Shown here: positions 1 through 64,000 of the stretch, in pieces
Layout of the letters: each line of letters starts with the position of its first letter
How positions within the stretch are numbered: the first letter of the stretch is position 1
NCBI RefSeq assembly: GCF_019968905.1
Contig: NZ_CP079946.1
Span: forward strand, 1,860,001 to 1,924,000
Source: Corallococcus sp. EGB
GTDB lineage: Bacteria > Myxococcota > Myxococcia > Myxococcales > Myxococcaceae
Length of the DNA: 64,000 bases
Direction: 5' to 3'
The notes under the pieces: generated by a model
Database searches by the model: none
Seen by the model: only the letters and a program-made list of their open reading frames with translations
Told to the model about the DNA's origin: nothing
Made by a program: the position numbers and the translations under genes

Positions 1-130
1 CGGTGAGCGCGAAGCGGCGCCCATCGCGCAGCCGGACCACCAGGTCGCGGGAGCCCTCGAAGTGCAGCGCCCGGCTCTCCGCGACGAGCAGGGAGGCGAT
101 CCGCTCGTCCTCCGTATCGATGGACCGCAT
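1..130 (-). CDS. Hypothetical protein, N-terminal fragment cut by window edge
   Basis: An open frame starts with ATG at 130 and runs off the left edge, giving 43 residues that begin MRSIDTEDERIASLL. The fragment is charged and soluble, with no signal peptide or membrane segment. The start is a guess because only the first part is visible, and codon use is GC-rich as in the neighbours. I do not recognise a family. The gene would be divergent from the DedA-like gene, leaving about 170 bases for both promoters. Confidence 0.5.
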   Translation of the reverse strand, partial: MRSIDTEDERIASLLVAESRALHFEGSRDLVVRLRDGRRFALT

Positions 131-303
131 GCCTGACCGTTCGTGCGTCGAGCGTCGCATTGCGGGGACGATGGTGACCCCTACCCGCGCCTACAACCCC
201 TGCCGGTGGATGGGCCGCGCCGCCGGACAGCCTCCGGCCCCGGTGGACAGGGTGGGCGGGCAGGGGAGCGGCGACGACGGACAAGACGAACGCCCCGTGC
301 AGG

Positions 304-798
304 GTGTATGGCCCCTGGCCTCCCATGCCCGCCGAGCCGTCCACCCTGTCCACCTGGGGCCTTCCCGGGATGTTCTTCGTCGCCATGCTGGCGGGCTCCG
401 TCGTGCCGGTGCCCTCCGAGGCGATGCTCGCCACGCTCATCTACAACGGCGCGCCGCCGCTGACGGCCACCGTGGTGGCCACCGTGGGCAACGTGCTGGG
501 CGCCGTGACGCTCTACATCCTGGGCCAGTGGGTGTCGCGCGGCGGTGGCGGGGCCGTGGGGCGCTGGGTGGCGCGCCGCCGGGAGAAGGAAGGCCCGCGC
601 ATGGCGCGCGTGGAGGCGAACCTGCGCAACTGGGGCGCGCCCGCGCTGCTCATGTCGTGGCTGCCCATCCTGGGGGACGCGTTCGTGCTCGCGGGTGGCT
701 TCGTGGGCGTGCGGCCCGTGCCCTTCGTCTTCTTCGTCACCCTGGGCAAGGGCCTGCGCTACGCCTTCGTCGCGCTGTCCACCACGGCCGCCATGTAA
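304..798 (+). CDS. DedA/YqaA-family inner-membrane protein
   Basis: This encodes 164 residues from GTG at 304; an in-frame ATG at 325 would remove seven residues and is equally plausible. The protein is polytopic: a hydrophobic segment at about 20-45 with GSVVPVPSEA, which resembles the SNARE-associated/DedA P-x-P-E-x motif, a second at about 50-70 (ATVGNVLGAVTLYILGQW), a basic loop (ARRREKE), and two C-terminal segments including SWLPILGDAFVLAGGF. This G-D-x-x-x-x-x-A-G pattern is typical of the YqaA branch of DedA proteins. Family members are linked to lipid flipping and envelope homeostasis; the substrate here cannot be told. It stands alone, with no operon partner on the same strand close by. 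Confidence 0.8.
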   Translation: MYGPWPPMPAEPSTLSTWGLPGMFFVAMLAGSVVPVPSEAMLATLIYNGAPPLTATVVATVGNVLGAVTLYILGQWVSRGGGGAVGRWVARRREKEGPRMARVEANLRNWGAPALLMSWLPILGDAFVLAGGFVGVRPVPFVFFVTLGKGLRYAFVALSTTAAM

Positions 799-942
799 CA
801 ATGCGTAACATTGCGTGCGCTCCGAGGACGGGATGCGCCGCTCACGCAACGTTTCGAGGAATGTGACGGATAAACGGCGGTGGCGTCGTGTACGCGGAAT
901 ACTGCGTCCGCGGCCCTGCCGTGACGTCCCTGAACCTCTACA

Positions 943-963
943 GCTCCCGGGTTTACCGGGAGC
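943..963 (+). promoter_or_regulatory. Hairpin covering the ribosome binding site of the downstream nuclease gene
   Basis: GCTCCCGG at 943-950 and CCGGGAGC at 956-963 are perfect complements around a five-base loop. The right arm contains the GGGAG of the likely Shine-Dalgarno stretch (958-967) for the GTG start at 977. In mRNA the pairing would hide the ribosome site, so translational control is possible but not shown. Confidence 0.45.
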
Positions 964-976
964 AGGATGAAACATT

Positions 977-2695
977 GTGAGCCTGGAACAGACTCTCCTC
1001 CGGCGGCCCGCCGCCTTCTGGCGGACGTGGTCCTTCACGCTGGTGTGCGCGGCGCTGAGCGCGTGCGGTGGCCCGGTGGAGGCGGACTCGGAGGCGACGG
1101 CGCCGGAGTTCGTCGCGCGCGAGGACTCGCTGGCCAACGTGCGGCTGCGCCTGATGGCGGCCAACCTGAGCAGCGGCACGGGGCAGGACTACGACCCGGG
1201 CCACGGCATCCGCATCTTCCAGGGCACCGCTCCCGACGTCGTGATGATCCAGGAGTTCAACTACAAGACGGACTCCGCGGCGGACATCCGCAGCTTCGTG
1301 GACACGGCCTTCGGCACGGGCTTCTCGTACTACCGCGAGTCCGGCGCGCAGATTCCGAACGGCATCATCAGCCGCTACCCCATCATCGCCTCCGGCGAGT
1401 GGGACGACACGCAGGTGTCCAACCGCGACTTCGCGTGGGCGCGCATCGACATCCCGGGGCCCAAGGACCTGTGGGCCATCAGCGTGCACCTGCTGACGAC
1501 CAGCTCCAGCATCCGCAACACGGAGGCGTCCAACCTGGTGAAGTTCATCAACGCCAACGTGCCCGCCGGGGACTACCTGGTCATTGGCGGTGACTTCAAC
1601 ACCGGCAGCCGCACCGAGGCGGCCTTCAGCACCCTCTCCAGCGTGGTGTCCACGGCGTCCCCGTACCCGGCGGACAAGAACGGCAACACCAACACCAACG
1701 CGGGCCGCAACTCGCCGTACGACCACGTGCTGGTGGACAGCGACCTGCGCCCGTATCAGACGTCGGTGGTGATGGGCTCCAGCACCTTCGCCCCCGGGCT
1801 GGTGGTGGACACGCGCGTGTACTCGCCCCTCTCCGACATCTCCCCGGCGCTGTCGGGTGACAGCGGCGCTTCCGGCATGCAGCACATGGGCGTCATCAAG
1901 GACTTCCTCATCCCGGGAGACGCCCCTGCGTCCTCGGTGACGGTGCTGTCGCCCAACGGCGGTGAGAGCTGGGTGGCCGGCTCGTCGCAGACCATCACCT
2001 GGACGGCGTCCGGCATCTCCAGCGTGAAGGTGGAGTACTCGCTGAACGGCTCCACCTGGACCACCATCACGTCCAGCACGGGCGCGTCCTCCGGCAGCGT
2101 GGCGTGGACGGTGCCCTCCAGCGCCACCACCACCGCGTGGGTGCGGGTGAGTGACGCGAGCAACGCCACCGTCACCGACCTGTCCAACGCGGCCTTCACC
2201 ATCACCACGGGCGGCACCGGCGGCACGGGCAACCTGTTCATCAACGAGGTGCTCATCAACGAGCCGGGCTCGGACGTGAACGGCGAGTTCGTGGAGCTGG
2301 TCAACGGCGGCACGGCGGCGGTGGACCTGAGCGGCTGGACGGTGTCGGACGGCACGGCGGTGCGCCACACCTTCGCCAGCGGCACCACGGTGGCCGCGGG
2401 CAAGGCGGTGGTGGTGTTCGGCGGCGCGTCCGGCATCCCCGCCGGCACGCCAGGCGCGGTGGCCGCGTCCACGGGCCAGCTCAACCTGGGCAACAGCGGT
2501 GATACCGTCACGGTGAAGAACAGCGCCGGCACGGTGGTGGACACGGCCACGTTCGGCTCGTCGCTGGCGAGCACGGACGGCGTGTCCGCCAACCGCAGCC
2601 CGGACGGGTCCTCCTCGGGCACCTTCGTGCTGCACACCGGCGTGTCCAGCCTGATGAGCTCGCCGGGCACGCGCGCCAGCGGCGCCGCGTTCTAG
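977..2695 (+). CDS. Secreted lipoprotein nuclease/phosphatase (EEP fold) with lamin-tail domain
   Basis: 572 residues from GTG at 977 behind a GGGAGCAGGA ribosome site. A lipoprotein signal ends at C30 (lipobox LSAC). An endonuclease/exonuclease/phosphatase domain spans about 55-312: N63, E93 (MIQEFN), H171, GGDFN with D206 and N208, DH at 249-250 and H303 are the expected metal and catalytic residues of the DNase I-like fold. A Ser/Thr-rich beta domain beginning SVTVLSPNGGESW (about 319-412) resembles the Kre9/KNH type, and a lamin-tail domain (LFINEVLINEPG, about 416-525) completes the chain. Lamin-tail domains often accompany secreted bacterial nucleases and probably bind surfaces or DNA. 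The likely role is extracellular degradation of nucleic acid or phosphodiesters, on the outer surface. A strong stem-loop follows the gene. Confidence 0.88.
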   Translation: MSLEQTLLRRPAAFWRTWSFTLVCAALSACGGPVEADSEATAPEFVAREDSLANVRLRLMAANLSSGTGQDYDPGHGIRIFQGTAPDVVMIQEFNYKTDSAADIRSFVDTAFGTGFSYYRESGAQIPNGIISRYPIIASGEWDDTQVSNRDFAWARIDIPGPKDLWAISVHLLTTSSSIRNTEASNLVKFINANVPAGDYLVIGGDFNTGSRTEAAFSTLSSVVSTASPYPADKNGNTNTNAGRNSPYDHVLVDSDLRPYQTSVVMGSSTFAPGLVVDTRVYSPLSDISPALSGDSGASGMQHMGVIKDFLIPGDAPASSVTVLSPNGGESWVAGSSQTITWTASGISSVKVEYSLNGSTWTTITSSTGASSGSVAWTVPSSATTTAWVRVSDASNATVTDLSNAAFTITTGGTGGTGNLFINEVLINEPGSDVNGEFVELVNGGTAAVDLSGWTVSDGTAVRHTFASGTTVAAGKAVVVFGGASGIPAGTPGAVAASTGQLNLGNSGDTVTVKNSAGTVVDTATFGSSLASTDGVSANRSPDGSSSGTFVLHTGVSSLMSSPGTRASGAAF

Positions 2696-2705
2696 GGATG
2701 AACAT

Positions 2706-2738
2706 CGCTCCTCCGGACAAAGCAGGTCCGGAGGAGCG
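2706..2738 (+). terminator. Stem-loop terminator after the nuclease gene
   Basis: CGCTCCTCCGGAC (2706-2718) and GTCCGGAGGAGCG (2726-2738) form a perfect 13-bp stem with a seven-base loop, eleven bases past the stop. There is no T-run, as is common in GC-rich genomes. It lies between convergent genes and could work in both directions. Confidence 0.7.
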
Positions 2739-2791
2739 ACCCGGGAGCGTGTGCCCCCGCCACGTCCCGGACGTGCCGGGACGGCCGGCGA

Positions 2792-2811
2792 CCTGTCCGA
2801 CGGTCGGACTA
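2792..2811. repeat. Single copy of the TGTCCGAC-N-GTCGGACA palindrome
   Basis: GTCCGAC (2795-2801), a central G and GTCGGAC (2803-2809) form a perfect interrupted palindrome with a CCT prefix, matching the core of the repeats at 32.1 and 50.2 kb. Its right end overlaps the TAG stop (CTA on the plus strand, 2809-2811) of the S37 peptidase gene. Confidence 0.75.
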
Positions 2812-4533
2812 GTTCCGCGACGCCGCGCGCAGCCGGGGCGGCACGTGGGGGCCGAAGACGGGCGGCTCCTCCGACAGCGACACCTTCGGAGACTGCTTCA
2901 GCGGGGCGAGGCCCATCCAGCGGTTGAGCGTGGCCTTCGCCTCCGCCTGCTGCGCCGCCGGGAGCTGGCTGATGCGCGAGCCGTGGTTCCCGCCCGCCAC
3001 CGTGTAGAGATAGGAATCCTGCGCGTTGCCCAGTGTGTAGGCCGCCGCCGTCCACGGGTCATGGCTGCCGTAGATGAACATCAGCCGCTGCCCCTTCGTG
3101 TTCACCCAGTCCTGGATGTCCGGCATTGCCTGGGGGCGGAACACGAACGGGATGCCCGGCGGCGAGTACACCTCACCGGTGTCGGTGTCCGGGAAGTGGA
3201 TGAGCGCGCCCAGGTGCTTGTCATAGGGCTGGGGCCAGCCCAGCTCCGCCGCAGCCTGGTAGTAGTAGGCGGCGTACGGGGCGAGGCCCGAGTCCGCGAA
3301 CGAGTTCATGCCCACTTCGTAATCCATCGCGTCGAACAGCTGCTGGTCCGTCGCGGTGGTGGCGGGGATGTTCCGGGTGCAGTTCGCCGCGGAGTCGTAC
3401 TGCCAGAAGGCGAAGTAGGTCTCGATGGCGGCGTGCTCCAGCGCCAGCTCGAAGCCGAGCTGCGAGTAGGTCAGCGCAGGCTTCTGCGCCTGCGCATAGG
3501 ACTTCAGGAGCGTGAGCATGTTCTCCCGCCGCGAGAGCACCTCCCGCTGGAAGGCCCACAGCCGCTCACGGCAGGCCACCTGCGCGTCGCCGCCCACGGT
3601 GTCCTGGAACGTCACGAAGCGCTCGTCGTTGCGCTTCGCGATGGGCGCCACGTACGCCACCGTGGCATCCACGTCGTCCGGGTGGAAGCGGCGGAAGAAC
3701 ACCACCGTCTCGCCGCCCTTGCTGCCGCCCGTGGACACCCACTTGCCGGTGTAGATGAGCTTGAGCGCCTGGGTGAGGCGGTGGAAGTCATCCGCGGACT
3801 GGCGGATGGTGAGGTGGCTCCAGTCCGCGGGCTCTGGAATGCTGGGCGGGAAGAAGCGGTGCTCCACGGCGACCTGGTTCGCCGCCAGGAGCTGTGTGGG
3901 CTCGCTGCGGCCCGTTCCGGTGGAGACGTTGTAGCCGCTGGTGGAGAGCACCATCGGGCTGGTGTCCGCCTTGTGCATCAGCGTCAGGCGCTGCTCGAAG
4001 CGCTGGCACTCCGGGTGGGCGTGGTCCGACGGCTGGTTGTAGCGCAGGAGGAAGAGCCGGTAGCCCGCGGGCACGTTCGCGCCGTTGGGGTTCTCCTGCA
4101 CGGCGAGGCCCGGGATGGCCCGCAGCCGGACCAGGATGTCGAGCGATGTGTTCTGGATGACGCTCAGGTCCGGCGGCGTGTCGACCCAGCCGCTCGGGGT
4201 ACACGTCACCACGCCGCCGTCGGTGCCCGCGTCGGCGTCCGTGCCCGCATCGGCCTCGGAGCCCGCGTCCCCGTCGGTGCCCGCGTCGGCGTCCGTGCCC
4301 GCATCGGCCTCGGAGCCCGCGTCCACGTCGATGCCCGCGTCCGAGTTCGGGCCCGCATCGGCCTCGGTGCCCGCGTCCGAACCGGCGTCCACGGTCTGGG
4401 GGCCACTGTCGGGGCGCGGATCATCCGGGCCGTCGTCGCCACAGGCGACCGGGCCGCCAAGCAGGGCGAGCAGGGGAAGGGCCAGCAACACACGGGGAAG
4501 GCCAGCGGCGCGAGGCATGAAGGTCTCCATCAA
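2809..4533 (-). CDS. Lipoprotein serine peptidase, family S37 (tripeptidyl aminopeptidase type)
   Basis: 574 residues. A lipoprotein signal ends at C31 (LGGPVAC). Residues 40-107 are a low-complexity Asp/Ala/Gly linker that probably holds the enzyme off the membrane. The catalytic part follows from about 115: the nucleophile S271 lies in TGGSKGGE, the acid is D492 in YGSHDPW, and the histidine is H517 in GGNHGSR. Together these match the PS-10 / S37 alpha/beta-hydrolase peptidases of Streptomyces, which remove tripeptides from protein N-termini. The role is inferred to be extracellular protein digestion, fitting a predatory or proteolytic lifestyle. The gene is convergent with the nuclease and divergent from the M49 peptidase. 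The linker DNA carries a perfect tandem repeat. Confidence 0.87.
   Translation of the reverse strand: MMETFMPRAAGLPRVLLALPLLALLGGPVACGDDGPDDPRPDSGPQTVDAGSDAGTEADAGPNSDAGIDVDAGSEADAGTDADAGTDGDAGSEADAGTDADAGTDGGVVTCTPSGWVDTPPDLSVIQNTSLDILVRLRAIPGLAVQENPNGANVPAGYRLFLLRYNQPSDHAHPECQRFEQRLTLMHKADTSPMVLSTSGYNVSTGTGRSEPTQLLAANQVAVEHRFFPPSIPEPADWSHLTIRQSADDFHRLTQALKLIYTGKWVSTGGSKGGETVVFFRRFHPDDVDATVAYVAPIAKRNDERFVTFQDTVGGDAQVACRERLWAFQREVLSRRENMLTLLKSYAQAQKPALTYSQLGFELALEHAAIETYFAFWQYDSAANCTRNIPATTATDQQLFDAMDYEVGMNSFADSGLAPYAAYYYQAAAELGWPQPYDKHLGALIHFPDTDTGEVYSPPGIPFVFRPQAMPDIQDWVNTKGQRLMFIYGSHDPWTAAAYTLGNAQDSYLYTVAGGNHGSRISQLPAAQQAEAKATLNRWMGLAPLKQSPKVSLSEEPPVFGPHVPPRLRAASRN
4217..4324 (-). repeat. 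54-bp perfect tandem duplication encoding the DAG linker
   Basis: Bases 4217-4270 and 4271-4324 are identical over 54 bases, which is 18 codons of the Asp/Ala/Gly linker. Partly matching units flank the pair. Length variation here would change the linker without breaking the frame. Confidence 0.85.
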
Positions 4534-4677
4534 GGGGCCGCCAGTCTAGGACAGGCCGCGGACCCGGCGCCTCCCGCTCCACGCTCTGTCCGGCCCGTGA
4601 GGTCCGGACGGGGGACCGCTTGAGTCCACCTCGCGCGCGGGGTAGCCACGTCCCGTCACGTCTCCCCGGAGCCCTCC

Positions 4678-6876
4678 ATGAAGCCCCTGCTGCTGGCCGC
4701 CGTCCTCGCCGCCGCGCCCGCCACCCCGCCGAAGTCCCAGGCCCCCGACGCCGGGCTCGCGCAGGCCGCGCAGCCCACCCTCACCGTGCCCGGCGGGAAG
4801 TTCCTCCGCGCCCGCTCCGGCAACACCGCTGTCGCCCAGATGTTCGCGCCGGGCGTCGCGGAGCTGTCCCTGGCGGAGAAGCGCGTGGCGTGGTTCCTGA
4901 CGCTCGCGGCGCACGCGGGCGAGGACATCGCGTTGGATCAGGTCGGCTGGAAGCTGGTGCCGGCGAAGCAGCTCCTGGAAGGCGTCTGGCTCTTCGGCCG
5001 CGACTCGCAGAGCGCCGCGTCCGGCTTCGACGCGAAGCTGGCGGACTACCTGCTGCGCTTCTACGGCCACACCGGCAACCACGACAGCACCACCGGGCAG
5101 AAGTTCGTCCCCACGTTCACCCCGGAGGAGCTCGCGGCCGGCGCCTCGCGCGCGCTCAAGGCCGGCGCGCCGTGGACGGTGAAGGACGAGGCCGCGCTCC
5201 AGGCGTGGCTCCAGGACCTGAAGCCCACCCTCTTCGACGCGACCTTCGAGCCGCAGCTCACCTCCAAGGCCCCGCCGCCGGGACAGGACCTCCTCACCGC
5301 GTCCTCCAACACCGCCTATGGGCCCGGCGTGACGGAGAAGGACCTGACGGGCTTCAAGGAGAAGTACCCGCTCAACTCGCGCGTGGTGAAGCAGGACGGC
5401 AAGCTGACGGAGCAGGTGTTCCGCGCGGGTACGCCGGACGGCAAGGTGAAGCCGGGGCTGTACGCGAAGGAGCTGTCGCGCGTCATCGCGAACCTCCAGG
5501 AGGCGATGAAGTCCGCCGAGCCCGCGCAGAAGGCCGCGCTGGGCAAGCTGGTGCGCTACTTCCAGACGGGCAGCCCCCAGGACTGGGACGCGTACAACAT
5601 CGCGTGGCTCAAGGTGGACCCCAAGGTGGACGCCAACCTGGGCTTCATCGAGACGTACGTGGACCCTCGCGGGCACAAGGGCCAGTGGGAGGCGCTGGTC
5701 AACTACCGCGACGCGAAGGAGAACCAGATCATGGTGCTCATGGGCCAGAAGGCCCAGTACTTCGAGGACCGGCTGCCCTGGCCGGAGAAGTACCGCCGCA
5801 AGAAGGTCTCGCCGCCGGTGGCCAAGGCCATCAACCTCATCACGTCCAACCCGGAGCCGCCCGCGGGCATCAACCTGCCCAACGAGCAGCACATCCGGGA
5901 GAGGTACGGCAGCAAGAGCGTGATGATCACCAACGTCATGGACGCCGCCTCCGCGGTGACGCGGCTGCCCCTGGCGCTGGAGTTCTCCCGCACGGCGGAG
6001 GAGCGGGAGCAGGCGGAGAAGTACTCCGTCACCGCGCGCAAGTGGCTGGTGGCCTTCCACGAGGTGCTGGGCCACGCCTCCGGCCAGGTGGATCCGAAGC
6101 TCAAGGGCCAGTCCCCGTCCGTCTTCCTCAAGGAGTACGACAACACGCTGGAGGAGGCGCGCGCGGACCTGGTCGCGCTGTGGCACGCGTTCGACCCGGC
6201 GCTCGCGGAGCTGTCTCCGGACCATGACGCCATCGCCCGGCAGATGTACCGGGACTTCCTGGTGGAGGGGCTCACCAACCTGCGCCGCGTGGAGGTGGGC
6301 GACGCGTTCGAGGAGGACCACCAGCGCGGCCACCACATGACGGTGACGTTCCTGGAGGAGAAGGGCGCGGTGAAGCAGGTGACGGAGAATGGCCGCACGT
6401 ACCTGGTGATTCCGGACTACGCGAAGATGCACGAGGCCGTGGGCGAGCTGCTCTCCAAGCTGATGGTCATCAAGGCCACCGGCGACTACGAGGGCATCCG
6501 CGCGCTGGTGCAGGAGAAGGGCATCCACTTCGACCCGAAGCTGCGCGACGAGGTCGCCCGCCGGGTGAAGGCTGTGGACGTGCCCACGGTGCTGCTGCTC
6601 AACTCGCCGCACGTGGTGCCGGTGCTGGACGCGAAGGGCCAGATGGTGGACCTGAAGGAGGACACCGCCCAGGCCTTCGTGGACCAGCACCTGGAGCGCA
6701 GCCTGCTGGGCCGGCTGTCCCCTCAGGAAGGCCTCCGCGTCGCCGCGAAGGTGGCGGGCTCTCCGGACGCGGTGCGCGAGGCGTTCCGGGAGCTGGGGCC
6801 GGATACGGCTCCGGCGCCGGCCTCCTCCAAGAAGGGCTCGGCGAAGGGCGCGGCGCCGGCGAAGACCGCACCCTGA
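4678..6876 (+). CDS. Zinc dipeptidyl-peptidase III-like metallopeptidase (family M49)
   Basis: 732 residues from ATG at 4678 with CCGGAG upstream. The N-terminus (MKPLLLAAVLAAAPA) is a signal peptide, so the enzyme is exported. The zinc motif HEVLGH lies at 461-466 and the third ligand in EEARAD at 492-497. The short gap between the two motifs is like that of bacterial rather than animal DPP III. Glu462 would be the catalytic base. The substrate-binding N-terminal half is present, and the C-terminus ends in a Lys/Ala/Pro-rich tail. M49 enzymes release dipeptides from short peptides, so with the S37 peptidase next door this may complete extracytoplasmic peptide breakdown; that link is inference. 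It is divergent from the S37 gene. Confidence 0.88.
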   Translation: MKPLLLAAVLAAAPATPPKSQAPDAGLAQAAQPTLTVPGGKFLRARSGNTAVAQMFAPGVAELSLAEKRVAWFLTLAAHAGEDIALDQVGWKLVPAKQLLEGVWLFGRDSQSAASGFDAKLADYLLRFYGHTGNHDSTTGQKFVPTFTPEELAAGASRALKAGAPWTVKDEAALQAWLQDLKPTLFDATFEPQLTSKAPPPGQDLLTASSNTAYGPGVTEKDLTGFKEKYPLNSRVVKQDGKLTEQVFRAGTPDGKVKPGLYAKELSRVIANLQEAMKSAEPAQKAALGKLVRYFQTGSPQDWDAYNIAWLKVDPKVDANLGFIETYVDPRGHKGQWEALVNYRDAKENQIMVLMGQKAQYFEDRLPWPEKYRRKKVSPPVAKAINLITSNPEPPAGINLPNEQHIRERYGSKSVMITNVMDAASAVTRLPLALEFSRTAEEREQAEKYSVTARKWLVAFHEVLGHASGQVDPKLKGQSPSVFLKEYDNTLEEARADLVALWHAFDPALAELSPDHDAIARQMYRDFLVEGLTNLRRVEVGDAFEEDHQRGHHMTVTFLEEKGAVKQVTENGRTYLVIPDYAKMHEAVGELLSKLMVIKATGDYEGIRALVQEKGIHFDPKLRDEVARRVKAVDVPTVLLLNSPHVVPVLDAKGQMVDLKEDTAQAFVDQHLERSLLGRLSPQEGLRVAAKVAGSPDAVREAFRELGPDTAPAPASSKKGSAKGAAPAKTAP

Positions 6877-6891
6877 GGGGGCGCGAGGCCG

Positions 6892-8067
6892 TCAGTGGTT
6901 GGACGGCGTGTCGGTGTCCTCGATGGGCGCGCCGGACTCCGTGGTGAGCACGACGCGCTGGGAGCCCGGTGGGAGGGGGCCTCCCGGCGTGGCCGGGTCG
7001 CCCAGCCGGGCGTTGGGCCGGCCGTAGTCGCGCTCGTAGATGCGCACCACGGAGAGAAAGAAGGCGACGATGAGGGGGCCCAGGAGCAGGCCCACCGCGC
7101 CGAACGCCGCCAGGCCGCCCAGGAGCGCGAAGAAGACGATGGCGCCGTGCTGGTTCATTCCCTTCCGGGCCAGCAGCGGCTTGACGATGTTGTCCACGAG
7201 CCCCACCACGACCACGCCCCAGATGACCAGGAAGAGCGCCGCCCACGGGTGACCGCTGAGGAACATCAGGCCCGCGGCGAACACCACCACCACGGCCGCG
7301 CCGATGGCGGGGATGAGCGCGAAGAAGAAGGTGAGGCCCGTGAAGAACAGCGGCGCGGGCACCCCCACGATGAGAAAGCCGATGAGCGCGGCCGCGGCCT
7401 GGACGCCCGCGGTGGCCACGGTGGAGACGAGCACCGACACGGAGGTGCTCTTGAACTCGCGCAGGAGCTCCCGCGTCTGTCCCCGCCGCAGCGGCGACAC
7501 GCTTTCGAACCACTGCACCAGCCGCGCTCCGTCCGTGAGGAAGAAGAACAAGGCGATGAGCATCATCGCCGTCTGGAGGATGAGCGTGCCCGTGGCCGCC
7601 ACCGCGCCCGTCACGGCCTTGGCGGCGGTGCCACCCTGGGTCGTCACCTGCTCCTGGAGCTTCTGGTCCAGCTCCTCCTGCTCCAGCGGGAGCCGTTCGA
7701 TGAGCTTGCTCACCGGGCCCCGGACGCCGCTGGGGAGCTTGTTCACCAGGCCCTCCATGCCCTCCTGCTGCGCGGTCTGCGTCACGAAGCGCGCGCCGTC
7801 GGAGACCTCCGCGACGACGAAGGCGGTGAGGCCGCCCAGGGGCAAAAGCAGCGCCAGCAGGATGCCGCCGACGATGAGGCCGGCGGACACGTTGCCATGG
7901 CCGCGCAGCCGCTTCCTGAGCCGGGTGTAGAGGCCGTGGAAGGTGCCCGCCAGCACCGCCGCCAGGAAGAACGCCTCCGCGAAGGGCCGGATGACCAGAC
8001 ACAGCAGGACGATGGACAGCAGGATGAGACCCACGAAGACGCGGCGCGCTACCTGATCGGAGGCCAT
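6892..8067 (-). CDS. AI-2E-family membrane transporter/permease
   Basis: 391 residues with about eight membrane segments in the AI-2E layout: two at the N-terminus (RVFVGLILLSIVLLCLVIRP and the next), one at about 60-85, a long soluble loop (about 90-150), then a cluster of hydrophobic helices (TLILQTAMMLIALFFFLTDG; FFTGLTFFFALIPAIG; LFLVIWGVVVVGLVDNIVKP). The motifs FALIPxIG and GVVVVGxVDNxVKP are characteristic of PF01594. Family members export small molecules or act in Na+/H+ exchange, and the substrate cannot be told. The N-terminus MASDQVARRVFVGLI fits the family start. It is convergent with the M49 gene and divergent from the DoxX gene, with a palindrome between. Confidence 0.9.
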   Translation of the reverse strand: MASDQVARRVFVGLILLSIVLLCLVIRPFAEAFFLAAVLAGTFHGLYTRLRKRLRGHGNVSAGLIVGGILLALLLPLGGLTAFVVAEVSDGARFVTQTAQQEGMEGLVNKLPSGVRGPVSKLIERLPLEQEELDQKLQEQVTTQGGTAAKAVTGAVAATGTLILQTAMMLIALFFFLTDGARLVQWFESVSPLRRGQTRELLREFKSTSVSVLVSTVATAGVQAAAALIGFLIVGVPAPLFFTGLTFFFALIPAIGAAVVVVFAAGLMFLSGHPWAALFLVIWGVVVVGLVDNIVKPLLARKGMNQHGAIVFFALLGGLAAFGAVGLLLGPLIVAFFLSVVRIYERDYGRPNARLGDPATPGGPLPPGSQRVVLTTESGAPIEDTDTPSNH

Positions 8068-8117
8068 GGCCCCGCGAAGTTATGGAGCCGGACCTGCCGG
8101 CGGGAGCCTGCCCGGCT

Positions 8118-8138
8118 GGAATGTCCCTGGAACATTCC
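8118..8138. promoter_or_regulatory. Palindromic operator candidate between the AI-2E and DoxX genes
   Basis: GGAATGT (8118-8124) and ACATTCC (8132-8138) are perfect inverted repeats seven bases apart, set in a 137-base divergent intergenic region and flanked by CCGG on both sides. The position suits a regulator controlling both genes. No cognate regulator is evident. Confidence 0.45.
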
Positions 8139-8204
8139 CGGCGGCCTGGCTGGCTGCCTGCTCACGGGGCTTGGGAGCGGCGAAGGGGGCGCTAGAGTGC
8201 GCGC

Positions 8205-8621
8205 ATGCCGCCCTTTGACTCCGCCCGCTTCACGCTCTGGCTTCCGCAGCTGCTGTGCGCCGTCTTCCTGGCCATCCTCTTCCTCCAGTCCGGCCTGGAC
8301 AAGGTCGTGGACTGGAAGGGGAACCTGGGGTGGTTGACGGGGCACTTCTCCAAGTCGCCGCTCAAGGGCGTGGTGACGCCGATGCTGGCGGTCATCACGC
8401 TGATGGAGGTGGCGGCCGGGGCGCTGAGCGCGGTGGGCGCGGTGATGTTGCTGGTGAATGGCAACCCGCTCGTCGCGTACCTGGGCGCGGTGCTCTCCGC
8501 GCTGTCGCTGCTGGCGCTCTTCTTCGGCCAGCGCATGGCGAAGGAGTACGCGGGCGCGGCGGTGCTGGTGCCGTACTTCATCGTCACCGTCGCGGCCGTG
8601 TACCTGCTGCGGCTGGCGTGA
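8205..8621 (+). CDS. DoxX-family membrane protein
   Basis: 138 residues from ATG at 8205. Four membrane helices are visible. The first carries the family hallmark LFLQSGLDKVVDWKGN, followed by short HFSKSPLKG and helices TPMLAVITLMEVAAGALSAVG, VAYLGAVLSALSLLALFFGQR and AVLVPYFIVTVAAVYLLRL. DoxX proteins occur in inner membranes and have been tied to redox or thiol stress, but the biochemical role here is unknown. It is monocistronic and ends ten bases from the convergent ThrE gene. Confidence 0.88.
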   Translation: MPPFDSARFTLWLPQLLCAVFLAILFLQSGLDKVVDWKGNLGWLTGHFSKSPLKGVVTPMLAVITLMEVAAGALSAVGAVMLLVNGNPLVAYLGAVLSALSLLALFFGQRMAKEYAGAAVLVPYFIVTVAAVYLLRLA

Positions 8622-8631
8622 GGCCCGCGCG

Positions 8632-9912
8632 CTAGAGCACCTTGCGCGAGGGCATGATGGCGTTGGCGGACAGCAGGCCCGCCGCCAGCGCCACCGCGAC
8701 CATCAGCATGGAGAAGGCCGTGTCCACGCCGGCCACCACGTCGCGCTCCAGCAGGGACGCGAGGCTGCGGAAGCCCACGCTGCCGGGGACGAGCAGCATC
8801 AGGCCCGGCACCACGGTGGTGACGGCGGGCCGGTTGCGAAGCCGCGCCAGCGCGTTGCTCCCCATGCCCAAAAGCAGCGCGCCCGCGAAGGCGCCCAGCT
8901 GAGGCCCCAGCAGCAGCGCCCCCAGCCGGGCCCCCATGAACGCGGCGGCGCCGGCCAGCGCAATCCATCCCCAGTCGCGAGGCCGCGCGCGGAAGAGCAC
9001 CGCGATGGCGAAGCCCGCCACCACGAGCGCGACGACCGCCACCCCCGGGGGCATCACCGCGGGCACGGGCGGCGTGGGCACCGGAGGCAGCACCGTGGCC
9101 ACGCGGCTGCCCAGGGCGGCGCCGAAGCCCAGCTGCAGGAAGATGAGCGCGGCGTGGGTGAGGCGTGACGTGCCGGAGATGAGGTTGCGCGTGGCCACCT
9201 CGTTGACGGCGATGGTGAGCGTGAGGCCGGGCAGGAGGACGATGAGGCCCGCGAGCGTGGCCACCTCTCCGTGCAGCGGGCCGAAGAAGTGGGCCGCGAT
9301 CCCCGCGAACGCGGCGGACAGCACCGCCGCCACGGGCTCCAGCACGCGGGCGGTGGTGGGCTGCTTGCGCGTCAGCAGGTCCAGCACGCCGATGGCCAGG
9401 CTGCTGACGGCGGAGACGCCCATCTCCTTCCAGCCGCCGCCGAACAGCAGCGCCGCGGAGGCGCCGGCCAGCATCCAGCACAGCAACTGCAGGGCGGGGC
9501 CGTAGCGCTCCGGGCGGGCGAGGATGTCCTCGACGCGGCGGGCGCCCTCGGCGGGCGTGAGGCGCCCCTGGATGACGTCGTCCGCGAGCAGGTCCAGGAG
9601 GATGAGGCGCTCCAGGTCCATGTCGCCGGGCTCCACGCGGATGAGGCTGGTGCGCAGGTCCTCCGGCGGGCCGAACGAGGCGAAGATGGACGTGGGGGTG
9701 GAGAAGAAGCGGGCCTCCAGGCCCAGCCGCTCGCTCACCCGCATCATCAGGCCCTCCAGGCGGTGGGCGGGCGTGCCGTGCCGGTGCAGGGCGTGGCCCA
9801 GGCGCAGCACGAAGGCCACCGCGGGGCCGGGCGGCGGGGGCGCGAGGGACGCGACGAATTCGGGCGGGGCTTCGGCGAGGTCGGAGGGACGCGTGGACAC
9901 GGCGGCGCGCAC
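8632..9912 (-). CDS. Threonine/serine exporter family (ThrE-like) membrane protein
   Basis: About 426 residues from GTG at 9912; a second in-frame GTG at 9900 is equally possible and neither has a clear ribosome site. The soluble N-terminal half contains HALHRHGTPAHRLEGLM and a conserved FFSTPTSIFASF strand, typical of ThrE (PF06738). From about 165 there are roughly ten membrane helices, including LIVLLPGLTLTIAVNE with the following NLISGTSRL, and a final TTVVPGLMLLVPGSVGFRSL block, which is the ThrE_2 half (PF12821). Both halves are fused in one chain. Homologues export threonine and serine across the inner membrane, and substrate is inferred by family only. It is divergent from the pseudouridine synthase gene. 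Confidence 0.87.
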   Translation of the reverse strand: MRAAVSTRPSDLAEAPPEFVASLAPPPPGPAVAFVLRLGHALHRHGTPAHRLEGLMMRVSERLGLEARFFSTPTSIFASFGPPEDLRTSLIRVEPGDMDLERLILLDLLADDVIQGRLTPAEGARRVEDILARPERYGPALQLLCWMLAGASAALLFGGGWKEMGVSAVSSLAIGVLDLLTRKQPTTARVLEPVAAVLSAAFAGIAAHFFGPLHGEVATLAGLIVLLPGLTLTIAVNEVATRNLISGTSRLTHAALIFLQLGFGAALGSRVATVLPPVPTPPVPAVMPPGVAVVALVVAGFAIAVLFRARPRDWGWIALAGAAAFMGARLGALLLGPQLGAFAGALLLGMGSNALARLRNRPAVTTVVPGLMLLVPGSVGFRSLASLLERDVVAGVDTAFSMLMVAVALAAGLLSANAIMPSRKVL

Positions 9913-10050
9913 ATGCGCAGAGCCGCCCCGGGGAGTCAAACGCCGCGCCGCTCCCCTGGAAGCCCTGCTGCTCGTATCAATGTCCAGGGGGCTCGGGGAA
10001 ATCCCCGGGCGTGACGCATCTGATACAGCGGGTGTCGCACGGGAGGACGC

Positions 10051-10857
10051 ATGGCGCGCAAGCAACGGACGCCCAGGTGGTTGGAGGCCGCGAGGCGCAG
10101 GGGACCGGAGACCCCGGCCGGCCCCAGCGCGGACTGGCTGGCGCGAGCGCTGGGCCGCGCTGGCGTGCTGCCTCGGACCGAGGCCGAGCAGGCCATCCGC
10201 GACGGCCGCGTGGAGGTGGACGGCCGGGTGGAGCGGGAGCCGTTCGCGCCGGTGGGGGAGGACACGCGGGTGCGGGTGGACGGCATGGAGCGGGCGCTGA
10301 CGCGCCAGGTGCGGGCGCTGATGTTCCACAAGCCCGCCGGGCCGGTGGTGCATGGCTCGGATCCGGAGGGCGTGGGCACGGTGTTCGAGCGGCTGCGCGC
10401 GGTGCTGACGCCGGCGCTGCGAGGCTTCGAGTGGTACGCCGTGGGCCGGTTGGACCGGGACACCACGGGGCTGCTGCTCTTCACCAATGACGAACGGCTG
10501 GTGCGGCACGCGACGGCGCCCCGCACGCACCTGCCCAAGCGGTATGTGGCGCGGGTGGAGGGACTGCCGCCGGAAGCCGCGCTCACGCGCCTGCGAGAGG
10601 GATTGGTGTTGGAGGACGGCCCCACGCGCCCCGCGGAGGCCGAGCTCCGGGCGCCGGACGTGGTGGCGTTGACGCTCACGGAGGGGCGGCACCACCAGGT
10701 GAAGCGGATGCTCGCGGCGGTGGGGCACCCGGTGCTCGCGCTGCACCGCGAGTCGGTGGGGCGGCTGGTGCTGGACGTGACGGAAGGGGCCTGGCGCGAG
10801 CTGACGGACGCGGAGGTGACGGAGGGGCTGGGGTTCCAGCCCGGCGCGGCGGACTAG
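10051..10857 (+). CDS. RsuA/RluB-family pseudouridine synthase
   Basis: 268 residues from ATG at 10051 behind GGGAGGA. A basic N-terminus is followed by an S4 RNA-binding domain (about 27-80, DWLARALGRAGVLPRTEAEQAI) and the catalytic domain. The catalytic Asp lies in GRLDRDTTGLLLFTND, and the late motif EGRHHQVKRMLAAVGHPV is the usual RluB/RsuA signature. The enzyme isomerises a uridine in rRNA; which subunit and position cannot be told, because RsuA, RluB, RluE and RluF share these motifs. Its TAG stop and the TAG of the convergent kinase gene overlap within one CTAG. Confidence 0.9.
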   Translation: MARKQRTPRWLEAARRRGPETPAGPSADWLARALGRAGVLPRTEAEQAIRDGRVEVDGRVEREPFAPVGEDTRVRVDGMERALTRQVRALMFHKPAGPVVHGSDPEGVGTVFERLRAVLTPALRGFEWYAVGRLDRDTTGLLLFTNDERLVRHATAPRTHLPKRYVARVEGLPPEAALTRLREGLVLEDGPTRPAEAELRAPDVVALTLTEGRHHQVKRMLAAVGHPVLALHRESVGRLVLDVTEGAWRELTDAEVTEGLGFQPGAAD

Positions 10858-12884
10858 CGGCCCAGGTTCTTGAGCATCTCCCGCGCCCTCGCCGGGTTCG
10901 CCATGTTCCTGGGGGACATCACCATGTACCGGTCATGGGCCTTCCTGGCCTTGGCCTTGTTGCCGGTCAGCGTGTAGGCGGTCTCCAATCCCAGCCAGGC
11001 TCGCCGGAGGCTGGGATTGTTCCGGGTGACGTCCTCCAGGAGCTTCACCGCCTGCTTGTGGTCGGAGGGCGTGCCGGGCTTGAGCTTGATGAGCGTCAAG
11101 CCCAGCTCCAGCTTGACGTCGAACGAGCCCGGCTTCATGGCCAGCGCGTTCCGGTACGCGGCGGCGGCCTCCGGGAACTTCTCGTCCCGGAAGGCCGTGC
11201 GGCCGGCGTCCATCATGTCCGCGAAGGTCTCCGGCTTCACGACCCGGCCCGACGCCGACGAGAGGGCGCTCGCGTCGTCCAGGATGCGCACCACCTTCGC
11301 GCGGCTGGGGTGCGTGCTGGGGGCGAACTCCAGGAAGCGTTGGTAGTGCGTCACGCTGGAGCGGCTGTCATTGAGGCGCGCGTACACCATGCCCAGGAGG
11401 AGCTCGCATTCCCCCTCCTGGGGGAACCGCGTCGCGCACTGATGCGCCAGGTCCACGGCCTTGCTGAGGTCTCCCTGCTGCACCTGGGCCTGGACGCGGT
11501 CCTGATAGTCCGTCAGGGAGCCGTCGGCGACTGGGAGCGGCTCCACCGTGAGGGGCGGATGGACTGCTTCCGGAGCGGCCCGCGTGGGGCTCCGTGCGGT
11601 GTCGGAGGACGGAACAGCCGTGGCGGGACGTTCGATGGGGCGCACCGTTCCCGGATGCTCGGGAGGCTCACCGGGGGAGGTGAGGAACCAGAAACAGCCG
11701 GCCCCGATGGCCAGGCCCGTGCTGCTCAATCCCAGCAGCCACTTCTTCTTCGATGCGGTGGGCGCGAGCGCGGCCGGCGCTTCCTCCTCCGTGATTCCGA
11801 CGTTGGATTCAGGGAGCGGGATTCTCGCGGTGTGGAGCACTGGCCGGGGGCGAGGGGGCTCCTTCGCGCGCGCCGGCTCCTGCGCGCGCCAGGACTCCAG
11901 CTCCTCCTGGAAGGAGCCCGGGATGGAGAGGTCGCGGCCCTGCGCCAGCAGGTCGTCGCGGAACAGCATCCGCAGCAGGTGCGAGAGGCTCAGCGAGGAG
12001 ACACCCGGGTGGTGCGCATGCAGGAACCCCGAGAGGGCCTCCGCGAAGGCATGGCTGGATTCGAAGCGGAGGGCGCGCTCTGGATGCAGGGCCTTGAAGA
12101 GGATCCGGTGGAGCGAGTCCGGCAGGTCCGGGCGTGATTCCCCGAGCGACGGGAGATCGCCTTTCGCGATGCGCATCATCACGACCTGGGGCGGCCCCTC
12201 CAGGGGGAGCCTTCCGCAGAGCAGCTCGTACAGCACGACGCCGGTGGCCCAGACGTCGGTGCCGGCATCCACGTCCTCGCCGCGCGCCTGCTCCGGAGAG
12301 AAGAAGAGGTATTTGCCCTTCACCACGCCGGGTTCGGTCTTGAGGCTCCGGGTGAGCTGTGCCTTGGCGATGCCGAAGTCGACGATCTTGACCTGCCCCT
12401 CGTAGCTGACGAGCACGTTGTCCGGGGAGATGTCGCGGTGGACGATGTCGAGCGGCTTCCCGCTGCCATCCGTGCGCGTGTGCGCGTAGTGCAGCCCGCG
12501 GCACATCTCCATCGCGACGAAGACGGCGATGGGGACGGGCAGGGCACTCATGCCGCGCTTCATGGCGCGTTTGAGGACGCGGTGGAGCGGCTGACCGTCC
12601 ACGAACTCCATGGCGAGGAAGTACTCACCCTCCACGCGCCCGAAGTCGAAGACCTGCGCGACGTTGCCATGGGACAGCGTGGCGGAGATGCGCGCCTCGC
12701 TGATGAACATGGAGATGAAAGCTTCGTCGTTGGCGTACTCGGGCAGGACCTTCTTGATGAGGACGGGCTTGGTGACGCCCGCATCACCTACCAACTGGGC
12801 ACGCCACGTCTCCGCCATCCCACCCTGGCCCAACCAGGACACCAATTCATAGCGCCCGAAGGCGTCCCCCTCTTGCAGTCCCAT
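10854..12884 (-). CDS. Membrane Ser/Thr protein kinase with TPR sensor region (array member 1)
   Basis: 676 residues. The kinase domain spans about 10-285: glycine loop LGQGGMAETW (19-28), ATP-binding K44 in VLIKK, E63, catalytic HRDISPDN (H149, D151, N156) and DFG 169-171. The loop has HRD-I-S in place of HRD-L-K, a form common in myxobacterial Pkn kinases. SPEQ replaces APE. A Pro/Arg-rich juxtamembrane stretch leads to one membrane helix near 385-405 (KKWLLGLSSTGLAIGAGCFWF). The outer part carries TPR-like helical repeats (CATRFPQEGECELLLGMVYARL; AAAYRNALAMKPGSFDVKLELG). The kinase is therefore cytoplasmic and the TPR part periplasmic. It lies furthest downstream of three same-strand paralogues, 63 bases after the second. 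Confidence 0.93.
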   Translation of the reverse strand: MGLQEGDAFGRYELVSWLGQGGMAETWRAQLVGDAGVTKPVLIKKVLPEYANDEAFISMFISEARISATLSHGNVAQVFDFGRVEGEYFLAMEFVDGQPLHRVLKRAMKRGMSALPVPIAVFVAMEMCRGLHYAHTRTDGSGKPLDIVHRDISPDNVLVSYEGQVKIVDFGIAKAQLTRSLKTEPGVVKGKYLFFSPEQARGEDVDAGTDVWATGVVLYELLCGRLPLEGPPQVVMMRIAKGDLPSLGESRPDLPDSLHRILFKALHPERALRFESSHAFAEALSGFLHAHHPGVSSLSLSHLLRMLFRDDLLAQGRDLSIPGSFQEELESWRAQEPARAKEPPRPRPVLHTARIPLPESNVGITEEEAPAALAPTASKKKWLLGLSSTGLAIGAGCFWFLTSPGEPPEHPGTVRPIERPATAVPSSDTARSPTRAAPEAVHPPLTVEPLPVADGSLTDYQDRVQAQVQQGDLSKAVDLAHQCATRFPQEGECELLLGMVYARLNDSRSSVTHYQRFLEFAPSTHPSRAKVVRILDDASALSSASGRVVKPETFADMMDAGRTAFRDEKFPEAAAAYRNALAMKPGSFDVKLELGLTLIKLKPGTPSDHKQAVKLLEDVTRNNPSLRRAWLGLETAYTLTGNKAKARKAHDRYMVMSPRNMANPARAREMLKNLGR

Positions 12885-12947
12885 GTGCGAGGAATTCTAA
12901 ACACGGATTCCGCTTGGGGTGGGAAGGCAATTCCGTGGGGCGGATGC

Positions 12948-14876
12948 CTACTGGGGATTCCGGTTCAGGATTTCAACGACGCGAGCTCGCTTTGGGTGCT
13001 CTGGAGGAGCGAGCGACAGGAATTGCTTGTAGGCCTGCGCACTCCTTACGAAATCCCTAATCCGGGCATAGAACGTTCCCAACATGAGTTGGCATTCCGG
13101 GAGCTTGGGGGCCTTGGCCGCGCAGGCCTGAGCGACTTCAAGGGCCTTCTCCGCATGCCCGGCTTTGTTGAGCATGACGGCGTGCTTCATGATTTCGTTG
13201 ATCGACTTCGTGACGCTTGCCTCCGAGGCCATGGCCCGTTGGAGGTCCGCCTCCGTCTCGAGGCTGATGGGATTGTGGGCCGATGGGTTGGGAGGGTCGT
13301 TGAAGAGCCTTTCGCCGACTTGCTGCACCAGCGCATGACAGTCCGCGTTGGTGGGGTACATCTCCACGCAGTGATTGCTCAGGTAGACCGCGTCTGGATG
13401 CTGCTTGAGACGGATGGCCCGAGCGACACCTGCCTTCATCCTCCTGACGTCGGCGGCCTCCTTCGCGGGGTCCTTGGGGGCTTCCCTGGTTTCAGGAGCA
13501 GGGGAGTCTGGAGCTTGGGGCCTGGCCTCTTCCGCGGGCTGGGGAGGCGCCAAGACCATGATGGCGGGTGGGGCCGGTGGACGCTCTTTGAGGGATGGCG
13601 GCAGCGAGCTCTCGACGGTGGCGGGAGGGCGGATCGGAGTGGGAGGTGGGGCTCCGCCGTTCGTCGAAGGAGCGTGTGCATCCAGGAGGAGCCACAGGCT
13701 CGCACCCATGGCCAACAGTCCTCCCGCGCTCAATCCGTAGAGCAACGAGCGTGGGGGCGCTGAAGAGGGCACCATGGCCCGCGGTTGAGTCGCCTCGGTG
13801 GCCGGAGGGCTGACGGCCCGGATGCGCCGGGTCTGGCGCTCGGTCGAAGGCAGCGGCGTCACCGGTTCTTCCTTCACACGCCAGGCCTTCAGCTCCTCCA
13901 GGAAGGAGCCCGGGACGGACATCTCGCGGCCCTCATGCGCCAGGTCTCCCCGGAACAGCACGCGCATCAGGTGCGCGATGGTCATGGAGGAGAAGCGCGG
14001 GAAGTTCGAATACAGGAATCCCGCCAGCGCATCCCCGAACGCGTGACTGGATTCGAAGCGCAGCTCGCGGTCCGGCGTCAGCGCCTTCATTACGATGTCA
14101 TTCAATTCCTGTGGCAGGTCCGGCCGGAGCACGCCCGGCGCGGGAATCTCTCCCCGCCCCACGCGCGTCATCACCACGTGCGGCGGTCCCTGCACCGGCA
14201 GCTTCCCGCACAGCAGCTCGTACAGCACGACGCCCGTGGCCCAGACGTCGGTCCGCGCATCCACGTCCTCGCCGCGCGCCTGCTCCGGGGAGAAGAAGAG
14301 GTACTTGCCCTTCACCACGCCAGGCGCCGTCTTGAAGCCCCGGATGAGCTGCGCCTTGGCGATGCCGAAGTCGACGATCTTGACCTGCCCCTCGTACCCC
14401 AGCAGCACGTTGTCCGGAGAGATGTCCCGGTGGACGATGCCCAGCGGACGGCCGCTGCTGTCCATGCGCGTGTGTGCGTAGTGCAGACCCCGGCACATCT
14501 CCATCGCGATGAAGACCGCGACGGGAATGGGCAGAGCCCCCAGGTCGCTCTTCAGTGCGCGTTTGAGGACGCGGTGGAGCGGCTGGCCGTCCACGAACTC
14601 CATGGCGAGGAAGTACTCACCCTCCACGCGCCCGAAGTCGAAGACCTGGGCGACGTTGCCGTGAGACAGCGTGGCGGAGATGCGCGCCTCGCTGATGAAC
14701 ATGGAGATGAAGGCCTCGTCGTTGGCGTACTCGGGCAGGACCTTCTTGATGAGGACGGGCTTGGTGACGCCCGCATCACCTACCAGCTGCGCGCGCCACG
14801 TCTCCGCCATGCCGCCCCGGCCCAGCCAGGAGACCAGCTCGTACCGACCAAAGACGTCGCCTGCTTGCAGTGCCAT
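12948..14876 (-). CDS. Membrane Ser/Thr protein kinase (array member 2)
   Basis: 642 residues. The kinase domain is laid out as in its neighbour, with LGRGGMAETW, K44, HRDISPDN and DFG all intact. From about residue 36 to 107 it is identical to the first kinase, and the DNA there is also nearly identical. A single membrane helix lies near 375-400 (YGLSAGGLLAMGASLWLLLDA). The extracytoplasmic part is Pro-rich and then carries Cys-containing TPR-like units (HCVEMYPTNADCHALVQQ; AQACAAKAPKLPECQLMLGTFYARI), quite different from the first kinase. The signal sensed is unknown. The sequence suggests duplication, or conversion of the kinase half while the sensor half diversified. Confidence 0.93.
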   Translation of the reverse strand: MALQAGDVFGRYELVSWLGRGGMAETWRAQLVGDAGVTKPVLIKKVLPEYANDEAFISMFISEARISATLSHGNVAQVFDFGRVEGEYFLAMEFVDGQPLHRVLKRALKSDLGALPIPVAVFIAMEMCRGLHYAHTRMDSSGRPLGIVHRDISPDNVLLGYEGQVKIVDFGIAKAQLIRGFKTAPGVVKGKYLFFSPEQARGEDVDARTDVWATGVVLYELLCGKLPVQGPPHVVMTRVGRGEIPAPGVLRPDLPQELNDIVMKALTPDRELRFESSHAFGDALAGFLYSNFPRFSSMTIAHLMRVLFRGDLAHEGREMSVPGSFLEELKAWRVKEEPVTPLPSTERQTRRIRAVSPPATEATQPRAMVPSSAPPRSLLYGLSAGGLLAMGASLWLLLDAHAPSTNGGAPPPTPIRPPATVESSLPPSLKERPPAPPAIMVLAPPQPAEEARPQAPDSPAPETREAPKDPAKEAADVRRMKAGVARAIRLKQHPDAVYLSNHCVEMYPTNADCHALVQQVGERLFNDPPNPSAHNPISLETEADLQRAMASEASVTKSINEIMKHAVMLNKAGHAEKALEVAQACAAKAPKLPECQLMLGTFYARIRDFVRSAQAYKQFLSLAPPEHPKRARVVEILNRNPQ

Positions 14877-15005
14877 GGGTGGGGCATCTTAAACCCAGAT
14901 TCCATGGATGACAGAATCGCGACTGTCTTTCAGCCCGGCTGGCTGCCTGGGATGTCAGCGAGTGGAAATCATTGGCCGCTCAATCCGTGGCGGCGTGAAG
15001 CCGCG

Positions 15006-16979
<1,974 letters not shown>

Positions 16980-17037
16980 TCGATGCCCACCTTAGCCCCA
17001 GAATCCTGGGAGCGCCGAATAGACGTCGTCGCGTCTG

Positions 17038-17060
17038 CCCAACCCCGTGTGTAGGTTGGG
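17038..17060 (-). terminator. Weak stem-loop after the GH128-like gene
   Basis: CCCAACC (17038-17044) and GGTTGGG (17054-17060) form a seven-base stem with a nine-base loop, 14 bases past the stop of the lipoprotein gene and ahead of the kinase array. No T-run follows, so it is only a candidate. Confidence 0.35.
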
Positions 17061-17073
17061 GCCTCACCCCTGC

Positions 17074-17976
17074 TCAGGGCGACGGCTTCGAGGTGCCAGC
17101 GGCCAGCGTGACGTAGAGGCGGCCCAGCTCGGTCAGCTCGCCGGAGGCGCCGAGCAGGTTGATGGCGGGGATTTCATTGTTGCGACCGGAGAACCACGCG
17201 TAGCGCTCGATGGCGGGCTCCGACTCCAGGTAGCCAATGGCATCCACCATGTACTTCTTCTGCACGTCCACGGTGATTTCATTGGCGGGCCGGTCGCCGC
17301 ACGCGAACTCCGTCAGCCAGAGGGGCTTGTCGTACTTCTTGAACAGCCCCACGTACCACTTGAGCGCGCCCACGTCGCACGCGTACCAGTGGATGGCGAT
17401 GGCATCCACCTGGCAGCCCGCGCAGGCCTTGAAGAAGGCGTCCAGGTACGCCACCGGGTCGGTGAAGGTGACGCCGTCCTCCGTCACGCAGTCGCCGCAG
17501 TAGTTCACCGCCGGGGACACCAGCTTCAGCCCCTTGCGGCGGGCCACCTCCTCCAGCACGGGCCAGAGCGCCGCGGCCTGGCGGGGCGTCTTGTTCGCCT
17601 GCGACTTGAAGTTGGGCTCGTTGAAGCCCAGCAGCACCTTCGCGCCCGCCGGGATTTCCGACTCGAGCTGGGCCACCGTGGGCGTGCCGCCCCAGGCCAT
17701 GGGCACGAAGGAGACACCCTGTGAGGCGTAGACGCCGGCCGCGCCGCTCTCAGGTTTGGGCGACCAGTTGTACCACCAGCTCATCCCCGGGGAGAGCGCC
17801 TTCAGGTCCGCCGCCGAGTGCTCGCCATACGCCAGGCCCCGCTTCGCGCTCTTCGTCACGGCGGGGGGCGGGTCGTCTGTCTGGGATTGCGCTCCCGCCG
17901 CGGGGTCGCACCCCCCGAGCGGCGACAGCAGGATGGCCAGGCACAGCGCGACGGGCAGCCGGGGGGAGCGGGGCAT
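17074..17976 (-). CDS. Lipoprotein glycoside hydrolase, GH128/Glyco_hydro_cc type
   Basis: 300 residues. A lipoprotein signal ends at C23 (LSPLGGC). The catalytic part (about 45-285) starts KRGLAYG and contains FVPMAWGG, then E120 in LLGFNEPN (acid/base) and E223 in LWLTEFAC (nucleophile), the pair expected for this clan A TIM barrel family. IHWYAC lies between them. Paired cysteines (YCGDC, CAGC, YAC, FAC) suggest disulphides and an extracytoplasmic site. GH128 enzymes cut beta-1,3-glucan, so attack on fungal or plant glucan is likely but inferred. It is a single gene upstream of the kinases on the same strand. Confidence 0.85.
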   Translation of the reverse strand: MPRSPRLPVALCLAILLSPLGGCDPAAGAQSQTDDPPPAVTKSAKRGLAYGEHSAADLKALSPGMSWWYNWSPKPESGAAGVYASQGVSFVPMAWGGTPTVAQLESEIPAGAKVLLGFNEPNFKSQANKTPRQAAALWPVLEEVARRKGLKLVSPAVNYCGDCVTEDGVTFTDPVAYLDAFFKACAGCQVDAIAIHWYACDVGALKWYVGLFKKYDKPLWLTEFACGDRPANEITVDVQKKYMVDAIGYLESEPAIERYAWFSGRNNEIPAINLLGASGELTELGRLYVTLAAGTSKPSP

Positions 17977-18032
17977 GGCCCGGGACTCTACGCCCGGGGT
18001 TCGGGTGGGCGTCGAGTCCTCACGTCAGGCCG

Positions 18033-19103
18033 TCACGGCGCCAGCCGGGGCACGAGCCGGGGCTCGCCCACGTCGCGCCACCACGGCGTCACGCCCTCCA
18101 CGCGCGAGGGCTCCAGGCTCCGGCCCAGGCCCGGCGTGAAGAGGCGCACCTGCTGCTCCGTGGCCAGCTTCACCAGCGTCTCCACCGGCTCGTCCCACGC
18201 GTGCAGCGCCAGGTTGAAGGTGCCCCAGTGCACCGGCATCAGCGTGCCGCCGCCCAGCATCGCGTGCGCCTTCAGCGCGTTCTCCGGGCCCAGGTGGATG
18301 CCTCCCCAGCTCGGGTGGAACGCGCCCACCTCCAGCATCACCAGGTCGAAGGGGCCGTACCTCCGGCCAATCTCCTCGAACTCGGAGGTGAGGCCGGTGT
18401 CGCCGCTGAAGAACAGCCGGTGCTTGTCCGTGGTGAGCACCCACGACGCCCACAGCGTCGAGTTGCGGTCGCCCAGGCCCCGGCCGGAGAAGTGCTGGGA
18501 CGGCGCCGCGCGGAAGGACACCGGGCCCACGCGGTGCTCCTCCCACCAGTCCAGCTCGGTGATCAGCTCCGGCGCCACGCCGAAGGCCTCCAGGTGGCGC
18601 CCCACGCCCAGCGCGGTGACGAAGGGCACGCGCCGCTTCGCCAGCGCGCGGATGGTGCCGCGGCACAGGTGGTCGTAGTGGTCGTGCGACACCAGCACCG
18701 CGTCCAGGTCCGGCAGCGCCTCCACGGGCACGGGCGTGGCGTGGAAGCGCTTGGGGCCCGCGAAGGACACGGGTGAGACCCGGTCTCCGAAGACGGGGTC
18801 GGTCAGCACGCGCGCCCCGTCCACCTCCAGCAGCATCGTGCTGTGGCCCAGCCAGGTGACGCGGAGGCCCGTGTCCGGCGCGCGGGCCCAGGCGCCGCGC
18901 GGGTCGTCCACCGGCAGCGGCGCGGGCGGCGTGCGCTGCGTGCCGCCGAAGAAGTACTCGCCCAGGAGGGGCAGCGGGTTGCCCTGGAGGCCGGGCCCCA
19001 CGGGGGCGGTGTTGCGGAAGCCGTGACCCTCGAACTGGCGGGAGGCCCGGCTGCGTTCGAGCCGGAGTCCCGCGCTGCGTGCGCTGTCGCTGACGGTGGG
19101 CAT
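18033..19103 (-). CDS. Metallo-beta-lactamase-fold hydrolase, UlaG/NAPE-PLD-like
   Basis: 356 residues from ATG at 19103 (MPTVSDSARSAG), chosen because upstream codons look non-coding. The fold begins LRVTWLGHSTMLLEVDG and LTDPVFGDRVSP. The metal motif is SHDHYDH, followed by the middle Asp in FSGDTGLT and a late HWGTF. The insert AAPSQHFSGRGLGDRNSTLWASW is typical of the NAPE-hydrolysing phospholipase D branch, so a phosphodiesterase acting on a lipid or similar substrate is possible. No signal peptide is visible, so it is cytoplasmic or membrane associated. It is a single gene in a minus-strand run with no tight spacing. Confidence 0.85.
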   Translation of the reverse strand: MPTVSDSARSAGLRLERSRASRQFEGHGFRNTAPVGPGLQGNPLPLLGEYFFGGTQRTPPAPLPVDDPRGAWARAPDTGLRVTWLGHSTMLLEVDGARVLTDPVFGDRVSPVSFAGPKRFHATPVPVEALPDLDAVLVSHDHYDHLCRGTIRALAKRRVPFVTALGVGRHLEAFGVAPELITELDWWEEHRVGPVSFRAAPSQHFSGRGLGDRNSTLWASWVLTTDKHRLFFSGDTGLTSEFEEIGRRYGPFDLVMLEVGAFHPSWGGIHLGPENALKAHAMLGGGTLMPVHWGTFNLALHAWDEPVETLVKLATEQQVRLFTPGLGRSLEPSRVEGVTPWWRDVGEPRLVPRLAP

Positions 19104-19179
19104 GCGGTGGTGTCTAACACCCACGCGTCCGCCCGGCACGGTCACCCGCCTGGAGCCCAGGCGGGGAGGCACCGTGCGC

Positions 19180-20715
19180 CTACTGTGCGTCCTTCGGCGC
19201 CGCGCAGGTGTTGCTCAGCTTGCTCGACCAGAGCTGGGAGTTCAGCGTCTCGTCATAGGCATTGAAGTAGACGCGGTCGCCGTGGCGGAAGAACTCGCGC
19301 GGGTAGGACGAGTTCTGCGCTTCGATGTTCTTGAGCAGGCGCGTGCCGGACACCGTGCCGTTGCTCACCCAGGGCTCGATGCCCGTCGAGCTGTCATACG
19401 CGCTGAAGAAGACCAGGTTGTCCGCCACCGCGTACACCGGGGAGCCGTACTCGTCCGACAGGCTCAGCGGCCGGCGCAGCAGCGTGGTGCCCCCGGCGGT
19501 GCCGTTCGTCACCCACAGCTGCGTGTCGCGCGGCGCGGGGCCGTTGCTGCCGATGACCACGGAGAAGAACAGTTTCTTGCCCCCCGGCGCCTGGCTCACG
19601 GCGTCGATGTAGGGGAACGCCTCGCCCTGCGACGTGTAGTCGTTGGGCAGCGTGACGACCGGCTCCGGGTTCCCGCCCGCCAGCGGCACGCGGTAGAGGA
19701 CCATGTACTGGGTCTTGAAGGACGTCGTCGTGACGTACGCATAGGGGCCCAGCGCGCCCAGCACGTTCACCCCGCGGGTGGGGCCGAAGGACGCCAGCCG
19801 CAGGGTGCCGCCCGCCGTCCCGTCCGTCTTCCACAGCTCCGACAGGCCGCTCGACTCATTCAGCTTGAACAGGGTGAGCGCGCCGGAGGTGCGCACGTCG
19901 TAGGGGTAGGTGTCGGGCCCTGCGTCCAGCCGCTTGAGCATCACGGTGCCCGCGGCGGTGCCGTCCGTCCGCCAGAGGGAGGTCGCGCCCTTGAGCTCGC
20001 GCACGAAGAAGAGCAGCGCGTTGCCCTGCTTCGCGTCCAGGTAGCTCACGTCCACGGACGTGCCGAAGTCGCGCACGCGCACCGTGCCCGCGGTGGTGCC
20101 GTCCGACCTCCACAGCTCATGCCGCGAGGCGGACGCCGTCGCGTCGTAGTTCTCCACGAAGAAGACCAGCGTGGAGCCGGCCGCCGTCAGGTGCGTCAGG
20201 TACGAGTCCTCGACGCCCGGCGTCACGTCCTTCACCAGCCGGGTGCCTGCGGTCGTCCCGTCGCTCACCCACAGCTCGTTGCCGTGCGCCGCGTCCGTTG
20301 CCTGGAAGAAGAGCTGCGTCGGCGTGGCGGTGAGCTGCGACAGGAGGGAGCTCCGGCTGCCCGGTGTCGCCGGGAACGCCTTCACCTCCGTGGTGCCCGC
20401 GGCCGTGCCGGTGGTCCGCCAGAGGCCCTTTCGCCCATCCTCGTAGTTCACCGCGAAGTGCAGCGTCCCCTGGAAGTCCTCGAAGTCGCCCGGCCCCATC
20501 GTGTAGCGCGGGATGCCAATCTGCGAAGGAGGGAGAATCGTCTTCACCCGCTGGGTGCCCGCGTCGGTGGGAAGGCAGAGGGCCTCCGCCGTCACCTCCG
20601 GCGCCGAAGTGGGCTCCTGTACGAGTCCGGTCTCCGTCTGCTCCTCGGGGAGCTCCCCGCCGCAGCCCACGCCCACCACCAGCAAAGACAACACCCACCC
20701 GCCGCGCCAACCCAT
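19180..20715 (-). CDS. Lipoprotein built of ELWxxDGTxxGT repeats
   Basis: 511 residues from ATG at 20715 with GAAGGGG upstream. A lipoprotein signal ends in VVGVGCGG. The rest is about nine beta-propeller-like units, each ending in a variant of ELWVSDGTTAGT (for example LWRTTGTAAGT, ELWRSDGTTAGT, ELWKTDGTAGGT, EPWVSNGTVSGT) spaced some 45-55 residues. Such repeats are frequent in myxobacterial secreted proteins, with no known enzymatic activity. A role in surface adhesion or as a binding scaffold is likely. It is divergent from the TAXI gene. Confidence 0.85.
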   Translation of the reverse strand: MGWRGGWVLSLLVVGVGCGGELPEEQTETGLVQEPTSAPEVTAEALCLPTDAGTQRVKTILPPSQIGIPRYTMGPGDFEDFQGTLHFAVNYEDGRKGLWRTTGTAAGTTEVKAFPATPGSRSSLLSQLTATPTQLFFQATDAAHGNELWVSDGTTAGTRLVKDVTPGVEDSYLTHLTAAGSTLVFFVENYDATASASRHELWRSDGTTAGTVRVRDFGTSVDVSYLDAKQGNALLFFVRELKGATSLWRTDGTAAGTVMLKRLDAGPDTYPYDVRTSGALTLFKLNESSGLSELWKTDGTAGGTLRLASFGPTRGVNVLGALGPYAYVTTTSFKTQYMVLYRVPLAGGNPEPVVTLPNDYTSQGEAFPYIDAVSQAPGGKKLFFSVVIGSNGPAPRDTQLWVTNGTAGGTTLLRRPLSLSDEYGSPVYAVADNLVFFSAYDSSTGIEPWVSNGTVSGTRLLKNIEAQNSSYPREFFRHGDRVYFNAYDETLNSQLWSSKLSNTCAAPKDAQ

Positions 20716-20866
20716 GCCGCACCCCTTCAAGAAGGCCTGGGAGGGAGGGTGTGTCGCGCAAGGGGTTGCGCCAAGTGCCCCCGGGTCGAGGGCGTGCCTG
20801 CCTGCCTGGACCGACGTGGGGTGCGGCGGGGCCCCGCACGGCGCGGTCGGTATACTGCGCATCCCC

Positions 20867-22237
20867 ATGAAGACGGACACGTTGAAGACACAGCTCAAGC
20901 GCACGATGCGGCGCGACCTGTGGTTCGCCATCGGCCCCGCGGTGCTCGTCATCGCGGCCGCGTTCGCGGTGACGTTCTACTTCGTCAAGCCCGCGCCGCC
21001 CAAGACGCTGGTGATGGCGCTGGCGCCAGAGGAGGGCGGCTTCAACTACCTGGCCAAGCGCTATCAGAAGTTCCTCGCGCAGCAGGGCATCACGCTGGAG
21101 TTGCGCAACACCAGGGGCTCCGTGGGCAGCGTGGCGCTCTTGAGCGCGGAGGACAGCGGGGTGGACATCGCCTTCGCGCAGAGCGGCACCACCGGCGGCA
21201 AGGGGCAGGAGGTGCCGGAGCAGGTGGTATCGCTGGGAAGCCTCTCCTATGTGCCGCTGTGGGTCTTCTACCGGGGCGAGCCCGTGGACGACGTGCGCGG
21301 CCTCCAGGGCAAGCGCATCGCGGTGGGGCCCGAGGAGAGCGGCACGCGCGCGCTGGCGATGACGCTGCTCCAGGCGAACAAGGTGGATGCCTCGCCCACG
21401 GAGCTGCTGCCGCTGGACCGGGACGCGGCCATCGACGCGCTGACGCAGGGCAAGGTGGACGCGGTGTTCCTGGTGTCACCGGCGGAGTCGCCGCGCATCC
21501 AGAAGCTGGCGGCGGTGAAGGACGTGCGCCTGCTCAGCTTCAAGCGCGCGGAGGCGTACACGCGCCGCTTCCCGTACCTGTCGCGCCACGTGCTGCCCCG
21601 CGGCGTGTTCGACTTCGCGAAGGACGTGCCGGACGAGGACGTGGTGCTGCTCGCGCCCAACGCGCTCCTGCTGGCGCGCGACTCGCTGCACCCGGCGCTC
21701 GCGTACCTGTTGATGCGCGCGGCCAGTGAGATCCACGGCACGGCGGGCCTGCTGGACAAGACGGGCGAGTTCCCCGCGCCGCTCGCCGCGGGCTTCCCCC
21801 TGAGCAGCGAGGCGAAGCGCTACTACGCGACGGGCGTGCCCCTCCTGCAGCGCTACCTGCCGTTCTGGGCGGCCAACCTGGTGGACCGGCTGTGGGTGAT
21901 GCTGGTGCCCATCATCGCGGTGGTGGTGCCGCTGGGGAGGGCGGTGCCCGCGGTGTTCCTGTGGCGGGTGCGCTCGCGCATCCACCGGTGGTACGCGCGG
22001 CTGAAGGAGATTGAAATCCAGCTGGAGGAGGACCCGGATCAGGAGATGCTCCAGGACATGCTCAAGCGGCTGGAGGAGGCCGAGCGCGAGGTGAACCGCA
22101 TCGCGGTGCCGCTGGCCTACGCGGAGAACCTCTACTTCTTCCGCGAGCATGTGGACGTCGTGCGCCGCCGGCTCACCCGCAGGCTCGCGGGCGCGCCCGA
22201 GCACAAGGACGCCCACCCGGTGCGGATGCCCGCGTGA
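20867..22237 (+). CDS. TAXI-type TRAP solute-binding protein fused to a C-terminal membrane and coiled-coil region
   Basis: 456 residues from ATG at 20867. An uncleaved N-terminal helix (about 20-42) is followed by a TAXI/NMT1-like periplasmic binding domain (about 45-315): LVMALAPEEGGFNYLAKRY, DIAFAQSGT, GLQGKRIAVGPEESGTRALA and AVFLVSPAES. The second membrane segment (LWVMLVPIIAVVVPLGRAV, about 345-365) is followed by a basic, coiled-coil tail (LKEIEIQLEEDPDQEMLQDM). TRAP permease subunits are absent nearby, so it may sense rather than transport a ligand. A TATACT box lies just upstream at 20850. It is divergent from the ELW-repeat gene. Confidence 0.82.
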   Translation: MKTDTLKTQLKRTMRRDLWFAIGPAVLVIAAAFAVTFYFVKPAPPKTLVMALAPEEGGFNYLAKRYQKFLAQQGITLELRNTRGSVGSVALLSAEDSGVDIAFAQSGTTGGKGQEVPEQVVSLGSLSYVPLWVFYRGEPVDDVRGLQGKRIAVGPEESGTRALAMTLLQANKVDASPTELLPLDRDAAIDALTQGKVDAVFLVSPAESPRIQKLAAVKDVRLLSFKRAEAYTRRFPYLSRHVLPRGVFDFAKDVPDEDVVLLAPNALLLARDSLHPALAYLLMRAASEIHGTAGLLDKTGEFPAPLAAGFPLSSEAKRYYATGVPLLQRYLPFWAANLVDRLWVMLVPIIAVVVPLGRAVPAVFLWRVRSRIHRWYARLKEIEIQLEEDPDQEMLQDMLKRLEEAEREVNRIAVPLAYAENLYFFREHVDVVRRRLTRRLAGAPEHKDAHPVRMPA

Positions 22238-22295
22238 CGTGAAGCGCGGCGCGCGGGCGGCCCGGAGCCTCCAGGCCGTCCGCGGAGACCTCCGC

Positions 22296-22634
22296 TCAAG
22301 GGGCGACGCCGAGCAGCTCGCGGATCTGCCGCGCCATGGCGATCTCCGACTCGTGCACGTGGCCGTCGCCGGCGATGAGCGCGTGGACGGCGTCGAGCAC
22401 GGCCTTGGGGTCCTCGCGCAGCACGCCCAGGTTCGGCGGCGGGAGCGGCTGGCCCTCCTGGAGGCAGCGGGTGAGGGCGCTGAGCTCCGTCAGGGGCACG
22501 CTGAAGCCGCGCGCGGTGTCGATGATGGCGTCAATCTCCTCGCGGGTGACGCGGTCGTCGCTGGTCGCCACCTGGAGCAGCAGCTTGATGACTTCGATGT
22601 GGAATTGGGAGTCAGGGGGCAGCGGGGCGGCCAT
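22296..22634 (-). CDS. TerB-like small helical protein
   Basis: 112 residues from ATG at 22634 with GGAGG upstream; a TTG at 22652 would add six residues. The sequence FHIEVIKLLLQVATSDDRVTREEIDAI and AVLDAVHALIAGDGHVHESEIAMARQI shows two copies of the TerB D-x-x-(I/V)-x-x-x-E pattern (DDRVTREE, DGHVHESE), typical of acidic metal-binding TerB/DjlA-type bundles. The function is unknown; relatives occur in tellurite and phage-stress clusters, but none is adjacent here. It is divergent from the LuxR gene. Confidence 0.75.
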   Translation of the reverse strand: MAAPLPPDSQFHIEVIKLLLQVATSDDRVTREEIDAIIDTARGFSVPLTELSALTRCLQEGQPLPPPNLGVLREDPKAVLDAVHALIAGDGHVHESEIAMARQIRELLGVAP

Positions 22635-22833
22635 GCGGGTCAAATCCTCCAAGGCGGTCCAGGCTGACCTGCCGGGGGGGATTCGTCCAGCGCGACGTCA
22701 CCGCCCCGTCGGGGAGCGGAAACGCGCGGGAGGTCGCGGCCATGCCCGACAGGCCTGTCATACCTCCGGGGAGGGATGGGCCTGTTTCAGCCCTCGTAAT
22801 ACTTGCTGGGTATTGAAACCAGGGGGTGTACCC

Positions 22834-23925
22834 ATGGGCAAGGCACGGAAGTTCCTGGCGCCTGAACAGGCGTTGATCGCGGAGCTGAAGGAGGCGCTGG
22901 GCAATGCCCGGACGCTGGAGGATGTGTACGAGGCCATCTCCCACGCGCTCCTCACCCTGTGTGAGGCGGACCACCTGGCGGTGGGCTGCGCGAATCCGGA
23001 TGGGACGGCGGGGCTGCAGTGGAAGACGGAGACCGTCCACCCCCTCCTCAAGGATTACGCGGACTGGGTCCAGGAGGACTTTGTCTTCCGCGCCACGGTG
23101 GTCCAGCCGAACGTGGTGCTCAGCGATGTCCAGATGCTGCGGGGGCAGCCGCTGACGGAGACGGAGACCTTCCGGCGCAGCCAGGGCGCGGGGCTGAAGC
23201 TCAAGCGCGTGCTGGCGTCACTGCTCTTCACGGAGCAGGACCTGAAGGGCGGCATCGCGCTGTACCGGGAGTCCTCCCGGCCCTTCACGCTGCGGGCGCA
23301 GTGGTTCCTCCAGCAGATCATCCCCTCCATCTCCAAGGCGGTGGCCCGGCTCCAGGAGTTCTACGCCCTGCGCTTCGAGCGAGACCTGCTGAAGGCCATT
23401 GCCATGGGGGGCAGCCCGGTGCTGGTGCTCAACGGCCTGGGGCGGAAGGTGGTGGACACGGGGCCGGCCATCCCGCTGCTGGAGCGGTGGTTTCCGCCGC
23501 ACGAGCTCAGCGACGGCGTGCCGCGCGCCTGGGTGGAGCGGGTGCGGACCCTGGCCCGCTTCGACGCCGCGGTGGATCCCCGGCTGGAGTCGCTCACGCT
23601 GGAGCGCGGCGCGGACCGGCTGGACGTGACGTTCAGCCCCTCCACCGTCACCTGGGGCGGCCGCAACCTGTGGCAGGTGCGCATGCACGAGCGCGCCCAC
23701 TGGATGCGTCCGGACTGGAAGGAGAAGCTCACCGCCCAGGAGTCGCGCGTGGCGGACTGTCTTCACGAGGGACTGGCGAACAAGGAGATCTCCTCGCGCC
23801 TGGGGTGCTCCGTGGAGACGGTGAAGGTCCACATCAAGTCGCTGTTCGAGAAGACCGGCATCCACAGCCGCGCGGAGTTCGTCGCCAAGGGCCGCCGCGC
23901 GAGCACGACCTCTGGACGGGAGTGA
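22834..23925 (+). CDS. LuxR-family transcriptional regulator
   Basis: 363 residues from ATG at 22834, with AGGGGG a few bases before. The first 270 residues form a GAF-like or autoinducer-binding-like sensor (LEDVYEAISHALLTLCEADHLAVG; FLQQIIPSISKAVARLQEF) without a receiver domain. The LuxR-type HTH is at about 300-355 (LTAQESRVADCLHEGLANKEISSRLGCSVETVKVHIKSLFEKTG), with the usual GL-x-N-K-E-I and T-V-K-x-H. The ligand is unknown. An AATAC-N7-GTATT inverted repeat lies just upstream (about 22797-22813), possibly its operator. A remnant of another LuxR HTH follows immediately. Confidence 0.88.
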   Translation: MGKARKFLAPEQALIAELKEALGNARTLEDVYEAISHALLTLCEADHLAVGCANPDGTAGLQWKTETVHPLLKDYADWVQEDFVFRATVVQPNVVLSDVQMLRGQPLTETETFRRSQGAGLKLKRVLASLLFTEQDLKGGIALYRESSRPFTLRAQWFLQQIIPSISKAVARLQEFYALRFERDLLKAIAMGGSPVLVLNGLGRKVVDTGPAIPLLERWFPPHELSDGVPRAWVERVRTLARFDAAVDPRLESLTLERGADRLDVTFSPSTVTWGGRNLWQVRMHERAHWMRPDWKEKLTAQESRVADCLHEGLANKEISSRLGCSVETVKVHIKSLFEKTGIHSRAEFVAKGRRASTTSGRE

Positions 23926-24096
23926 CGTCCCAGCAGCGTCAGGTGGCGGATCTGATCCACATGGGGGCGCGATGAGGACATCGCCCGGGCGCTCGGCCTC
24001 GAGCTCAACACGGCGAAGGAGCACGCGAAGAGGGGCTCCCGGAGAACCAGTGCCGAGGGCTGGTTGGACCTGATCACCCGGGGGCGACGCTCATAG
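23926..24096 (+). pseudogene. Decayed LuxR-type HTH remnant
   Basis: Straight after the LuxR stop, the plus strand translates to TSQQRQVADLIHMGA, then a frameshift near 23970, then DEDIARALGLELNTAKEHAKR and GSRRTSAEGWLDLITRGRRS ending in TAG at 24094-24096. This is a LuxR HTH in two frames with no start and no sensor domain. It resembles the HTH of the intact upstream regulator only at family level. Its last bases overlap the stop of the convergent hydrolase gene. It is most likely a decayed tandem paralogue whose 5' part was deleted. Confidence 0.7.
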
Positions 24097-24972
24097 CGCG
24101 CGGCCGAAGAAGTCGCGCAGCTGCCGTGCGTAACCTTCGGGGTTCTTCTGGGCGTATTCGCCGTGGGCCGCTTCTGGCACCACCCACTGTTCGCGGGGCT
24201 GGCAGGCCGCGCGGTAGAGGCGGCCGTCCATTTTCTGGGGGCCGTCCGGATCGCTGCCGCCGTTGATGAGCAGCAGCGGCCGGCCCTCCAGCCTGCACAT
24301 GCCGTCCACGGGCCGCACGGCGCCCACGTCGATGCCGGCCCTCCTCAGCCCCCACAACACCGCCCAGGTGCTCAGGCCGTAGTGGGAGCCCATGTCCTCC
24401 GCCAGGTCCGGGAACGCGCCCGCCGCGGCCACCGCCTTCACCCGCGCGTCCTCCTGCGCCACCAGCAGGGCCGTCGTCCCGCCCATGGAGAAGCCGAACA
24501 GGCCCACCCGGCCCGCTGTCACGTCCGGGCGGGCCCGCACGAAGGCCAGGGCCGCGCGCACGTCCTCGCGCTCGCTGTCGCCCCAGCCCACCGCCTCGCC
24601 TTCGCTTTCGCCCTGGCCGTGCAGGTCGAAGAGCAGGACGCCGTGCCCCGCCTCCGACAGCACCCGCGCCTCGAAGAGGACCCGCGTGCGGTTGTCCGCG
24701 AAGCCGTGCACCAGCACCACCGCCGTCCCGTCGCGCGAGGGGACGTACCACCCGCGGAGCTTCCGCCCCGCGGCCTCGAAGGACACGTCCTCCAGGCCCG
24801 GCAGTGCGTCCGGGCCCGTGGGGCGCGTCACCGGGACGCGCGCCGGGTGCACCAGGGCCTGCGCCGTGCGCAGGCCTCGCGCCGCCGTGAACCCGCCCGC
24901 GCCCAACGCGCCCAGCGCGAGCCCCAGCGCGGCGATGCGACCCCAACGGACGCGGTACTGCTTCGTGGACAC
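24091..24972 (-). CDS. Alpha/beta-hydrolase, membrane-anchored
   Basis: 293 residues from GTG at 24972, two bases after the epimerase stop, so the pair is an operon. One N-terminal helix (GRIAALGLALGALGAGGFTA) anchors or exports it. The core has VLVHGFADN (oxyanion side), the nucleophile Ser in GFSMGG, an acid probably in INGGSDPDGP, and His in EAAHGEYA. This resembles the BAAT/FrsA-like or DUF1749-type esterases. The substrate is unknown, and the extracytoplasmic site is inferred from the anchor. Confidence 0.83.
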   Translation of the reverse strand: MSTKQYRVRWGRIAALGLALGALGAGGFTAARGLRTAQALVHPARVPVTRPTGPDALPGLEDVSFEAAGRKLRGWYVPSRDGTAVVLVHGFADNRTRVLFEARVLSEAGHGVLLFDLHGQGESEGEAVGWGDSEREDVRAALAFVRARPDVTAGRVGLFGFSMGGTTALLVAQEDARVKAVAAAGAFPDLAEDMGSHYGLSTWAVLWGLRRAGIDVGAVRPVDGMCRLEGRPLLLINGGSDPDGPQKMDGRLYRAACQPREQWVVPEAAHGEYAQKNPEGYARQLRDFFGRAL

Positions 24973-24974
24973 GG

Positions 24975-25937
24975 TCAGCTCCGGACGGGACCGCTCCCCT
25001 CGCGCCAGCGCTCGACGAGGTGCTTCGCGGCGGTCCCCCAGTCGGGGTACTCGAAGGTGAAGCCCGCGTCCAGCAGGCGCCCGGGCACCACGCGGCGGCT
25101 CTTGAGCAAGAGCTCCGTGTCCGTGCGCATGAAGAACGCGCCGACCTCCAGCATCCACTTCGTCGCCGGCAGCCCCACGCTCACGTCCGCCGCCTCGCGC
25201 AGCCTCGCCATCAGCTCCCGCTGGGGCAGGGGATTCGGCGAGGCCAGGTTCACCGGCCCGTCCAGGTCCTCTCGCTCCAGCAGCAGCTGCACCGCGCGCA
25301 CGAAGTCCTGGCCGTGGATCCACGACACGTACTGCCGCCCGCTGCCCGCGGGCCCGCCCAGTCCCCGGCGCGTCAGGCCCAGGAGCACGTCGAAGATGCC
25401 CTCGCGGTCCGCGCTCATCACCATCGCGGTGCGCAGCGCCACCTTGCGCGTGTGGGGCGTGTCGGCCTCCGCCAGCGTGCGCTCCCACGCCTTCGCGATG
25501 TCGATGCTTCGCTTCCAGTACGCGGGCACGCCCGGCTCGTTCCCGCCAATGAGGCCGGTGGCCTCGTCATTGGGCGCGTCCAGGCGGTGCGCGTACAGCG
25601 TCGCGGTGCTCATCTGCAGCCACACCCGAGGCGGCTTCGCGGCCTGCTGGATGGCCTGCCCCACCACCCGCGTGGAGTCCACCCGCGAGTCCATCATCTG
25701 GCGCAGGTTCTCCTCCGTGTAGCGGCAGTTCACGCTGCGCCCCGCCAGGTTGATGACCGCGTCGGCGCCGTCCACCTCCTTCGCCCAATCACCCAGGGTG
25801 CGCCCGTCCCAGGACACCGTGCGCGCCTCGCCCCGGCCTCCCCGGCTGATGAGGACGACCTCGTCCCCCCGCGCGGCGAACGCCCGCGCCAGCAGCGCGC
25901 CCACCTGCCCCGTGCCACCCGGAATCACGACCTTCAT
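24975..25937 (-). CDS. TIGR01777-family NAD(P)-binding epimerase (YfcH-like)
   Basis: 320 residues from ATG at 25937 behind GGGAG. The Rossmann motif GGTGQVG is at 7-13, followed by INLAGRSVNCRYTEEN, a family hallmark, and the downstream block LRTAMVMSADREG. The late segment GSGRQYVSWIHGQDFV is also typical. The C-terminal DUF1731-like region (LPATKWMLEVGAFFMRTDTELLLKSRRVVPGRL) completes it. The enzyme is predicted to be an atypical short-chain dehydrogenase/epimerase in the cytoplasm; substrate unknown. It is the first gene of a two-gene operon with the hydrolase. Confidence 0.9.
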   Translation of the reverse strand: MKVVIPGGTGQVGALLARAFAARGDEVVLISRGGRGEARTVSWDGRTLGDWAKEVDGADAVINLAGRSVNCRYTEENLRQMMDSRVDSTRVVGQAIQQAAKPPRVWLQMSTATLYAHRLDAPNDEATGLIGGNEPGVPAYWKRSIDIAKAWERTLAEADTPHTRKVALRTAMVMSADREGIFDVLLGLTRRGLGGPAGSGRQYVSWIHGQDFVRAVQLLLEREDLDGPVNLASPNPLPQRELMARLREAADVSVGLPATKWMLEVGAFFMRTDTELLLKSRRVVPGRLLDAGFTFEYPDWGTAAKHLVERWREGSGPVRS

Positions 25938-26224
25938 GGAAGCAACTCCCTCATGTGGTTCGACTGGTGCGACACGCGGAGGCATAGCGCGGGGCCCCGT
26001 GCGCCGCCCGGCGCCGGAGTCCAGGCCCCCGGGCCGTCCTGGTGCCGGCGATGAGCCCCGCTTTTCCCCGGCTCCGGAGCCCGGCGGCGGGGCATTTCCG
26101 GGGATGTCCCGGGTCGGGTGGCGGAAACCAACCGGTGCGGAGGGAAAATGCGACGCGTCACGCAACTGGGGCCGCGTCCGGACGAAAATGGGTCATCCCC
26201 CACCTCGAATCCCGAGGGCCTGTC

Positions 26225-27064
26225 ATGATCATCCCGTCCCGCCCGACCTCCGCGACCCGCCCCTCGACGAACTCCGCGTCGGCCCCGGCCACCCCGGCCC
26301 GTATCACCCCGAAGGCGTTCTCCCCGGTCTCCACGTTCGAGGCTGGCGCGACGGCGAAGAAGCCGCCGAAGACGCCGACGACGCCGGTGCCCACGCCCGC
26401 GCCCGCGCCGCAGGGGCCGGAGGACGTGCCGCCGTCCAAGTCGGATCCGCGCTACGACGGGCTGAAGGACCAGGCGCTGATCAACGCCCTGCACGACGCG
26501 GTCAGCAAGCACAAGGACCTGGGCTACAACCAGGCGCGCAAGATCATCTTCACGGCCCTGGACAACCACGACGGCATCGTCAAGTGCGTCTACACGGGTA
26601 AGGAAGTGAAGACGAACAAGATCCCCGGCAGCAACGTGATGAACACCGAGCACACCTGGCCCCAGTCCAAGGGCGCCACGGGCCCGGCGAAGGCGGACCT
26701 GCACCACCTGTTCCCCACGGACAGCAAGGCCAACTCGGTCCGGGGCAACTACCCCTTCGGCACGGTGAAGAACGTGAAGTGGGAGGAGAACGGCGCCAAG
26801 TTCGGCACCGACGAGAAGGGCCGCACCGTCTTCGAGCCGCCCGACGAGCACAAGGGCAACGTGGCGCGCGCGCTGTTCTACTTCTCCACCGTCTACAACA
26901 AGCACATCCCGGCGGACGACGAGGCCGTGCTCAAGCAGTGGAACAAGCTGGACAAGGTGGACGCGGCGGAGATCGCCCGCAACGACGCCATCGAGACCTA
27001 CCAGCAGAACCGCAACCCCTTCGTGGACGACGCGTCGCTGGCCGACCGCATCGCGGACTTCTAG
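26225..27064 (+). CDS. Endonuclease I-family nuclease (PF04231-like)
   Basis: 279 residues from ATG at 26225. The first 75 residues are Pro/Thr/Ala/Ser-rich and disordered. The nuclease core follows: NTEHTWPQSKG and ADLHHLFPTD are the beta-beta-alpha-metal motifs, with the His pair and Asn/Asp expected for extracellular endonuclease I / BsnI-type enzymes, and FSTVYNKHIP continues it. No signal peptide is seen, unlike most relatives, which are periplasmic or secreted. It may use a non-classical route or be delivered as a cargo; the disordered N-terminus would fit but does not prove this. The 287 bases upstream hold no gene. Confidence 0.85.
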   Translation: MIIPSRPTSATRPSTNSASAPATPARITPKAFSPVSTFEAGATAKKPPKTPTTPVPTPAPAPQGPEDVPPSKSDPRYDGLKDQALINALHDAVSKHKDLGYNQARKIIFTALDNHDGIVKCVYTGKEVKTNKIPGSNVMNTEHTWPQSKGATGPAKADLHHLFPTDSKANSVRGNYPFGTVKNVKWEENGAKFGTDEKGRTVFEPPDEHKGNVARALFYFSTVYNKHIPADDEAVLKQWNKLDKVDAAEIARNDAIETYQQNRNPFVDDASLADRIADF

Positions 27065-27074
27065 AGTCCGGGGC

Positions 27075-27725
27075 ATGTCCCGTCCGCTCGCGCCCTTGTG
27101 GGCGCTCGTCCCTGGCCGCACCGGTGTCCCCCTGATGAAGGTGGGGGGCACGCCCGAGGCGCCGGGACCCCTGCAGTGGCCTGCCTGCGCGATGTGCGGC
27201 GGGCCGCTGCGCTTCCTCTTCCAGTTGCCGCACGTGGAAGGCCGGTTGGACCTGGCGCCGTACGCGTCGGTCCACGTCTTCCAGTGCGAGAACCCCGACA
27301 CGGTCTGCTTCCGGTGGGATCCGGAGGAGGGCGCCAACGCGTCGGTGCCGGTGAAGGCGGGCGCGCCGTCCGTGAGCGCGCCGCCCGGGCCGGTGAAGCC
27401 GTACGCCGAGTGGACGCTCGGCTTCGAGCCCGCCACCGAGGACACCGAGGCCTTGTCGGTGGACGTCAACGAGGCCACCGAGGAGCAGCTCGCCGCGCTG
27501 GACCGGGCGCAGGAGGATGCCCCGGAGAGCAAGGTGGGCGGCGTGCCCGGGTGGCTCAATGGCGAGGCCACGCCGGAGTGCTGTGACGCGCCCATGCGCT
27601 TCGTCGCGCAGCTGTCCGCGATGCCGTTCGGCCTGGATTTCGGAGACAACGGAAGGGGCTATCTCTTCCGCTGCGCGCGCGAGGACTGCGCGCGTCCGTT
27701 CCGCTTCCTCACCCAGGGCGCCTGA
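27075..27725 (+). CDS. Zinc-finger-like DUF1963-type protein
   Basis: 216 residues from ATG at 27075, ten bases after the nuclease stop, so co-transcription is likely. It has two similar halves: CAMCGGPLRFLFQLP ... VFQCEN (about 35-75) and ECCDAPMRFVAQLS ... GYLFRCAREDC (about 165-212). The repeated cysteine pairs with a following F-(L/V)-x-Q-L and a GY-x-F-x-C strand match YwqG/DUF1963-like and PDCD2-like proteins. The middle is acidic and probably unstructured. The cysteines may bind zinc. A functional link to the nuclease is possible but rests only on neighbourhood. Confidence 0.65.
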   Translation: MSRPLAPLWALVPGRTGVPLMKVGGTPEAPGPLQWPACAMCGGPLRFLFQLPHVEGRLDLAPYASVHVFQCENPDTVCFRWDPEEGANASVPVKAGAPSVSAPPGPVKPYAEWTLGFEPATEDTEALSVDVNEATEEQLAALDRAQEDAPESKVGGVPGWLNGEATPECCDAPMRFVAQLSAMPFGLDFGDNGRGYLFRCAREDCARPFRFLTQGA

Positions 27726-27731
27726 GCGGCG

Positions 27732-28340
27732 TCAGGGCGAGGTCAGGTCCTTCAGGCGCCTGGCCATCATCGTGGTGGAGTCCTCCAGCCACTGGATGCA
27801 CTGCTCGGGGTTCACGAAGATGCCCTGGGCCACGGAGTCGAGGAACACGGGGGGCACCCAGGCGATGAGGTAGTCCGACGACTGGGTGGAGGATTCCGGA
27901 TCCTCGCGGAACATGCCGACCCAGGTGTCCCAGGGCGGCATGTTGTCCACGTCGAGATAGCCCCGGGTCGCCAGCTCCGCCGCGCCGTCGCAGGTGTTGT
28001 CATCCGGGAAATAGACGAGCAACCGGCCTCCGTGAAGGGGCCCTCCCTCGCGCGGCGGCAGGGCGCGGGGCGGCCTGCCTCGCAGTGCGTAGTGCCGCTC
28101 GCTGATGACCCGCTCCATCATCTGGAAGCGGTCCGCATCGATCATCACCCGGGGCTGGAAGCCGGGGGTGCGCAGGCACGTGGCTGGCGCGTCCAGGGTC
28201 GCCCTGGACGTGCACCAGTGAATGGTCTCCTCGAGTACCTCGAAGAGGGTGTCCCGTTCCGACGCGGCTTCGGGCAGCTCGTACAGCATGCGCGAGGGGC
28301 CGGGCTCACGCGGGCACGGGGCTTGGGGAATGAGCTTCAT
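27732..28340 (-). CDS. Hypothetical protein, third gene of the DUF2089 operon
   Basis: 202 residues from ATG at 28340, overlapping the previous gene's stop by four bases (ATGA), which indicates translational coupling. The protein is soluble with no clear motif. The segments RMLYELPEAASERDTLFEVLEETIHWC, CLRTPGFQPRVMIDADRFQMMERVI and LLVYFPDDNTCDGAAELATRGYLDVD show a mixed alpha/beta fold. Its closest character is a myxobacterial hypothetical protein; function unknown. It is convergent with the DUF1963-like gene with six bases between. Confidence 0.72.
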   Translation of the reverse strand: MKLIPQAPCPREPGPSRMLYELPEAASERDTLFEVLEETIHWCTSRATLDAPATCLRTPGFQPRVMIDADRFQMMERVISERHYALRGRPPRALPPREGGPLHGGRLLVYFPDDNTCDGAAELATRGYLDVDNMPPWDTWVGMFREDPESSTQSSDYLIAWVPPVFLDSVAQGIFVNPEQCIQWLEDSTTMMARRLKDLTSP

Positions 28341-29365
28341 CGCTGCATCGCCTTGAGCAGCTTCTGCGCGTCCTCCGCGCTGAGCTTGCCGGCCTCCACC
28401 AGGTCGAGCACGCGGCGCATCTCCTCGTCGGGGATGCCTCGGGGCGGCGGCGGGGGCGGAGCGGGCGGCTGCGGCCGGTGGTGGTGCCGGGCGCCAGGGC
28501 CCGCCCAGGGCGGCGCGCCCCAGGAGCTCGCCCACGCGTGGGCCCACTGGTTCGCGTGGCGCTCCGCGCGGCGCTGCCAGCGCTCCGCCTGGCGCTGCCA
28601 GCGCAGCGAGTCCTCCTCCCAGCCCTCCACGTCCTCGCCGCGTGAACGGCCCGACTCGCGGATGCGCACCGAGCCCAGCTCCGTCTCCAGCAGGATGGTC
28701 GTGGCCGCCTGCGGATTGGACGGGTAGCGCGTCTGCGCCGAGCCCAGCGACGTATGGGCCGAGATGTTCACGTCCAGCCCGGGGACCAGCCGCATCTCCA
28801 CCGCGCCCACCTGCGTCCCGATGCGGTGCTCGCCCACGTCCAGTGCGTCCACGTCCAGCTTCACCGCGCCCGCCGCGGCGTGGACATGGAACGTGCCGCC
28901 CACGCGCTCGCCGATGATGCGGCCCGCGCCCGTGCGCAGGGTCAGCTTGCCGTGCACGTCGCGCAGGCTCGCCGTGCCCGCGTCAGTGGAGAGCTCCAAC
29001 TGGCAGTCCTTCAGGCCCGCGATGCGGACGGCGCCCGCGTCCAACAGGAGCTTCGCGCGCACGTCCGCCGGAACGAACAGCTCCGCCTGCCCGCCCTGAC
29101 GCCAGAACAGCGACAGGAAGCCCGCCTCGCGCGGCACCAGCTCCACCTTCGTCACCCGGCCGTGCTCCTGGATGCGCGCCTCCATGCGGCCGTGCGTCAC
29201 CAGGTAGGGCTTCTCTCCCTCCGGCAGCGGCGACACGACGAGCGTGGCGGCGAGCGCGTGCAGCTCCAGCTCCGCGTGCTGCCCCCACGGAATCGTGTGG
29301 CGCTGGGTTCCATCGCGCGAGGAAGACGAGGCGTCGGAGGACGGCGTGGCTTCAGGATCCATCAT
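28337..29365 (-). CDS. YvlB-like beta-helix protein with C-terminal SHOCT-like motif
   Basis: 342 residues from ATG at 29365 (a second ATG follows at once), four bases after the DUF2089 stop. A DUF4097-type repeating beta structure spans about 45-235: TLVVSPLPEGEKPYLVTHG, AKLLLDAGAVRIAGLKDCQLEL, GKLTLRTGAGRI and IRIGTQVGAVEMRLVP-like strands. A His/Pro/Trp-rich linker (about 270-305) leads to IPDEEMRRVLDLVEAGKLSAEDAQKLLKAM, a SHOCT-like helix pair also present at the end of the DUF2089 protein. Relatives are Bacillus YvlB-type stress proteins. A membrane-stress role is guessed. Confidence 0.75.
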   Translation of the reverse strand: MMDPEATPSSDASSSSRDGTQRHTIPWGQHAELELHALAATLVVSPLPEGEKPYLVTHGRMEARIQEHGRVTKVELVPREAGFLSLFWRQGGQAELFVPADVRAKLLLDAGAVRIAGLKDCQLELSTDAGTASLRDVHGKLTLRTGAGRIIGERVGGTFHVHAAAGAVKLDVDALDVGEHRIGTQVGAVEMRLVPGLDVNISAHTSLGSAQTRYPSNPQAATTILLETELGSVRIRESGRSRGEDVEGWEEDSLRWQRQAERWQRRAERHANQWAHAWASSWGAPPWAGPGARHHHRPQPPAPPPPPPRGIPDEEMRRVLDLVEAGKLSAEDAQKLLKAMQR

Positions 29366-29369
29366 GAGA

Positions 29370-29798
29370 TTACTCCCGTGCCTTCTTGAGACGTTGAGCG
29401 GCCTCGTCCGCGTCGATGAGCCCGGCCGCGAGGTCATCGAGAATCTGCGCCCGGCGCGGTGAGCCGCGCTCGCGGGGCGGAGGCGGCGGAGGAGGGGCGG
29501 GAGGTGGCGGGACTCCAGGCGCCTGGCCCAGGGCCTCCACCACGTCGTCCAGCCGCGCCACCACCGTCGGATAGGAGAGGCCCAGCGCCTGCTCCACGTC
29601 CTTGATCTTCCCCCGGCAGGCCAGGAACACGCGCACGAACGCGAGCTGCTCCGGCGATAGCTGCTGCACCCAGCCCGTCGTGAAGCGCCCCTCCACCGCG
29701 GACGCGCAGCCGTCGCAGCGCACCCGTTCGATGACGGTGCCGCCTCCACAGACGGGGCAGCGGGTTGGCACGGGCCAGGTGGGCTTGGAAGTCGTCAT
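29370..29798 (-). CDS. DUF2089-domain protein, zinc ribbon plus HTH
   Basis: 142 residues from ATG at 29798. CPVCGGG (18-24) and RCDGCAS (28-34 region) form a zinc ribbon. AVEGRFTTGWVQQLSPEQLAFVRVFLACRGKIKDVEQALGLSYPTVVARLDDVVEAL is the DUF2089 helical block with an HTH. A Pro-rich linker leads to ILDDLAAGLIDADEAAQRLKKA, a SHOCT-like tail like that of the next gene. Such proteins are thought to regulate an adjacent YvlB-type gene, so this is likely the operon's own regulator. The AT-rich element just upstream is its probable promoter/operator. Confidence 0.82.
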   Translation of the reverse strand: MTTSKPTWPVPTRCPVCGGGTVIERVRCDGCASAVEGRFTTGWVQQLSPEQLAFVRVFLACRGKIKDVEQALGLSYPTVVARLDDVVEALGQAPGVPPPPAPPPPPPPRERGSPRRAQILDDLAAGLIDADEAAQRLKKARE

Positions 29799-29808
29799 GG
29801 GGTTCAGA

Positions 29809-29839
29809 AAATCAATTTCGATATTGAGAATATTGATTT
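29809..29839 (-). promoter_or_regulatory. AT-rich palindromic element upstream of the DUF2089 operon
   Basis: AAATCAAT (29809-29816) and ATTGATTT (29832-29839) are perfect inverted repeats 15 bases apart, with an inner ATATT-GAG-AATAT palindrome (29821-29833). The whole 31 bases are about 80% A/T in an otherwise very GC-rich region and fill the gap between the DUF2071 stop and the DUF2089 start. This looks like a promoter plus operator. Confidence 0.6.
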
Positions 29840-30580
29840 CTACGGGCTTGGCAAGGGTGGGACTTCATTTCCAGGAAAGACGGCCACTTCCGAGCCGGTG
29901 GCCACGAAGGCGGAGTGGGGCGTTCCCCGGAGGCACTCGGAGAAGGCCGGGCCGTAGAAGCGGGCCACGTCGCAGTCGAAGGCGGTCTCCCGGGCGCGCC
30001 AGACGGTCCAGCGCGGGTGCTCCACGCGATACTCGGCGCAACCGCCGTCGCGCTGGGCGGTGTAGCCCCAGTAGTGCTCGGTGATGAATTCCTCCTGGGA
30101 GCCGGGCGCGCTCTCCGCCGGAGTGCCGAGCGTCCGGGCCGCCAGCCGATGCCAGCGGCCATGGGACTTCCAGGCGTATTCGACATGGCCGGGCTCGCCG
30201 GTGTCCGCGCCGTCCATGTTCACGGCGTGGCGCATGGGGTGCGCGACGTAGGGCTCGTTGTAGAGGACGCGCGCCACGGTGGCGATGGCGAGCCGGGGGA
30301 CGATTTCGCGCACGAACACCACGCCACGCCGCCAGCCGTCGGGGCCCAGGCGGCGCACGTAGAAGCGCAGGTTCACCTCATCGAAGTCCCGGTGGAACGG
30401 CACCGCGAGCCCTCGCACGCGCGTGTCGAGGAACCGGAAGCCGACCATGCTCGCGAACGTGCGGCCCTGCCACGCGTCGAGCTCCGTGCCACGGGGAACG
30501 AGGGGCCGCAGCACCGCCGGATCCACCTCGTAGTTGAGCATCAGCAGGTACCGCCACGTCGCCGTCAGGAAGGGGCGCAT
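29840..30580 (-). CDS. DUF2071 (YqjF-like) protein
   Basis: 246 residues from ATG at 30580. The family features are visible in order: MRPFLTATWRYLLMLNYEVDP, LRPLVPRGTELDAWQGRTFASMVGFRF, DFDEVNLRFYVR, RGVVFVREIVPRLAIATVARVLYNEPY, and the end block FYGPAFSECLRGTPHSAFVATGSEVAVF. YqjF-like proteins have an acetoacetate-decarboxylase-like fold; activity in this group is unknown. It has no signal peptide, so it is cytoplasmic. It could be first of the operon with the DUF2089 gene, 41 bases downstream, but the AT-rich element between argues for a second promoter. Confidence 0.85.
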   Translation of the reverse strand: MRPFLTATWRYLLMLNYEVDPAVLRPLVPRGTELDAWQGRTFASMVGFRFLDTRVRGLAVPFHRDFDEVNLRFYVRRLGPDGWRRGVVFVREIVPRLAIATVARVLYNEPYVAHPMRHAVNMDGADTGEPGHVEYAWKSHGRWHRLAARTLGTPAESAPGSQEEFITEHYWGYTAQRDGGCAEYRVEHPRWTVWRARETAFDCDVARFYGPAFSECLRGTPHSAFVATGSEVAVFPGNEVPPLPSP

Positions 30581-30665
30581 GCGCGAGGTCTAGCGCGCAC
30601 GCGACGCCCTGGCCCAGGGGCACCTCCCTGCACGGCTTCTGTCGTGCAGAAGCGCGGGGCCATCC

Positions 30666-31790
30666 TCAAGACACGGCGGGCTGGGGCCGCGCCTCCCGGG
30701 ACGCAAGCCCGCGCTCCAGCCGTTCCCGCAGCCTCAACATGGGGCGCTCCACGCCATGGTGCAGCGCGAGCGAGGCGAGCAGCACCGCCACGGCGCCACC
30801 CAGCACCGTGACGGCGTGGAACGCGTCCAGGCCATGGGGCGCGAGCGCGTCCCGCACGCCGTGCTGCACGGCCTTGTGCGTGAGGTAGACGGTGAAGCTC
30901 AGGACCGCGAAGGTTCTCACGCCCGGGACGCGGGCGCAGAGGCGCGAGGCCGTGGGGCCCGCCAGCGCCATCAACAGCGCCGCGAAGCCCAGCGCGGCCA
31001 GGGGGAATGAAAGCAGGACGTAGGGGAGCTCGCGGAAGTGCTCCTCGTTGATGAAGAGCACGCCGCCCAGGCACGCGAGGCCCAGGGCCGCCAGTCCCAG
31101 GGCACGGCCGCCGCGCGTCCAGCGCTCCCATGCCGCGGGCCGGAACACGCGCAGGGCCGCGAGCAGCACTCCGCAGGTCAGCCCATCGAGCCGCGCGTAC
31201 GTCGGGTAGTAGAGCAGCATGTCGAAGTCGCGCCACCCCGGTGCGTCCGGACCGAGCCCTGAGAAGGAGCGCATCCACAGCCCGCCGCGCAGGAGCATGC
31301 CCCCGACCATCACGCCGCCCGCGAGCGCGAGGAGCGACGGCGCGCGGATGCGTCGGCGCAGTGCGAGCACGGTGAGCGGCAGCACCAGGTAGAAGTGCTC
31401 CTCCACGCACAGCGACCACGCGTGGGAGAAGCCATTGATGCGCAGGCCGAAGTTCTGCGTGAAGGTGAGGAAGCGCCACGCGGGTGTCACCACGGGCCGC
31501 TCGCTCCACGCTGGCACGAAGAGGTACAGGCCCAGCACGACGAGGAACGACGGCAGGATGCGCAGCGCGCGTCGAAGGTAGAAGCGCCGGAGTGACGGCG
31601 TCTCACCGCGCGACACCGGCTCCAGCAGCTGCGAGCCGATGAGGAAGCCGCTGAGCACGAAGAACAGCTCCACGCCCGTCCAGCCGAAGTTGGCGAAGGC
31701 ACGGAAGGCGTCGTGACCTTCGGGGCGGGGGTAGTGGTAGACGACGACGACGAGGATGGCCAGGCACCGGAGCAGGTCCAGGCCGGCCAT
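30666..31790 (-). CDS. Acyltransferase-3 (OafA/YrhL-like) membrane protein
   Basis: 374 residues from ATG at 31790. A region of about ten helices starts MAGLDLLRCLAILVVVVYHY, with the catalytic-site His in the first loop, ELFFVLSGFLIGSQLL, RFYLRRALRILPSFLVV and SHAWSLCVEEHFYLVLPL (S-L-x-V-E-E/x-F-Y). These are the PF01757 hallmarks. Open frame without a standard start extends upstream to a TGA near 31829, so the true start might be slightly earlier with a non-standard codon. The protein transfers acyl groups to surface sugars or lipids. Cluster A of palindromes lies immediately upstream. Confidence 0.88.
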   Translation of the reverse strand: MAGLDLLRCLAILVVVVYHYPRPEGHDAFRAFANFGWTGVELFFVLSGFLIGSQLLEPVSRGETPSLRRFYLRRALRILPSFLVVLGLYLFVPAWSERPVVTPAWRFLTFTQNFGLRINGFSHAWSLCVEEHFYLVLPLTVLALRRRIRAPSLLALAGGVMVGGMLLRGGLWMRSFSGLGPDAPGWRDFDMLLYYPTYARLDGLTCGVLLAALRVFRPAAWERWTRGGRALGLAALGLACLGGVLFINEEHFRELPYVLLSFPLAALGFAALLMALAGPTASRLCARVPGVRTFAVLSFTVYLTHKAVQHGVRDALAPHGLDAFHAVTVLGGAVAVLLASLALHHGVERPMLRLRERLERGLASREARPQPAVS

Positions 31791-32457
31791 GTGGCGCGGT
31801 TCGGTGGCGTTCAGCGGAGTCAGCTTTCAGCGTGGGGGGATGCGCCTGATGCTAGCAGGGCGACTTCGCTCCGCCAGGGACGCGCCGCTCGGCGCCGTCG
31901 CAAGGACCAGGAACCCTGTGAACCCGAGCGAATCAGGAGCACGCCGGGACAGACGCGAAGAACACCGCCTCGCGCAGTCATCCCAAGTGGATGCGCCCCA
32001 TGGACCCGGGGGCCACCCCCACACCCCAGGAACAACTGTCTCTCCACGGCTCTGAGAAGACGGGACCTCAGGGGAGCCCCCGTCGGCGGCGAGCCGCGGA
32101 AACCTGTCCGACATTCGGACCGGTTTCGAGAGCCACGGCCAAAGGGGCGGCCCGGCCGCATCAGGATGCGGCAACCTGTTGGACCGTCGGACCGGTTTCG
32201 AGAACAGCGTCTGGTGGGGCGCCGCTCCGCTCGGGCAGCGCGGAAACCTGTCCGACAGTCGGACAGGTTTTGGCGAACCGTGGCCGCAGGGGGCATCCCT
32301 CCGCCCTGACCGTGCAACCTGTCCGACAGTCGGACAGGTTTTGGCGAACCGCGTCCGGCGGGGGGCGGGCCATTTGGATGGCCGGGCCTTGGGGGGGCCG
32401 GCTCCGTGCTCCGAACGGGTCCCCGGTTGCCGTGGCACGCTCGGTGCTTGTTTCGGC
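31791..32457. other. Intergenic region holding palindrome cluster A
   Basis: This 667-base stretch lies between the acyltransferase start and the FAAL stop. Both strands are open over long parts but show no recognisable protein family, so I call it non-coding. It holds the four-copy palindrome array at 32101-32340 and nothing else I can assign. A promoter for the acyltransferase must lie near its left end. Confidence 0.6.
32101..32340. repeat. Palindromic repeat cluster A, four copies at 72/72/71 base period
   Basis: Copies of AACCTGTCCGAC-N-GTCGGACAGGTT occur at 32101-32125, 32173-32197, 32245-32269 and 32316-32340. The last two are perfect and share the following TTGGCGAACCG; the first two carry a few substitutions (for example ATTCGG, TGTTGGAC). 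The spacing is 72, 72 and 71 bases. Each could form a ten-base-pair hairpin with an ACAGT loop, or be a DNA site for a dimeric protein. See the findings for interpretation. Confidence 0.9.
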
Positions 32458-34311
32458 TCAGACCGCGTCGCCTGTTCCCTGGCTCAGGACATCCAGGTCC
32501 TCCCTCCGTGCGCCCAGGCGTGACGGCACGCGTGCCAAGACCCGGAACTCTGGCGCTGACAGCTCGCCGGAGAATTCGTCGCCGGTCCGCGCGTTCGCGC
32601 ACCAGGCGTGCAGCTCGCGCAGCGCTCCGGTGAGGAACGCCTTCCGCGTGGCCCTCCGCTGTACCTTTCCGCTGGAGGTCTTGGGCAGGCTTCCGGGCTC
32701 GATGAGCACCACCGCGCGGGGCCGTACCTCGTGCACCGACGCCAGACGGCCGCGGATGGCGCGGAGCACCGGGGCCACTTCGCCGTCCCACTTGCGCGGA
32801 TCCACCTCCTGCACCACGACCAGGTGCTCCTCGCCGTCCACCTCGACGCCAAAGGCCACGCCACAGCCGGGCCTGAGCGCGGGGTGGCTTCCCTCGACCA
32901 CCACCTCCAGGTCCTGCGGATACAGGTTCCGGCCCCTCACGATGATCAGGTCCTTCTCGCGCCCGGTGACGTACAGCTCGCCCGCGCTCAGGAAGCCCAG
33001 GTCTCCGGTCCGGAGATACGGGCCGTCTCCCTGGTCGGTCCTCGCCTGGAACACCCGCGCGGACTCCGCCTCGCGGCGCCAGTAGCCCTGCGCCACGCTG
33101 GGGCCCTTCACCCAGACCTCGCCCACCTCACCCGCCGGAAGCACTCGGCCCGTGTCCGGCGCCACAATGCGCAGGGATTGATCCGGCAGCGTCGCGCCGC
33201 TGCCCACCAGCGTCCGGGCCATGCCCGCGGGCGCCCGGGCAAAGCCTGCCTCCAGCGCGGAGGCGTCCACGTCGCGCAGCCTGGGCTCGGCCTCCTTCGC
33301 GCCGCCAGTGACGATGAGCGTCCCTTCCGCCAGGCCATAGCAGGGATAGAAGGCTTCGCGCCGGAAGCCGTGCGGCCCGAAGGCCTCCTCGAAGCGCGCC
33401 AGCGTGTCCGGGCGGATGGGCTCCGCGCCGCAGAACGCCACCTCCCAGTGGCTCAGGTCCAGCCCCTCCCGCTCCGTGGGCGGGATGCGCCGCACGCACA
33501 GGTCGAATGCGAAGTTGGGTCCGCCGCTGATGGTGCCGCCGAAGCGGGTGAGCGCCTCCAGCCAGGCCCGGGGCCTCTTGAGGAACGACAGCGGGGACAT
33601 CAGCGCCGTGTGGAAGCCCTGCGCCAGCGGCACCAGCACGCCGCCAATGAGTCCCATGTCGTGGTAGGGCGGCAGCCAGATGACGCCCACGCTGTCGTCG
33701 CGCGTCGCGAAGGCGCGGCAGATGGCCCCCAGGTTGTGCAGCAGGTTGCCGTGGCTGAGCATCACGCCCCGCGGCACCCCGGTGCTGCCGGACGTGTACT
33801 GGAGGAAGGCCAGCGAGTCGGCCGTCACGTCCGGCCGCTGCCATGCCGCCGCGTCGCCCGCCTCCAGCGCATCCGTCGCCACCCACTGCAACGCGCGCAG
33901 CTCCGGCGCGTCCGTGAAGAGGAGCTCCGCCATGGAGAGGATGAAGGACGTGGTGAGCACCACCGTGGCCCCGGAGTCCGCGATGAGCGCGCGCAGGCGG
34001 GGCAGGGTGCGCTCCAGCCTCGAGGGATCCGGAGGATACGCGGGCACCGCCACCAACCCCGAGCACACGCAGCCGAAGAATCCGTGGAGGTAGTCCGCGC
34101 CAGGGGGATAGAGCAGGACCGCGCGCTCGCCCGGTGCCGCGAGCGGCTGGAGCGCGGCGGCGATGCGGTGCGCGCTCGAGGCCAGCTCGCCCCGGGTGAG
34201 CGTCACCTCCGCGTCATCCTCCAGGAAGGTGTAGAGGGGGAGCTCCCGAGGACGGCGGCCCGTTTCCTCGAGCAGGTCGATCAGCGTGATGGACGGGCAT
34301 GCGGACCTCAA
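32458..34311 (-). CDS. Fatty-acyl-AMP ligase (FAAL/FadD32-type)
   Basis: 617 residues from TTG at 34311. GGAGG lies six bases upstream, and TTGA overlaps the preceding gene's TGA, so translation is coupled. The adenylate-forming core motifs are YTSGSTGVPRGVMLSHGNL, VIWLPPYHDMGLIGGVL, SGGPNFAFDLCVRR, EVAFCGAEPIR and YGLAEGT. The late motifs are YLRTGDLGF, RNLYPQDLE and the catalytic Lys in LPKTSSGKVQRR. The pattern LPPYHDMGLIGG is typical of FAALs, which activate fatty acids as AMP esters for polyketide or peptide synthases rather than as CoA. No carrier protein follows in the window, so the acceptor is elsewhere. The odd partner is the barrel protein gene upstream. Confidence 0.9.
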   Translation of the reverse strand: MRSACPSITLIDLLEETGRRPRELPLYTFLEDDAEVTLTRGELASSAHRIAAALQPLAAPGERAVLLYPPGADYLHGFFGCVCSGLVAVPAYPPDPSRLERTLPRLRALIADSGATVVLTTSFILSMAELLFTDAPELRALQWVATDALEAGDAAAWQRPDVTADSLAFLQYTSGSTGVPRGVMLSHGNLLHNLGAICRAFATRDDSVGVIWLPPYHDMGLIGGVLVPLAQGFHTALMSPLSFLKRPRAWLEALTRFGGTISGGPNFAFDLCVRRIPPTEREGLDLSHWEVAFCGAEPIRPDTLARFEEAFGPHGFRREAFYPCYGLAEGTLIVTGGAKEAEPRLRDVDASALEAGFARAPAGMARTLVGSGATLPDQSLRIVAPDTGRVLPAGEVGEVWVKGPSVAQGYWRREAESARVFQARTDQGDGPYLRTGDLGFLSAGELYVTGREKDLIIVRGRNLYPQDLEVVVEGSHPALRPGCGVAFGVEVDGEEHLVVVQEVDPRKWDGEVAPVLRAIRGRLASVHEVRPRAVVLIEPGSLPKTSSGKVQRRATRKAFLTGALRELHAWCANARTGDEFSGELSAPEFRVLARVPSRLGARREDLDVLSQGTGDAV

Positions 34312-34928
34312 TAGCTGCCTCCAATCATCAGCAGGCCTGAGTAGCGGCCATCTCCCGCGCCGAGGCTCTGCGTGGGCGCGAAGTCCTGTCCGAAGAGGAA
34401 GCTGTAGCTGCCGCGCACCTCGGCCGTGAGGTTGGGATTGAACTTGTAGCGCACACCCACGCCCACCGGTGCGTAGCCTCCCGTGTCGTTGAAGAACCGG
34501 AAGAAGTTGCCCTCGCGCACCGAGTAGCGCTCGAAGCCGATGCCTCCGAGCACGTAGGGCTGCAGCCGCGTGGGAGTGAAGCCCACGGTGAGCGCCGCCT
34601 GCCCGCCATTGCGCACGATGTCCGGGGTGCCGAAGAACGAGGCGTGATCCGCGACGGACAGGCCGCTCACGCCGCCGCTGTAGCCCAGCTCCACGCCCAG
34701 ATAGTCATTGGCGCGGTAGCCCACGAAGACGCCATACGAGGGCCCCGGATTGATGTTGGGCGCGAGCTTGCCCGTGTATCCCTCCACGCCCAGCCCCAGG
34801 AGGAAGTAGGGGCCCTTCCAATCCACCCGTCCCACCCGGGTGGGCGCGTCCGACGGTGGGTCCTGGGCCCTGGCGGCGCCACCCGTCAATCCCATCAGGC
34901 AGAGCCCCAGCGCGATGCCTTTCTTCAT
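34308..34928 (-). CDS. Outer-membrane beta-barrel protein
   Basis: 206 residues from ATG at 34928. A signal peptide (MKKGIALGLCLMGLTGGAARA) precedes alternating strands: GPYFLLGLGVEGYTGKLAP, YGVFVGYRANDYLGVELGYSGG, QAALTVGFTPTRLQPYVLGGIGFERYSV, APVGVGVRYKFNPNLTAEVRGSYSFLFG and a last SGLLMIGGSY. This is an OmpA-/opacity-type barrel of eight strands. It has aromatic girdles but a final Y instead of F. The gene overlaps the FAAL gene by four bases, hinting at a joint role, perhaps in envelope lipids, though none is demonstrated. Confidence 0.85.
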   Translation of the reverse strand: MKKGIALGLCLMGLTGGAARAQDPPSDAPTRVGRVDWKGPYFLLGLGVEGYTGKLAPNINPGPSYGVFVGYRANDYLGVELGYSGGVSGLSVADHASFFGTPDIVRNGGQAALTVGFTPTRLQPYVLGGIGFERYSVREGNFFRFFNDTGGYAPVGVGVRYKFNPNLTAEVRGSYSFLFGQDFAPTQSLGAGDGRYSGLLMIGGSY

Positions 34929-35189
34929 GACTGCTCCCTCCATGTGTCGCCTGCGCAGCCAGAAGGTGACCCCCGGGGGTGGGGCGAACAACGAACGGAC
35001 AGGCGGTGCCTCGGAGGCACACGGTGCCCCGGAGGGCGGGGTGGGCAGCGGGGAGCGCCGGGGCCCTGCCTGCCTCCCCGACCCGCCCTGTGAACCCGGT
35101 GGCGCGGCTTCCACCTTGAGCCGTACCTGGATGCCTTCGACGATGCCTTCGACGCCTTTCCCCGGCGCCGGGAGCGGGAGCACACCGCC

Positions 35190-36524
35190 ATGAATGACGC
35201 CGCCCATCCCCAGCCCACCCCGGGCCCATCCACGGCTTCGGGCCTCAAGGCCCGTGCTCGCCGCGTCCTTGCGAAACTGGACGCGGTGCTGCCGGACGTG
35301 GACGCGCTCTACGGAGACCTGCACGAACACCCGGAGCTGTCCGGCCACGAGGCCCGCACGGCCGCCGAGGTGGCGCGGCGGCTGGAGTCCGAGGGCTACG
35401 AGGTGAGCCGCGACGTGGGCGGCCACGGCGTGGTGGGCCTCATGCGCAACGGCGACGGGCCCACCGTGCTCCTGCGCGGGGACATGGACGCGCTCCCCGT
35501 GGAGGAGAGGACGGGACTGCCCTACGCGAGCCGCGCGCGGACGGAGGCTGGTGAGCCGGTGATGCATGCGTGCGGGCATGACGTCCACACCGCGTGCCTC
35601 GTGGGCTCGGCGGCGGTGCTGGCGCGCTCGCGCGACGCGTGGCGCGGCACGTTGATGATCGTGGGGCAGCCGGCGGAGGAGACCCTCCAGGGCGCGAAGG
35701 CGATGCTGGACGCCGGGCTCTATGCGCGCTTCGGCACGCCGGACGCCGTGCTGGGACAGCACTCTGCGCCGCTGCCGGTGGGCACCTTCATGCACCGTGA
35801 GGGCGTGGCGATGATGGGCTCCGCGCACGTGCGCGTCCGCCTCTTCGGCCGGGGCGCGCACGGGGCGCAGCCGGAGCTGTCCGTGGACCCAGTGGTGCTG
35901 GGGGCCAGCGTGGTGCTGCGCCTGCAGACCATCGTGTCGCGCGAGCTGTCGCCGCTGGAGGCGGCGGTGGTCACCGTGGGCCGGTTCCACGCGGGCACTC
36001 GCGCCAACGTGATTCCAGAGGAGGCCGTGCTGGAGCTGACGGTGCGCACGGAGGACGACGCGGTGCAGGCCCGCGTGCTCACCGCCATCGAGCGCATCGC
36101 GAAGGGCGAGGCCGCCGCGGCGGGGGCGCCCAGGCCGCCCCAGGTGGAGGTGCTGGGGCGCACGCCGGTGAACCGCAACGACCCGGCGCTCCTCGGCCGC
36201 GTGCGGGACGCGCACGCGGAATGGTTCGGGCCCAAGGCGCTGGTGCCGGGCGTGCTCGTCACCGCGAGCGAGGACTTCCCCTTCTTCGCCCAGGGCCCCG
36301 GGCACCCGGTGCCCACGGCGTACTGGTTCGTGGGCATCACGCCGCGGAGGGCCTGGGAGGCGGCGCCGGGCGCGACGCCCCAGGAGAAGGTGGCGCACCT
36401 GCCGGGGCCGCACTCGGGCCACTACGCTCCGGACCGGGCGGGTTCGCTGCGTGCCGGATGCGAGTCGCTCACCGTGGCGGCGCTGGCGTGCCTGCATGGA
36501 GAGGGCGGAGCCGGCGACCCTTGA
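35190..36524 (+). CDS. M20 amidohydrolase (hippurate-hydrolase/IAA-amino-acid hydrolase type)
   Basis: 444 residues from ATG at 35190. The metal ligands are D-H motifs: LRGDMDALPVEERTG, HACGHDVHTA (with the catalytic Cys) and GQPAEET. A dimerisation domain (GRGAHGAQPELSVDPV) is inserted in the middle, and the final block ASEDFPFFAQGPG precedes the terminal HSGHYAPD. The enzyme removes acyl groups from amino acids or similar amides. No signal is visible; it acts in the cytoplasm. The protein starts with a short Pro/Thr-rich stretch of unknown use. A 12-base direct repeat (GATGCCTTCGAC twice) lies about 50 bases before the start. Confidence 0.9.
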   Translation: MNDAAHPQPTPGPSTASGLKARARRVLAKLDAVLPDVDALYGDLHEHPELSGHEARTAAEVARRLESEGYEVSRDVGGHGVVGLMRNGDGPTVLLRGDMDALPVEERTGLPYASRARTEAGEPVMHACGHDVHTACLVGSAAVLARSRDAWRGTLMIVGQPAEETLQGAKAMLDAGLYARFGTPDAVLGQHSAPLPVGTFMHREGVAMMGSAHVRVRLFGRGAHGAQPELSVDPVVLGASVVLRLQTIVSRELSPLEAAVVTVGRFHAGTRANVIPEEAVLELTVRTEDDAVQARVLTAIERIAKGEAAAAGAPRPPQVEVLGRTPVNRNDPALLGRVRDAHAEWFGPKALVPGVLVTASEDFPFFAQGPGHPVPTAYWFVGITPRRAWEAAPGATPQEKVAHLPGPHSGHYAPDRAGSLRAGCESLTVAALACLHGEGGAGDP

Positions 36525-36634
36525 AGGGTCCCAGCCTGGAGCGGAGCCCCTGGCCCGGCCGGCCCCCCATCGCTTGCCCCCGACGTAAGTGCCTCCACCT
36601 TGATGGACGCACGACACTTCTGGAGGACACGCCG

Positions 36635-37123
36635 ATGAAGCTTCCGCTCATGGCCTCGCTGACCACGCTCCTTTTGGGCGGCTGCGCCACGCAGTCCACG
36701 TCCGTTCCACAGGAGTCCCCGACCCGGGCGTTCGCTTCCGACGAGATGTCCTGGGACGCGCAGGAGTCCCCGCGCACGCAGGCGATGCTGCACAACCATG
36801 GCGGCATGAACTTCTACGGAGACGTGGGCGCGGAGGGCCAGGCCTCCGCCGTGGCCACCGGAGGCACGGGCATTCCGCAGCGCTCGAAGCGAGAGGACTA
36901 CCAATGCGTGGACCTCGACGAGCTGGGGACGGGCGGCTCGGGCAGCATCGACATGCGCAACCTGGACCCCCTGGCCCCGGAGCCCGCGCCGTCGGAGTAC
37001 GTGGGCTCGCGGTTGGACATCGTCCCGCCGGCCTGGCACCGGAACAAAGGCATCGGCACCAGCCCCGTGGCCCCGTCCACCGGCACGCCTCCGGAAGAGG
37101 GCAGCGGCGGCGCGGGCCATTAG
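36635..37123 (+). CDS. Small lipoprotein of unknown function
   Basis: 162 residues from ATG at 36635 behind GGAGG. A lipoprotein signal ends LLLGGC. The mature part is polar and rich in Gly, Pro and Ser, with no conserved fold; segments HNHGGMNFYGDVGAEGQ, REDYQCVDLDELGTGG and AWHRNKGIGTSP are visible. It is probably anchored to the inner or outer membrane; no function can be offered. Confidence 0.7.
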   Translation: MKLPLMASLTTLLLGGCATQSTSVPQESPTRAFASDEMSWDAQESPRTQAMLHNHGGMNFYGDVGAEGQASAVATGGTGIPQRSKREDYQCVDLDELGTGGSGSIDMRNLDPLAPEPAPSEYVGSRLDIVPPAWHRNKGIGTSPVAPSTGTPPEEGSGGAGH

Positions 37124-37135
37124 GCCTGGGGCGCT

Positions 37136-37594
37136 TCATCCTCGCGGCTTCGCCAGCCGGGTCAGCTCGCGGTCCAGCGTTGCCGCGAAGCGCTGGCGGT
37201 CCTGAGCTGAGAAGCCGCCGGGGCCGCCGGTGTTCACGCCGCCGTCGCGCAGCTCCTGCATGAAGTTCCGCAGGGACAGCCGCTCGTCGATGTTCTCCGG
37301 CGTGAAGAGCTCCCCTCGCGGATCCATCACCACCACCCCCTTGGGGACGAGCAGCGCGGCCAGCGGGATGTCCTGCGTGACGGCCAGGTCGCCGGCCTCG
37401 GCGGAGGTGGCGATGTGCCGGTCCGCCACGTCCAGCCCCGCGCCCACCTGCACGGTGGACACGTACGCCAGGCGCGGCAGCGCCAGGGGCGTGTTCGCCA
37501 CGAAGATGGCGGGCACCTTCACGCGCTGCACGGCGCGCAGCAGGATGTCCCGCACGGGCCCCGGACAGGCATCGGCATCGACCCAGATTCGCAT
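37136..37594 (-). CDS. YaiI/YqxD-family (DUF188) protein
   Basis: 152 residues from ATG at 37594. The N-terminus MRIWVDADACPGPVRDI contains the DADACP motif of the family, followed by FVANTPLALP, ATSAEAGDLAVTQDIPLAALL (the second acidic cluster) and MDPRGELFTPENIDERLSLRNFMQELRDGG. The fold is PIN-like, and a nuclease or metal-binding role has been suggested; function is unknown. It is convergent with the lipoprotein gene. Confidence 0.9.
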   Translation of the reverse strand: MRIWVDADACPGPVRDILLRAVQRVKVPAIFVANTPLALPRLAYVSTVQVGAGLDVADRHIATSAEAGDLAVTQDIPLAALLVPKGVVVMDPRGELFTPENIDERLSLRNFMQELRDGGVNTGGPGGFSAQDRQRFAATLDRELTRLAKPRG

Positions 37595-37672
37595 GGGGGC
37601 ATCCTCGCTGATTTCCGTCCGGTGGAACGCGGGTCCTCGCGTGAGGCAGGCGGATTCGTTAGAAGCGGCTTC

Positions 37673-39052
37673 GTGCTTTCCGCGCCCTCCTCGTCCCGCC
37701 GCGACTTCTCCTCGTCCTCGCTCGCGCTCTGGCTGATGTGCCTGGGATTGTTCGTGGTCTACACCGGCAGCAAGGTGCAGATGCAGACGGACTCGCTCTG
37801 GTCCATCCCCTCCGCGGCCAGCATCCTCCACGAAGGGAACGCGGACCTGGACGAGTTCGCCCCGACCTTCTCCGAGGCGACCGACTACGCGCGCACCGAC
37901 CACGGCGGCCGGACGTACTACGTGTACCCGCCCGGGGTGATGCTCTCCGCGGTTCCATTCCTCGCGCTGGCGGAGGGGCTGTTCTCCCTGGGACGGCCGC
38001 TGCTCGAGCACCTGGGCGCTCTCGGTGCGCGTGCGCTGGCGTGGCTGGCGCTGTTCCAGAGCACCGGCAAGGTGGACCTGGGCGCCTACCACCGCACCGA
38101 ACAGCTCATCGCCTCGGTCTACGTGTGCGCCGCCGCGGCCGTGCTGCTCATCGCGCTGCGAAGGCAGGTGTCCGCTCGCGCGGCGCTCGTCACCGTCCTG
38201 CTCTTCGGGCTGGGGACGACGGCGTACTCCACCGCCAGCCGCGTGCTCTGGCAGCACAGCCCCGGGCTTCTGGCCGTCGCATGCGGGGTGCTGCTGCTGG
38301 CGCGGCCCACGCAGACCGCGCGCACCGCGTTCCTCGCGGGGCTCACCGTCGCGCTCGCGTACGTGTGCCGGCCCACGCACGCCATCACCGTGGTCGTCTT
38401 CACCGCGTACTTCGCCCTGCGGTTCCGCCGGCTGCTCCCCGCGTACTTCGCGGGCGCGGCGCTCGTGGCGGCGCCGTTCTGCGGGTACAACCTCCACATC
38501 TACGGCGCGCTCTTGTCGCCGTACTACCGGAACACGCTGGACATCGCGGGGCCGCGCTTCCTCATGGCGCTGGCCGCGAACCTCGTGAGCCCGTCGCGGG
38601 GGCTGCTCATCTATTCGCCGTTCCTGGTGCTGGCCGGCGTGGGCTTCGTCCAGCGGTGGCGCCGCCGGGAGCTCGCGCCCCATGAGAAGGCGTTCGCCAC
38701 CATCGTGCTCCTGCACTGGGTGGCCATCTCCGCGTTCCCCATCTGGTGGGCGGGGCACTCGGTGGGGCCGCGCTTCTTCACGGACGTGCTGCCCTACCTC
38801 GTCTTCTTCCTCGCGTTCCCCGTCCAGCGCGTGCTGGAGGCGCCGCGCCAGCACCGCGCCCTGGCGGGCGTGCTCGCCGCGACGGCCGCGTTCAGCGTCG
38901 TCTTCCACTGGCGCGCCTCCACCTCGTACGACGTGCACATGTGGAACTCCTTCCCGGTGAACGTGGACAGCGCGCCGGAGCGCGCGTGGGACTGGTCGGA
39001 TCCGCAGCTGCTGCGCGCCATCCCGGCCCGCTTCCGGGGCGATCCCCGGTAG
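37673..39052 (+). CDS. Polytopic membrane protein, GT-C glycosyltransferase-like
   Basis: 459 residues from GTG at 37673. About eleven membrane helices alternate with short loops. After the first helix a polar loop (SIPSAASILHEGNADLDEFAPTFSEATDYARTDHGG) has the position and Asp/Glu content of the catalytic loop of GT-C (dolichol-P-mannosyltransferase-like) proteins, followed by YYVYPPGVMLSAVPFLAL. Arg-rich turns recur between helices (RRQVSARA, RRLLPAYF). Assignment as a lipid-linked sugar transferase is structural inference. The protein stands alone, so its target is unknown. Confidence 0.6.
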   Translation: MLSAPSSSRRDFSSSSLALWLMCLGLFVVYTGSKVQMQTDSLWSIPSAASILHEGNADLDEFAPTFSEATDYARTDHGGRTYYVYPPGVMLSAVPFLALAEGLFSLGRPLLEHLGALGARALAWLALFQSTGKVDLGAYHRTEQLIASVYVCAAAAVLLIALRRQVSARAALVTVLLFGLGTTAYSTASRVLWQHSPGLLAVACGVLLLARPTQTARTAFLAGLTVALAYVCRPTHAITVVVFTAYFALRFRRLLPAYFAGAALVAAPFCGYNLHIYGALLSPYYRNTLDIAGPRFLMALAANLVSPSRGLLIYSPFLVLAGVGFVQRWRRRELAPHEKAFATIVLLHWVAISAFPIWWAGHSVGPRFFTDVLPYLVFFLAFPVQRVLEAPRQHRALAGVLAATAAFSVVFHWRASTSYDVHMWNSFPVNVDSAPERAWDWSDPQLLRAIPARFRGDPR

Positions 39053-39178
39053 GGCAGGGGCTCCGCCGCCTGCCTGCCTTCCCGCATGCGGCTTGCTCCC
39101 GGCCGCCGAGGGTCTTGGCGCGCGTCTGGGCCGCCTCCAGCTTTGCACCGGACCTTTCTGTTTCAAGGAGGCGGTGCA

Positions 39179-39529
39179 ATGGCGAAGGCGATGAGCAAGC
39201 TGCCGCGCGCGCTGGGCTGGTTCAGCGTGGGCCTGGGCGTCACGGAGTTGCTGGGGGCGTGGAGCCTGCTCCGGTTCTTCGGCGTCTCGCGCGGGAGCAG
39301 GTGGGTGCGGGCCTATGGCGCTCGGGAGCTGGCGGCGGGCGTGGCCCTGCTGAGCCCCGCGAAGAAGCGCCCGTGGCTGTGGGCGCGCGTGGCCGGTGAC
39401 GCGCTGGACCTGGCGACGATGGGCAGGGGCCTGCGTGAGCCGGGCGTGCGCAAGGGGCGCCTGCTCGCCGCCACCGGCGCCGTCGCGGGAATCACGGTGC
39501 TGGACATCTACGCCGCCGCGAACGCGTAG
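39179..39529 (+). CDS. Small membrane protein, DUF4267-like
   Basis: 116 residues from ATG at 39179, with a perfect AAGGAGG upstream. It has a positively charged N-terminus, then hydrophobic segments LGWFSVGLGVTELLGAW, VRAYGARELAAGVALL, WARVAGDALDLATM and a C-terminal LLAATGAVAGITVLDIYAA. The GARELAAG ... GDALDL pattern is common in small proteins found beside cyclase/dehydrase or SDR genes. Function is unknown. Confidence 0.75.
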   Translation: MAKAMSKLPRALGWFSVGLGVTELLGAWSLLRFFGVSRGSRWVRAYGARELAAGVALLSPAKKRPWLWARVAGDALDLATMGRGLREPGVRKGRLLAATGAVAGITVLDIYAAANA

Positions 39530-39581
39530 TCCCGGGCGGGACGTGCGTTAGGCTTCCCCCCTCTTCCAAGGGAGGAAGCCC

Positions 39582-40556
39582 GTGCGTCCCGTTCTCCTGG
39601 CCCTGCTGCTCCTGCCCGCGCTCGCGGGCGCTGGCGCCCCGAAGGCGCAGGACCCCTCTGTCTTCACGGGAGTGGAGCGCATCGTCGCCGTCGCGGACGT
39701 GCACGGCGACGTGGACGCGCTCAAGGAGGTCCTCCGGATGGCGGGCCTCATCGACGCGAAGGACCACTGGATTGGCGGCAAGGCGCACCTGGTGCAGACC
39801 GGGGACATCCCCGACCGGGGCGACCACACCCGCGACGCCTTCGAGCTGCTCATGCGCCTGGAGACCGAGGCGCGCAAGTCCGGCGGCCGCGTGCACCCGC
39901 TCCTGGGCAACCACGAGCTGATGAACATGCGCGGAGACCTGCGCTACGTCACGCCCGGCGAGTTCGCCTCCTTCGCGGATCAGTCGCCCACCGCCGATGC
40001 TCCCGGCGAGCCCCCGGGCTTCCACGGCCACGCCGCCGCCTATGCCGCGGACGGGCGCTACGGGAAGTGGCTGCGCTCGCATCCCGCCGTCATCCGCATC
40101 AACGACACGCTCTTCCTGCACGGCGGCCTGGCGCCCACGGTTCCGGGGGCCACGCTGGACGAGGTGAACCGCTGGGTGTGGCAGGACCTGACGCCGGGGC
40201 AGCCGCCGGGCGGCGGCGTGGACCCGCAGGGGCCGGTGTGGTTCCGCGGCTACGCCATCGACGATGAGGCGAAGTGGGACGCGGGCCTCACGCAGGTGCT
40301 CGAGCGCTTCGGCGCCCGCCGCATGGTGATGGGCCACACGCCGTCGCAGGACGGCCGGCTCTCCATCCGCTTCGGAGGCCGCGTCATCGTCATCGACACG
40401 GGCCTCAGCACCCACTACGGCCGCCACCTGGCCGCGCTGGAGCTTCGGGGGGACCGCCTCACGGCGCTCTACCCGGAAGGGCGGGTGCCATTGCTGCCCA
40501 CACCGAAGGCCGCCGCGCCCACCCCGCGCCCCGAGGCGAAGACGGGCACCAGGTAG
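39582..40556 (+). CDS. Shewanella-like protein phosphatase (metallophosphoesterase), secreted
   Basis: 324 residues from GTG at 39582 with GGAGGAAG upstream. A signal peptide (LLALLLLPALAGAGA) exports it. The PPP metal motifs are VADVHGDVDAL (GDxHG variant), TGDIPDRGDHT (GDxxDRG) and LLGNHELMNM (GNHE), then LFLHGGLAP and VMGHTPS with the late metal His. The combination and the RFGGRVIVIDTGLSTHYG end match the Shewanella-like group of phosphatases. A Pro/Ala-rich tail ends it. It probably acts on phosphoproteins or phosphoesters in the periplasm. Confidence 0.88.
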   Translation: MRPVLLALLLLPALAGAGAPKAQDPSVFTGVERIVAVADVHGDVDALKEVLRMAGLIDAKDHWIGGKAHLVQTGDIPDRGDHTRDAFELLMRLETEARKSGGRVHPLLGNHELMNMRGDLRYVTPGEFASFADQSPTADAPGEPPGFHGHAAAYAADGRYGKWLRSHPAVIRINDTLFLHGGLAPTVPGATLDEVNRWVWQDLTPGQPPGGGVDPQGPVWFRGYAIDDEAKWDAGLTQVLERFGARRMVMGHTPSQDGRLSIRFGGRVIVIDTGLSTHYGRHLAALELRGDRLTALYPEGRVPLLPTPKAAAPTPRPEAKTGTR

Positions 40557-40617
40557 ACGGTCCTCCGCTGAACGCCAGGCTCCGGCGCGGGGCCTGTTCA
40601 CTGGAAGTCTTTTGACT

Positions 40618-40634
40618 TTGATAGTCAGTATCAA
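40618..40634 (+). promoter_or_regulatory. Fur-box-like palindrome upstream of the heme operon
   Basis: TTGATA (40618-40623), GTCAG, TATCAA (40629-40634) is a perfect inverted repeat embedded in an A/T-rich stretch starting TTGACTTTGA, 35 bases before the Com-like gene. It resembles Fur sites (GATAATGATAATCATTATC) in its TGATA/TATCA halves. Iron-dependent repression by Fur fits the genes downstream but is inferred. Confidence 0.6.
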
Positions 40635-40669
40635 TATCGTCCGGCTCCATCGAACGCAGGGAGCCTGCG

Positions 40670-40864
40670 ATGCACGAGGGATGCGGACCACAGGGAGGCG
40701 CCGGGGAGCTGCGCTGCATGTGCGGCAGCCTGCTGGCGCGACTGGTGCCGGGCGGCGTGGAGCTGAAGTGCCGCCGGTGCCACCGGACGCAGGTGGTGCC
40801 GCTGGAGTCCGGCCCGTCGTCGGAGCCCCGGCGCGGGGGCGCTCCCCGGAGTGAGCGCGGCTGA
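40670..40864 (+). CDS. Com-type zinc-finger protein heading the heme operon
   Basis: 64 residues from ATG at 40670. Two cysteine pairs (CMC near 16-18 and CRRC near 34-37) in ELRCMCGSLLARLVPGGVELKCRRCH match the Com zinc finger first known in phage Mu (PF10122), which binds RNA or DNA. The sequence after is Ser/Arg-rich. It lies 35 bases after the Fur-like box and 136 bases before the TonB receptor, so it may act as a small regulator of heme uptake genes. The role is guessed from position only. Confidence 0.75.
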   Translation: MHEGCGPQGGAGELRCMCGSLLARLVPGGVELKCRRCHRTQVVPLESGPSSEPRRGGAPRSERG

Positions 40865-41000
40865 ACCGCTTGGATGAAACGGGCTTCCGGCAGGGGGCTC
40901 GCGGCAGTGTGTTTCCTGCGGCCCGAGGCCCTTGAGCCCAGCGCCCGACAGGCTTCCCGGGAACGGAAGCCGCCCGGCTTGCGTGCCGGGAGGACGAGGG

Positions 41001-42932
41001 ATGTCCGGGCGTTGGTGGCTGTGTGCGCTGCTAGGGAGTGCCCTGTCCGGCGTGGCCCGGGCGGAGGACGTGCCGTCCGTGGACGGAGGCGTGGAGGAGC
41101 CGCCCTCGCTCCAGACGGTGGTGACGGGCTCGCGCACGCAGGAGCGGCTGCGCGAGACGCCGGTGGCCACGGAGGTCATCAGCCGCTCCGAGATTGTCGC
41201 CAGCGGAGCGCGGGACGCCTCGGAGCTGCTCTCCACGCGCCCGGGGCTCGTCGTGCAGCAGGGCTTCGCGGGCGCGGGGCTGTCCGTGCAGGGCCTGGCG
41301 CCGGAGTACGTGCTGGTGCTGGTGGACGGCGAGCGCGTCACCGGCAAGGTGGACGGCAACATCGACCTGTCGCGCCTGTCGCTGGAGGACATCGAGCAGG
41401 TCGAAATCGTGAAGGGCGCCGCGTCCGTGCTCTACGGCAGCGACGCGGTGGCGGGCGTGGTGAACTTCATCACCCGCCGGGCGCAGCGCTCCCTGGGCGC
41501 GGACCTGCGCGCCGCCTACGGCACGCTGAACCGCCTGGACCTGGACGCCACCGGCGAGACGCGCGGCGACGCGTGGGGCCTGCGCCTGAGCGCCGGGCTC
41601 CAGCGGCGGTCGTCCTATGACCTGGACCTCTCCGATATCGGCACCACGGGCAGCAGCCTGAGCGGCTACGACCTGTCCGCGAGCGGCGACTGGCGCGGGC
41701 AGGGCGCCCTGTCGCTGGAAGGCACCGCGTCCTTCTCCCACCGCATCCAGCGCGGCGTGGACCTGGGCGCCGCGGGCGCGGTGTTCGACCGCGCGAGCCG
41801 CGACAACAGCTTCGCCTCGCGCCTGTCTCCGTCCTGGCGCCTGGGTGGCACGACGACGCTGCGCACGGACGTGGCCTACGGGCACTTCGAGCGGCGCTAC
41901 CTGCGCGACCAGCGCAACGCCTCCGCGTTGGACACCGTGGAGGACACGCGCGACCAGCAGGCCCGCGTGGGCGCGCAGGTGGACACCCGGCCCGGCGGCG
42001 GACACGCGCTGGTGGCGGGCACCGAGTACCTGGGCGAGTGGCTGCGCTCGGACCGGCTGGAGGGCGGCCGCGGGCGGCGCGGGCGCGGCTCGGTGTACGC
42101 GCAGGACAGCTGGACGCTGGCGGAGAAGCCGGGGCTGGTGCTGGTGCCGGGCGGACGGCTGGACGTGGATTCGCAGTTCGGGCTCGCGGCCACGCCGCGC
42201 GTGGCGCTGAAGGCGGAGCCGCTGTCATGGCTCACCGTGCGCGGCAGCTACGGCTGGGGCTACCGGGCTCCCAGCTTCCAGGACCTGCTCATCGACTTCG
42301 AGAACCCGTCCGTGGGCTACACCGTGCGCGGCAACCCGGACCTCAAGCCGGAGCGCTCGCGCAGCTTCAGCGTCAACGTGGAGGCGCGGCCCACGGGCGA
42401 CACCCTGCTGTGGGTGGGCGCGTTCCAGCACTCGCTGCGCGACATGATTGCCGCGTCGCTCCAGTCCGAGGGCGACTTCCTGCGCTACTCGTACATCAAC
42501 ATCGCCCGGGCGCGCGTGCGCGGCGGCGAGCTGGGCGTGCGCCAGTCGCTGCCGGGCCGCATCCAGGTGGAGCTGGGCTACACGCTCACCGACGGCACCG
42601 ACCAGGAGCTGCACCGCGAGCTGGAAGGCCAGGCGCGGCACCGGCTCACCGCGCAGGCCACGTGGCGCCACCGTGCGTGGGGTCTGGAGGCCAACGTGCG
42701 CGGCGCGCTCACCGGCGAGCGTCCCTTCTATCCCGATACCAACGGAGACGGCGTGGCGGAGTCCTACCGTGCCAGCCCCACCGTCTCCCTGGATGCCCGG
42801 GTCGCCTGGCTGATGCCGGCGGGCGGGCTCCAGCTTTTCGTCGTGGGCAGCAACCTCACCAACGCGGGCAACCCGACGGACCTGCCCATTCCGCCCCGCA
42901 CCCTCCAGGCCGGCGTCTCCACCCGGTTCTGA
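41001..42932 (+). CDS. hmuR: TonB-dependent heme receptor
   Basis: 643 residues from ATG at 41001 behind GGGAGGACGAGGG. A signal peptide precedes LQTVVTGSRTQERLRETPVATEVISRSEI, which begins the plug (about 38-145) with the typical GLSVQGLAPEYVLVLVDGERV and VEIVKGAASVLYGSDAVAGVVNFIT. The rest is a 22-strand barrel with YGWGYRAPSFQDLLIDFENPSVGYTVRGNPDLKPERS, the common receptor signature near the end. It ends in F (STRF), as in outer-membrane barrels. The receptor is named for heme because hmuY, hmuS, hmuT, hmuU and hmuV follow; a vitamin B12 or siderophore substrate is less likely. Energy comes from TonB elsewhere. Confidence 0.88.
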   Translation: MSGRWWLCALLGSALSGVARAEDVPSVDGGVEEPPSLQTVVTGSRTQERLRETPVATEVISRSEIVASGARDASELLSTRPGLVVQQGFAGAGLSVQGLAPEYVLVLVDGERVTGKVDGNIDLSRLSLEDIEQVEIVKGAASVLYGSDAVAGVVNFITRRAQRSLGADLRAAYGTLNRLDLDATGETRGDAWGLRLSAGLQRRSSYDLDLSDIGTTGSSLSGYDLSASGDWRGQGALSLEGTASFSHRIQRGVDLGAAGAVFDRASRDNSFASRLSPSWRLGGTTTLRTDVAYGHFERRYLRDQRNASALDTVEDTRDQQARVGAQVDTRPGGGHALVAGTEYLGEWLRSDRLEGGRGRRGRGSVYAQDSWTLAEKPGLVLVPGGRLDVDSQFGLAATPRVALKAEPLSWLTVRGSYGWGYRAPSFQDLLIDFENPSVGYTVRGNPDLKPERSRSFSVNVEARPTGDTLLWVGAFQHSLRDMIAASLQSEGDFLRYSYINIARARVRGGELGVRQSLPGRIQVELGYTLTDGTDQELHRELEGQARHRLTAQATWRHRAWGLEANVRGALTGERPFYPDTNGDGVAESYRASPTVSLDARVAWLMPAGGLQLFVVGSNLTNAGNPTDLPIPPRTLQAGVSTRF

Positions 42933-42961
42933 TTTCCCACCCAGCATCCGAAGGAGTCCGC

Positions 42962-43621
42962 ATGTTCCCCAATCCCATCCGTCCCGGCTTCCTGGGCCGC
43001 GCCTGCGCGGCGCTGCTCTTCGCGGGCCTGGGCACCGCGTGTGGTGACGACCTCCAGCCCACGCCAGGGCCCGGCGAGGCCGAGGACCCCGCCGTCACGC
43101 CGCAGGACGGCCAGCACCTGACCCACCAGGACAACGGCGACGGTTCGTTCACCACCGTCGTCGACGCGACCGACACGAAGAGCTGGGTGGGCCTGGACCT
43201 GGACGCGGGCAAGGAGGCGAGCGCGACGGAAGACGCGCTCTGGGACCTGGCCTTCCAGCGCTTCACGGTGAAGTCGCGCGGCGGCGTCAGCGGCACGGGC
43301 GGCGTGCAGGTGGCCATCGTGCCGGATACGGCGTTCGCGGCGCTCACCCAGGCGCCCGCGTCCGGCTACCTGACGGATGCGGCGGACGGCCCGGACACCG
43401 GCGAGGACGTGGACACCGTCTTCAACGCGGGGGACGGCTGGTACGTCTACGACCTGCCGACCCACACGCTCACGCCGCGTCCGCAGCTCTACGTCGTGCG
43501 CTCGGATTCCGGGGCGTACTTCAAGGTGGCGCTCGAGTCCTATTACGACGCGGCCGGCACTCCCGCGAAGTTGAAGCTGCTCTGGGCGAAGGTCGCCGCG
43601 CCGGCCGGGGTGCAGCCGTGA
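42962..43621 (+). CDS. hmuY: HmuY-family heme-binding lipoprotein
   Basis: 219 residues from ATG at 42962 with AAGGAG upstream. A lipoprotein signal ends at C27 (LGTAC). The mature domain contains KSWVGLDLDAGKEASATEDALWDLAFQRFTVKSRGGVSGTGGVQVAI, the HmuY pattern, and VVRSDSGAYFKVALESYY. HmuY proteins bind heme on the cell surface and pass it to the TonB receptor. Axial His or Met ligands cannot be picked with certainty from the sequence. It starts 29 bases after the receptor and overlaps hmuS. Confidence 0.9.
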   Translation: MFPNPIRPGFLGRACAALLFAGLGTACGDDLQPTPGPGEAEDPAVTPQDGQHLTHQDNGDGSFTTVVDATDTKSWVGLDLDAGKEASATEDALWDLAFQRFTVKSRGGVSGTGGVQVAIVPDTAFAALTQAPASGYLTDAADGPDTGEDVDTVFNAGDGWYVYDLPTHTLTPRPQLYVVRSDSGAYFKVALESYYDAAGTPAKLKLLWAKVAAPAGVQP

Positions 43622-44703
43622 TGGGCCGCACGGAGGAGGTGGCCAGCCCCCTCATCGCGCTGGGGGAGCGCTGGCGGGCCTTGAAGGAATCCGAGCCGCG
43701 CATGCGCATCCGCGACGCGGCGGACAAGCTGGGCGTGAGCGAGGCGGAGTTGCTCGCCACGGGGCTCAGCGGCGAACTGGTGCGGCTGGAGCCGCGCTTC
43801 GACGTGCTGCTGCCCCGGCTGGAGTCGTTGGGCCGGGTGATGGCGCTCACGCGCAACGCGTCCGCCGTGCACGAGAAGAAGGGCGTGTACCGCAAGGTGG
43901 AGCTGAACGGCTCCCGCGCGCTGGTGTTGGACGAGGACATCGACCTGCGGCTGTTCCTGTCGCGCTGGTGCTACGTCTTCGCGCTGCGCGAGGACCTCTC
44001 CGGCCAGGTGCGCCGCAGCTTCCAGGTCTTCGACGCCGCCGGCACGGCGGTGCACAAGATCTACCTCCAGGACGACGCGAACGTCTCCGCCTTCGAGGGG
44101 CTGGTGCGCGAGCTCCAGCACGAGGACCAGGGCCATGTGCTGGACGTGGTGCCGGCGTCGCCTCCCGCCGGGCCCCGGCCGGACGCGGAGATCGACGCGC
44201 TGGGGCTCAAGGCCGGCTGGCGTGCGCTCCAGGACACGCACGAGTTCTTCGCGCTGCTCAACAGGTTCAAGGTCGCGCGCACGCAGGCGCTGCGGCTCGC
44301 GGGGACGGAGTTCGCCAGGCCCGTGACGCCGGACTCGCTGGGCTGGACGCTGGAGCGGGCCGCGGCCACGGAGCTGCCCATCATGGTGTTCGTGGGCAAC
44401 CCCGGCGCGATTCAGATCCACACCGGCCCGGTGCGCACGGTGCGGCCCATGGGCCCGTGGATGAACGTGATGGATCCGGGCTTCAACCTGCACGTCCGCG
44501 CGGACCACGTCCACTCGGCGTGGGTGGTGCGCAAGCCCACCCGCGACGGCGACGTCACCTCGCTGGAGCTGTTCGACGAGGCGGGGGAGAACATCGCGCT
44601 CCTCTTTGGCAAGCGGAAGCCGGGCGAGCTGGAGTCCCCCGCGTGGCGGTCGCTGATGGAGGAGTTGGTCCGGACTCTGCCCGCGGTGGAGGTGGCGTCA
44701 TGA
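43621..44703 (+). CDS. hmuS: Hemin-degrading/heme-handling protein
   Basis: 360 residues from ATG at 43621, which overlaps the hmuY stop by one base (GTG at 43618 is an alternative). It has two similar ChuS/HmuS halves: the first with AVHKIYLQDDANVSAFEGLV and the second with FNLHVRADHVHSAWVVRKPTRDGDVTSLELFD. The family breaks down or shuttles heme in the cytoplasm; which, cannot be told. His residues near the start of each half could coordinate heme. Within the operon it lies between surface capture and transport genes. Confidence 0.9.
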   Translation: MGRTEEVASPLIALGERWRALKESEPRMRIRDAADKLGVSEAELLATGLSGELVRLEPRFDVLLPRLESLGRVMALTRNASAVHEKKGVYRKVELNGSRALVLDEDIDLRLFLSRWCYVFALREDLSGQVRRSFQVFDAAGTAVHKIYLQDDANVSAFEGLVRELQHEDQGHVLDVVPASPPAGPRPDAEIDALGLKAGWRALQDTHEFFALLNRFKVARTQALRLAGTEFARPVTPDSLGWTLERAAATELPIMVFVGNPGAIQIHTGPVRTVRPMGPWMNVMDPGFNLHVRADHVHSAWVVRKPTRDGDVTSLELFDEAGENIALLFGKRKPGELESPAWRSLMEELVRTLPAVEVAS

Positions 44704-45557
44704 GGTGGACGGCCTCCGGGTGGGGCCTGGCCGCGGCCGTGTTCGCGCTGACGGCGCACGCGGCGCCTCCCACGCCGAAGCTCATCACCATTGGCCCGGC
44801 CATCACGCAGACGGTGTTCGCGCTGGGCGCGGGTGACCGGGTGGTGGGCGTGGACGACTCCAGCGCGACGCTGCCGGAGGCGTCGAAGGTGCGCACGGTG
44901 GGCTACCAGCGCGCGCTGTCGGCGGAAGGCGTGCTGTCACTGGGAGCGAACCTGCTCCTGGGCTCGGCGGAGGCCGGGCCTCCGGCGGTGCTGGAGCAGC
45001 TCAAGCAGGCGGGCATGACGGTGGAGACGTACTCCAACGAGCCCTCGGTGGAGCGCGCTCGCGCGCGCATCCTGGGCATCGCGGAGCGGCTGGGCACGCC
45101 GGAGCAGGGCAAGGCGCTGGTGGCGGAGCTGGACGCGGACCTGAAGAGGGCGGCGGAGCGCGCGGCCCGGGTGAAGGGCGCGAAGCCGCCGCGCATCCTG
45201 GCCATCTACGCGCGCGGCGCGGGCACGATGATGGTGGCGGGCTCGGGCACTGTGGCGGACATGCTCATCCGCCTGACGGGCGCGCTGAACGCGGCGGACG
45301 CGATGCAGGGCCACAAGCCGCTGGGCGCGGAGGCCGTGGTGGCGGCGGCGCCTGAGTACGTGCTTTTGCCCGCGAGCTCCGTGTCGTCGGTGGGCGGCGC
45401 GGAGGGCCTGGCGAAGCTGCCCGGCTTGTCGCAGGTGAAGGGCTGGAAGCTCGTCACGGTGGAGGACGTGGACTTCATGGGGCTGGGGCCCGGCCTGGGC
45501 AAGGCGGTGGCCCGCGTGCAGGACGCGGTGGCCGCGGAGAAGGGCGGCGGCAAATGA
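44700..45557 (+). CDS. hmuT: Heme ABC transporter periplasmic binding protein
   Basis: 285 residues from ATG at 44700, which overlaps the hmuS stop in ATGA. A signal peptide (GLAAAVFALTAHA) is followed by LITIGPAITQTVFALGAGDRVVGVDDSS, VGYQRALSAEGVLSLGANLLLG and APEYVLLPASSVSSVGG. These place it in the cluster A-III (FhuD/BtuF/HmuT) group. It binds heme in the periplasm and delivers it to HmuUV. The usual Tyr heme ligand is probably in the VGYQRAL block, but this is inference. Confidence 0.9.
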   Translation: MRWTASGWGLAAAVFALTAHAAPPTPKLITIGPAITQTVFALGAGDRVVGVDDSSATLPEASKVRTVGYQRALSAEGVLSLGANLLLGSAEAGPPAVLEQLKQAGMTVETYSNEPSVERARARILGIAERLGTPEQGKALVAELDADLKRAAERAARVKGAKPPRILAIYARGAGTMMVAGSGTVADMLIRLTGALNAADAMQGHKPLGAEAVVAAAPEYVLLPASSVSSVGGAEGLAKLPGLSQVKGWKLVTVEDVDFMGLGPGLGKAVARVQDAVAAEKGGGK

Positions 45558-46639
45558 GCGCGTCGGAGGCCATGCCCGTGCCGGCCTCGCGGCCGGTGTC
45601 CTCGCGGGTTCCGGGCGCGGGGCCCTGGGTGACGTTGGGACTGCTGCTGGCGGTGATGGTCCTGGCGTCGCTGGCGGTGGGCTTGATGACGGTGCCCCCG
45701 TCCGCCATCCTCGGAAGTCTCTGGGAGGCGGCCGGACTGGGCGAGGCCTCCCACCGGCTGGACGCGATGCAACGCGCGGTGCTGCTCACCATCCGCCTGC
45801 CGCGCGTGCTGATGGCGGTGATGGTGGGCGGGGTGCTGGCCACCACGGGGGCGGCGCTCCAGGCCCTCTTCCGCAACCCGCTGGTGGAGCCGGGCCTCCT
45901 GGGCACGTCCAGCGGGGCGGCGCTGGGCGCGGTGCTGGCCATCGTGCTGGACGTGGCCTTGGCCGCGCACGTGGGCCCCTTCCGGATGCTGGTGGTGCCG
46001 GGGTCGGCCTTCCTGGGCGCACTGGGGGCGACGCTGCTCGCGCTGCGGCTGGGCACGGGCGGCGGGCGCACGGACACGTCGCGCGTGTTGCTGGCGGGCG
46101 TGGCGGTGAGCGCGGGCGCGTTCGCGGGCATGGGCCTGCTCACGCACGCCGCCACGGACGCGCAGCTGCGCACCATCACCTTCTGGAGCCTGGGCAGCCT
46201 GGGCGGCGCGTCGTGGGAGGCGGTGGGCGCCGCGGCGCTGCCGCTGCTCGTGACGGTGGGGCTGCTCTTGAGCGAGGCGCGGGCGCTCAACCTGGTGCTC
46301 CTGGGCGAGCGCGAGGCGTGGCACCTGGGCGTGGACGTGGAGCGGCTCAAGCGCAAGCTCATCCTCGCCGCCGCGCTGGGCGTGGGGGCGGCGGTGGCCT
46401 TCTGCGGGATGATTGGTTTCGTGGGCCTGCTGGTGCCGGGGCTGCTGCGCATCGCGCTCGGGCCGGACCACCGGAGGCTGTTGGCCGCTTCCGCGCTGTC
46501 GGGGGCCTCGCTGCTCCTCGCGTCGGACCTGCTCGCGCGCACGCTGGCGTCTCCGTCCGAGCTGCCGGTGGGGGCGCTCACGTCGGTGCTGGGCGTGCCC
46601 GCGTTCATCGCGCTGCTCGCGCGCAAGGGGGCGGCATGA
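45554..46639 (+). CDS. hmuU: Heme ABC transporter permease (FecCD type)
   Basis: 361 residues from ATG at 45554 overlapping hmuT in ATGA. About ten helices; the hallmark RLPRVLMAVMVGGVLATTGAALQALFRNPLVEPGLLGTSSGAALG is the FecCD entrance motif, and FCGMIGFVGLLVPGLLRIALGPDHRRLL is the cytoplasmic coupling motif. A small twist is PGLLRIAL instead of the usual PHxxR. It forms the inner-membrane channel with HmuV. Confidence 0.92.
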   Translation: MSASEAMPVPASRPVSSRVPGAGPWVTLGLLLAVMVLASLAVGLMTVPPSAILGSLWEAAGLGEASHRLDAMQRAVLLTIRLPRVLMAVMVGGVLATTGAALQALFRNPLVEPGLLGTSSGAALGAVLAIVLDVALAAHVGPFRMLVVPGSAFLGALGATLLALRLGTGGGRTDTSRVLLAGVAVSAGAFAGMGLLTHAATDAQLRTITFWSLGSLGGASWEAVGAAALPLLVTVGLLLSEARALNLVLLGEREAWHLGVDVERLKRKLILAAALGVGAAVAFCGMIGFVGLLVPGLLRIALGPDHRRLLAASALSGASLLLASDLLARTLASPSELPVGALTSVLGVPAFIALLARKGAA

Positions 46640-47439
46640 GCCTGGAGGCGCGCGGCATCGAGGTCTGGCGCGGGCGGGGCCGTGTGGCCGGCCCGCTGAC
46701 GCTGGAGGTCCGGCCGGGTGAGCTTCTCGCCGTGGTGGGCCCCAACGGCGCGGGCAAGTCCTCCCTGCTGGCGGCGCTGTCGGGCGAGCTGCGCTGCAAG
46801 TCCGGCGACATCTTCCTGGAGGGCCGAGCGCTGCATCAGTGGCCCTATGTGGATCGCGCGCAGCGGCTGGGAGTCCTGCCGCAGGAGTCCTCCCTGGGCT
46901 TCGGCTTTACCGCCTTGGAGGTGGCGCTCCTGGGGCGAAGCCCGCATGCGCGCAGGGGCGGTGACGCGTCCGACCTGGACATCGCCCGAGCGGCGCTCGA
47001 CGCCACCGACACGCAGCACCTGGCCTCGCGTTCATACACCACGCTTTCTGGAGGCGAGCGGCAACGCGTGCAGCTGGCCCGTGTGCTGGCCCAGCTGTGG
47101 AAGCCGCCCGCGCGCGGCCACCGCTACCTGCTCCTGGACGAGCCGACGGCGAGCCTGGACCTGTCCCATCAACACCTGGTGCTGGAGCGCGCCCGTGCCT
47201 TCGCGCGGGACGGCGGAGCGGTGCTCGCGGTGTTGCATGACCTGAACCTGGCCGCGCGGTACGCGGACCGCATCGCGGTGCTGGAGCAGGGCCGGTGCGT
47301 GGAGACGGGCACGCCTTCTGGCGTGCTGACGCCCGGCCTCATCGCGGACACGTTCGGATTGCAGGTGGAGGTGGTGGCGCGGCCGGACCTGCCGGGGCCG
47401 CTGGTGATTCCGCTGGGTCGCGCACCCGCGCAGCCCTGA
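46636..47439 (+). CDS. hmuV: Heme ABC transporter ATPase
   Basis: 267 residues from ATG at 46636 overlapping hmuU in ATGA. Walker A is GPNGAGKSS with K41, the Q-loop Gln lies in VLPQESSLGFGF, the ABC signature is LSGGERQRVQLARVLAQL, Walker B is LLLDEPTASLD and the switch His is LHDLN. A loop PPARGHRYL precedes Walker B and is a common HmuV-type insertion. It powers HmuU and ends the operon; a short CTCCTC/GAGGAG hairpin at 47457-47472 may help stop transcription. Confidence 0.92.
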   Translation: MSLEARGIEVWRGRGRVAGPLTLEVRPGELLAVVGPNGAGKSSLLAALSGELRCKSGDIFLEGRALHQWPYVDRAQRLGVLPQESSLGFGFTALEVALLGRSPHARRGGDASDLDIARAALDATDTQHLASRSYTTLSGGERQRVQLARVLAQLWKPPARGHRYLLLDEPTASLDLSHQHLVLERARAFARDGGAVLAVLHDLNLAARYADRIAVLEQGRCVETGTPSGVLTPGLIADTFGLQVEVVARPDLPGPLVIPLGRAPAQP

Positions 47440-47574
47440 TGCTCGGTGCACGGTGTCTCCTCCCGCGAGGAGGGTGTCCACGCGCGCGAACGCCCCTCCA
47501 AGGCCACGCGTCGGACCCTCCTCGCGGGACGGTGTCCTCCCTCACATGTGGATCGCCCGCTCCCGCGTCGCACG

Positions 47575-48050
47575 CCGGGGCAGGCCAAGGCCGGCTCCGG
47601 ACGCAGGCAGCCCAGCACGAGCACGGAGCTCTCCTCGACGAACGCCTCGTCCTCTAGATAGTCCGGCCGGTCGGTGACCGCCGAGTGGCACAGCGCCTCC
47701 ACCGCGTTCACCAGGATGAAGACCACCATGTCCAGGTTCCGGGGGCGCAGGTCCGCGAAGCGGAGCGCGAGGAACGCCCGCACCAACCGGTGCAGCCGCT
47801 GCGAGTACCTATCCGACAAGCCCCGCTGCCGCATCCGGGGCCTCAGCTCGTGCAGCGCCTGGTGAAGGCGCGGGTTCTCCCGCTTCACTGCCAGCACCCG
47901 CCGGATGAGCGCGCGCATGGCCACCTGAAGCGGCTGTCCAGCCACCGGCACCAGCCCCGCCTCGAAGTCCGCGAGCCCCCTCGCGCGGTGCTGCTTCATC
48001 AGCGCCGTCACCAGCCGGGAAGTATTGGTAGAGCGAACCCTCTCTCCCCC
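47575..48050 (-). pseudogene. Decayed TetR-family regulator
   Basis: The minus strand shows REGSLYQYFP, the typical end of a TetR HTH, in one frame. The sequence then shifts frame into LVTALMKQHRARGLADFEAGLVPV, RALIRRVLAVKRENPRLHQALHEL and a C-terminal dimer domain to about LGCLRPEPALA. The usual upstream HTH helices are missing. So it lacks the first part and has a frameshift near 48010-48020, where bases for the usual SKEA segment are gone. It is convergent with the heme operon and divergent from the SDR remnant. Confidence 0.75.
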
Positions 48051-48458
48051 TCGCCTCCTGAACGGCCGAGGTTCCCTGTGACTCCACGTGGTTGGTGCTT
48101 GGCGACCAATCGGAACCCTCCGCTCCGAGGAACGTCCTGGTTTCCGCTGCAAGTCGGAACCAGAGCGAGCGGGCAGGCTCCCGTGATGGGCGTTCGAGAA
48201 TCACGATCGGCCGTTTAGGCGGTGCGGCTGGTGCTCGCGGCCTCATCGCCGCCCCTGAGCAGAACGCGGGCAGTCGCGGGGAGGAGGGCATCACACGTGG
48301 CCTGCGCCCGCTCCTGGCGGGGGCCCTGCGACGGGAAGGTGGCATGAGGCCTCCACGGGAAATGTGAGCACCACGCGAGTCGAGAACGTGCGCGGTCGCT
48401 CACATTCCAGGAACATGCAAACGACCTCGTCTTCCTCCTCCATCCCTCTCGCCCGTCG

Positions 48459-49215
48459 GTGCAAGGACTTCCCCCACGCGGGCCACGGGCGCTCGTGATG
48501 GGCGCCTCAGCCGGACTGGGCGCGGTGTTCGCCCGCGAACTGGCGGCGCGCGGCATGGCCCTCATTCTGGTGGCCAGCTCCGGGGGCCGGATGCGCGCGC
48601 TCGGCGGAGCTGACGAAGGCGCACGACATCCAGGTGGAGGTCCAAGCGCTGGACCTGGGCCGCGAGAGCGCGGGCCGCGAGCTGCCCGCGCGCTGCCGGC
48701 AGAAATGCTGCGGGTGGACCTGCTGATCAACAACGCGGCTTCGGCACGCAGAGAGCATTCATCGCGGCGCCGTTCGCGCGGCAGCGCGAGCAGGTGATGC
48801 CCAACGTCACGTCGCTGGTGGACACCAGCCACCTGTTCCTGCCGGACATCCTCGCACGCGGCGTGGGCGGCATCCTCAACGCGGCCTTATGGCCATCTAC
48901 GCGGCCAGCAAGGCGCTCGAGCAGTTCTTTACGGAAGCGCTGTCGGAGGAGACGCGCGAGCGTGGCGTGCGGGTGCTCGCGCTGTGCCCGGGCCCTGTCC
49001 AGACGGCGTTCTTCGACGTGGTGGGGACCCGGCTGGCTGCCGTCGGTCCATGGCGACGGCGGAGGCAGTGGTGCTGCGAAGCCTCAAGGCCCTGGACCAG
49101 GGCCGGGCATCGGTGGTGCCCGGGTGGCGCAACTGGCGGCAGGCCAACCCGACGCTCTTCACGCCGCGCTGGCTGAACCTGCGTGCGGCGGCCTCCCGAG
49201 CCGCGGGGCGGTACG
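48459..49215 (+). pseudogene. Decayed short-chain dehydrogenase (SDR)
   Basis: Pieces of one SDR lie in order on the plus strand but in different frames: RALVMGASAGLGAVFARELAARGM (cofactor loop), ELTKAHDIQVEVQALDLGRES, LRVDLLINNA, FGTQRAFIAAPFARQREQV, NVTSLVDTSHLFLPDILARGVGGILN, MAIYAASKALEQFFTEALSEE (catalytic Y-x-x-x-K), VRVLALCPGPVQTAFFD and ATAEAVVLRSLKALDQG. At least four frameshifts and a deletion before the YAASK motif separate them. It cannot make an active enzyme. It was probably controlled by the TetR remnant, which is divergent from it. Confidence 0.8.
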
Positions 49216-49254
49216 GGCACTGCGTCGCTCATGCAGTAGAGGTAAGGCGCTGGC

Positions 49255-49959
49255 TCATGGCGCGGGACGCCGCTTCGGGACTGGCGGCGTGGGCGAATCC
49301 AGCGCGGCGGCGATCTGCGCGTCGGTGAGCTGGAAGAAGGCCTCACCGCGCGGAGCCCACTCTCCGGTGAAGACGAAGTTGGGGCGAGTGTTCGGCGGCG
49401 GCTGGGACACCTTGCCGCCCTGGGACTGGAATGGCGGCGGACGCATGAAGCCCTCCAGCTCCGAAGGGCTGATGCCACAGAAGGCGACCACGGCCGGGTC
49501 GATCCATTGCTCGGTGTCGATGGCGCCCTCCTCCGTCGCGAACTCCAGCACGAGCCCCTCCGGTGCCTGGACGTACATCGACTTGCACAGGTTGTGGTTC
49601 ACGGGCCCCGCCACCCAATAGCCATGCGAGCGCAGCCGGTCGCGCAGCGCGAGCAACTCCACTTCGGATGGGACGCTCAGCGCCAGATGCTGCATCGCGC
49701 CCGGCGCCACGGAGCCCGCGCTGAAGCCCGGATGCGAGACGCCCATCACCGGTTCAATGCTCGCCATGTCCGGCGCCTGTACGAAGCTCAGCGAGCAGGT
49801 GTCGCCCAGCCGCAGGAAGGCGTGAACGGTGTTCTCCACGCCGTGCATCCAGTACAGCGCCTCCAACTCCATGCCGACGACCTGGGTGAAGAACGTGAGC
49901 TGCGCCTTCATGTCCCGCGTCGCGATCGCCAGGTGATGGACGCCATTGGGAAGACCCAT
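49255..49959 (-). CDS. VOC/glyoxalase-family protein
   Basis: 234 residues from ATG at 49959, with GGAGG upstream. GVHHLAIATRDMKAQLTFFTQVVGMEL and a second half beginning MQHLALSVPSEVELLALRDRL form the paired beta-alpha-beta-beta-beta modules. Metal ligands are probably H8/H9, H in MQHLAL and E in APEGLVLEFAT. The C-terminal 75 residues are Pro-rich and not part of the module. It may be a dioxygenase or glyoxalase; substrate unknown. It is divergent from the GntR gene, with palindrome cluster B between. Confidence 0.85.
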   Translation of the reverse strand: MGLPNGVHHLAIATRDMKAQLTFFTQVVGMELEALYWMHGVENTVHAFLRLGDTCSLSFVQAPDMASIEPVMGVSHPGFSAGSVAPGAMQHLALSVPSEVELLALRDRLRSHGYWVAGPVNHNLCKSMYVQAPEGLVLEFATEEGAIDTEQWIDPAVVAFCGISPSELEGFMRPPPFQSQGGKVSQPPPNTRPNFVFTGEWAPRGEAFFQLTDAQIAAALDSPTPPVPKRRPAP

Positions 49960-50189
49960 CGAGCACCTCCAAGGATTGGAATGTAGTGGGACTTCTAGCG
50001 GATTTCCGGGAGACGGAACCATCCGGCCCGCAGGTCGCCAGCTGTCCGATAGCGGATCCCGCGACACGGCAGTTCAACGTGAGGGAACACGTCGCGCGCG
50101 GAGCACCGCAGTGAACCGCGAGGGTGCGCGCAAGCGGGCGCGAACGAGGAGTCACGGACAGCCGCCGCCCGCCGGGCACGCTCTCCGAA

Positions 50190-50508
50190 AACCTGTCCGA
50201 CTGTCCGACAGGTTCATGCCGCACGAATCCAGCGCGCGTCCACGCACAGGGGAAGCGCCGACCCGCAGCCGCGGGCCAGCGTGGACAGCAAAGAGGATCC
50301 ACCGGCAGAGGCCGCCCACCGGGCGCGCTTTCCGAAAACTTGTCCGACAGTCGGACAGGTCTGCGCCGCGGCCCCGAGTTCGTGAACATGTCCGACAGTC
50401 GGACAGGCTTTCACCGCATGGGGCCGGAGGCCGCGAGCTTGTCCGACAGTCGGGCAGGTCTGCGCCGCAGCCCCGAGTTCGCGAACATGTCCGACAGTCG
50501 GACAGGAT
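50190..50508. repeat. Palindromic repeat cluster B, five copies upstream of the GntR gene
   Basis: Copies of the 25-base palindrome lie at 50190-50214, 50337-50361, 50385-50409, 50436-50460 and 50484-50508. Spacing is 147, 48, 51 and 48 bases, always a multiple of three. The 2nd/3rd and 4th/5th copies form two similar pairs 99 bases apart that also share the sequence between (CTGCGCCGC, CCCCGAGTTCG). A weaker copy may lie at 50043-50059. All copies are inside a frame that stays open into the GntR gene. Confidence 0.9.
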
Positions 50509-50575
50509 TTCGCAGACCGAGGCCCGGGGGCTCGCTGTCCCGGAAGGAGACGCGGACAGTTTGCCACCCGCGTCC

Positions 50576-52015
50576 ATGTCAGACCCCTGTGGTTGGATGG
50601 CGATGCTGGGGCGAGGAAGGGGAATGGGGATGGAGATGGGACGGGGTGGGCTCGTGGCGTATGTGGAAGCGGAGTTGGAGCGCGATATCGCCTTGGGGCG
50701 ATTACCGCGCTGCGGGCAGTTCGGCTCGGAAGCGACGCTGGCGCGTCGCCATAACGTGTGTCGGGGCACCATTCGTGAGGCGCTGCGCCGGCTGGCGGCG
50801 CGGGGCCTGGTGGTGCAGCGTCCCGGACGTAGGACGCGCGCGGTGGCGCTAGATGAGTCGCTGACGCTGGAGAACCTGGGGCTTGCGCTGCACGACGCGC
50901 GCTCACCGGAGGCTCGTCGGCTCCTGGAGGGCTACTTCAGCCTTCGGCGGCAGGTGATGGTGGAACTCCTGGTCGACTGCTGCGCGAAGGCCTCGCAGGG
51001 GGATTTGAACCAGTTGTCGCAGGTCTGCTTCGGGCTTTGGGACGCGGGGAAGTGGGAATCGGGAGAGCGGTGCGCCCAGGTGGAGTTTGAGTTGCTGCGG
51101 CTGGCGGCCCGGGTGGCGGAGCGGCCCGGACATGTGCTCCTTGTCCAGTCCCTGCAACGGGCCTTTCTGGGAGCCGCGGCTCGACTGCTGCCCTTCATGG
51201 GCGGTGATGCGCTGCGTGAGTGGGCCATTCGCGCCATGAATGCTCTGTCGGAGCGCGACGTGCGGGCGCTCCAGCAGGAGCTGCCGACGCTGATGGCGGT
51301 TTGCGATGAGCGCGTGCTCGAACAGTTCGCGCCTGTCCCCATGAAGCCGGTTTCCCTTGAACCCCACCGTGACGAGAGCGGCGCTCTTGACGGCTGTGCG
51401 TCAGCCATTCCGCAGGGCGATGTGATGGAGGCCCGCCTCTGTGGGGCGACGTGTAGCCCTGACAGAGTCGTGCCGACCTCCGAGCATGACGGTGTGCTGC
51501 GGGAACTTCCCGACAGGGAGGCGCATGGCCTTGAGCTGACGATACGGGAACTTGAGGAGCTTGCGCCCATCCCCGAGCAGGGCGGGGCACTGGATGAGTG
51601 CCTTGGCGGGGATGCACGTCACATGGGCGGCCCTACCGCGGCCGTCGCGAGGAGTGAGGGACTTGAGCCTGCCTGCTGCATCCATGGGGTGCCCCGCCTC
51701 GTGGAGCAGTACCGCGGGGCGGGGCTGTCTCCCACCTCCGCCGGGGCCGTCCCTTTCGAGTCCGCTGAAGAACTCTCCGGGGACTCGATGCCTGGAGCCT
51801 TGGGAAATCTGTCCGGCTGTCGGACTGGGCCCGGGACCTCGTGTCCGGCGGAGCGCCTCCCGTCCGTGACTCCACCCAGGGGTTCCTGGGAGTTTCCCCG
51901 CGCGGCGGTGCCCGAGGACGGAGAACCGCTTCACGACATCCAGGGGGCCCTGCGCTGGTGGACTGCTCGCCTCTGGCGATTCACCGCGCGTTGCCTGGGA
52001 CTGGCTGCTTCGTGA
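50576..52015 (+). CDS. GntR/FadR-type transcriptional regulator with long C-terminal extension
   Basis: 479 residues from ATG at 50576; ATGs at 50624, 50630 and 50636 follow a GAGGAAGGGG and may be the real start. The winged HTH (about 24-80) reads LVAYVEAELERDIALGRLP, EATLARRHNVCRGTIREALRRLAARGLVV, QRPGRRTRAV, the GntR pattern. The next 170 residues are helical (SLRRQVMVELLVDCCAKASQGDLNQLSQV) and resemble an FCD-type effector domain without clear metal His. The final 200 residues are low in known motifs; one contains a palindrome copy. Ligand unknown. The FadR-type half-sites within the upstream palindromes make it a candidate to bind them. Confidence 0.8.
   Translation: MSDPCGWMAMLGRGRGMGMEMGRGGLVAYVEAELERDIALGRLPRCGQFGSEATLARRHNVCRGTIREALRRLAARGLVVQRPGRRTRAVALDESLTLENLGLALHDARSPEARRLLEGYFSLRRQVMVELLVDCCAKASQGDLNQLSQVCFGLWDAGKWESGERCAQVEFELLRLAARVAERPGHVLLVQSLQRAFLGAAARLLPFMGGDALREWAIRAMNALSERDVRALQQELPTLMAVCDERVLEQFAPVPMKPVSLEPHRDESGALDGCASAIPQGDVMEARLCGATCSPDRVVPTSEHDGVLRELPDREAHGLELTIRELEELAPIPEQGGALDECLGGDARHMGGPTAAVARSEGLEPACCIHGVPRLVEQYRGAGLSPTSAGAVPFESAEELSGDSMPGALGNLSGCRTGPGTSCPAERLPSVTPPRGSWEFPRAAVPEDGEPLHDIQGALRWWTARLWRFTARCLGLAAS
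51806..51830. repeat. Degenerate palindrome copy inside the GntR gene
   Basis: TGTCCGGC, T, GTCGGACT (51810-51826) with AAAT/GGGC flanks matches the repeat core at most positions. It encodes LSGCRTG in the C-terminal extension, the same reading as the LSDSRTG coded by cluster B copies in one frame. Confidence 0.6.
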
Positions 52016-52091
52016 GCGGCGACAGCCCTTCGCGTCCCCGCTCGGGTGTGCGGCTTCGCGCGCCTTCCCTGGAGCGCTCCGGATGGCCTGC

Positions 52092-52919
52092 CTAGGGGAC
52101 GGCCTTCGTTGTGGCGGGCGCGAAGGCCTCCTTCAACACCTTCACCTCCAGGGAACGGTAGATGTTGGCGTGACGCAGGTCGGGGTGCGGCTCGTACTTC
52201 CACTTCAGGCCCTTGGGCGCGTGCTGGCGGAACGCTTCGGCCATTCGCTCGGCCTCGGACGCGACGTCGTCGCCTGCCGAGGCCAGGTAGAGCGTGGCCT
52301 TCAGGTCCGGCCGTGCCTGGAGCCGCTCGGCGGCCTTGCGGACCCATTCGTCGTCGTTCCACCAGAGGCTGGGGCTCAGCGCGATGGAGGTGCCGAACAT
52401 CCCGGGCTGGAGGAAGAACGTCTCCACGATGAACAGCCCCGCGAGCGACTCGCCGATGATGGCCGTCTCGTCGGTGACTCGGTACTGGCGGCGCACGTGC
52501 GGCATCAGCTCGTCGCGCAGGAAGGCCCGGAACGCCGCGGAGCCGCCGACGCGTGGGGCGATCTCCTTGTCGGACTCGACCTGCGTGGGCCCGGTCATGT
52601 CGCGGCGCCGTTCGGTGTTCTCGATGCCCACCAGGATGACGGGACGCATCTCCCCGGCGCGGATGGCGGTGTCCACGGTGGTGGCCACGTGCGGGAAGTC
52701 CTCCTGCTCGCCGCCGTCGGGCATGTAGAGGACCGGGTAGCGCACGCCCTTCGCCGCGCCGTAGCCGGGCGGCGTGTAGACGTTGATGCGCCGTTTTTCC
52801 TTCAGCGCCTTCGACGGGAGCGTGAACGTCGCGTGCGGAGGCATCGGCTCCGCTTCCGCGGCATGGACCACGCCGCTGACGAGGACGACGGTGAGCAGGA
52901 AAAGACGGACATACCTCAT
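52092..52919 (-). CDS. Secreted esterase, enterochelin-esterase-like (PF00756)
   Basis: 275 residues from ATG at 52919. A signal peptide (MRYVRLFLLTVVLVSGVVHA) is followed by an alpha/beta-hydrolase: RRINVYTPPGYG, YPVLYMPDGGEQEDF, ILVGIENTERRRD (family hallmark), the nucleophile Ser in IIGESLAGL, IALSPSLWWNDD and the late acid/His region ASAGDDVASE / PDLRHANIY. D1-esterase-type enzymes hydrolyse diverse esters; the natural substrate is unknown. It acts outside the cytoplasm and stands alone. Confidence 0.88.
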   Translation of the reverse strand: MRYVRLFLLTVVLVSGVVHAAEAEPMPPHATFTLPSKALKEKRRINVYTPPGYGAAKGVRYPVLYMPDGGEQEDFPHVATTVDTAIRAGEMRPVILVGIENTERRRDMTGPTQVESDKEIAPRVGGSAAFRAFLRDELMPHVRRQYRVTDETAIIGESLAGLFIVETFFLQPGMFGTSIALSPSLWWNDDEWVRKAAERLQARPDLKATLYLASAGDDVASEAERMAEAFRQHAPKGLKWKYEPHPDLRHANIYRSLEVKVLKEAFAPATTKAVP

Positions 52920-52957
52920 CGGTTGCTATCTCCTGATGCGAGGGATGCTCACGGGCT

Positions 52958-53671
52958 TCAGCGCCGGGACGGCGGGCGCGACGACGACGGCGACTTCGCC
53001 TTGGGCGCGCGCCGGGCGACGAAGAGCGTGTGCCGCGTTCCCTTGGTGCCGTGCGCCGCGGGGTGGAGCAACTGGACGGTGAAGCCCACCTCCTCCAGGC
53101 GATTCACGAACGCGGGCGAGGGCCCTGCGCTCCACACCACCAACGTGCCGTTGGAGCGCAGGGCGTTGAAGGCGTGCGACACACCAGTGATGTCGTAGAG
53201 GCTGCCGTTGTCGGGGTGGGTGAGGGCGGTGGGGCCGTTGTCCACGTCGAGCAGGATGACGTCGAAGCCTCCCTGCTGCTTGCGCATCAGCTTTCCCACG
53301 TCACCTTCCACCACGGTGACGCGCGGGTCCTCCAGCGGCGCCTTTGCCAGCGGCGCGAGGATGCCCCGGTTCCACTCCACCACCGGAGATATCAGCTCCG
53401 CGACCACGACGCGGGCGCCCGGCCCCAGGCGATCGAGCACCGCGCGGACCGTGAAGCCAAAACCCAGCCCTCCCACGAGCACCCGGGCGGGCGCGTCCGC
53501 CACGAGGTTCGCGCAGCCGGCCTCGGCCATGGCCATCTCCGAGCCATGCTGACGGCTGGACATCAACGTCTGCCCGCGCACGCGCAGCACGTACTCTTCG
53601 TCTCGCCGGGCGAGCACGACCTCACCCACGTCCGGCACCTGCGCTCGCTCCACTGTCTCCCAGGGCTTCAT
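52958..53671 (-). CDS. Spermidine-synthase-like methyltransferase-fold protein
   Basis: 237 residues from ATG at 53671. VLVGGLGFGFTVRAVLDRLGPGARVVVAELISPVVEWNRG is the SAM-type Rossmann block of spermidine-synthase relatives, followed by VTVVEGDVGKLM and FDVILLDVDNGPTALTHPDNGSLYDITG. The aspartate pair for aminopropyl transfer (D-D) is present as DVDNG only, so polyamine synthesis is not certain. C-terminal tail is Lys/Ser/Arg-rich. It lies 38 bases downstream of the esterase start in tail-to-head order. Confidence 0.83.
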   Translation of the reverse strand: MKPWETVERAQVPDVGEVVLARRDEEYVLRVRGQTLMSSRQHGSEMAMAEAGCANLVADAPARVLVGGLGFGFTVRAVLDRLGPGARVVVAELISPVVEWNRGILAPLAKAPLEDPRVTVVEGDVGKLMRKQQGGFDVILLDVDNGPTALTHPDNGSLYDITGVSHAFNALRSNGTLVVWSAGPSPAFVNRLEEVGFTVQLLHPAAHGTKGTRHTLFVARRAPKAKSPSSSRPPSRR

Positions 53672-53767
53672 GCCTGCGCTCTTCGCGCGACCGGGCCTCC
53701 GGGTCAAGTCGCCGCCTTGACACCCCGGAACGTGCCTGCGAAATGCCGGACGACCGCCCCCCACCGA

Positions 53768-54499
53768 ATGGAACGCAACGGACGACAGGCATGGCCCCCG
53801 GAGCTGTCCGAGCCCTTGCGCGAGGTGGACCGCCTGCGCCGGGGAGGCCGCTACACGTCGGCGCTCGCGCTGGCGCGGACGCTGGCGGAGGCGCATCCGA
53901 CGCAGGTGCGGGTGCTGGTGGAGGTGGGGCTGACGCTGGGCGTGTGGGGCGGCCAGCCGGCGGAGGCGCTGCCCTGGTTCGACCGCGTGCTGGAGCTGGC
54001 GCCGGGGCACGTGGCCACGCGTTATCACCGGGCGCTCACGCTGGCCCGGCTGGGGCGGCACTCGGAGGCGGTGGAGGAGTTCGCGCGGGTGGAGTCCGCG
54101 GGCTTCCGCAAGGCGCTGGTGCTGCACATGAAGCGCGCGGAGTCGCTCGAAGCGCTGGGGCGGCTGGCGGAGGCGGAGGCGGACTGGACCGCGGCCCTGG
54201 CCGAGGACCGGGGCAACCCGTGGCTTCTTCAACAGCGGGCCCGGAGCCGCGCCCGGCTGGGGCGGACGGACGCCGCGGAAGCGGACCTGACCGCCGCGCT
54301 CGCATCCCAGGCAGGCGACGCGGTGGACCCCGAGCTGCTGTACGAGCGGGGCGTGCTCCGGCTTCAGCGGGGAGCGGTCGTAGGCGCCCGTGCGGACTTC
54401 GACGCGGGGCTCCAGGCCTTCCGCGTGGGTGACCCTCCGGCGTTGCTGGATGCGCTCCGGCTCGGAGGACAGGACGCGGCAGCCCGTGAGCGTGGCTGA
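53768..54499 (+). CDS. TPR-repeat protein
   Basis: 243 residues from ATG at 53768, no strong ribosome site. Five to six TPR-type helix pairs are visible, such as GRYTSALALARTLAEAHPTQVRVLVEVGLTLG, AEALPWFDRVLELAPGHVATRYHRALTLARLGRHSEAVEEFARVE and RLAEAEADWTAALAEDRGNP. No signal or membrane segment, so it is a cytoplasmic scaffold. It is divergent from the spermidine-synthase-like gene, with under 100 bases between. Confidence 0.82.
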   Translation: MERNGRQAWPPELSEPLREVDRLRRGGRYTSALALARTLAEAHPTQVRVLVEVGLTLGVWGGQPAEALPWFDRVLELAPGHVATRYHRALTLARLGRHSEAVEEFARVESAGFRKALVLHMKRAESLEALGRLAEAEADWTAALAEDRGNPWLLQQRARSRARLGRTDAAEADLTAALASQAGDAVDPELLYERGVLRLQRGAVVGARADFDAGLQAFRVGDPPALLDALRLGGQDAAARERG

Positions 54500-54628
54500 C
54501 ACCCCCGGGCATCAACACCGGAAGCGCAGAAAGCCGGCCCCGAGCTGGATATCCTCGCGAGGGCTGGATGCGCGGCCGCAAGCGGCGAGCCCGCCTCCAC
54601 GTGAGGCACTCCCAGGCGGCGGAGCACG

Positions 54629-55033
54629 GTGAGCGACGGGAATCCCCTTCGGATGGCGTCCGAGTTCGCCCTGGCAGGCCGGACGGCCGAGGCCATTGAT
54701 TGCCTCGAAGCCGCTCTGGCGCGCACCCGGTCGGACAGGGAGCGGCCCGCCAACACATCCCTCCTGGCCCGGGTTGCCGGACTCCACTGCGACGCAGCCG
54801 GGAGACTTTCGCAAGCAGCGCTCTACTCCGAAGAAGCCGCTGCCACCGAGGAGCGGGATCCGCTCCCGCTGCTCGCCCTGGCGGATGTCCGCTGGCGATC
54901 AGGTTCAACGGACAGCGCACGCTCGTGCCTGGACAGGGCCGAATCCCTGGCCCGGTCGCTCGCGGATGAGGATGCCTTGCGGATGGTCGCCAACATCCGC
55001 TCGGCATGGGCGGGCGAATCCTCGGGCGGTTGA
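54629..55033 (+). CDS. Small TPR-like hypothetical protein
   Basis: 134 residues from GTG at 54629 with GGCGGAG before. FALAGRTAEAIDCLEAALARTRSDRER and AGRLSQAALYSEEAAATEERDPLPLLALADVRWRSG resemble degenerate TPR helices, so it may be a partner or a drifted relative of the TPR gene 130 bases upstream. Function unknown. Confidence 0.68.
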   Translation: MSDGNPLRMASEFALAGRTAEAIDCLEAALARTRSDRERPANTSLLARVAGLHCDAAGRLSQAALYSEEAAATEERDPLPLLALADVRWRSGSTDSARSCLDRAESLARSLADEDALRMVANIRSAWAGESSGG

Positions 55034-55070
55034 TGGGCGCCGAGCGCTTCCTGCGCGCCGCCTCGCCTGC

Positions 55071-56255
55071 CTATGCGTGCTCGGCGCGTGCCGCGGCGGG
55101 ACGACCGCCGCCACGGTTCGAGACCGCGAAGAGGGCCGCTCCGGCGAGGGTGAGCGCGACCGCGGCCCACGCCGGCGCGAGGTAGCCCCACCCGGCCGCG
55201 ATGACCAGGCCTCCCAGCCACGCGCCCGCGGCGTTGGCGATGTTCAGGGCGGAGTGGGACATCGACGCGGCCAGGGAGGGCGCTCCAGGGGAGGCCTCCA
55301 TGAGCCGCACCTGCACGGCCGGCGCGAGGAACTGCGCCGCGAAGCCGATGAGGAACACCAGCGGGACCGCCGCCCAGAGCGCCCCCGCCGTGAGCGCGAA
55401 CAGGCCCATCACGAGCGTCGTCGCGCCAAACCCCACCCACATCGCGAGCGTCACCGAATGGTCCGTGAGGCGGCCTCCGAACATCGCCCCCACCGTCATC
55501 CCCACGCCGAAGAGCGCGAGCACCCACGGCAGCCCCGACTCGGGCAGGCCCGACACGAGCGTCAGCGTCGGCGCGATGTAGCTGTAGACCGCGAACAGCC
55601 CTCCGAAGCCCACCGCGCCCACCAGCGACGTCCACCACACCTGCGGCTGCCGCAGCGCGGACAGCTCCTGGCGGATGCTGCTGCCTCCCAGCGAGGCCAC
55701 GTGCGGCACCCACAGCCAGAGCGCCATGAGCGTCACCAGTCCAATGGCGCCCACCAGCAGGAACGTGCTCCGCCAGCCCAGGTGCTGCCCCAGGAACGTC
55801 GCCGCCGGGACGCCGACGATGTTGGCCACCGTGAGCCCGGCCATGACCAACGCCACCGCGCGCCCCCTGCGTCCGGCTCCCAGCAGCTCGGCTCCCACGA
55901 CGGAGGCCACCCCGAAGTAGGCGCCATGCGGCAGGCCCGCCATGAACCGCGCCGCGACGAGCGTGTCGAGCGTGGGCGCCAGCGCCGACGCCGTGTTGCC
56001 CAGGGTGAACGCCACCATCAGCAGGAGCAGCAGCGCCCGGCGCGACATCCGCGCCGTCACGATGGCGACCAGCGGCGCTCCCACGACCACGCCCAGCGCA
56101 TACGCGGCGATGACGTGACCACTCATGGGAATCGTCGTCCCGAGCCCGCTCGCGATTTGGGGAAGGATGCCCATGGTGGCGAACTCGGTCGTCCCGATAC
56201 CGAAGCCACCCAGCGACAGCGCCAGGAGCGCACGCCCTACGTGTTGCGTCTGCAC
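55071..56255 (-). CDS. MFS transporter, DHA1 (AraJ/sugar-efflux-like)
   Basis: 394 residues from ATG at 56255. Twelve helices; the first block is ALLALSLGGFGIGTTEFATMGILPQI, with the DHA1 signature VIAAYALGVVVGAPLVAIVTARMSRRALLLLLM and motif C-like GVASVVGAELLGAGRRGRAVALVMAGLTVANIVGVP. The second half begins near QVWWTSLVGAVGFGGLFAVYSYIAP. It probably exports small sugars or drugs. The divergent DeoR gene with shared operators suggests that the exporter is induced by a sugar phosphate. Confidence 0.9.
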   Translation of the reverse strand: MQTQHVGRALLALSLGGFGIGTTEFATMGILPQIASGLGTTIPMSGHVIAAYALGVVVGAPLVAIVTARMSRRALLLLLMVAFTLGNTASALAPTLDTLVAARFMAGLPHGAYFGVASVVGAELLGAGRRGRAVALVMAGLTVANIVGVPAATFLGQHLGWRSTFLLVGAIGLVTLMALWLWVPHVASLGGSSIRQELSALRQPQVWWTSLVGAVGFGGLFAVYSYIAPTLTLVSGLPESGLPWVLALFGVGMTVGAMFGGRLTDHSVTLAMWVGFGATTLVMGLFALTAGALWAAVPLVFLIGFAAQFLAPAVQVRLMEASPGAPSLAASMSHSALNIANAAGAWLGGLVIAAGWGYLAPAWAAVALTLAGAALFAVSNRGGGRPAAARAEHA

Positions 56256-56360
56256 GGTGTCTCCAATCCAGGTCGGCAGGTGGGCCGCGAGCCTCGGCCA
56301 CGGCGCCTCGCGCGAAGGGCGGCGTCCTCAGGCCTTGTCTTCGGGAGGTAACGTCTGCAC

Positions 56361-56384
56361 GATTCGGCATCAATCTGCCGAATC
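56361..56384. promoter_or_regulatory. Operator palindrome 1 between MFS and DeoR genes
   Basis: GATTCGGCA (56361-56369) and TGCCGAATC (56376-56384) are perfect nine-base inverted repeats six bases apart, in the divergent region between transporter and regulator. A TTGACA follows at 56393-56398 in the direction of the DeoR gene. Confidence 0.75.
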
Positions 56385-56412
56385 CGGTGCGCTTTGACAA
56401 TCCAGAGGACGA

Positions 56413-56436
56413 ATTCGGCACCCTGCCTTGCCGAAT
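56413..56436. promoter_or_regulatory. Operator palindrome 2 between MFS and DeoR genes
   Basis: ATTCGGCA (56413-56420) and TGCCGAAT (56429-56436) repeat the same half-sites with eight bases between, centred 52 bases (about five helical turns) from palindrome 1. The site is 21 bases before the DeoR start, so binding would block it. Confidence 0.75.
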
Positions 56437-56456
56437 CCTGCATGGAGCCCGCACGC

Positions 56457-57212
56457 ATGGTCACCCACGAGCGGCACAAGCGGATCCTCGAGCTCCTGGC
56501 CCGCGACCAGCGTGTCGCCGCGTCCGCCCTGGCCGAGGCGTTCGGCGTCTCCGAGGACACCATCCGGCGCGACCTCCGCGAGCTCGCCGAGGACGGGTTG
56601 CTCCGCCGCGTCTATGGGGGCGCGGTCCCCCGCACGCCCATCGCGCCGACCTACGCGGGACGGCGGGGGGAGTCCGTGGAGGCCAAGAGCGCGATCGCCG
56701 CCACCGTGGCGGGCCTCCTCCGCCCCGGACAGCTCATCTTCCTGGATGCGGGCACGACGGCCACGGCGGTCGCGTCCCACCTGCCGCCAGACCTGAAGCT
56801 GACGGTCGTCACGCACAGCCTGCCCGTCGCCTCCGTCCTCGCCGAGCACCCGGGGGTGGAGGTCATCCTGCTAGGAGGGCGGCTGCTGAAGGACTCCCTG
56901 GCCGTGGCCGGGGCCGAGACCGTGGAGGGATACCGCAAGTTCCGCGCGGACCTCTGCGTGCTGGGGACCGCGAGCGTGCACCCGGAGCTGGGACTGGGCG
57001 TGTTCAGCCACGAGGACGCGGAGGTGAAGCGCGCCATGGTGGCCGCGGCCACGGAGGTCATCGCCGTGGCGGCGGGGGAGAAGCTGTGCACGACGGCCCC
57101 CTTTGTCGTCGGGCCCCTCTCCCTCATCGACCGGCTGGTGACGGACGCACCTGCCCCCGCCGGCTTCGCGCGGGCGCTCGCGCTCGCGGGCGTCGAGCTC
57201 ATCCAGCACTAA
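56457..57212 (+). CDS. DeoR-family transcriptional regulator
   Basis: 251 residues from ATG at 56457 (MVTHERHKRIL) with GGAG ten bases before; ATG at 56442 would add five residues. HTH: RHKRILELLARDQRVAASALAEAFGVSEDTIRRDLRELAEDGLLRRVYGGAV, the DeoR/GlpR signature. The sensor domain has LIFLDAGTTATAVASHL, LTVVTHSLPVASVLAEHPGVEVILLGGRL and TASVHPELGLGVFSHEDAEVKRAMV, as for sugar-phosphate binding. It is likely to repress itself and the divergent MFS gene through the two ATTCGGCA palindromes. Ligand unknown. Confidence 0.92.
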   Translation: MVTHERHKRILELLARDQRVAASALAEAFGVSEDTIRRDLRELAEDGLLRRVYGGAVPRTPIAPTYAGRRGESVEAKSAIAATVAGLLRPGQLIFLDAGTTATAVASHLPPDLKLTVVTHSLPVASVLAEHPGVEVILLGGRLLKDSLAVAGAETVEGYRKFRADLCVLGTASVHPELGLGVFSHEDAEVKRAMVAAATEVIAVAAGEKLCTTAPFVVGPLSLIDRLVTDAPAPAGFARALALAGVELIQH

Positions 57213-57227
57213 CGGCGGACGGGCCGC

Positions 57228-57689
57228 TCAGCCCTCGCGGGGGATGGGCTCGAACTCGATCGTCTTCCCGTGCGAGCGCACGTAATAGAGGTGGATGCGC
57301 AGGTGGGGGTACGCCGTCTGGAGCTCCTTCGCGCCGAAGTGCAGGTCCTTCAGCTGCTGCTCCACGGCGATGTCCGGCCCCAGCGCCCCGTGCTTCGCGT
57401 GGTAGTAGCCGCACCCCGCGTGGGCCAGCAGCAGCACGTCCTCGATGTGGTGGCCCTCGATGAGGAAGCGCGCGGCCTTCGTGAAGCCCTCGCTCTCCAG
57501 GTAGTCCGACGCCCAGCGGTTGAGCAGCGCGGGGCCTCCAGGAATGGTGAGCGTGTCGATGCGCGGGTGGCCCAGGTGGCGGGCCAGGTCCTCCACGGCC
57601 TCGGTGAAGCGCCCGTCCGAGCAGTACACGGCCAGGGTCTTCGGGTGGACGGGCTCGAAGGGGACACGGGAGACAAAGGGGGCGGGCAT
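57228..57689 (-). CDS. Beta-carbonic-anhydrase-like protein
   Basis: 153 residues from ATG at 57689. LAVYCSDGRF supplies the first zinc Cys and the Asp-Arg pair; LLAHAGCGYYHAKHG supplies His and the second Cys, as in beta-type enzymes (C-x-D-x-R ... H-x-x-C). It is shorter than the usual 200-plus residues and reads CSDGR for CSDSR. The gene is convergent with the DeoR gene. Function as carbonic anhydrase is likely but not certain, since short relatives can have other activity. Confidence 0.75.
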   Translation of the reverse strand: MPAPFVSRVPFEPVHPKTLAVYCSDGRFTEAVEDLARHLGHPRIDTLTIPGGPALLNRWASDYLESEGFTKAARFLIEGHHIEDVLLLAHAGCGYYHAKHGALGPDIAVEQQLKDLHFGAKELQTAYPHLRIHLYYVRSHGKTIEFEPIPREG

Positions 57690-57767
57690 GCCCCCCAGGT
57701 TAATGGCTCCCGGCTCCCGCGAAAGCGCCTTCGAGGCGTCGGGTGAGAATCGCTGGCGCGCCCGGTG

Positions 57768-57941
57768 TCAGTTGTGTTCCGGGAAGGCGGCGGGCTGCCC
57801 CGTGCCGCCGTTGCCCTCGGGCTTCGGGCCTGCGTGGCGGTCCGCCTCGGCCTCTCGTCCACCGCCCTTGTGCCGCAGGTTCTCGTCCTCGCCCAGGCCC
57901 TGGCGCTGGACCTGCTTTTCGTCCGGTTTCTTCGTCTCCAT
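57768..57941 (-). CDS. Small hydrophilic protein (57 residues)
   Basis: From ATG at 57941 with CAGGGGGTTCGAG upstream: METKKPDEKQVQRQGLGEDE and so on, ending PAAFPEHN. Highly charged, no hydrophobic core, probably disordered. The good ribosome site and GC-rich codon use support a real small gene. Function unknown. Confidence 0.55.
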   Translation of the reverse strand: METKKPDEKQVQRQGLGEDENLRHKGGGREAEADRHAGPKPEGNGGTGQPAAFPEHN

Positions 57942-58039
57942 CTCGAACCCCCTGTCGTTGAAGAAGGTCCTCCGACGTCCTCCCAAGATGGGAGGTGGCC
58001 GCGCGGATTGCCATGTCCGGCGCCTGCCCGGCTGGCTGC

Positions 58040-58615
58040 TCAGCGCGACGCGCCGAACCCGTCCTGGAGCGCGGCAAGCACCGCGGGCTCCTGCGGGTTG
58101 TTGAAGTGGCGCCCGCCGGGGACGAGGCGCACCTGTGCGCCCAGGCGCTCCTCGAAGAGGCGCGTGTTGCGGCGATGGTCGGACGTGAAGGGGTCGGAGT
58201 CCGACAACACCACCACGCAGCGGCGGAGCGCGGCGCGGATGCGCTCGAAGTCCATGGGCGCGTCGAGCCACGGCCGCAGCGTGTCCCAGGGCTTGTCGAC
58301 CTCGAACCAGCCCGCGACGAACACGGCGCCTTCCACGGTGTGGCCCGGAGGCAGCGCGGACAGGTAGCGCATCACGGCCTGACAGCCGACGCTGTGGCCC
58401 AGGAACACCGTGGAGGGCGCGGGCACCGGCCCCACCGCGGACGCGAGCGTGGACACCCAGCCGTCGATGGTGGGCGCGCCCGGCGTGGGCATGGCCAGCG
58501 TGCGGACATCCTCGAAGAGGGGCGGCGGCGTGCGCAGCTTCGCGGTGAGCCACGGGTAGAAGTCCGTCTCGGGGCTTCCCGCCCAGCGGGGGACCATGAC
58601 GAGGGAGCGGGTCAT
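58040..58615 (-). CDS. RBBP9/YdeN-family serine hydrolase
   Basis: 191 residues from ATG at 58615. It begins MTRSLVMVPRWAGSPETDFYPWL, typical of this family. The nucleophile Ser is in FLGHSVGCQAVMRYL, acid in LSDSDPFT and His in PGGRHFNNP. A cytoplasmic hydrolase, substrate unknown; relatives act on small esters. It lies 22 bases downstream of the PabC-like stop, so it could share a transcript with it. Confidence 0.87.
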   Translation of the reverse strand: MTRSLVMVPRWAGSPETDFYPWLTAKLRTPPPLFEDVRTLAMPTPGAPTIDGWVSTLASAVGPVPAPSTVFLGHSVGCQAVMRYLSALPPGHTVEGAVFVAGWFEVDKPWDTLRPWLDAPMDFERIRAALRRCVVVLSDSDPFTSDHRRNTRLFEERLGAQVRLVPGGRHFNNPQEPAVLAALQDGFGASR

Positions 58616-58637
58616 GGCCGCGAGTGTGCCACGCGCT

Positions 58638-59462
58638 TCAGCCCTCGCGAACGGCCCGGGCCTCGAGCGCGACGCGGGCCCGCTCCGCGAGCCTCAGGCT
58701 GTCGGGAAGCGCCCGGCCCAGCAGCGCCGGGACGCCCACGGCCAGCGCCACCGCGTTGCTGTAGAAGCACGCCTGCGCGCGGGACAGGTCCGCGAGCGGC
58801 AGCACCCGCTCCACCACCGGGAGCCCGTCCACGGAGGCCATGGCCAGCAGCACCGCGCGCGCGATGCCCGGCAGGCACGGCGCGGACAGCGGCGGGGTGA
58901 CGAGCGCGCCGTCGAGCTGCACGAAGAGGTTGGCGGTGGGCAGCTCGCAGACCTCGGCGGCCTCGTTGGTGATGACGGGCAGTCGCGGCAGCAGCGCGTG
59001 CTGACGGAAGTACGCCAGGCCCTTGTGGTTCACCGTGCGCTCCGAGCGCCGGTACGCCCCGGTCTCCACGCCGTCCAGCTCGCGCCCCTCCCGGTGCAGG
59101 ACTTCGAGCTCGGCGGGGAGCGAGCGGAAGGTGCACAGCACGTGGCCGTCGCTGACCGCGAGCTTGCCCACGCCGGTGAAGCGGGCACCCAGCGCCGCGT
59201 CCGCCGCGAGACAGCGGCGCAGGGTGTCCCGAACGGCGTCCTCGCGCAGGAGCGTGGGGGACGGAGTGCGCACGGCGCCGGGGAACGCGTCCAGGCTCCC
59301 TCGCAGGCGGGTCAGGTGTCTCGCGAGGAACCGGGGCTGCCCGGCGTCGATGCGGAAGGTGGTGAAGAAGCCCGCGCCGAAGAAGAAGCCCTGGGCGAAG
59401 TCCTGGAGGCGCAGGTCCTCCCAGCGCTGGACGACGCCATCGACGGAGACGGTCGGGAACAT
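58638..59462 (-). CDS. Aminotransferase class IV (aminodeoxychorismate-lyase-like)
   Basis: 274 residues from ATG at 59462. DFAQGFFFGAGFFTTFRIDAGQPRFLARHLTRL is the class IV N-terminal block. The PLP Lys is in TVNHKGLAYFRQHAL, then TNEAAEVCELPTANLFVQLDG and LSAPCLPGIARAVLL with the late Ser/Thr patch. This could be PabC-like (p-aminobenzoate formation) or a D-amino-acid/branched-chain aminotransferase; the sequence alone does not settle it. It may be co-transcribed with the RBBP9-like gene. Confidence 0.86.
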   Translation of the reverse strand: MFPTVSVDGVVQRWEDLRLQDFAQGFFFGAGFFTTFRIDAGQPRFLARHLTRLRGSLDAFPGAVRTPSPTLLREDAVRDTLRRCLAADAALGARFTGVGKLAVSDGHVLCTFRSLPAELEVLHREGRELDGVETGAYRRSERTVNHKGLAYFRQHALLPRLPVITNEAAEVCELPTANLFVQLDGALVTPPLSAPCLPGIARAVLLAMASVDGLPVVERVLPLADLSRAQACFYSNAVALAVGVPALLGRALPDSLRLAERARVALEARAVREG

Positions 59463-59610
59463 GCTCAGGCCTGGGTGCCGGGCGGCTTCACACGGTCGGG
59501 GCCCACCCTGAACGTGTCCCAGGGGAGGAAGAACCACGGCGACGCCTGGCGAGCGGGCTGCGGGGGCATGCCCTCATTCTAGCCCCGCCGGTGCCCGGGG
59601 TGAGTGCTCA

Positions 59611-60168
59611 TCAGGGGCTGGCCGCATTGCCGCCCTGCGGGAGGGCGGGCAGCGTGAAGAAGAACGCGGCCCCGTGGCCCGGCTGGCTCTCCACCCAGAC
59701 GCGGCCGCCGTGGGCCTCCACCAGCCCCTTGACGATGGCGAGCCCCAACCCCGCGCCCGCCTTGCGCGCGTGGATGGCCTGCCAGAAGCGGTCGAAGACG
59801 TGCGGCAGCGACCGCGTGTCGATGCCCGGCCCCGAGTCCTCCACGCGGAAGCACACCTGGTCTCCCCGGCGCGCGGCCTTCAGGAGGATGTGGCCGCCGG
59901 GTGGCGTGAAGTGGATGGCATTGCCCACCAGGTTCTGGAAGACGCGCACCAGGCGCGCCCGGTCCGCGCGCACCGGGGGCAGGTCCGGTTCGCATGCCAC
60001 GTCGACGCGGGGCGCCCACGCGCGGTCCTGTGCGGGCCCTGATGCACGGCCATTCGGCCACTCCGCTCGGGAAAGACACCTGAGGGACGTATGGGAGTTG
60101 CTGCCCGGTGAAGCCGTCCGGGACGACTCCTCGCCCGTGGACCCGTCCTCGCCACGGAGGGGGAGCAC
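59611..60168 (-). pseudogene. Truncated histidine kinase (ATPase domain only)
   Basis: The minus strand codes VFQNLVGNAIHFTPPGG (N box), FRVEDSGPGID (G1), VFDRFWQ (F box) and AGAGLGLAIVKGLVEAHGGRVWVES (G2), a complete HATPase domain at about 45-180 of 185 residues. The HisKA dimer/phosphoacceptor region that should come first is absent; the upstream part is Ser/Arg-rich with no known domain. No response regulator is adjacent. It is more likely a 5'-deleted relic than a working kinase, although an ATPase-only partner cannot be excluded. Confidence 0.65.
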
Positions 60169-60233
60169 CCCCCCTGCCCGCGGGGGCCGAGGAGGCGCGT
60201 GAGGTGGGCGTCAGGAGCCCTGCCAGGCGGGAC

Positions 60234-63200
60234 TCACCCGGCGTTGCGGATGCCCTGCTCGCTGGAGCGGTGTGCGAGTTGGAGGATCTCCTCCTCGGAC
60301 AACTGCTCCGTCTTGATGATGTTCCGGTCCGCCCTGAGCTGTTCCACCTGGCCTTCACGCAGCACATGGAACTGGCCGGTCTTCTGCGGCGGCAGCCGCA
60401 CCGCGGGGTCCACGCGGGCCTCCGAGAACATCGGCTTGAGCTTCTTGAGCGCCACCTCTTCCTTCACGCGGCCGGCGAACCAGGCGCGCACGTTGTCACG
60501 GCACTTGTAGTCGAGGTCGCCCGGGCTCTGCGTCGCGAGCATCACGCCGACGCCGGCCGACCGCGCGCGCCGGAGCAGGTTCTCCATGGGCTGCTTCGTG
60601 GCGGGGATGCTCTGCGCGGGCAGGTAGATGTCCGCCTCGTCGAAGAGCAGCACGGCCTGGAGCTTGGGGGCCGGGTGCTGGCTGGCCCAGCGGTTGGCCT
60701 CCACCAGGAGTTGGGACACCCAGAACAGGGAGCTCTGCAGTCCGCCCAGGAACTTGGTGCTGATGATGGTGAGCCGCGTCTTGCCCGGCACCTTCGCGGC
60801 GCCCAATCCCAAGAGCTCGTTCATGTCGAGCTTCTCCCCGGTGTTGGAGAGCAGGGTCTGCGCGTTGAGCCGCAGCGTCGCCAGGTCCTGGGACAGCTTG
60901 GTGAAGACCTTGTCATCCAGCCCATGGGCTTCCTGGACGAGCGCCATGTCCTGCGCGGCGACGAAGCGTTGGACGAGGTCCAGGGTGATCTCCTTGCCGG
61001 ACGGCCGCTGCACCAGCTGCCGCAGCGCCAGGGCCAGCAGGGCCTTCGCGGCCTTGTCCCTCTGGCCGCTCTTGTACTCCAGCATGGTGGAGAGGGCGTC
61101 CGCCGTCTGCTGGAGGATCTGGTCGCGCTCCTCGGGGGAGAGCTTGTCGAGGCCGCGGGGCACCACCGGAATCGACAGCGGGCGCCCGTCCGACCGGCCC
61201 GGCGTGTAGAGCGCGACGTCTACCCGCTCGCGCAGGAGCTTGCGGCGCTCGACCATCATCGGGTCGTCGAGCGGCTCCTCCCACGACTCATCGCGCGCAT
61301 ACGCGGCGAGGTCACCCTTGCGGTCCACGAGGATGGCGGGGATGCCCTGGAGTACCAACTGCTCGACCAGGTTCAGCGCGAGCGTCGTTTTGCCGCTGCC
61401 AGGACCGCCGAGGAAGGCGCTGTGCTGCTTCAGTTCATCCGGCTGGATGTAGACGGTGTTGGTGCTGGCGTAGACGCTCTCCGTGATGCCTACGCGCATC
61501 TGCCCCTTGGGTCCTTCGTCCTTCTTGGGGGCCGTGGGCCCTTCGTTCTTCTTGGGGGGCTTGGGCCCATCCTCCTCGATGACCGCGGGGGCCGACTTCG
61601 CGGGGTTGGGGGGGAGGATCTGGCTCGCGGGCGTCACTTCCCACTCGCTGACTCCGTCGGTCACGGAGGATTCGCTCGAAGCACGCGCCTTGCCAGCCAC
61701 TGGCGCGGGCGGCGAGACGGGGGCCGCGGTCGACGGTACGAACTTCTCCAGGGCCAGCAGGTCCGTGATGCCCTGAAGCCGCGTCACCGGACGGGCCACA
61801 CGGCTCCATGCAAGGAACGCGGCCTCGTCGTGCTGCTTGCGGAACGCCTGCAACGCGAGCAGCTCCCGCAGGTCGCTGGGGCCCACCACCACCCGCCTTC
61901 CGCCCCTGCGGTGAAGCACGGCGGTCTGCTCCGCCACGAGCGTGCCCAGGCCTCCTGGGAACTCCGTGGCCCGCACCAGCACCGGCAGGCTCTTCCTGGC
62001 GGCCCGGATGGCCGTCTCCATCTGCCTCGCCAGGTGTCCGCCCCGTGAGGTGTTGTTGCAGATCGCGACGTACAGGTGGGTGTTCCCCGGCTGGAGCGTG
62101 ACGTCGAGCGCGTCCTCGTCGCAGGGCTTCACGATGAACCGGGTGGCACCTCCCAACTCCTCCGCGCTCACCGTGAGGCCCCAGTCGAGCAGGGCTGCGA
62201 TGTCCGCGTCTCCCTCCGGCACACGCTCCTTGAACCGGGCCTTGAAGTCGGTCCAGGCCTGGTCCAGGTCCGGCGTCGCGGGCGGCAGGGAGACGGGAGT
62301 CGCTGCCGGAGACCTGTTCTTCTCCGGCAGGGGGAACGTCGCAGGCAGCCTGCCGTCCTGGATGCCACGCTCGCGGTAGCGGTGGCAGGCGTTCAGGATG
62401 TCGCGCGGGCGCAGGCCGCTCAGCTGGTCGAAGCCTTGGGACGGGATGGGGTAGGTGGGCTGGGCCGGGTTGAAGGTGATGCCCTGCTGCTCGTACAGGG
62501 ACTTCAGCCGGCGGGCCGCGATATCCCGCGCCGTCTGCGCGGTGACGTTGACCTCCAGGTCCACGGGTTCGGGGTTGCGCTCGATGCGGTCGATCATCGC
62601 GCGATTGAGCCGCGTGCGCGTCGCCGTCCAGAAGTCGGAGAGGCAGCAGACCACCACGATGGCCGTGGGCACCTGCGCCGCCAGCGACACCAGCGTGCTC
62701 ATCGCCCGGCGGAAGGAGGGCTCCATCTGGGGCTTCTGCTCGAAGTCGAGCATGTCCTCCACCTGGTCCACGCAGAGGACCAGCGCCTTCCCGAAGATGC
62801 CCATGAGCTGGCCCAACTGGATGAGCATCCGGCTGGGAGAGTCCTCGGTGTTGCGCGGCACCAGGTTGCCGATGATGGCCCGGTCCTCCGGTGACATCTC
62901 CTCGCAGCGCAGCCACTGGACGATGCGATGGTGGAAGCGGGCCTCTCGGCGTTGGAGGCACAACAGGGCGCGCAGCAGATTGACGTCAATCTGCCGGAAC
63001 TCGGGATCCGCGTGCAGGTCGTCCGCGACCGCGCGGATGTTGCCGTGCAACTCCTCGTCGCTGAGGAGGTCCTCTCCGGGAATGTTGGCCGCGAAGATGT
63101 TCGTGCAGCGCTGCAGCACGGCCTCGGACAACAGCATCAGTCCCGTGTCGTCAACGTGACCATGGTCATACGGCTTCTCCAGCGAGTCGATGACCTCCGA

Positions 63201-63533
63201 CAGGATGTACCGGTCGTAGTGCGTCACATCCACGGTCATCGGCAGGTAGCCGACGTAGCCCTTGCGGCCCTCGTGCACGCTGTTGCGGAAGGCCCGCACC
63301 AGGTGCGTCTTGCCGCTGCCGGAGTCTCCTTGCAGCAGGAGGATCTTCCCGTCCTCGGGACGGACCTTCGAGGTGGCACGATTCACGAGCCGCTCGAACG
63401 CCGTGCGCGCCGGCGCATTGATGGAGGGGACGTCGAACGGATCCCGCTTCCACAGCGTCTGTCCCTGCTGGACGCTGTTGAAGATCTCGGGGCCATCAGA
63501 CAGGAACGCTTTCAGACGGGCGTCTTTGGACAT
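60234..63533 (-). CDS. Large two-module ATPase: AAA+/STAND-like N-terminus and HerA/VirB4-like C-terminus
   Basis: 1099 residues from ATG at 63533 behind AGGAG. The first P-loop is LLLQGDSGSGKTHLVRAF (K75), with Walker B LVLCVDQVEDML near 260 and YLPMTVDVTHYDRY; this is an AAA+ or STAND-like module. After Pro/Lys-rich linker (about 640-690) a second P-loop AFLGGPGSGKTTLALNLVEQ (about 705-724) is followed by ILVDRKGDLAAY, LLFDEADIYLPAQSIPATKQPMENLLRRARSAGVGVMLATQSPGDLDYKCRDNVRAWFAG, the HerA/TraG-like DNA-pumping ATPase signature. Two such ATPases in one chain suggest a DNA-binding machine, perhaps defence. The partial gene upstream (26 bases) belongs to the same operon. Confidence 0.85.
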   Translation of the reverse strand: MSKDARLKAFLSDGPEIFNSVQQGQTLWKRDPFDVPSINAPARTAFERLVNRATSKVRPEDGKILLLQGDSGSGKTHLVRAFRNSVHEGRKGYVGYLPMTVDVTHYDRYILSEVIDSLEKPYDHGHVDDTGLMLLSEAVLQRCTNIFAANIPGEDLLSDEELHGNIRAVADDLHADPEFRQIDVNLLRALLCLQRREARFHHRIVQWLRCEEMSPEDRAIIGNLVPRNTEDSPSRMLIQLGQLMGIFGKALVLCVDQVEDMLDFEQKPQMEPSFRRAMSTLVSLAAQVPTAIVVVCCLSDFWTATRTRLNRAMIDRIERNPEPVDLEVNVTAQTARDIAARRLKSLYEQQGITFNPAQPTYPIPSQGFDQLSGLRPRDILNACHRYRERGIQDGRLPATFPLPEKNRSPAATPVSLPPATPDLDQAWTDFKARFKERVPEGDADIAALLDWGLTVSAEELGGATRFIVKPCDEDALDVTLQPGNTHLYVAICNNTSRGGHLARQMETAIRAARKSLPVLVRATEFPGGLGTLVAEQTAVLHRRGGRRVVVGPSDLRELLALQAFRKQHDEAAFLAWSRVARPVTRLQGITDLLALEKFVPSTAAPVSPPAPVAGKARASSESSVTDGVSEWEVTPASQILPPNPAKSAPAVIEEDGPKPPKKNEGPTAPKKDEGPKGQMRVGITESVYASTNTVYIQPDELKQHSAFLGGPGSGKTTLALNLVEQLVLQGIPAILVDRKGDLAAYARDESWEEPLDDPMMVERRKLLRERVDVALYTPGRSDGRPLSIPVVPRGLDKLSPEERDQILQQTADALSTMLEYKSGQRDKAAKALLALALRQLVQRPSGKEITLDLVQRFVAAQDMALVQEAHGLDDKVFTKLSQDLATLRLNAQTLLSNTGEKLDMNELLGLGAAKVPGKTRLTIISTKFLGGLQSSLFWVSQLLVEANRWASQHPAPKLQAVLLFDEADIYLPAQSIPATKQPMENLLRRARSAGVGVMLATQSPGDLDYKCRDNVRAWFAGRVKEEVALKKLKPMFSEARVDPAVRLPPQKTGQFHVLREGQVEQLRADRNIIKTEQLSEEEILQLAHRSSEQGIRNAG

Positions 63534-63559
63534 GGGGAGGCTCCTGAGAGGGGATCCGG

Positions 63560-64000
63560 CTAGAGGACGACGAAGTGGAAGGTGGCGCCGACGGTGCGCA
63601 CTTCGGACTCGGTGATGTCCCGCGGGCTCATGGCCGCCAGCAGGTCCGCCCGGCCCAGGGACAGCTGACGCGCGCGGTTCGCTTCGAGCAGCGCCTCGTT
63701 GAACGCCGGGCGGTCCGCCCACTCCGGCTGCAACGCCTTCCACACGTGCGAGATGAAGACCTTGTTGTCACCGAAGCGGCCCGTGGGCGGGACGCTCTTC
63801 GCCGCGTCCAGCACCCTCCGGGCGAACGAGGCCGAGCCCACGGGCGGCGCCGGGGGCGCTGACTTCACGGGCGCCTCCACGGGCGCGTGCGCCGGAGCCG
63901 CGGCGTCCTCCGACAGCACCCACTTCCGGAGCGCCGCCATCCGCACCACCTCCGCGTCCACCCGCGGCGCCCCCACCGCGCGGGCGGCCAGCTGTTCCAC
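63560..64000 (-). CDS. Partial protein upstream of the ATPase, helical C-terminal region
   Basis: The last 146 residues of a minus-strand gene whose start lies past the window edge. A Pro/Ala-rich linker (ALRKWVLSEDAAAPAHAPVEAP) is followed by FGDNKVFISHVWKALQPEW, FNEALLEANRARQLSLGRADLLAAMSPRDI and SEVRTVGATFHFVVL. The end has a winged-helix-like look (D-L-L-x-A-M then a strand pair) known to me as a conserved pattern in operons with ATPases, but no name can be given. It precedes the large ATPase gene by 26 bases and is probably co-transcribed. Confidence 0.7.
   Translation of the reverse strand: MEQLAARAVGAPRVDAEVVRMAALRKWVLSEDAAAPAHAPVEAPVKSAPPAPPVGSASFARRVLDAAKSVPPTGRFGDNKVFISHVWKALQPEWADRPAFNEALLEANRARQLSLGRADLLAAMSPRDITESEVRTVGATFHFVVL

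Follow-up and report, generated by a model that had tools for sequence, protein, structure and literature searches.

Four copies of a palindrome of the form AACCTGTCCGAC-N-GTCGGACAGGTT, evenly spaced by 72, 72 and 71 bases in an intergenic region of a Corallococcus genome, raised the question of what this repeat is and which gene, if any, it belongs to. The window (the whole 64,000-nucleotide stretch analysed here) also carried, about 18 kb from the four copies, a gene for a predicted GntR/FadR-type regulator with an array of the same palindrome directly upstream (Table 1). The four copies were confirmed in the sequence, as proposed in the first-pass annotation, though the description of four copies of one sequence was slightly overstated: copies 3 and 4 matched the consensus exactly and were identical over 36 bases (including TTGGCGAACCG), but copy 1 (ACATTCGGACCGG) and copy 2 (GTTGGACCGTCGGACCGG) deviated from it. 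Nine hits with at most 3 mismatches were found in the window, against 0 expected in 100 shuffles. The array lies between genes encoding an acyltransferase (PF01757) and a fatty-acyl-AMP ligase (PF00501 and FAAL models); in several congeners the place next to the FAAL gene continues as sequence that looks coding (NRPS-like).

Table 1. Palindromes and associated features in the 64,000-nucleotide window (mismatches are counted against the 25-base consensus, or against the array-end motif where stated).
Position	Strand	Feature	Mismatches	Remarks
2790-2814	+	Single palindrome	3	Between convergent genes
30666-31790	-	Acyltransferase gene		PF01757
32051-32068	+	Position of the array-end motif GATGAGAAGGTGAGAACC	7 (against the motif)	Degenerate here; 0 and 1 mismatches in the orthologous arrays of relatives G010 and G006, at 33 bp from the first palindrome
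32101-32125	+	Palindrome copy 1	2	
32173-32197	+	Palindrome copy 2	3	
32245-32269	+	Palindrome copy 3	0	
32316-32340	+	Palindrome copy 4	0	
32458-34311	-	Fatty-acyl-AMP-ligase gene		PF00501 and FAAL models
50190-50214	+	Palindrome upstream of the FadR-like gene	1	
50337-50361	+	Palindrome upstream of the FadR-like gene		
50385-50409	+	Palindrome upstream of the FadR-like gene		
50436-50460	+	Palindrome upstream of the FadR-like gene	4	
50484-50508	+	Gene-proximal palindrome, putative operator		Ends 67 bp before the start codon
50576-52015	+	Predicted GntR/FadR-type regulator gene		Likely start ATGTCAGACCCC; one of 9 copies in this genome
51806-51830	-	Degenerate palindrome near the 3' end of the regulator gene	5	Intact at the matching place in simple elements of low-copy species

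The complete genome (9,431,171 bp, one contig, coordinate 1 lying in dnaA) contained 229 sites with at most 3 mismatches and none in the reversed-pattern control. The genome and its 15 congeners had 6-285 sites each, while most other genera of the family had none; contigs with the exact palindrome, going by their record titles, also included Hyalangium versicolor and a Myxococcaceae MAG. The exact palindrome core was not found in IMG/VR viral contigs. In 1.26 Mb of sequence from this genome, mostly chosen around known hits, 286 sites (at most 6 mismatches; control 0) formed 60 clusters, and only 19 of these sites were in predicted genes, although 87% of that sequence was coding according to a home-made codon-usage gene finder. 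The sites formed tandem arrays of 1-20 copies, with spacings near 38, 50, 58 and 70 bp (36-40, 48-54, 57-60 and 65-73 bp), usually one class per array. A period of about seven DNA turns, as noted in the first-pass annotation, fits the array at 32 kb, but other arrays had other periods, and helical phasing was only suggestive (R of 0.63 at 10.25-10.5 bp), since a 16.75-bp period fitted equally well. The first-pass annotation also considered the repeat to be dispersed, not CRISPR and unlike any family it knew, and all three points hold: a CRISPR-like array, suggested only by the even spacing, is contradicted by inter-palindrome segments that are homologous to each other rather than unique spacers and by the dozens of places where the repeat occurs; Rfam gave only chance microRNA matches far below the gathering score; and the literature searched gave no paper with the sequence, with Corallococcus plus GntR in this sense, or with a GntR-linked REP (the RepRanger, GTAG/CGTC and stem-loop surveys do not name myxobacteria in their main text). 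What it did not see was the link to the regulator gene at 50.6 kb, which is the key to what the repeat is.

In low-copy Corallococcus genomes two palindromes lie about 1.1 kb apart around one gene encoding a GntR-family protein (PF00392, 39.3 bits against a cut-off of 27). No Pfam domain was detected after the winged helix, but an AlphaFold2 model (pLDDT 78 overall; residues 243-297 unreliable) showed a winged helix plus a helical domain, the best solved matches being E. coli FadR in complex with DNA (1hw1, Foldseek 3.8e-06) and FadR structures (VIA Z 18.2-18.4 over about 218 residues). The congeners had 0-15 copies of the gene. Of 63 Corallococcus copies with upstream sequence available, 62 had the palindrome (at most 5 mismatches) within 400 bp upstream, with a modal distance of 66 bp between the palindrome end and the start codon (ATGTCAG); 0.09 copies were expected by chance in the genome of the window. 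Within genomes, homology among gene copies often began at the palindrome (5' ends near -137 to -148). Copies mostly clustered by genome in the tree, even when they occupied matching places in different species, so they are amplified per lineage or homogenised.

Gene and palindrome numbers were correlated across 35 genomes (rho 0.89; 0.74 within the genus), and the association was repeated with diverged sequences in other genera. G076, a 10,260,756-bp genome of another genus, had 38 genes and 81 hits of a diverged palindrome pattern, against 0 in three congeners without the gene, and the Hyalangium-like genome G029 had 3 genes and 66 hits (counted on both strands), with 60- and 80-bp arrays. 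In one large-genome genus a single gene was flanked on both sides by AACTGGTCCGACCATCGGACCAGTT or a relative of it in three of four species. The association was not without exceptions: in G076 and other genera with about 50% identical proteins the palindrome was found only on the 3' side of the gene and one half-site was degenerate, and G014, a species without the gene, kept 14 sites, while G075 had 5 pattern hits without a detected gene. None of the 14 sites of G014 was perfect, however, against 21 of 31 in low-copy species that keep the gene (p = 1.2e-5).

The pattern of conservation was operator-like. In 338 sites, the GT and AC dinucleotides of GTCCGAC-A-GTCGGAC varied least (2.5%), followed by the middle triplets (8.5%; C9 alone 33%) and the outer arms (13.8%), and 83% of sites kept both GT-N3-AC units. 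This fits a protein site with two GT-N3-AC units, as published for the FadR subfamily, whose operators have TKGT/ACMA boxes 3 nt apart (PMC4494728), though the outer T and A of the published boxes are C and G here, the two units overlap, and the site is spread in hundreds of intergenic copies with a gene amplified up to 38 copies. A selected hairpin did not fit: double changes were not in excess (36 against 44 expected, 20 of them compensatory), C9 was changed alone in 106 sites with one compensation, and the outer arm pairs were no more complementary than permuted pairs (13.05 against 12.90). Transcription terminators or RNA-stabilising hairpins are therefore improbable, despite the strong predicted folding of the array (z -5.4) and its location nearer the 3' ends of genes; no terminator-like site was found, array orientation follows replication and not transcription, and arrays have up to 20 copies. 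One single-copy site was perfect in six species although its flanks had diverged.

Two classes of array were distinguished. Arrays with about 50-bp spacing were found upstream of the regulator gene; two such arrays without the gene (genome positions 1962543 and 1991207) kept a relic of its start, and at 1962543 the relative G006 has the gene in place. One array with about 50-bp spacing (5807806-5808183), 1.2 kb upstream of a regulator gene, has no relic of the gene start and is not explained in this way. The arrays with 65-73-bp spacing, including the one at 32 kb, were stand-alone and often had a conserved 18-bp motif (GATGAGAAGGTGAGAACC) at one end: in the sampled regions, 16 of 19 matches to this motif (at most 4 mismatches) were 30-36 bp outside one end of an array and pointed at it (e.g. 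843847 and 8298719), although array neighbourhoods were 2.8% of the sequence. Between co-directional genes the arrays were nearer the end of the upstream gene (median 95 bp) than the start of the downstream gene (214 bp). Most orthologous places that could be aligned kept an array in relatives, but copy number changed: the array at 32 kb has 4 copies here, 3 in G010, 1 in G006, 7 in G011 and 12 in G008, and another site has 1, 1, 1, 1, 8, 4, 2 and 0.

Taken together, the 25-bp palindrome is best explained as the operator of a family of FadR-type GntR regulators encoded by a repeatedly amplified gene (probability roughly 0.7). Binding of the regulator to the site and repression of its own gene are inferred from sequence and a predicted structure, as is the spread of tandemly duplicated sites through intergenic regions as a REP-like repeat. 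Arrays with about 50-bp spacing would be gene operators or relics of lost genes, whereas at stand-alone arrays the bound regulator probably acts as a decoy or structural site and not at a promoter, because these arrays lie mostly nearer the 3' ends of genes. Operators are usually few and near promoters, while most sites here are in stand-alone arrays, which weighs against this reading.

The anatomy resembles that of REP elements with RAYT transposases (PMC2817692): abundant intergenic palindromes in clusters, a cognate gene which carries the palindromes at its ends and evolves fast and species-specifically, and a correlation between gene presence and palindrome number. A classical REP/RAYT system is nevertheless very unlikely. 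The Y1 transposase domain (PF01797) had no match in the genome, though it was detected in 5 of 14 control genomes; the column profiles of 269 sites and 42 array edges showed no GTAG/GTGG head; and the cognate gene is a GntR regulator. The described REP-like families are tied to RAYT transposases, whereas this high-copy family, without a detected RAYT, is tied across genera to a multi-copy FadR-type regulator.

The palindrome might instead be the end or target of a mobile element handled by an unidentified transposase or recombinase acting in trans, with the FadR-like gene as cargo whose protein need not bind it. In G076, twenty gene copies were dispersed repeats with unrelated flanks, many of them bounded by one of two inverted repeats (CTAAGCGCTCGGACAT, about 1355 bp; GAACTCCTAACAAAAATAAGGTTTGAGG, about 1470 bp) without another recognisable gene. 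TIR1 was present at both ends in about 10 of 20 copies (7 of 400 shuffled copies), and TIR2 at the left end in 5 copies and at both ends in 2. Two unrelated inverted repeats argue that the regulator is cargo there. In Corallococcus, stand-alone units shared about 100 bp between distant loci and the end motif was one-sided. However, the inverted repeats are not the palindrome, which lies inside the G076 elements at about +822; no clean empty site with target duplication was found at two sites in Corallococcus; and this explanation, considered unlikely, predicts neither the GT-N3-AC constraint nor the 66-bp distance. As a more tentative extension of the operator reading, the gene, mobile without a recognisable transposase, and its operator may have co-amplified as a selfish system, in which a replication-oriented REP-like repeat derives from the regulator's own binding site and a transcription factor takes the place of the RAYT transposase.

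The units are directional (centre base A, with the C9 change almost always on the same side). In origin-proximal parts of three genomes the A was on the leading strand in 73 of 81 arrays (26:1 in the genome of the window, 25:4 in G010 and 22:3 in G006), with no significant bias in the terminus half; for G010 and G006 only sites up to 7.0 and 6.9 Mb were included, the G010 origin was taken at coordinate 0 and the G006 origin was placed by colinearity only. Orientation followed replication also where the flanking genes were on the lagging strand (9 of 11). This polarity is not predicted by the operator reading and may suggest oriented chromosome-organising or replication-associated sites, at which arrays bound by the regulator act on nucleoid structure or fork passage. 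Such a role is doubtful, since the polarity is lost in the terminus half, most related genera lack the sites, and copy number varies from 0 to 12 at one orthologous place and from 6 to 285 per genome, unlike an essential architecture element.

Among the few palindromes in coding sequence, some were inside two predicted NRPS genes, at the same loop just before the A3-type motif (YVIYTSGSTG): 13 tandem copies with a mostly 57-bp, in-frame 19-residue period (PVGQSDRF) in one (genome positions 4360738-4361449), and a single copy in the other (5014163-5014187).
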